IMG/VR virus record: IMGVR_UViG_3300042310_000116
Coordinates: 1 to 24,893 of that record
Direction: 5' to 3' (one strand)
Length of the DNA: 24,893 bases
From: a virus
The notes below the pieces were generated by a model. It was given only the letters and a program-made list of their open reading frames with translations, searched no databases and had not been told where the DNA came from. Position 1 is the first letter of the stretch. Each line of letters starts with the position of its first letter. Positions 1-24,893 of this stretch are shown here, one piece after another. Position numbers and translations under genes: made by a program.

Positions 1-28
1 TACATACACTAACAAAACGGAGCAACTA

Positions 29-316
29 ATGAAAAATCTAGCACAATACATTGAACAAAAAAATGCTTGGGCACGTATTTTCAATAATGTAACCTACGAT
101 GTTAATAACTTATCAGAACGTGATTGTCAAAATTTGTATGACAGTTTAGACAATGACCTAAGCCCAGAGAACTTAACCTGCGACGGTGAACGTAGCGGTC
201 TACAAGTTCGTCAATACGCACGTTTTTACAACGCGGCGGCAAAAGAGTTAGTCACAATAATTCGTGCTAACAACTACACAATTCCATACTCCGACTTCCG
301 CGAACTTAATTACTAA
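29..316 (+). CDS. Small hypothetical phage protein (95 aa)
   Basis: I do not recognise this protein. It is 95 residues long, soluble in appearance, with no signal peptide or membrane segment. It is rich in Asn, Tyr and Arg, and its C-terminal half (about residues 60-90) looks helical. A Shine-Dalgarno GGAG at 19-22 sits 6 bases before the ATG and supports the start. The gene ends six bases before the -35 box of the next promoter, so it is probably the last gene of an upstream unit lying outside the window. No function can be assigned. Confidence 0.75.
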   Translation: MKNLAQYIEQKNAWARIFNNVTYDVNNLSERDCQNLYDSLDNDLSPENLTCDGERSGLQVRQYARFYNAAAKELVTIIRANNYTIPYSDFRELNY

Positions 317-321
317 AGCGG

Positions 322-350
322 TTGACAAGCACACGCAGAGGTGCTATAAT
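322..350 (+). promoter_or_regulatory. Consensus sigma70-type promoter for the AAA+ ATPase operon
   Basis: TTGACA at 322-327 and TATAAT at 345-350 both match the bacterial consensus exactly, with an optimal 17-base spacer. A TG one base upstream of the -10 (342-343) makes it also an extended -10. Transcription should start near 357 and give a leader of about 29 bases with a good ribosome site. This is expected to be a strong early promoter read by unmodified host RNA polymerase. Confidence 0.88.
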
Positions 351-385
351 TACGAATACTAAGAAAACAACAAAAGGAGCAATAA

Positions 386-1408
386 ATGACTGGTTTTGTT
401 AAAATTAAAAATGGTAGTTATAGAAACACTGAAATTAAAAACGAAGTATTTCCACTGGTAAAACATTATACTGTTGGTGCTAAAGGCGGCTTTATTACTG
501 TTGATGGTACAGGGCAGTTTGGTAAAGATAAAATTAGAGTATTAGTAGAAAGTCCTACAGACATTGAGTTTGTACATGCTGACGAGTATACTGGTGTAGT
601 AACTGCTAAAGAAGTAGACGCAACTAGCAAACAGTCAGACGAAGAACGTATTGCTGATATTGGCTTGCGTTTTGAAATGCTTGACGAAATGACTAAGGCA
701 GTATTGAACGGTGATATACGTGCGATGATTGTAAGTGGACCTCCGGGTGTGGGTAAAAGCTACACAGTGGAAGCACAAATTGACAAAGCAAACTTATTCC
801 AAAACATTGCTAATGCAAAACCTAAACACACTGTGGTTAAAGGTAGTGCTAGTGCTATTGGTTTGTACAAGGTATTGTACGAGTATAGTGATGCTAACAG
901 CGTTATTGTGTTTGATGACTGTGATAGCATACTATTTGATGATGTTAGTTTGAACTTGCTTAAAGGTGCGCTAGACAGTGGTAAGTCACGTAAGATTAGC
1001 TGGTTGTCAGAATCACGTGTACTAAAACAAGAAGATATTCCTAACAGTTTCCAATTTAAAGGTAGTGTAATTTTTATTACTAACTTAAAATTTGACGCAG
1101 TTAAGTCACAACGTTTGAAAGATCACTTAGAAGCATTACAGTCGCGCTGTCACTATTTAGATTTGACATTAGATACAATGCGTGATAAAGTATTGCGTAT
1201 TAGACAGATTGCTAAACAAGGCGAGATGTTTAGTGACTTAGGCATTAGCGAAGTTGGACAAGATGTTATTATTGACTTTTTGGATGCTAACAAAAACAAA
1301 ATGCGTGAGATGAGTTTGCGTATGGCAATTAAAGTAGCACAGCTATACAAGAGTTTTCCTAACACTTGGGAAAGCATGGCTAAAACAACTTGTATGAAGG
1401 CAGCATAA
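386..1408 (+). CDS. AAA+ family ATPase (340 aa)
   Basis: An ATPase of the AAA+ class. Walker A is GPPGVGKS at residues 118-125, Walker B is VIVFDD at 173-178, a sensor-1 segment is FITN at 230-233, and a candidate arginine finger is R254. A C-terminal helical lid follows. The first ~75 residues form a separate basic, glycine-rich domain of unknown fold. The closest general resemblance is to AAA+ ATPases of marine T4-like phages whose substrate is unknown; it is not the gp44 clamp loader by its N-terminus. The start is supported by AAGGAG at 374-379, and the gene is the first behind a consensus promoter. It is followed by three tiny membrane-protein genes, the first overlapping by one base (TAATG). 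Whether it remodels DNA-bound or membrane-bound partners is open. Confidence 0.85.
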   Translation: MTGFVKIKNGSYRNTEIKNEVFPLVKHYTVGAKGGFITVDGTGQFGKDKIRVLVESPTDIEFVHADEYTGVVTAKEVDATSKQSDEERIADIGLRFEMLDEMTKAVLNGDIRAMIVSGPPGVGKSYTVEAQIDKANLFQNIANAKPKHTVVKGSASAIGLYKVLYEYSDANSVIVFDDCDSILFDDVSLNLLKGALDSGKSRKISWLSESRVLKQEDIPNSFQFKGSVIFITNLKFDAVKSQRLKDHLEALQSRCHYLDLTLDTMRDKVLRIRQIAKQGEMFSDLGISEVGQDVIIDFLDANKNKMREMSLRMAIKVAQLYKSFPNTWESMAKTTCMKAA

Positions 1409-1539
1409 TGAAATTGCTGTTGGCAATGATTTATAATTTAATCCTACTAGGAGGTACCGTTTACCTAGTAGGTTGGCAGGGTTGGAGTGCTTGGTGGTTC
1501 CTACTTACCGTAATACTTTTAGCTAGCGGTAAAGACTAA
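1408..1539 (+). CDS. Tiny membrane protein (43 aa)
   Basis: A 43-codon reading frame beginning at the TAATG overlap with the ATPase stop, so translation is probably coupled. The protein begins MKLLLAMIYNLILLGG and has two hydrophobic stretches (about 2-22 and 28-40) separated by a Trp-rich turn (GWQGWSAWW). It is therefore likely a two-pass inner-membrane hairpin. There is no recognisable family. It is the first of three consecutive small membrane-protein genes, each with its own start signal. Confidence 0.65.
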   Translation: MKLLLAMIYNLILLGGTVYLVGWQGWSAWWFLLTVILLASGKD

Positions 1540-1550
1540 GGAGATTTAAT

Positions 1551-1694
1551 ATGGAATGGCAATATTGGTTAAGCGTGGTTTGGTTTGTGTTTATTGGTTA
1601 TTGTTTTGGTCGTGCGCATGAATCTTGGGTCCGTTACGATGAAGCTGTAGATAAACTAAAAAAATTATCTGAAAAATTAGCTAACAAGGAGTAG
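1551..1694 (+). CDS. Tiny single-pass membrane protein (47 aa)
   Basis: A 47-residue protein with an N-terminal hydrophobic segment (about residues 6-20, WLSVVWFVFIGYCFG) and a charged amphipathic C-terminal helix (residues 30-47, rich in Lys and Glu). It is likely anchored by its N-terminus with a short cytoplasmic tail. AAGGAG at 1538-1543 lies 7 bases before the ATG and is an excellent ribosome site, which supports the gene despite its size. Function unknown; a lysis or superinfection role is conceivable but nothing in the sequence proves it. Confidence 0.65.
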   Translation: MEWQYWLSVVWFVFIGYCFGRAHESWVRYDEAVDKLKKLSEKLANKE

Positions 1695-1697
1695 TAT

Positions 1698-1868
1698 ATG
1701 TGGAATAAAATTCGTTTTTGGTTGCATGAAAATGATCGACAACTAACATGGTTCTTCATTGGTTTATTTGTTATGTGTTTCTTTGTGGATATGGGCAAAC
1801 ACAACTATCCAGGCGCAGTATTGGATGCTTTCATTGTAGCAGTAAATTACACTCTCCGTCCTCGATAA
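1698..1868 (+). CDS. Small membrane protein (56 aa)
   Basis: A 56-residue protein with one clear membrane segment (about residues 17-31, TWFFIGLFVMCFFVD) and a second weaker hydrophobic stretch at 39-50. The preceding stop and AAGGAG at 1686-1691 lie close upstream and support the ATG. It resembles, in my memory, short unannotated membrane proteins found widely in marine T4-like phages. It is the last gene before the terminator hairpin at 1916-1950, so it closes the ATPase operon. Confidence 0.65.
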   Translation: MWNKIRFWLHENDRQLTWFFIGLFVMCFFVDMGKHNYPGAVLDAFIVAVNYTLRPR

Positions 1869-1875
1869 CAGTTTT

Positions 1876-1911
1876 ACGTTACACTGCACAGTCATGCTCC
1901 TAGTGTAACGT
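1876..1911 (+). other. Perfect 10-bp inverted repeat (RNA hairpin candidate)
   Basis: ACGTTACACT at 1876-1885 is exactly complementary to AGTGTAACGT at 1902-1911, around a 16-base loop. No T-tract follows, so it is not itself an intrinsic terminator. It sits just 8 bases after the last gene of the ATPase operon and 4 bases before the true terminator hairpin, giving a two-hairpin 3' end. Confidence 0.6.
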
Positions 1912-1915
1912 CCTC

Positions 1916-1950
1916 AAAGCTCAATGTTTAACTACGTTGAGCTTTTTTTT
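1916..1950 (+). terminator. Rho-independent terminator of the ATPase operon
   Basis: AAAGCTCAA at 1916-1924 pairs with TTGAGCTTT at 1937-1945 around a 12-base loop, running into eight consecutive T residues (1943-1950). This is a textbook intrinsic terminator. A spurious ATG at 1924 lies within the hairpin stem and would extend the next gene upstream; it is unlikely to be used. Confidence 0.88.
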
Positions 1951-1956
1951 GATAAT

Positions 1957-1964
1957 GATAAATA
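1957..1964 (+). promoter_or_regulatory. T4-like late promoter box (GATAAATA)
   Basis: GATAAATA matches the T4 late -10 box TATAAATA at seven of eight positions, and the same octamer occurs before the structural gene at 14018. It lies directly behind the terminator T-tract and 30 bases before the ATG at 1987, so it would start a short-leader transcript carrying AGGA at 1974-1977. Recognition would require the phage late sigma factor (gp55 type), which is not in this window. Confidence 0.55.
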
Positions 1965-1986
1965 TCTTTATACAGGAATTATTGAA

Positions 1987-2316
1987 ATGACAACGGAATT
2001 TTTTAGAAAGTTTGCAGACTTGATTACAGAAGCCGAAGTGCCTGTTGTTAATCCTGCCGTTAAAAAAGCCGCAATAAAAATAGAGCGCGGAGTTCATCGT
2101 ATTTCTGGCATAGGAAATGATGATGGCTACGAATGGTTAGCAGGATGGAACACACCAATCGGAGTAGCATACAACGCATATTGGGAAACTGACGCATGTG
2201 ATGACACAGATTTCTCCGACTACTTAATACAAACTGTAGACCATAATACTATATTAGAATATGGTGCAGATGTTGCGAGCTGGGTTAACGACGCTAAATT
2301 TGATATTGATTTTTAA
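1987..2316 (+). CDS. Small conserved phage protein, possibly virion-associated (109 aa)
   Basis: I chose ATG 1987 over the ATG at 1924, which lies in a terminator stem. AGGA at 1974-1977 is well spaced for 1987. The protein starts MTTEFFRKFADLITEAE, an N-terminal pattern that I associate with several virion proteins of marine T4-like phages. The Ile-Thr-Glu/Ala site fits the T4 prohead protease preference ([IL]-x-E then cut). The remainder (about residues 20-109) is acidic, with aromatic motifs GYEWLAGWN and AYNAYWE, and no known domain. It is a single-gene unit between a late-type box and its own terminator, which fits a late product. Function unknown. Confidence 0.7.
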   Translation: MTTEFFRKFADLITEAEVPVVNPAVKKAAIKIERGVHRISGIGNDDGYEWLAGWNTPIGVAYNAYWETDACDDTDFSDYLIQTVDHNTILEYGADVASWVNDAKFDIDF

Positions 2317-2337
2317 ATAAGGAATTAGTTTACTAAC

Positions 2338-2362
2338 AAGGCACTTTTTAGTGCCTTTTTTT
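2338..2362 (+). terminator. Rho-independent terminator
   Basis: AAGGCACT at 2338-2345 pairs perfectly with AGTGCCTT at 2350-2357 around a TTTT loop, followed by a run of T to 2362. It ends the single-gene unit at 1987-2316 and insulates the next promoter, whose -35 box begins 6 bases later. Confidence 0.9.
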
Positions 2363-2367
2363 ATCGG

Positions 2368-2396
2368 TTGATTTACTTAAAACAATCAAGTATACT
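2368..2396 (+). promoter_or_regulatory. Sigma70-type promoter giving a probably leaderless mRNA
   Basis: TTGATT at 2368-2373, a 17-base spacer, then TATACT at 2391-2396. Only six bases separate the -10 box from the ATG at 2403, so the expected transcription start falls on or next to the start codon. No Shine-Dalgarno sequence precedes the ATG. The same geometry recurs before the primase gene. Confidence 0.75.
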
Positions 2397-2402
2397 AATA
2401 CT

Positions 2403-3524
2403 ATGATATCTTATAATCACATCGAAGACTATTTGGAACTGCTAGGCGGCCACACACCTGGTACGTTGGTAATCGTTAACCCTCCCGAGCCTCCTATTAT
2501 CAACTTAGCACGTTATGATATTACTATTGTTGAAAGCATGAGCGCACATACCTATTGGGGTGGCGCCTTAACAGATAGACAAGCAGATCTTGCTGTACGG
2601 TTAGTGCTTAAATACCGCAAACAGTTTGCACGATTCGGTATTGATGTAACACCGGCAGAAATTCCGCAGTTTCGTAAACCAGTACGAGTTGTTAATAGAT
2701 CAAAACAAATTTGGTTAGATGATGAACGTATCGGTGTACGCTTTCCCTACGACCTACCAATGATTAAAGCTATACAAGAAGAACGTAATATAAGTCAAGG
2801 TAGTATGAAGTACAATCAAGAAGAAAAGGTTTGGTATTTGGCCATCACCGAATCTAATGTAAATTGGGCTGTGACCTGGGGCGAAATAAATCAATTTGAA
2901 ATTGATCCACTCGTACAAAACTTGTTTAATTTGATCATGGAGTGCGAAGCTAGTACATACGAAATTAAACTAGTGCGTACAGACACTGGGTATGAAATTA
3001 CCAATGCTGCTGATAGTTTAATTGAATATATTAACACCAAGTTAGGCGGATTTGGCCCCGATAATGCACTGGCATTAATTGACAATTCTGGTGTGTTAGG
3101 TTATACCTATGATGACAATCTAGTACGACCCACACTGTTAGATATATTCGGCAGTAAACGTGATATACATTTGCCTATGACAGAAGATGCTTTGTCATTT
3201 CTATTTTCATACGCAGAGTTAACCAATCGTTATCCTATATGCATTTATGATCCAACTATGTCATCGGTAAATATAGACTTGAGTAGATTCGCTGAAGATG
3301 AAATTGTCCGTTTTAACTATAGTGGTAAAACAAAGACTTGCGATTACAATATAAATTATGTTAAAGTAGTGTATGCAAATAAGATTCCGTCCACATGGAA
3401 TTACTCAATACCATTGTTGGTCTCCACTGTGGAAATGATGTACGGCGGCAAACGTATGGAATGGATTAACCAAGCAGAAAAGATAGCCTACTGCACCAAT
3501 ACCAAATTAAGAGAAAACGATTAA
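2403..3524 (+). CDS. Conserved protein with HARP-like segment, UvsW neighbour (373 aa)
   Basis: No named family is certain. Residues 100-160 contain a segment that reads like the HARP domain of SMARCAL1-type fork-remodelling enzymes: a hydrophobic strand ending in FPYD (residues 114-117), a helix with IKAI, then a short loop and a KVWYL strand (142-146). No Walker motifs are present, so it is not a helicase itself. The N-terminal part has a helical LTDRQADLAVRLVLKYR region (57-73). The C-terminal 200 residues are unassigned. It overlaps the uvsW start by one base (TAATG), so the two are translated together. I infer a DNA-binding partner or substrate adaptor for UvsW. It is the first gene behind the promoter at 2368-2396, and its ATG has no ribosome site. 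Confidence 0.6.
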   Translation: MISYNHIEDYLELLGGHTPGTLVIVNPPEPPIINLARYDITIVESMSAHTYWGGALTDRQADLAVRLVLKYRKQFARFGIDVTPAEIPQFRKPVRVVNRSKQIWLDDERIGVRFPYDLPMIKAIQEERNISQGSMKYNQEEKVWYLAITESNVNWAVTWGEINQFEIDPLVQNLFNLIMECEASTYEIKLVRTDTGYEITNAADSLIEYINTKLGGFGPDNALALIDNSGVLGYTYDDNLVRPTLLDIFGSKRDIHLPMTEDALSFLFSYAELTNRYPICIYDPTMSSVNIDLSRFAEDEIVRFNYSGKTKTCDYNINYVKVVYANKIPSTWNYSIPLLVSTVEMMYGGKRMEWINQAEKIAYCTNTKLREND

Positions 3525-4981
3525 TGGCAACCTGTAAAATTATAATTAAAGATGAAGTGAACTGTAAGTTAGATGGACTTGAACTTACAGAACGCAAATA
3601 TCTTGCAAACAAATTTAAGTATGAAATACCAGGTGCACGTTACCTACCAAGTGTACGTCTTGGTCGCTGGGATGGCAAGGTAGCATACTTTCAATTGGGT
3701 GGCAGTACCTACACTAATCTGCTTGCTGAAATGTTACCCTACATTGACGAGCGTGGATATGATATTGAGCTAGAAGACCTACGCGACTATCGTACACAGT
3801 TTGATTTTACGCAGGTAACAGAAGCTACATTTGCACATAAAGTTTGGCCAGCTAAACATACAATTGCAGGTCAGCCAGTTGTGCTTAGAGATTATCAAAT
3901 TGAGATTATTAACAAGTTTCTTGAGAATCCGCAGTGTCTACAGGAAATTGCCACAGGTGCAGGCAAGACATTGATCACTGCGGCACTTAGCTATAGCTGT
4001 GAGCAGTATGGTCGTACTATAGTAATCGTACCAAATAAATCGTTAGTTACACAAACAGAAGCAGACTACATCAACTTAGGATTAGACGTTGGTGTGTATT
4101 TCGGTGACCGTAAAGAGTTTGGGCATCAGCATACAATCTGTACTTGGCAGAGTCTAAACATTCTACTTAAAAATACCAAAGCACACGAAGCTGACATTAC
4201 TATAATGGAATTTCTAGAAGATGTTATTTGTGTTATGGTTGATGAAGTACACATGGCCAAAGCAGATGCACTTAAAACATTACTTACTGGTGTAATGGCA
4301 CATATTCCGATCCGGTGGGGATTAACAGGCACAATACCTAAAGAAATGTACGAATTTATGAGCCTAAAGTGTTCATTAGGCGAGGTTATTGGCCGTTTGA
4401 GTGCCAGTGAATTGCAGGACCAGGGTGTACTTGCTAACTGTCACGTAAACATCTTACAGTTAATTGATCATGTGGAGTATAAAGACTACCAAAGCGAACT
4501 GCGTTATCTATTAGAGACCGAAGCACGTCTAGATTACATAAGTAAACTAGTAGAAACAGTACGTAAGACAGGCAACACACTTGTGCTAGTTGACCGTATT
4601 GCACCAGGCAAGGCATTAATTGAAAAGATTAATAATGCTGTGTTTGTCAGTGGAGGAACTAAAGCAGATGACCGTAAAGAAAGCTATGATGAGTTTGCAA
4701 CAGGCGATGACTTTGTTGCTGTTGCCACTTATGGCGTTGCGGCTGTTGGTCTTAACATTCCTCGTATTTTTAATCTTGTGCTTATCGAACCTGGTAAATC
4801 TTTTGTCAGGGTCATCCAGAGTATCGGGCGTGGCATTCGCAAAGCGGAAGACAAAGACTTCGTCCAAATCTGGGACGTAACATCAACTTGTAAGTTTGCT
4901 AAACGGCATCTTACAGTCAGAAAGAAATTTTATACAGAAGCAAACTATCCTTATGCGGTAGAAAAAACGGAGTGGAAGTAA
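3524..4981 (+). CDS. uvsW: UvsW-type superfamily 2 DNA helicase
   Basis: The 485-residue protein matches T4 UvsW in length and layout. A small N-terminal domain (about 1-90, with SVRLGRWDGKVAYF at 43-56) precedes two RecA-like domains. Motif I is ATGAGKT at 143-149, motif II is DEVH at 240-243, motif III includes LTGT at 267-270, and motif VI is QSIGRGIR at 432-439. In T4, UvsW unwinds branched DNA, regresses stalled forks and removes R-loops at origins, which shifts replication from origin- to recombination-dependent mode. Its start overlaps the preceding stop, suggesting co-translation with the HARP-like protein. All helicase motifs look intact. Confidence 0.93.
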   Translation: MATCKIIIKDEVNCKLDGLELTERKYLANKFKYEIPGARYLPSVRLGRWDGKVAYFQLGGSTYTNLLAEMLPYIDERGYDIELEDLRDYRTQFDFTQVTEATFAHKVWPAKHTIAGQPVVLRDYQIEIINKFLENPQCLQEIATGAGKTLITAALSYSCEQYGRTIVIVPNKSLVTQTEADYINLGLDVGVYFGDRKEFGHQHTICTWQSLNILLKNTKAHEADITIMEFLEDVICVMVDEVHMAKADALKTLLTGVMAHIPIRWGLTGTIPKEMYEFMSLKCSLGEVIGRLSASELQDQGVLANCHVNILQLIDHVEYKDYQSELRYLLETEARLDYISKLVETVRKTGNTLVLVDRIAPGKALIEKINNAVFVSGGTKADDRKESYDEFATGDDFVAVATYGVAAVGLNIPRIFNLVLIEPGKSFVRVIQSIGRGIRKAEDKDFVQIWDVTSTCKFAKRHLTVRKKFYTEANYPYAVEKTEWK

Positions 4982-4984
4982 CAC

Positions 4985-5485
4985 ATGCACATCTTAACCT
5001 TAGAAAATCAAGCCTACGAAATGAACGAAATCCCCGACGAAGTTGAGGATCTGCGTTTTGCAATATTAGACAATAGTGACCCAAAGAATCCAGACTACTT
5101 CTTTATTCCGTTAATCTTTTTAGAATCATTTAACAGCCCGGCACTGGTATTAAACATCGGCGGCAACATAGTAAAAATGCCTGTGGACTGGCAGGTACTT
5201 ATTGGTGAGCCCGACATTGGTGACCTAGAAGTAATACCGCTAACTAGTATTAACGATCGAGGCTTTAGTGTGTTTGCATTTAATCCCCTAAGTAGCTTTA
5301 AACCAGAATTCTTTAATATTGAGATAGTAGACATTTATCAAGATGTCAAGTGGTACTTCCCTAAACTTAAACCCGGACAGATGTTGGCCGTGCCGGTTGA
5401 ATCGGGCACCGCTCCTTTGTGTGTGTACTTTGTTAAGGATATTAGCCGTCAGAGTGAAATTGTGGACTACTCAAAGATCTGGTAA
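4985..5485 (+). CDS. Conserved marine-phage protein of unknown function (166 aa)
   Basis: A soluble 166-residue protein starting 3 bases after the uvsW stop, so co-transcribed with it. It appears mostly beta: alternating hydrophobic strands such as DYFFIPLIFLESF (37-49) and a C-terminal WYFPKLKPGQMLAVPV segment. It has no cysteine clusters or nucleotide-binding motifs. From memory, similar proteins sit near uvsW in marine T4-like phages but have no described activity. The ribosome site is weak (GGAAG at 4974-4978), which points to translational coupling. Confidence 0.75.
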   Translation: MHILTLENQAYEMNEIPDEVEDLRFAILDNSDPKNPDYFFIPLIFLESFNSPALVLNIGGNIVKMPVDWQVLIGEPDIGDLEVIPLTSINDRGFSVFAFNPLSSFKPEFFNIEIVDIYQDVKWYFPKLKPGQMLAVPVESGTAPLCVYFVKDISRQSEIVDYSKIW

Positions 5486-5486
5486 T

Positions 5487-5657
5487 ATGATACACAAAAA
5501 AGCATGGCGACTTTGGGCCAAAGCACTCGGTGAAAAGACTGGATCAACTGATAAAGAAGCAGATAGAGTCGCACTAATACGTACTATAATTGTATTATCA
5601 TATCTGCTGACAAACTTTACTATTGTTGCAGGTGTACTGCGACACTGGAACGGATAA
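5487..5657 (+). CDS. Small conserved single-pass membrane protein (56 aa)
   Basis: The ATG at 5487, two bases after the previous stop, gives a 56-residue protein starting MIHKKAWRLWAKALGEKTG. A basic amphipathic N-terminus is followed by one membrane segment at about 31-51 (IRTIIVLSYLLTNFTIVAGVL). This KKAWRLWAKALGEK pattern is familiar to me from marine T4-like phages, always without a function. A longer in-frame start at 5343 lies inside the upstream gene and is rejected. The positive-inside rule places the N-terminus in the cytoplasm. Confidence 0.75.
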   Translation: MIHKKAWRLWAKALGEKTGSTDKEADRVALIRTIIVLSYLLTNFTIVAGVLRHWNG

Positions 5658-5658
5658 T

Positions 5659-5883
5659 ATGGTAACTAAACTTAATCCTAGTGTGATCACCGACGATATG
5701 ATGTACGAAGGTGTAATAGCATTAGATGATAATGAACTAAAAGATTCAATGGCCCAAATACGAGAAGATCGTCTTTGGGGTGAAGTTCGGCGAGCCGCAA
5801 AAACAAATAAGACTTTACAAGCTGCACTTGATCATGCTATAATGATATATAAGTTATCAAAGGAATATAAAGATGGCGTATAA
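5659..5883 (+). CDS. Small helical conserved protein (74 aa)
   Basis: The ATG at 5659 lies one base after the previous stop (TAATATG spacing), and the earlier in-frame ATG at 5623 would overlap the upstream gene by 35 bases. The 74-residue product is acidic at the N-terminus and helical in its second half (MAQIREDRLWGEVRRAAK, then ALDHAIMIYKLSKEY). A small late-transcription coactivator or adaptor would have this size, but no motif proves it. Its 3' end overlaps the next gene by 11 bases. Confidence 0.65.
   Translation: MVTKLNPSVITDDMMYEGVIALDDNELKDSMAQIREDRLWGEVRRAAKTNKTLQAALDHAIMIYKLSKEYKDGV
5814..5843 (+). promoter_or_regulatory. Possible internal sigma70-type promoter
   Basis: TTTACA at 5814-5819, an 18-base spacer and a perfect TATAAT at 5838-5843 preceded by TG (extended -10, 5835-5836). 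It lies within the 3' part of the 74-residue protein gene and would start transcription near 5850, just ahead of AAAGGAA (5859-5865) and the ATG at 5873. Confidence 0.45.
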
Positions 5884-6112
5884 TCCAGACCAATATAAAG
5901 CAAAGAAAAAACGTGCAGTGGATCCTAATGCGCCACCGCGCCCTAACCTGCTGTCGCATGACAAAGTTATTAGAGAACAAAAAGATGTTATTCTAAATTT
6001 GCAACTACAAATACATAGACAAGCCGAAGAATTGGAAAGTCTTAAGTACAAATACAATAATATGCAACAAAGTATAACTGGAATTCTTAGTTATTTGCGC
6101 AAAGGTAAATGA
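5873..6112 (+). CDS. Small coiled-coil protein (79 aa)
   Basis: A 79-residue protein. The first 25 residues are basic and proline-rich (KAKKKRAVDPNAPPRPN) and look disordered. Residues 28-75 form a probable coiled coil with heptad leucine/isoleucine spacing (DVILNLQLQIHRQAEELESL). AAAGGAA about 9 bases before the ATG is a good ribosome site. It overlaps the previous gene by 11 bases and the next by 4 (ATGA). Likely an oligomeric adaptor with a flexible basic tail; function unknown. Confidence 0.7.
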   Translation: MAYNPDQYKAKKKRAVDPNAPPRPNLLSHDKVIREQKDVILNLQLQIHRQAEELESLKYKYNNMQQSITGILSYLRKGK

Positions 6113-6576
6113 TGAGCAGTAGTTTACAAATCAACGATGAAATGGCAGCATATGATCGCAAAGATCGTGCTTACTATGATAACTTTACAGAAGAAGATCG
6201 TAAGAAGTTCAGTACCTATCTAATGCTACGTTATGGTGCTAGTGTCACAGGTTCGAGTGACCTACAGGCATATTATCTACTAGCAGTGAATGAACGTGTA
6301 AATAAAAACTTCTTTGACATAAACAAGCACACTAAGTTACAATGGCTATGTTGTACAACTGTAAGTCCGGGCATGGGCAGACAAAGTCATTATTGGCAGG
6401 GCACCAAAAAGAAAGAAGGCAACAGCAAAGCATCAAAGTTTCTTGCTAAACTATATCCTAACCTACGTCAAGATGAACTCGACGTGCTGGTAGCAATTAA
6501 CGATACTAAAAGTCTTAAACTCTTAGGTCAACAGCTGGGCATGGATGATAAGACCATTAAGAAAGAGTTGGAATGA
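6109..6576 (+). CDS. Conserved marine T4-like phage protein (155 aa)
   Basis: A 155-residue soluble protein with motifs I recall as strongly conserved in marine T4-like phages: KKFSTYLMLRYGASVTG, LAVNERVNKNFF and LQWLCCTTVSPGMG. I know of no function for the family. The start is an ATGATG doublet overlapping the previous stop (either Met is possible). The C-terminus is a short helical region (LLGQQLGMDDKTIKKEL) resembling a small helix-turn-helix. The conserved Cys pair at the centre is not part of a visible zinc site. It sits in a co-transcribed group with uvsW and the zinc-finger protein, which suggests a role in replication or late transcription. Confidence 0.75.
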   Translation: MMSSSLQINDEMAAYDRKDRAYYDNFTEEDRKKFSTYLMLRYGASVTGSSDLQAYYLLAVNERVNKNFFDINKHTKLQWLCCTTVSPGMGRQSHYWQGTKKKEGNSKASKFLAKLYPNLRQDELDVLVAINDTKSLKLLGQQLGMDDKTIKKELE

Positions 6577-7316
6577 TCGACGACATAGTATCAGCTTGGA
6601 ATGAAGGTAAAACTACTATAGAAGCTACACCAACATATACCTGTAAATATTGTTCAAAGGAATTTCGTAAGGAAAGTACTTTGGCTGCGCATCTTTGTGA
6701 GCCCAAACGTCGTTGGCAACAGGAAAAGGAAGTTGGCGTACAGTTTGGTCTACAAGCATACCTACGTTTCTTTGAACTGACACAAGGGTCAGCTAAACTA
6801 AAGAGCTATGCTGACTTTGTCTCAAGTCCATACTACACAGCGTTTGTTAAATTTGGTCGTCATATTATTAATATCCGGGCTGTGAACCCTAAATTATTTA
6901 TTGAATATGTAATTAAACAAAATAAGAAGATTGACCATTGGACACATGAAGTAATATACTTAGAATACTTGCATCAATACATGCGCAAAGAAGCAGTACA
7001 AGATGCACTTGAACGAGCACTAACGGAGATGCAGAATTATGTGGATGAAAATACGGAATTATTTCCAAACGGGTTTACAGACTATTTTAGATTGGCTAAC
7101 GCAAACCGTGTTTGTCATCACATCGCTAATGGTCGTATTAGTCCTTGGATTGTGTTTAACTGCGATTCGGGCATTGCATTCTTGGATACATTGGGCGAAG
7201 AGCAAATTACACAAATAATTGCAATGATTGACCCAGAGTATTGGCAACGTAAGTTTAAGGACTACTTAGCCGATACTGAATGGACTAAACAGATTTTAAA
7301 AGATGCAGGGCTATGA
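6573..7316 (+). CDS. Zinc-finger protein, conserved in marine T4-like phages (247 aa)
   Basis: The N-terminus carries a C2H2-like finger of C2HC form: C24 and C27, then F31 and L37 as core residues, then H40 and C42 (CKYCSKEF...LAAHLC), followed by a basic KRRW. The remaining 200 residues are helical and end KQILKDAGL. Overall length and the LQAYLRFFELTQGSAKLKS region look familiar from cyanophage genomes, where I recall only 'hypothetical' or zinc-finger labels. It overlaps its neighbours by 4 bases on both sides (ATGA), so translation is coupled. Probably nucleic-acid binding; a helicase-loader or late-transcription role is possible but not shown. Confidence 0.72.
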   Translation: MIDDIVSAWNEGKTTIEATPTYTCKYCSKEFRKESTLAAHLCEPKRRWQQEKEVGVQFGLQAYLRFFELTQGSAKLKSYADFVSSPYYTAFVKFGRHIINIRAVNPKLFIEYVIKQNKKIDHWTHEVIYLEYLHQYMRKEAVQDALERALTEMQNYVDENTELFPNGFTDYFRLANANRVCHHIANGRISPWIVFNCDSGIAFLDTLGEEQITQIIAMIDPEYWQRKFKDYLADTEWTKQILKDAGL

Positions 7317-7891
7317 CCATTAAGTTTAATAGTGATATAGATATAGATTTTGCCGACCGAACAGAGATATTGAATTTAATAGATCATGTACCTGCGAGCA
7401 TACTAACTAATGGTAATTTTCGAAAACATGCGTCTGGAATCTATGCAACTGACATTCCTGTTGATCCATTTACAGGACAGGCAAGTTTAGATTATAATCT
7501 AGCTGAAGATCGCGGCTATGTTAAACTAGATTTTCTCAATGTTAATTTATATAAACAAGTTAAGAACGAACAGCATCTAATTGAACTGATGCAAGAGCCG
7601 GACTGGGCTAAACTGTATGATCCAGACGTCTGTGCAAAACTTATGCACGTTAATGGGCACTATGATTTGTTACTACAGATGCCAGAGCCCGTAGATACTA
7701 TTCCTAGACTGGCTATGTTCCTAGCTATCATTCGTCCCGCAAAAAGACACTTGGCTGGTAAGACTTGGAAGGAAGTTGCTGAAACTGTTTGGGATAAACC
7801 TGCGGATGATACTTATTATTTCAAAAAGGCTCACGGAATTGCGTACTCAAATCTGGTTGTGGTAAATCTAAACTTACTTACATCTTCCTAA
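7313..7891 (+). CDS. Miniature DNA polymerase III alpha (C-family) palm-like protein (192 aa)
   Basis: Five motifs of the bacterial DnaE catalytic core appear in the right order within 192 residues. SDIDIDFADR (7-16) matches PDFDVDF; RKHASGIY (37-44) matches GKHAGGVV; GYVKLDFLNV (68-77) matches GLVKFDFLGL; AMFLAIIRPAKR (134-145) matches ALVALFRPGP; YYFKKAHGIAY (168-178) matches YGFNKSHSAAY. The three catalytic aspartates of E. coli DnaE (D401, D403, D555) would correspond to D10, D12 and D73, all present. The PHP, thumb, beta-binding and OB regions are missing, and the whole is about a sixth of DnaE. The gene overlaps the zinc-finger gene by 4 bases. I infer descent from a C-family polymerase; activity is unknown and it may act as a small nucleotidyltransferase or regulator. 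Confidence 0.7.
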   Translation: MTIKFNSDIDIDFADRTEILNLIDHVPASILTNGNFRKHASGIYATDIPVDPFTGQASLDYNLAEDRGYVKLDFLNVNLYKQVKNEQHLIELMQEPDWAKLYDPDVCAKLMHVNGHYDLLLQMPEPVDTIPRLAMFLAIIRPAKRHLAGKTWKEVAETVWDKPADDTYYFKKAHGIAYSNLVVVNLNLLTSS

Positions 7892-8249
7892 TCAAGGTAA
7901 TCGAACGACGTTTACTTCGTTTTGACGCAATTTCTCTTAGACTTACATACGGCCCATGTTGTATTACAACATCTTTGCTGTTGAATGTTTTTAAACAAAC
8001 TCTAAACTCTGTCCAATCCTGCTTTAAAAATACGTTAATGGGTATAAGCCTATTACTTTCCCACCACCACTGATCTGCCATGGCTAAGAATACTGTTTTC
8101 TGCTCTATGGTACGCAGTGCAGCAAAGTCGTATATAGTGGTGATGAATTCATCTGCATTTTGAACAATGCCAATATAATCATTTCCACCATACGTTATAT
8201 ACGATAAGAAGGGGTATTGATCGAGTAAATTCTTGTGACTGTCTTCCAT
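7878..8249 (-). CDS. Conserved hypothetical protein on the opposite strand (123 aa)
   Basis: The only convincing minus-strand gene in the window. The 123-residue product has a compact alpha/beta look: YPFLSYITYGGNDYIGIVQN (a strand hairpin), a WWWESNRLIPINVFLKQDW centre, and a basic KRSKRRSITLIRK tail that could bind nucleic acid. From memory it resembles small unnamed proteins of marine T4-like phages. Its 3' end overlaps the polymerase-like gene by 14 bases, and 35 bases separate its start from the divergent structural gene at 8285, so any promoters there overlap. Function unknown. Confidence 0.75.
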   Translation of the reverse strand: MEDSHKNLLDQYPFLSYITYGGNDYIGIVQNADEFITTIYDFAALRTIEQKTVFLAMADQWWWESNRLIPINVFLKQDWTEFRVCLKTFNSKDVVIQHGPYVSLREIASKRSKRRSITLIRKM

Positions 8250-8259
8250 TGAGTTCCGA

Positions 8260-8267
8260 CTAAATAT
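8260..8267 (+). promoter_or_regulatory. Possible late promoter box (CTAAATAT)
   Basis: CTAAATAT in the 35-base divergent gap, 25 bases before the ATG at 8285. That spacing is nearly the same as for the better GATAAATA box at 13994 (24 bases). The match to TATAAATA is imperfect, so this is a weaker call. It would start the host-contact gene block. Confidence 0.35.
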
Positions 8268-8284
8268 ATAAAAGATGATCCAAT

Positions 8285-8776
8285 ATGCAGACTATCAAAT
8301 CGTATTTATATCCAAATAAAATCATAGTTCAATTTCTGGACCCAGCCATCTTCACAGTGAGGAATAGAGTCGTGTATAGCCGCCCAATTACAGTCTATCA
8401 AGGTATAGACAACCCGCTACAAGTTGTAGTTAACAATCAAGATCAAAAAACAATAAACACTACTGGTTACCTTGTGCAGTTAGATATACAAGATCCGATA
8501 AATCTTGGGTCTGTAGAAAGTCTAGCTGTGACTATGACTAATCCGACTAAAGGACAAGGCACCGTGACTATTCCACGAGATGTAGTTAACGCACTAGAGC
8601 AACGATTTTATAAAATAACAATTAAGTTAATTACAGTTAGCACTAATAAAGAGCAACCATTGTACATTGATGACAATTACGGAGCTCAATTAGATTTAGA
8701 AGTATTACCGGGCTGGTATGAATCTATGCCGTTAACTTTAAATTCAGTAGAAGTAATCGATGGCGGAACAATTTAA
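8285..8776 (+). CDS. Baseplate/fibre-associated protein with BppU-like N-terminal fold (163 aa)
   Basis: First gene of the virion adhesin block. Residues 28-75 (VVYSRPITVYQGIDNPLQVV, then a polar loop and TGYLVQLDIQDP) resemble the N-terminal beta-sandwich of phage baseplate upper proteins of the BppU type, which attaches receptor-binding proteins. The rest continues as beta strands (GQGTVTIPRDVV, YKITIKLI), so the protein is probably one or two beta-sandwiches. Its stop overlaps the giant fibre start by one base (TAATG), suggesting the two products are made together and assemble. An attachment role at the tail is inferred from family likeness and position. Confidence 0.6.
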   Translation: MQTIKSYLYPNKIIVQFLDPAIFTVRNRVVYSRPITVYQGIDNPLQVVVNNQDQKTINTTGYLVQLDIQDPINLGSVESLAVTMTNPTKGQGTVTIPRDVVNALEQRFYKITIKLITVSTNKEQPLYIDDNYGAQLDLEVLPGWYESMPLTLNSVEVIDGGTI

Positions 8777-11700
8777 TGACAATTTCATATGATAAACAAG
8801 TTTTAATTAAACGCGGTAATACTACTAGTGTTAGTAGTTATGTGGGTCCAATTGGCGAATTAGTATTAAACACAGATACTTTTAAAGTATATGTACACGA
8901 TGGCGTAACCGCTGGCGGGGTAGAAGTTACTGGATCAGGCGGCGGCAGTTATTCAAATGTTAATGTTAAATCATACCTACAACAGTTTGATGGTAATATT
9001 GTTCCTACTGGCAACAACGTACATACCTTAGGCAGTGTCGATCACCAATGGAAAAGTTTATATGTAAGTAGTAATACAATTTATATTAATGGTATTCCGT
9101 TAAGCCTTGATATTGGCGGCAATCTTACAATAAATGGTAGCCCAATTAGCAGCACCATAACCTACGGCGACATTAACGGTGCCCCGGTAGACATATCAGA
9201 TTTAACTGACAGTGGCAACTTATTAATTGGTACTCCGGGCCCGCAGGGTCCTCAAGGAAATGTTGGTGCACAAGGCCCACAAGGCATTCAAGGCGAACCT
9301 GGTGCCACTGGCCCACGAGGCATACAAGGAAATGTCGGTGCTCAAGGACCACAAGGAGAGCAAGGCATTCAAGGAAATGTCGGTGCACAAGGACCACAAG
9401 GTGCTCAAGGCGAAGTCGGTGCAACCGGTGCACAAGGCATACAGGGAATACAGGGCAATGTTGGTGCTCAAGGAAGTACCGGTGCACAAGGCATTCAAGG
9501 CAATGTTGGTGCTACTGGCGCACAAGGCATACAGGGAATACAGGGCAATGTTGGTGCTCAAGGAAGTACCGGAGCACAAGGCATACAAGGCAATGTAGGC
9601 CCACAAGGAAGTACCGGAGCACAAGGCATACAAGGCAATGTAGGCGATCAAGGACCACGTGGCTTTACAGGTAATACAGGTGCAACTGGTGCACAAGGTG
9701 ATACAGGTAATACAGGTGCAACTGGTGCACAAGGAACAAGTGTAACCCTATTAGGTAGTGTAGATATTGTAGGTAACTTACCTGTAACTGCTAACGTGGG
9801 CGAAGGATGGATTGTTCAATCCAGTGGTAATTTATATCTATGGAATACTATATCAAGCACATGGAATGACATAGGACAGATTGTAGGGCCTCAAGGTGAC
9901 CCAGGTGTACAAGGACCACGTGGCTTTACGGGCAACGTTGGTGCAGAAGGTCCACAGGGCATACAGGGCGAACAAGGAATACAAGGCGAACAAGGCATAC
10001 AAGGAAATATAGGTTCACAAGGCGAACAGGGCATACAAGGCGCACAAGGAATACAGGGCGAACAAGGAATACAAGGCGAACAGGGCATACAAGGCAATGT
10101 CGGTCCACAAGGCGAACAGGGCATACAGGGCGAACAGGGCATACAGGGCGAACAAGGAATACAGGGCGAACAAGGCATACAAGGAAATATAGGTTCACAA
10201 GGCGAACAGGGCATACAAGGCAATATTGGTGCTCAAGGACCACAAGGAGATCAAGGGCCACAGGGAGTTTCCGGAGCAGATGGCGCACCTGGAGCAGATG
10301 GTGCACAGGGACCAGCAGGTAATGACGGAGCACCCGGAGCAGATGCTTTATGGAACTTTACTGGTGCGTATGGTGGTGGCAATAGTTATGCTATCGGTGA
10401 TGTTGCTACCTACGGTGGCGAAACTTGGTATCGCATTGATGCTAATGGCGGCAATACAGGTAATACACCCGCTGAAGGAACATTCTGGACTAAGATAGCA
10501 GAAAAAGGCGCTGCTGGTGTCGATGCTAATCCAGACGCTGTAGTCAACGGTCTATTTAATATTACATTAAATGCCACCGGCGACTTTATTCCTAGTGCAG
10601 ACATACTACAAGACCTAGGCAGTACTACAAAAAGATTCCGTCACTTATACGTTGGACCAGGATCAGTTTACATTGGTAACAATGTTATTACAGAAGCAGC
10701 AACAGGTGGACTAGTTCTTCCAGGTGTTACTCGTGCTACAGGCTATTACGCAGAAGAAGTTGACGACGAAGATGAATGGGGCAGTAATCCCACTATCACA
10801 GGCACAGTTACAGTCATTGATGCTCAACGTTATGAAATACTAGCAGGACGACCAGCAAGTGCTAATTACGCACCAGCAACTTATATAGCACAAAAAGACG
10901 GCAATAAAGTTGACGAAATAACTGTTGACGAAACTGGCGGCGGTTGGACTCAGACTGAAGCATACTACGCTCGCGACAACAACATGTATGCTACTAACGT
11001 AGCAGATGCTATTAACAATTTTAACGCAGGCGACTGGCAACAGATTCCTTTCCGTGTAAATTTAAAAGCAGAAGACACAGAATACGAAGACATTTTTGGC
11101 GGTGGAACAACACTGCCTTCACAGTCTGGTCAAGAAGGAAAATTTTTAAGAACAGATGGCAGTAATTTAAGTTGGGTCACAGTAACTGGCGGCAATGCCG
11201 ACTTGGGTGATTTTAGCATTGACGGTAGTACACTTGAAGCTGATTCAATGACTATCAAAACCGTTGATGGTGAATTAAACATCGAGTCAGACAGTAATGT
11301 CTATGTTAAAGTCGCAGGCGGAACAAAGTATTGGTCATTTGCTAATGACGGAGTACTATCACTACCAGAAGGCGGAGACATTAGAGACAGTAATGGTAGT
11401 TCAGTATTAGGTGGCAATGCCAACACTGGAGACTTTACATTCGACGCAGACACTATCACAAACAATGACGGAATGAAACTGACTACCAATAGAGGCACAT
11501 TGGCCATGGGTACTGACATGGAAGTGCCAGGTGTAGCACAACACTTCCACATTGCCTTTGACGGTAGTAATAGTAATCCGCCCGCTAGTGATCTGTTCTT
11601 AGGTGACGACAACAACTATGTTAAATTACCTGGATATGAACTCAACCCAACTGCTCAATATGGTGTGGAGATTGGCACAAACAACAGAGGCCTTGGACCA

Positions 11701-13992
11701 CAGAATGTCGAAGTTAATGAAGTAGATGAACTTGTGCCACCTGGTGGCGTTTGGCGTTTCTTTATTGACCACGACACCTATCCTAACTTGGGCTCTGCTG
11801 TTAGCGTAGGTGACACAGTGACCACATCATGGGGGACACCCATAACTGCCACAATTACAGACGTTGTTGAAGAACCTGGCAACTACTGGAAAATCCATGT
11901 TGCTCAAGATATTACCGCTGGATTTCTTGATGAGGGAGAAACAGTCTCATTTGGTGCTTCAGGCGACAGCCATACTTGGCGTTTTGGCACAGATGGCGGA
12001 TTAGTATTCCCAGACGACACAGTTCAGACCACAGCCTACATAAGTGGCACTAACGCTAACACTGGTAACGTTGTATTCGACGGTAATCAAATGTATGTAG
12101 GTGGCACAGGTTTCTTAAATTTAGAAACCGATACCGGTGTTGCTGTTATTGGTACTAACGGTCCGCAACCATTACTTGTTAGTATAAACGAGGACGATAA
12201 AATATGGTCCTTTGATCCGGACGGTGGTATTACATTCCCAGATGCTACAGTTCAGACCACAGCCTACACTGGACAATCGGGCGGTAGTAGTACAGTAGTT
12301 CGCCAGGACACAGCACCTACAGCCTCAAATGGCACACTATGGTTTAACACAGTAGAAGGCAGACTCTACATCAAGTATAGCGATGTTTGGGTAGATGCGG
12401 CTCCTTTAGTTCAACCTCCACCAGACACTGACATTGATGTTAATTCAATCACATTCCCAGACGCTACAGTTCAGACTTCAGCATACATTAATAGGTTGGA
12501 CAACGGTGACTATACAGCATTGTTTAGTGAAGATGGGTGGTTAAGAGTACGCAAACCCAGCACTGAACAAAACTATTTTAACCTTGTACCGTTTAAAAAC
12601 GAAGACGATACATATGGAGTACAAATTGACATAGACAATCAAGCAGGTTGGTCATTTTTAAACAATGGTACTTTATCATTGCCCGCATCTAGCAATGACT
12701 TATATACAACAACTAACGCATTAATTAAATCTATCGCAGATATACAAATTAGTGCTGGAGATGATGTAGGCAGTAATTGGGTGTTTGGCGGCAATGGTGA
12801 TTTACTATTACCCCAAGGCAGCGTCATAGGTGAAACAGACACTACCACAGTTATTACACCGCCAGGAGCAAGTGCTGGTCAGAGTTTGGTTATTCGTCCA
12901 ACTTCGATCACTGGAATTACTTCCAACTATCCAAGTGGATTTGCTGACGGTGATACTATTGTATTATCTGTTACTCCTAATAATGGCGGCTCAGTAACCG
13001 GCACAGTGGATTACACATTTACAGGAGCCACTAGTGAGCAATTAGGTCGTGCGTTAACAGGCACATTGACATTTAGCAATGAAGGTTTTAAATCAATAAC
13101 TTGGACTGTACCAGTATCAAGCAGTATCACAACCTTTACATTCACACTTAGCAATGCGTCAGGATTTAGTATTAGTGCGCTTGCACCTTATACATTAACA
13201 CGAACTGGTAGTAGTGAAACAAGTCACGTTCACCTTGTAGCAGGCGATCCCACAACCACTGACCTATATCTAGGTGATGATGACCAGTATGTCAAGATTG
13301 AGAAGAATGGCGGCGATGTTGTTATTGGCACTGACGCAAATACCAAACACTGGCGCTTTGATGAAACTGGTACTACAACATTACCAGGTGCCGTGGTCAA
13401 CAGCACAGTGGCCAAGACTGGTGTAGTATTACCGACAACTACGGGTGTTGTTGACACACTGGCCCACGATTCTGTGCTGACCGGGCTAACTGATGCTACA
13501 TACGGTCCGTTTACACGAGATGTAGTGACATTCAGTGTTGTGGTAACTAGCGGAGTTATTAATTCTTTCAGTAACATTACTGTCAGCGGTGATTTACCTG
13601 TTAACGCTGTAATAGGCACACTTGACAGCGGAGATATTAGTGGCACATCAGGTACTACTATTACTTTGACAGTTGCTACAGTAGTACAAGCAACACCAAC
13701 AGCCATAGACCTAACCAAATCTATCAACAAACTAACTGACGGTGTTTACACACTGGCCAACGGTGTAGAAGGGCAGATCATGTACCTAGTGGCACAAAAT
13801 GGTGTTGTTCCGACTGACGTGAGTGTATTAGTTGCCAATAGTCGTAATATAGGCGTTGGCACGTTGTTGCCATTCAGCGTATACGACAATTCTGATGATA
13901 GTTATTATGGTAATATCGGTGGCTTCTGTACTTTAATCTTTACAGACGGTGCTTGGCAACAAAGTGGCGGAGCATGGGGTATAATAACTTAA
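8776..13992 (+). CDS. Giant collagen-like tail fibre with carbohydrate-binding module (1738 aa)
   Basis: A modular fibre. Residues 1-52 resemble the N-terminal domain of phage receptor fibres ([21 protein letters not shown]). A TLGS..W..LYV module is at 83-107. Gly-X-Y collagen-like stretches occupy about 152-320 and 371-522, separated by a 50-residue globular insert ([18 protein letters not shown]). Residues 525-575 match the CBM5/12 chitin-binding pattern (AYAIGDV-type strand, [19 protein letters not shown]). A second LGS..RF..LYV module follows near 610-640. Then come several repeats with a WxFxxDGxLxLP signature and three FPD.TVQT.AY motifs. An Ig-like region lies near 1370-1470. Gly-X-Y proteins form triple helices, so the fibre is probably trimeric. 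Likely a virion receptor-binding fibre; the receptor is unknown. It ends 25 bases before the 70-residue gene. Confidence 0.85.
9229..9735 (+). repeat. Collagen-like Gly-X-Y repeat block 1
   Basis: Encodes about 168 residues of uninterrupted Gly-X-Y triplets rich in [12 protein letters not shown] and GAT. At DNA level the block is made of 9- to 45-base near-copies; for example, the run coding [18 protein letters not shown] occurs twice (about 9436-9490 and 9526-9580). Such repeats favour length change by slippage or recombination. Confidence 0.88.
9886..10341 (+). repeat. Collagen-like Gly-X-Y repeat block 2
   Basis: About 152 residues of Gly-X-Y triplets dominated by the hexapeptide GEQGIQ, which occurs four times in a row at residues 446-469. 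The DNA copies differ mainly by synonymous changes (caa/cag, gga/ggc). This suggests ongoing expansion and correction within the fibre gene. Confidence 0.88.
12001..12486 (+). repeat. Three dispersed copies of the FPD.TVQT.AY motif
   Basis: Near-identical 38- to 40-base copies coding (V/I)(T/F)[10 protein letters not shown] lie at 12001-12039, 12229-12267 and 12447-12486 within the giant fibre. A divergent fourth copy (FPDGTRQNTSA) lies near 18016-18050 in the next fibre. They mark boundaries between successive beta-rich fibre modules. Confidence 0.75.
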
Positions 13993-13993
13993 C

Positions 13994-14001
13994 GATAAAT
14001 A
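13994..14001 (+). promoter_or_regulatory. T4-like late promoter box (GATAAATA)
   Basis: GATAAATA directly after the giant-fibre stop and 24 bases before ATG 14018, with AGGA at 14008-14011 in the short leader. Identical to the box at 1957-1964 and one base from the T4 late consensus TATAAATA. It likely gives late expression of the second fibre unit independent of the 5-kb upstream gene. Confidence 0.65.
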
Positions 14002-14017
14002 CTAATAGGACAAGAAA

Positions 14018-14230
14018 ATGGCAATAACATTTCCAACAGAGCCCACACTAGGGCAAGAATACGTAGGTGACAACTCTGTGACCTACCAATGGACCGGCAG
14101 CATTTGGAGCGCACAAGTTCCTTGGCTAGCAGGTAGAGCACAGTATGTAGCAGAGGGCGGGTTTGCGGATCAAACCTACAACGATAACTTAGACAACACC
14201 ATCGACGGTGGCAACGGAGCAAAACAATGA
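14018..14230 (+). CDS. Small fibre-linker/structural protein (70 aa)
   Basis: A 70-residue protein starting MAITFPTEPTLGQEYVGDN, followed by VTYQWTGSIWSAQ. This FP..PT.GQ.Y / TYxWxGxxW pattern is common in short structural domains of marine phage tail fibres. The second half (GGFADQTYNDNLDNTIDGG) is polar and probably extended. AGGA at 14008-14011 supports the start, and the gene overlaps the following fibre by 4 bases (ATGA). I infer a small virion accessory or connector acting with that fibre. Confidence 0.68.
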   Translation: MAITFPTEPTLGQEYVGDNSVTYQWTGSIWSAQVPWLAGRAQYVAEGGFADQTYNDNLDNTIDGGNGAKQ

Positions 14231-17200
14231 CAACAAGAATTAAACTACGCCGTGACATAGCGGCCAACTGGACACAAAATAATCCTGTACTGGCCGAGGG
14301 TGAACCAGGATTAGAAACAGATACTGGCAAGGTCAAGTATGGTAATGGTACCACTCCTTGGAACAGTTTAGACTACAGTGGAGCCGGAGCTGCAAGTCTT
14401 ACAGACGAAGGCAACGTTGTGATCACAGCAGGATCAACAGAGCATTGGATTGCCACACAGCGTAAAGAACAGGGAGGTACTACTCCCAGTGCTCTGCGTT
14501 ATGACAGCCAAGGTAACCTGTACTCATTGACCAGAACCTATGACGACAGCGCCGATTACGATGTCACAGTTATTACCAAATACACAGCCACAGGCAACAT
14601 AGCCTGGCAAAAAACATTTAGTGATACTTATCCGATAGCCCTAGCAGTGGACAGTTCAGATCGTGCTTACATTACTTTAGGAGCCGGCGACCCAGTAATC
14701 ACAGTGATCAAGTTTGATATCATAGGTGAGATACTGTGGAAGAAAGACTATAACATTGGTCCGATTCCAGCATACGGTGCTTACATTGAAGAAAAGAGCA
14801 CTACTACATTGGCCTTAGCGATTATGATCGCCAGCGATGGCCCCGAACCTACCAATGTGTTGGTAATGGAAATTAGTGCTGCCAATGGTTCAGTGCTGTT
14901 GAAAAAATCCTTACAACAACCCGGCGATGTAATAGTGGTGGTCACTGGTATGGATGTTGATCCTGATGAGAATGTTTTTGTCACTGGTTGGTATAACGAT
15001 GCCGGTGTTGGTAAGATGTTCATTGAAAAATTAGACGAAGACCTAGAGCCTGTATGGACTAAGAGTCTAGAAGCACCTGACAACTATGATATGTACGGTG
15101 GCGACTGTGCCTCAGATGCTCTGGGCAATATCTATGTGGTAGGTGCCTATGAAGTTGAAACTACCAACAGTGATATCAATAACACTCCAGAAGCGTCTGC
15201 TGGCATATTGACCAAGTTAAATTCCAGCGGTGTAGTAATGTGGACACGCAGACTTGGCCCAGGACCTTGCGGCAGTTGGATTGCGGGATTGACAGCCACA
15301 GCCACAGGCGATGTTTATCTATCATCCTTGACATTTGCCAAGAAAACTGGCCCACTACCTGGCGCTTCTGAATATGAACGACAAAATCTTGGACAGAACA
15401 AGATGATCGTGGTTCGCTATGACTCACAGGGCGAGGTAGTTTGGCAACGCTATGTTGATGTGGCCAACCTAGAAGAAGAGGAACCTGATGATCCAGAATT
15501 CACCCGCGGTCAGGCCATAGCAGTATTTGATGACAAGTTTGCGGTAGATGGATACGGCTACAGTTGGAATACCACACCGTTTGAAAGCGGCAGTACAGCA
15601 GACAACGAATACGATTACTTTGTGACACAGTTGCCTACAGAAGGCACAACATTGACCATCGGTGGTTTAAACTTTACAGAAAGCCGTGTGCCAGCTCGCT
15701 TTGTGACTCACACTACCAGCGACAGTCCTTTGACCCACGCAAACTGGGAAGAAACTATTACAGCAGAAACTTCTACACTGGTAGCAGACACTGATATTAA
15801 AATAGCCAACAGCCTAGTACAGAGCGAAACTTACCAATATACATTTGGTGCTGATGGTACACTGACCATACCTAACGATGGCGATCTTAAACTAACACAA
15901 ACACAGGTTGGTTGGCTTTTTGCCCTAGACGCCCGCGACGGCGGCGGCGACATTGAAGGCGATTGTATCGCAGTTGACTCACAGGGCAACAGTTACATAG
16001 CAGGTGAGGAGGATGACAATGACCGCACATTTGTAATGAAGGTCAGTCCTGAAGGCGATAGACTGTGGAGTATGAACATCGACGAAACTGACGACGGTGA
16101 TTATGGTTATACAACCAGCCTCAAAATTCATCCTGTCACAGGCAATATTATGGTGCTAGGTGGAATTTGGGACACTTACTCCTACGGCGTGTTGTACACT
16201 ATAGATCAAGATACTGGTCGTCTTTTAAATGTTACAGAATTCAAAGACAGTGACGCTGACGTTGACCCAACCACCATCGCCTATACCAACACAGGAGACT
16301 ATGTGATAGGTGGTAGTAAGAACGGCGAGTTCAGTCCAGAGTATCCTGTAGTTCCACAAACAGGCAGTGGCACTGGTACTATTGTAATTTTAAGAAGTGC
16401 TGTTCCTGTTGACAACATCAGTACTAATTGGCAGATTGGCGGCACAGGTATTACACCGTTTCAAAGCATTGAGTACATAGAACGCTATCAAAATTTAACT
16501 GGCACAACCAGACAAGGTACAGGTGCTACATTTGACATCACCAACAACGGTGATGGTACTTATAGTGTTTCGGTTGTTAGTGGTGGTACAGACTATCTAG
16601 CAGGGCACAAGATCAAGATTTTAGGTACAAGTTTAGTTGGCGTACCTGGAGCAACACCGGACAACGATATCATCATTACAGTAGGGAGTAGCAACGGCGG
16701 CGCCATTAACGGTATAACTCATACGGGAACAGCCGCTGGAACCACAGTGGCAACTGATACTGAAGTATCAGGCACTAACTACGAAGTAGGTTCAGGATTG
16801 GTGTTTACATTTGAAGGTCCTAGAGATACTAACGACTACAGCAATCGCTGGGGTGATAATATCACCACAAACGGTTCAAACTATGTCAACGGTGATGTTG
16901 TTACTGTACTAGGTACAAGTCTGGGCGGCACCAGCCCTGCTAACGATCTAACCATTAACCTCTATAAAGACGAGTCTAATTTTTACATTGACAGTAGATC
17001 AGGCACAGCACAAAGCACAACTTGGAAGATAGAAACAACCGCACAGGTTGACTTTACCGATGTTGAAGGTGCTTGGAGCATTACCTATTCAAGACAAAAT
17101 GAATGTCTACTGATCACTCCCACTTGGCAGCGTACATTTGGCACAGGTACAGATAGTGATGATACTATCAAGGCCGTGGCCATAGATAGTGAAGGTAATA

Positions 17201-18384
17201 TCATTGCGGTAGGTGATGGATATGGAGAATTAGCAGCGGACAGTTTTCAAGATCTAGCCGTGGTCTACAAGTTCAACAGCACAGGTACACTACAATGGGC
17301 TCGTCAACTCAACACTGAAAATGACCATCACTACGGAGACAGCGTGGTGACCATAGGCACAGACATCTATGTCGTACACGAAAACGACGAGAATGATGCT
17401 TATGTCAGCAAGTTGGACAGCACGGGCACAGTCAAATGGCAAAGACGCACTGATGGCGATGACATAACCATTGCCCGCACACCGGACGGAAATCTATTGG
17501 TGGCCACTGAAGACGAGGTCACTGATGTCGACGACGATGTTATTAAAATATTCCTACTAACACCCGCAGGAGAAACTGTGTGGAAGCGTTGGCTGTCTGC
17601 TATTACCAACGACGACACTTGGATTGGCAGCACCGGCGAATGTTTAGTCACAGACGCCGACAGTTTCTATATCACAGGACGCTTTGAGACTGACTTTGGT
17701 GGTGGTGATAATTGGGCTTGGGCCGCTCGCTTGCCTCTAGATGGCTCGGGCACAGGCGAGTATGGACAGTTCCGCTACACAGATGTCAATTCAATGACCA
17801 ACGATCTCAGCAATTTCAACTATAGTATTGATGTTGTTGATATAGACGATGCGAATAACTATGCTGGCATATTCGGCGACAGCAGTGATCCAGTGGTTAA
17901 AACTACCACCGCAGTGACTGTGATTACTAACAACATCAACGACTATGAAGTTGACGGCTACTATCCGCCAATGATTTTAGAAACTGTGCGTGACACAGAC
18001 GGTGGCAACATTGTGTTCCCCGATGGTACCCGTCAGAATACTTCAGCCACAGACATTCCACAGAGACTGTTCAATGGCGTAGATTACACCCTGGGTATGG
18101 AAGATCGTGGACATCACATTCTCTGTACTGACGATATTCAAAGCATTCGTATTCCCTACAATGCTCGTGTAGAGTTCCCAATAGGCACAGTGATTACCTT
18201 TGTGAATCCCCGTGGCGATAGTGTGATCATCAACACAGAAGGCGGCAGTATACAAGTGATGATCCCAGGTGATGATAATTACCCAGGCGGTGGCAGTTTT
18301 TATGTGTCTGAGTACGGTATGGCCACGCTGTTAAAGATTGGTATGGACTCGTGGGTGTTGGCCGGCAATGTTGGCGTAGATTAA
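14227..18384 (+). CDS. Beta-propeller tail fibre/adhesin (1385 aa)
   Basis: The N-terminus (residues 4-50: KLRRDIAANW, LAEGEPGLETDTGKVKYGNG, TPWNSL) is the fibre head domain shared with phage tropism determinants and with the giant fibre upstream. Most of the protein consists of propeller-like blades with the repeated pattern 'AVDS.GN.Y..G...D..V.K....G...W...', in three groups (about nt 14404-15606, 15910-16340 and 17122-17735). These resemble SBBP/PQQ-type beta-propeller repeats. Two copies of a GTDYLAGHKIKILGTSL-type element lie between groups. The C-terminal ~120 residues carry FPDGTRQNTSA and a beta-rich cap (PRGDSVIINTEGG, GGGSFYVSEYGMATLLKI). Propellers often bind glycans or proteins, so a receptor-binding role is likely. 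The start overlaps the linker gene stop. Confidence 0.78.
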   Translation: MTTRIKLRRDIAANWTQNNPVLAEGEPGLETDTGKVKYGNGTTPWNSLDYSGAGAASLTDEGNVVITAGSTEHWIATQRKEQGGTTPSALRYDSQGNLYSLTRTYDDSADYDVTVITKYTATGNIAWQKTFSDTYPIALAVDSSDRAYITLGAGDPVITVIKFDIIGEILWKKDYNIGPIPAYGAYIEEKSTTTLALAIMIASDGPEPTNVLVMEISAANGSVLLKKSLQQPGDVIVVVTGMDVDPDENVFVTGWYNDAGVGKMFIEKLDEDLEPVWTKSLEAPDNYDMYGGDCASDALGNIYVVGAYEVETTNSDINNTPEASAGILTKLNSSGVVMWTRRLGPGPCGSWIAGLTATATGDVYLSSLTFAKKTGPLPGASEYERQNLGQNKMIVVRYDSQGEVVWQRYVDVANLEEEEPDDPEFTRGQAIAVFDDKFAVDGYGYSWNTTPFESGSTADNEYDYFVTQLPTEGTTLTIGGLNFTESRVPARFVTHTTSDSPLTHANWEETITAETSTLVADTDIKIANSLVQSETYQYTFGADGTLTIPNDGDLKLTQTQVGWLFALDARDGGGDIEGDCIAVDSQGNSYIAGEEDDNDRTFVMKVSPEGDRLWSMNIDETDDGDYGYTTSLKIHPVTGNIMVLGGIWDTYSYGVLYTIDQDTGRLLNVTEFKDSDADVDPTTIAYTNTGDYVIGGSKNGEFSPEYPVVPQTGSGTGTIVILRSAVPVDNISTNWQIGGTGITPFQSIEYIERYQNLTGTTRQGTGATFDITNNGDGTYSVSVVSGGTDYLAGHKIKILGTSLVGVPGATPDNDIIITVGSSNGGAINGITHTGTAAGTTVATDTEVSGTNYEVGSGLVFTFEGPRDTNDYSNRWGDNITTNGSNYVNGDVVTVLGTSLGGTSPANDLTINLYKDESNFYIDSRSGTAQSTTWKIETTAQVDFTDVEGAWSITYSRQNECLLITPTWQRTFGTGTDSDDTIKAVAIDSEGNIIAVGDGYGELAADSFQDLAVVYKFNSTGTLQWARQLNTENDHHYGDSVVTIGTDIYVVHENDENDAYVSKLDSTGTVKWQRRTDGDDITIARTPDGNLLVATEDEVTDVDDDVIKIFLLTPAGETVWKRWLSAITNDDTWIGSTGECLVTDADSFYITGRFETDFGGGDNWAWAARLPLDGSGTGEYGQFRYTDVNSMTNDLSNFNYSIDVVDIDDANNYAGIFGDSSDPVVKTTTAVTVITNNINDYEVDGYYPPMILETVRDTDGGNIVFPDGTRQNTSATDIPQRLFNGVDYTLGMEDRGHHILCTDDIQSIRIPYNARVEFPIGTVITFVNPRGDSVIINTEGGSIQVMIPGDDNYPGGGSFYVSEYGMATLLKIGMDSWVLAGNVGVD

Positions 18385-18393
18385 GGAATTACT

Positions 18394-20886
18394 ATGCCCA
18401 TATCACAAATATTATTAACGGCAAACAGTGGCGGAGGTGGCGGTTCCAATATCAACTTCTACGGTTGGGTATCATCGATGAATGAAGGATCAACTAATAC
18501 TGTAAATGTGGACTACGCAAACTATCCGCCAACTACCATATATTGGCAGATTGTAAATGATGGCACATCTAACGATGACTTTGTCGCTGGTGAGCCTGGT
18601 GGCGCACAGCTCGGAAATTTCCAAATAAGTGGTACTGGTAGTACTAATTTTAGTTGGACCACCACAGAGGATCTTACCACCGAAGGCAACGAGAATTATC
18701 TGTTACAGGTGGGTACTGTTCTTGGCGGCACCAATCTACTTAATGAGACATTGACTATTACTGACACAAGTATAACTCCACCTACGCCAACTTATTCATT
18801 GGCTCCAGGTGGCGCCAACAACGTCAATGAAGGCAGTGGTCTACAATTTAATGTAGGAGGAACTGATGTTCCGGCGGGCACCTATTATTGGACTATAGAA
18901 ACTGGCGCAGAAGATTTTGCCACAACTGATGGAGAAGTTAGTGTTAGTGCCGGCACAGGCCTTACTCTGGGATCATTTATATTAACACCCACTGAGGATG
19001 CTACTACCGAAGGAACAGAACAATTTACAGTTGCCCTTCGCTCAGTTAGCATCACTGGTGATATATTAGCATCTAGTGGGGCAGACATCAATGACACAAG
19101 TCTAACACCACCACCAGAGCCAACTTATACACTAACAGCATTAGGCAGCTTGGCCAGTGCAACCAGCGTGGACGAAGGCAGCAGTGCAGCATTTGAAGTC
19201 GGCGGCACTAATATTGTCGACGGAACTTATTACTGGACCATAGAATCTAACAGTGAGGACTTTGCCACCTCGAATGGTGAATTCTCAATCACCAGTAATA
19301 CGGGATCATTCTTTGTAGTGCCCACTACTGATGATACCACAGAAGGAGAACAGACATTTACAGTGTCTATTCGTTCAGTTAGCGTAACCGGTACAGTATT
19401 AGCAACCAGCGATGCATTTACTATCAATGACACAAGTCTTGATCCAGAGCCAACTTATGAAGTTACACCAGCGGCTAATAATGTCGACGAAGGCAGTAGT
19501 TTAGAATTTACAGTTAGCGGAACTAATATTACAAATGGAACCTATTACTGGACCATACAAGATAATATCAGTGACTTTGATACAAGCAGTGGCGAAGTCA
19601 CTATCACCGACAATGCCGGATCATTTACAGTAACACCTTCTGCCGATGCCACAACAGAAGGCTCAGAGACCTTCACAGTCAGTCTTCGAGAAGGTAGTAT
19701 CGCCGGAATAATATTAGCGAACAGCACATCGGTCACTATCAACGATACTAGTCTTGATCCAGAGCCACCGTTTAGTTTACAGTTTAATCAACCTCAAGGA
19801 GATTATCTATCAACACCTGCCAGCACCGACTGGAACTTGGGCACATCTTGGACCATAGAGTTCTGGTTAAACGCCAATCGTTCAGGTGATGGCAGCGCAA
19901 ATATGACTGGCGGCATATGGGGCTTGTTAAATCAAGAAGGTTGGGCCGCAACTAATGCTATAAACATAGCAATAAGTGACAGCAAATTAGTTGTTGGTCA
20001 AGGCGCTCAATATGACGATGTACGATACACTGAACCTACTCCAGCGCAATGGACACACGTGGCCATTGTCAACGACGCAGGCACACAGAAAGTATTCTAT
20101 AATGGTGTTGAGCAGACTAAAGTTTCAGGAACATTTGGCACAGCCAACTATACTAACTCTACAGACAGTTTAGCCATAGGTAATATAAGCGGTGGCAACA
20201 ACAGTTTTGATGGCAAGATGGCCATGGTTAGAATCAGTAACACGGCCAAGTATGCCGCGGCATTTACTTCCACAGTGACTTATGGTGTTGAATCAGATAC
20301 TCGATTGTTCTTGGACTTGGGTTACCCGTTATCTGATACATCTTATTATGAGTTGAATAATGTATCGGTAGTCGCTAACAATCTGACCACTATCTTTATT
20401 TCCAAGTCAGCGTATCCTAATTTAGATAAACAAGTTCGAGTAGGAAATACCGTAACAAATACTAGCGATTCTACAACTTGCATAGTCACCGCAGCAGTAT
20501 TCACAGCAGATCCCGATAATTGGGGAGTAGATGTTTCACCTGGATGGGGCGGCGTGACCACAGTAAACTTCACTGGTGCTAGACATACTATCGTCAACAA
20601 CGGTACAACTGTGAGTGAAGAGTTCCCGAACACATTCACTGGATTAGTACATCCTTATGGTGGCGGCACCTTTGGCACTACATACTGTCTTGTAGATGAT
20701 CCTAGATTGGCTGAGGCTACGGCTATACCAGTTGGTGCTAGAATAACCAGCAACATAGCAGGCTTTGGCACTAGAACTGTAATAGGAAATCAGGTAGACT
20801 TCAGCGGTGGCAGAACCATAACATACGATAATACCGGGTTGACCGGCAATACCAGCACTTCACATGTGTTTAACTTCTATTGGTAA
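18394..20886 (+). CDS. Adhesin with Calx-beta-like repeats and LamG domain (830 aa)
   Basis: After a short glycine-rich N-terminus (residues 13-18), four tandem ~105-110-residue modules run to residue 460. Each has an N(V)xEGS start, a TYYWTI strand, a DF turn, a D.TTEG.E.FTV signature and an INDTSL end, joined by Pro-Glu-Pro linkers. They resemble Calx-beta/cadherin-like stalk domains. Residues ~461-650 form a LamG/concanavalin-type lectin domain (SLQFNQPQGDYLS, SWTIEFWLN, WTHVAIVND, KVFYNGVEQ, GKMAMVRIS). The C-terminal 180 residues include a YPNL module shared with the giant fibre. Likely a stalked carbohydrate-binding virion protein. AAGGA at 18383-18387 supports the start, and it follows the propeller fibre by 9 bases, so the two are probably co-transcribed. 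Confidence 0.78.
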   Translation: MPISQILLTANSGGGGGSNINFYGWVSSMNEGSTNTVNVDYANYPPTTIYWQIVNDGTSNDDFVAGEPGGAQLGNFQISGTGSTNFSWTTTEDLTTEGNENYLLQVGTVLGGTNLLNETLTITDTSITPPTPTYSLAPGGANNVNEGSGLQFNVGGTDVPAGTYYWTIETGAEDFATTDGEVSVSAGTGLTLGSFILTPTEDATTEGTEQFTVALRSVSITGDILASSGADINDTSLTPPPEPTYTLTALGSLASATSVDEGSSAAFEVGGTNIVDGTYYWTIESNSEDFATSNGEFSITSNTGSFFVVPTTDDTTEGEQTFTVSIRSVSVTGTVLATSDAFTINDTSLDPEPTYEVTPAANNVDEGSSLEFTVSGTNITNGTYYWTIQDNISDFDTSSGEVTITDNAGSFTVTPSADATTEGSETFTVSLREGSIAGIILANSTSVTINDTSLDPEPPFSLQFNQPQGDYLSTPASTDWNLGTSWTIEFWLNANRSGDGSANMTGGIWGLLNQEGWAATNAINIAISDSKLVVGQGAQYDDVRYTEPTPAQWTHVAIVNDAGTQKVFYNGVEQTKVSGTFGTANYTNSTDSLAIGNISGGNNSFDGKMAMVRISNTAKYAAAFTSTVTYGVESDTRLFLDLGYPLSDTSYYELNNVSVVANNLTTIFISKSAYPNLDKQVRVGNTVTNTSDSTTCIVTAAVFTADPDNWGVDVSPGWGGVTTVNFTGARHTIVNNGTTVSEEFPNTFTGLVHPYGGGTFGTTYCLVDDPRLAEATAIPVGARITSNIAGFGTRTVIGNQVDFSGGRTITYDNTGLTGNTSTSHVFNFYW
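18451..19773 (+). repeat. Four tandem Calx-beta-like modules
   Basis: Modules cover about residues 20-134, 135-245, 246-355 and 356-460 of the adhesin. The first is the most diverged; the last three share near-identical DNA in the strand coding TYYWTI (GGAACTTATTACTGGACCAT and variants) and in the ATCAA(T/C)GA(C/T)AC(A/T)AGTCT end. This is consistent with expansion by duplication. Confidence 0.8.
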
Positions 20887-20889
20887 TTG

Positions 20890-21321
20890 ATGTTTGAACA
20901 ACATAGGCTGGCAGTTGACGCAGGGTTGGCAGAACTGATACAACATCAGCGTGGTTTGGACTATAGACGCAGGTACGGAGCAGGCTGGCAGAGTATAGGG
21001 TATACTGGTCAGCCTTTTCCATGGTTTGAATCAACCTATAGGGCAGTAGAAGCACAAGTAGGTACTATAGACACATGGTGGTTTAATGCGAACCTACAGG
21101 GCGAAGGCACGGGTTGGCATAGTCACAGCCAGTGGGACAAGGTTGGGGTGCTGTATGTACAGGTACCTGCGGGTCTTATAGAGTTTAAGAAGGGTGAAGC
21201 ATATTGGACTGAGAGCCCGCAAGCAGGAGATCTGCTAGTATTTCCTGGTAGTTTAGAGCATAGAGTACTGCCTAACACCAGCCAGGCAGTTAGGATCAGC
21301 ATAGCGTTCAATTTCAAGTAA
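20890..21321 (+). CDS. 2OG-Fe(II) oxygenase-like protein (143 aa)
   Basis: A cupin-fold (double-stranded beta-helix) oxygenase-like protein. Candidate metal residues, numbered from a TTG-initiated 144-residue frame, are H78/H80 in GWHSHSQWDKVG, D84, and H125 in FPGSLEHRVLPN; R136 in VRISIAFN would hold 2-oxoglutarate. This order matches the phage 2OG-Fe(II) oxygenase families common in marine myoviruses, which hydroxylate unknown protein or nucleotide targets. I chose ATG 20890 rather than TTG 20887. It starts three bases after the adhesin stop and lacks a clear ribosome site, so it depends on read-through or coupling. Substrate unknown; it could modify virion proteins encoded just upstream. 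Confidence 0.7.
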   Translation: MFEQHRLAVDAGLAELIQHQRGLDYRRRYGAGWQSIGYTGQPFPWFESTYRAVEAQVGTIDTWWFNANLQGEGTGWHSHSQWDKVGVLYVQVPAGLIEFKKGEAYWTESPQAGDLLVFPGSLEHRVLPNTSQAVRISIAFNFK

Positions 21322-21328
21322 ATACTTG

Positions 21329-22039
21329 ATGGGAATCATACTATCAACTCTACTAATGACTCATGTCACTATGGCATGTGTTACACTTTATCTACATCGC
21401 AGTCAAAGTCACAAGGGAATTCAATTCCATCCTGCGTTAGCACATGCCATGCGTTTTTGGTTGTGGCTCACAACGGGTATGAATACTAAAGCATGGGTAG
21501 CAGTACATCGCAAACATCATCAAACAACTGATGTAGAAGGTGACCCTCATAGTCCGCACGTATTTGGACTACTAACAGTAATGACCACTGGTATGAAGTT
21601 GTACAACACACCATGTCGATCAGCAGACTTTGTTATGAAGTATGGAGCTGGTACTCCTAAAGATTGGATTGAACGTCGACTGTACACTCCATATCCTATA
21701 CTAGGTTTGTTCATAATGCTATCTTTTGATTTACTATTATTTGGCGCCTGGGGATTACTAGTATGGGCAGTACAAGTTGCTTGGATTCCTGTGGCGGCAG
21801 GTAGTTTAATTAACGGACTAGGACATTGGTGGGGGTATCGTAACGGTGAAACTCAAGATCGTAGTCGTAATATTAGCCCATTTGGCGTTATAGTCGCTGG
21901 AGAAGAGCTACATAACAATCATCATTTAGACCCAGCTGATCCTAAGTTTAGTCGTAAGCCTTGGGAGTTTGACATAGCTTGGATGTATATTACTATATTT
22001 AGATATCTGCGTTTGGCAAAATTAACTCAAAAACATTGA
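21329..22039 (+). CDS. Membrane fatty-acid desaturase (236 aa)
   Basis: A stearoyl-CoA/acyl-lipid desaturase-type protein with the three canonical histidine boxes: HRSQSH (23-28), HRKHH (60-64) and HNNHH (195-199), plus NGLGHW (162-167), which supplies the extra di-iron ligand of this class. Four hydrophobic membrane stretches lie around 1-20, 38-52, 122-145 and 147-162. The enzyme introduces a double bond, typically at delta-9, into membrane acyl chains with O2 and an electron donor. The family is bacterial, and the protein is somewhat short but complete in its active-site ligands. The start is ATG 21329 rather than the TTG at 21326. It follows the oxygenase by 7 bases. As a phage auxiliary metabolic gene it could adjust host membrane fluidity; the true substrate is unknown. 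Confidence 0.88.
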   Translation: MGIILSTLLMTHVTMACVTLYLHRSQSHKGIQFHPALAHAMRFWLWLTTGMNTKAWVAVHRKHHQTTDVEGDPHSPHVFGLLTVMTTGMKLYNTPCRSADFVMKYGAGTPKDWIERRLYTPYPILGLFIMLSFDLLLFGAWGLLVWAVQVAWIPVAAGSLINGLGHWWGYRNGETQDRSRNISPFGVIVAGEELHNNHHLDPADPKFSRKPWEFDIAWMYITIFRYLRLAKLTQKH

Positions 22040-22064
22040 CTTATCCTACAATTTAGTATATAAT
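22036..22064 (+). promoter_or_regulatory. Sigma70-type promoter for primase, probably leaderless
   Basis: TTGACT at 22036-22041, a 17-base spacer and a perfect TATAAT at 22059-22064. The -35 box begins in the last codon and stop of the desaturase gene. Only six bases separate the -10 from ATG 22071, so the transcript should begin at or next to the start codon. No Shine-Dalgarno sequence precedes it. Confidence 0.82.
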
Positions 22065-22070
22065 AACTAT

Positions 22071-23102
22071 ATGCTGAACATCATCTCTGATTTCATTAAA
22101 AGTATTTTACCTGCAAAGCGTAAAACAACTCCCAGCGGTTGGATTAGCTTTAATGCACCTTGTTGTATACACAACGGTGACTCGGCAGATACTAGAGGTC
22201 GTGGCGGCCTAACTGCTAATGCAGATGGTAGTGTGTCGTATCACTGTTTTAACTGTAACTTCAAAGCATCGTATCAACCAGGCAGGCACTTAACATTTAA
22301 GTTTCGCAAACTATTATCCTGGATGGGCGCAGGTGATAGCGATGTTAAACGATTGGTAATTGAAGCTATTCGTATCAAAGACCTAGTAGCACCAGAACAG
22401 GTAAAAGAACCAGAAGAAAAGATTGAGTTTAAAGTTCGTAAGTTACCCAAAGATGCGTTAAGTTTCCAACAACTACTTACACATCACATATTAGATGACT
22501 TTAATAATGTTCCTACACTGCTAAATTCGGCAGTTGACTACATTAAAGCACGTAAGATTGATCATACCAAGTATGACTTTTATTGGACTGACAGTACAGA
22601 GCACAGTCTACATCAACGTGTGATCATTCCTATGATTTGGGAAGGTAACACCATTGGGTATACAAGTCGTGCATTTACTGATGGAGTTAAACCCAAGTAT
22701 TACAGTCACTATGAACCTAACTTTGTGTTTAATACCAACAATCAAAAACGCGACAGTAAGTTTGTTATTGTCTGTGAAGGTCCGTTTGATGCTATGGCCG
22801 TAGATGGTGTAGCGGTACTGGGTAATGAAGTTGCAGAACAACAAGCAGACATTATTGACGCACTGGGACGTGAAGTTATAGTAGTCGCCGACGCAGATAA
22901 GAGTGGTGTTAAACTTGTTGATGCGGCTGTTAAATATGGTTGGAGTGTTAGCTTTCCGGTTTGGCAAGAAGACGCCGACTGTAAAGACATCAGTGACGCA
23001 GTAATTAAGTATGGTAAACTGTTTGTGCTTAAAACTATCATTGATGCTAAAGAATCAAGCAAATTAAAAATTGAATTACTACGCAAGAGACGATATGCTT
23101 AA
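22071..23102 (+). CDS. 61: T4 gp61-type DNA primase
   Basis: A DnaG-class primase. The N-terminal zinc-binding site is C31/C32, H34, C59 and C62 (APCCIH...YHCFNCNF). The TOPRIM domain carries the acidic motif EGPFDA (236-241) and the DADKSG motif (274-279), whose acidic residues bind Mg2+. It makes RNA primers for lagging-strand synthesis and partners the gp41 helicase encoded just downstream. Length (343 residues) fits T4 gp61. No alternative ATG, GTG or TTG lies between the start and the zinc site, so ATG 22071 is firm even though it has no ribosome site. The stop overlaps the start of the radical SAM gene. Confidence 0.9.
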   Translation: MLNIISDFIKSILPAKRKTTPSGWISFNAPCCIHNGDSADTRGRGGLTANADGSVSYHCFNCNFKASYQPGRHLTFKFRKLLSWMGAGDSDVKRLVIEAIRIKDLVAPEQVKEPEEKIEFKVRKLPKDALSFQQLLTHHILDDFNNVPTLLNSAVDYIKARKIDHTKYDFYWTDSTEHSLHQRVIIPMIWEGNTIGYTSRAFTDGVKPKYYSHYEPNFVFNTNNQKRDSKFVIVCEGPFDAMAVDGVAVLGNEVAEQQADIIDALGREVIVVADADKSGVKLVDAAVKYGWSVSFPVWQEDADCKDISDAVIKYGKLFVLKTIIDAKESSKLKIELLRKRRYA

Positions 23103-24003
23103 TCAAATTACCGGATTTCATATCGAACCAACAAACATGTGTACATTAAAATGTCCACGCTGCGCACGTACGAAATTTATCGAGCAATTTCCATCACAGT
23201 GGACTAATAAAAATTTAAATTTAGCAGATTTAAAACAATTCTTAGATATTGATCTGACAGATAAAGATATATCTCTTTGTGGAAACTACGGTGATCCGAT
23301 ATATTATCCGCAGATATTTGAGATGATTGAATATTTTAAAAGTGCTGGTGCAAATATTATACTATCTACAAATGGCAGTTATAAATCATGGGATTGGTGG
23401 CGGCAGCTAGCTGACTTGCTAGATTATAAAGATACTGTAATATATGGAATAGATGGCATACCTGAAAATTTTACCCAATACAGAATTAATGCTGATTGGC
23501 CTTCTATTAAACTTGGTATAGATGTATTAACAAAAACTAACATTAATACAGTGTGGCAATACATACCTTTTTCATTTAATGAAGATACCATTGACCAAGC
23601 TCGAACATTAGCTCAAACTTTGGGCTTTGATGAATTTTTAATATTACCCAGTGATCGATGGGACGAAAATGATACTTTACAATCGGCTAATTATACTGGG
23701 GATAGAACTACAGCGATAGTTAATTGGAAAACTAATTTAGATCGCACAAGTGAAATTGATCCTAAATGTAAAACATTAAATAATCAACATTACATATCAG
23801 CTGATGGATATTATATGCCTTGTTGTTTTGTTGGAGATCATAGATTCTACTACAAGAGTGAATTTTATAAAAACCGATCGCAATACAATATAAGTAATAC
23901 TACCATTAGTAAAATACTAGCATCAAATCAATCAAAAGACTTTTATAATACTTTAGAAGATGCTAAACTTAATTATTGTACTTTTAACTGTCCAAAACTA
24001 TGA
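23095..24003 (+). CDS. Radical SAM/SPASM-type protein (302 aa)
   Basis: The radical SAM motif CxxxCxxC is C16, C20 and C23 (NMCTLKCPRC), preceded by a typical FHIEPTN strand. SLCGNYGDP and ILSTNGSY supply the usual SAM-binding glycine and strand signatures. The C-terminus has SPASM-like cysteines (CKTL, YMPCCF and a final YCTFNCPKL) that would hold a second iron-sulphur cluster. SPASM enzymes usually modify peptides, but no precursor peptide is seen here. I chose ATG 23095, overlapping the primase stop, over the TTG at 23071. The gene is clearly AT-richer than primase and helicase, with many stretches near 25-30 percent G+C by eye, which points to recent acquisition. It overlaps the gp41 start by 4 bases. 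Confidence 0.82.
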   Translation: MLNQITGFHIEPTNMCTLKCPRCARTKFIEQFPSQWTNKNLNLADLKQFLDIDLTDKDISLCGNYGDPIYYPQIFEMIEYFKSAGANIILSTNGSYKSWDWWRQLADLLDYKDTVIYGIDGIPENFTQYRINADWPSIKLGIDVLTKTNINTVWQYIPFSFNEDTIDQARTLAQTLGFDEFLILPSDRWDENDTLQSANYTGDRTTAIVNWKTNLDRTSEIDPKCKTLNNQHYISADGYYMPCCFVGDHRFYYKSEFYKNRSQYNISNTTISKILASNQSKDFYNTLEDAKLNYCTFNCPKL

Positions 24004-24893
24004 GCAAAGAATATTCAGCAGACCTACAAAGGTTATTTTTAGAAATGATGTTACAAGACCCGCAGAGTTATGTGCGGGTGCAGAACATTTATAATCCCGA
24101 AAACTTTGATAGAAGTTTACGTGAAGCTGCTAAATTTATTAAACAGCACAGTGACGAATATAGAACATTGCCTACTATTGATCAAGTACAGGCGGTGACT
24201 ACAGTTACACTTAAAAATGTACCTGACTTAACAGAAGATCACTACAGTTGGTTTATGACAGAGTTTGAGGGCTTTACTAAACGTAATGAACTTGAACGTG
24301 CAATTCTTGCGGCAGCTGATATGTTAGAAAAGGGTGAGTATGATCCAGTTGAAAAACTAATTAAAGATGCTGTACAAATATCTCTTACTAAAGACATGGG
24401 TACAGAATACTTTGAAGACCCTAGAGCTCGTATTGACAAATACTTTAACAGTGGCGGACAGGTAAGTACTGGCTGGCCACAAATGGATAAGATACTTTAC
24501 GGTGGCTTTAGTCGAGGCGAACTTAACATCTTTGCTGGTGGTTCCGGTTCGGGTAAATCTTTGGTTATGATGAACATTGCACTTAGCTGGTTGCAAGCAG
24601 GTCTGAGCGGTGTGTATGTAACATTAGAGTTGAGTGAAGAACTATGCTCGTTACGTACAGATGCTATGCTTACTGGCATGAGTACAAAAGACATTAGAAA
24701 AGATATTGAAACAACTGAACTTAAAGTTAAGATGGTGGGTAAAAAGTCTGGACAATATCGTGTTAAAGGATTTCCAGCACAGAGTAATGTAAACGACATA
24801 CGCAGTTATTTAAAAGAAGTGCAGATACAAACAGGTATTAAAGTTGACTTTGTTATGGTAGATTACTTGGATTTAGTAATGCCTGTATCGATT
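24000..24893 (+). CDS. 41: T4 gp41-type replicative DNA helicase (partial, 3' end outside window)
   Basis: The first 298 codons of a DnaB-family hexameric helicase; no stop is reached. An N-terminal helical domain (about 1-140) precedes the RecA-like core. Walker A is GGSGSGKS (180-187). The arginine/glutamate-rich TLELSEE segment (motif Ia-like) follows, and Walker B ends at VMVDYLDL (about 285-292). It unwinds DNA 5' to 3' on the lagging strand and activates the gp61 primase encoded upstream. The start ATGA overlaps the radical SAM stop. The missing part would hold the C-terminal helicase motifs. Confidence 0.92.
   Translation, partial: MSKEYSADLQRLFLEMMLQDPQSYVRVQNIYNPENFDRSLREAAKFIKQHSDEYRTLPTIDQVQAVTTVTLKNVPDLTEDHYSWFMTEFEGFTKRNELERAILAAADMLEKGEYDPVEKLIKDAVQISLTKDMGTEYFEDPRARIDKYFNSGGQVSTGWPQMDKILYGGFSRGELNIFAGGSGSGKSLVMMNIALSWLQAGLSGVYVTLELSEELCSLRTDAMLTGMSTKDIRKDIETTELKVKMVGKKSGQYRVKGFPAQSNVNDIRSYLKEVQIQTGIKVDFVMVDYLDLVMPVSI

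Follow-up and report, generated by a model that had tools for sequence, protein, structure and literature searches.

The closest described counterpart of the locus analysed here is the split minimal DNA polymerase III alpha (Pol III alpha) that Iyer et al. reported in 2021 for group 2.2 jumbo phages (PMC7824862). In their treatment of that group, in which Atu_ph07 is placed, an NTP-binding N-terminal unit and a C-terminal unit that binds Mg2+ and the template are encoded by distant genes alongside a family B polymerase, and the two halves are proposed to combine into an enzyme that would synthesise strands or act in repair and that resembles an ancestral state (PMC7824862). Pieces of this module appear in two further papers: the 2017 description of Pectobacterium phage CBB noted the N-terminal half alone, as a truncated Pol III alpha (PMC5259590), and the Atu_ph07 paper recorded a Pol III alpha subunit that is kept in Rak2-like phages (PMC6102473). 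Our literature search, with most subscription journals outside its scope, found no experimental work on the split enzyme.

The window, by which we mean the whole stretch of 24,893 nucleotides analysed here (positions 1 to 24,893 of IMG/VR record IMGVR_UViG_3300042310_000116), encodes a protein of 192 residues that carries five motifs of the bacterial replicase DnaE in their expected order, as the first-pass annotation had read them (Table 1). We call this protein the C-half and its separately encoded partner the N-half. The system has in common with that of Iyer et al., as far as their section on group 2.2 describes it, the same minimal module and, in relatives of the window, the division into N- and C-terminal units in distant genes and the family B polymerase alongside (PMC7824862); it differs in that the window belongs to an uncultivated phage lineage and that the N-half is seen in its relatives only. 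Atu_ph07, a group 2.2 member, and Rak2-type phages encode clear homologues of the C-half. In phage CBB, the homologue is CBB_287, located 34 kb from CBB_328, a member of the N-half family (phrog_11127) that is annotated as DNA polymerase III alpha. With high confidence, we identify the family in the window with the split Pol III of Iyer et al. on the basis of the shared phage group, architecture and split, the passages that describe that enzyme giving no accessions for its halves (PMC7824862). The relation had initially been taken as undescribed; in fact the split was published in 2021 (PMC7824862), and PHROG 11778, to which the C-half belongs, is named DNA polymerase, as are several GenBank records. 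Several other GenBank records, including that of CBB_287 (locus L089, 9035-9685), call the C-half a putative membrane protein, which looks like a mis-annotation. The split-enzyme reading was reached independently by Iyer et al. (PMC7824862). To an idea known since then, the present analysis adds the split point, a corrected residue register, the presence of the N-half in all 14 long records that carry the C-half, a set of conserved gene neighbours and an occurrence in a non-jumbo phage of 141 kb, and the window itself adds a lineage.

Table 1. Features of the polymerase locus and its surroundings, in coordinates of the window.
Feature	Position	Strand	Evidence or remark
UvsW-like helicase	3524..4981	+	phrog_16, E 7e-74
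Gene with C2H2 zinc finger, phrog_11058	6573..7316	+	stop overlaps polymerase start (ATGA)
Putative C-terminal subunit of split minimal DNA polymerase III alpha, phrog_11778	7313..7891	+	ORF, profile match, hhalign, Foldseek
DIDIDF motif, residues 8-13	7334..7351	+	D8, D10 and D12 invariant in 16 diverse homologues
RKHASG motif, residues 37-42 (DnaE GKHAGG 509-514)	7421..7438	+	H39 and G42 invariant
VKLDFL motif, residues 70-75	7520..7537	+	K71 = DnaE K553, D73 = D555
FLAIIRPAKR motif, residues 136-145 (DnaE ALFRPGP 636-642, fingers)	7718..7747	+	R141 and P142 invariant
FKKAHGIAY motif, residues 170-178 (DnaE FNKSHSAAY 756-764, fingers)	7820..7846	+	H174 and Y178 invariant
Convergent 123-aa gene, phrog_11637	7878..8249	-	overlaps polymerase gene tail to tail; no Pfam match
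DnaG/gp61-like primase, Toprim domain	22071..23102	+	Pfam Toprim_2 at cut-off

The gene of the C-half starts at an ATG shared in part with the stop codon of its upstream neighbour, and residues 4-190 of its product match positions 4-192 of the 197-position phrog_11778 profile (PHROGs search, E 1.3e-59). In the same search, the FKKAHGIAY motif also gave weak secondary matches with further families of phage polymerases. Single-sequence and profile searches miss the relation to DnaE: there was no match in Pfam and no convincing DnaE match in NCBIfam or in a sequence search of the PDB, where the fingers segment alone surfaced, weakly. Profile-profile and fold comparison were therefore required. 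When the window protein and 28 homologues, taken as one profile, were compared with a profile built from ten DnaE sequences (hhalign), residues 38-144 aligned with E. coli DnaE 510-642 at a probability of 96.2%, followed by a second, collinear segment pairing residues 153-182 with DnaE 738-768. Column-shuffled controls (n = 100) stayed at a probability of 2% or less; the real profile scored 76 and the best of the controls 26. The C-half is a relative of the C-family (DnaE) polymerases, confirmed as such and visible by sensitive methods only. It shares with E. coli DnaE the order of the motifs, the catalytic aspartates, the lysine and the fingers motifs. By contrast, the alignment is restricted to the two DnaE segments and the protein to 192 residues, which leaves no room in the C-half for the PHP, thumb, clamp-binding and OB regions, a loss already noted in the first-pass annotation; the split enzyme does without all four and has its palm divided over two proteins.

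E. coli DnaE has D401, D403 and D555 as its catalytic residues, the first two lying in the stretch P400-D401-F402-D403-V404-D405-F406. Aligned with this stretch on its phenylalanine, the DIDIDF motif pairs D8 with D401, D10 with D403 and D12 with D405, and the alignment further pairs D73 with D555 and K71 with K553. The claim that all three catalytic aspartates are retained therefore stands, the residues being invariant, and their register does not: the alignment designates D8, D10 and D73 in place of the D10, D12 and D73 named at first pass. In 16 diverse homologues, the most distant of which is 32% identical, D8, D10, D12, K71, D73, R141, P142, H174 and Y178 are invariant. The five motifs occupy 37 of the 192 positions and hold 14 of the 18 invariant residues (hypergeometric P = 1.7e-8), and we regard it as confirmed that they are not a product of chance.

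Fold comparison points the same way. The AlphaFold2 model of the C-half has a mean pLDDT of 82, lower over residues 1-80; residues 9-13 and 71-76 lie on strands, within a palm part that is of lower pLDDT. A Foldseek search of this model against the PDB ranked Pol III alpha first and returned it for all of the first six matches, at weak E-values (0.02-0.2). In a library of viral structures, every named match among the first eleven was a DNA polymerase, in several cases annotated as DnaE (best E 8.8e-4). Pol III alpha was also the top Foldseek match of the N-half. Modelled alone, the N-half reached a pLDDT of 65, with its GRGS and C-terminal segments under 50, a poor model that would be compatible with an obligate partner or with folding on a partner and that falls short of proof of either.

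DnaE requires a first palm segment with a GRGS loop (within residues 359-368) ahead of the DxDxD motif. The C-half starts at DxDxD and has no GRGS loop on the same polypeptide, and the self-contained miniature palm first envisaged gives way to one divided between two genes: in 14 of 14 long records carrying the C-half, a search with the N-half profile found a separate N-half gene, and all 14 N-halves keep the GRGS loop. The N-half family aligns with DnaE 286-392 at a probability of 95.6% (profile-profile comparison; shuffled controls at 2% or less), and the CBB_328 homologue from a close relative of the window scores 30.3 bits against Pfam DNA_pol3_alpha, above the cut-off of 23.9. The N-half ends at EFLK, equivalent to DnaE ERFL 389-392, and the C-half opens with DxDxD, equivalent to DnaE 401-405. 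Taken together, the two halves reconstitute the palm with no shared segment, along with part of the fingers. About 80 N-terminal residues of the N-half have no DnaE match, and neither half matches DnaE 433-510 in profile-profile comparison.

Searches of the 24.9-kb window with PF07733 and the N-half profile found no N-half. The partner gene is present in relatives that are 86% (329 kb) and 91% (141 kb) identical, and its presence in the phage of the window may be deduced from these close relatives. The halves are 110-120 kb apart in the four viral contigs closest to the window, the C-half being upstream of the N-half; in isolated phages, the distance ranges from about 11 kb to more than 100 kb. 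As the halves are adjacent in no record examined, their pairing draws no argument from a shared operon. Twelve contigs retrieved by way of their N-half gene showed no C-half in a reverse search; this is no evidence of separation, because the 110-120 kb spacing, with the position and strand of the N-half, would place the C-half past the ends of the long ones among them. Alishewanella phage Slicko01 (141 kb, non-jumbo; L120) carries both halves about 11 kb apart; a clamp-loader subunit gene also lies close to the C-half in this phage. Family B polymerase (PF00136) accompanies the C-half in 13 of the 14 long records, the exception being a 141-kb fragment. The early idea of a bacterial-type core existing alongside a B-family polymerase is thereby corroborated for the relatives of the window.

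The C-half is embedded in a stable gene order, namely UvsW-like helicase, phrog_11279, phrog_11758, the C2H2 zinc-finger protein (phrog_11058), the C-half and the convergent phrog_11637. Among loci with enough room on the contig, a UvsW-like helicase is found upstream in 47 of 54, in agreement with the UvsW gene group first assigned to the window, a phrog_11058 homologue upstream in 82 of 85, and a phrog_11637 homologue on the opposite strand just downstream in 83 of 86. Gene order makes the products of phrog_11058 and phrog_11637 candidate accessory factors, and the former is possibly a DNA-binding partner. In isolated jumbo phages, the C-half is followed after a few genes by a primase, and a gp41-like helicase also lies on this side. 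Nothing notable emerged from a search for repeats and tRNAs near the polymerase gene.

Homology to DnaE, conservation of the active site, co-occurrence of the halves and the genomic context (UvsW, primase and helicase) together favour a split polymerase. Specifically, the C-half is probably the C-terminal, catalytic subunit of a minimal C-family polymerase encoded by two genes, which would serve short synthesis beside the family B replicase. From the sequence comparisons, we infer how the subunits would assemble, catalyse and act. The N and C subunits would pair as a heterodimer to form one active site. To it the N subunit would bring the initial palm segment and a GRGS loop that holds the triphosphate. 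In the C subunit, D8, D10 and D73 would bind two metal ions, K71 and the fingers motifs would contact the nucleotide, and the shortened fingers would read the template. The product would be short DNA made with low processivity, most plausibly to fill gaps, to repair DNA or to extend primers at recombination intermediates. Processive replication is unlikely because the thumb, PHP and clamp-binding parts are missing and related phages encode a family B replicase. If the halves do rebuild an active site, we would know of no smaller C-family polymerase; the enzyme would also be a naturally split one of replicative type, operating beside a family B replicase, and would serve as a testable model of how bacterial Pol III arose. 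Two bolder versions can be envisioned, which we consider quite unlikely: an obligate two-gene active site that acts as a Pol alpha-like enzyme of primer extension or lagging-strand synthesis and hands over to the family B replicase, or a living relic of an ancestral C-family polymerase that predates the PHP, thumb and clamp-binding parts, the relic idea being that of Iyer et al.

The missing thumb leaves templated synthesis uncertain, and it gives weight to the best surviving alternative, in which the reunited enzyme is a non-templating nucleotidyltransferase, that is, an end-tailing, primer-making, or RNA- or protein-modifying transferase of the Pol beta fold. Such an enzyme would account for active-site residues being kept while the thumb that grips the duplex (DnaE 433-510) is matched in neither half, and for the unmatched N-terminal stretch of the N-half. 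Yet the protein retains the fingers motifs of a templating DnaE (RPGP and FNKSH..Y), and its gene is located in a cluster for replication and recombination, so that we judge this alternative rather unlikely. Far less probable is a non-catalytic regulator or decoy that mimics host Pol III alpha and, for example, disturbs the host replisome, an idea raised by the first-pass annotation and suggested by the small size of the protein and by the replicase that related phages already own. Mimicry would need both separate genes to be retained, the DnaE parts that are missing are those binding the clamp and the clamp loader, and no defence-related family was matched (PADLOC). The decoy idea finds no support because the metal, lysine and nucleotide-loop positions are conserved over two separate genes, the catalytic aspartates, the lysine and the GRGS loop of the partner being invariant in distant homologues.

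The C-half belongs to a large and constrained family. One scan recovered 105 related stretches of the C-half in viral contigs, besides 90 phage records, and an identical C-half protein is carried by three viral contigs. Against close relatives, dN/dS is about 0.07-0.13, indicative of strong purifying selection. The loss of most DnaE domains might suggest that a DnaE gene captured from a host is decaying here; this is contradicted by the spread over viral contigs and phage records, a dN/dS of about 0.1, strictly invariant active-site residues and conserved gene neighbours, and its likelihood is close to nil. None of 50,697 phage records is a close relative of the window at the DNA level, and the C-half is at most 49% identical to the C-halves of isolated phages. 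Among phages amenable to culture, the family is found in those of E. coli, Klebsiella, Salmonella and Pseudomonas.

The window also carries several other genes. Positions 386-1408 encode an AAA ATPase (phrog_1250) with distant similarity to clamp loaders. Farther along, a predicted tail or fibre protein of 1738 residues (8776-13992) combines an Mtd_N-like N-terminus with a long collagen-like Gly-X-Y region, and a protein of 1385 residues (14227-18384), probably another fibre, has an Mtd_N-like N-terminus and beta-propeller (SBBP) repeats. A fatty acid desaturase gene (21326-22039; Pfam FA_desaturase, E 7.2e-16) lies between a 2OG-Fe(II) oxygenase gene (20887-21321) and the primase gene, which is directly followed by the gene of a radical SAM protein with a SPASM domain (23071-24003).
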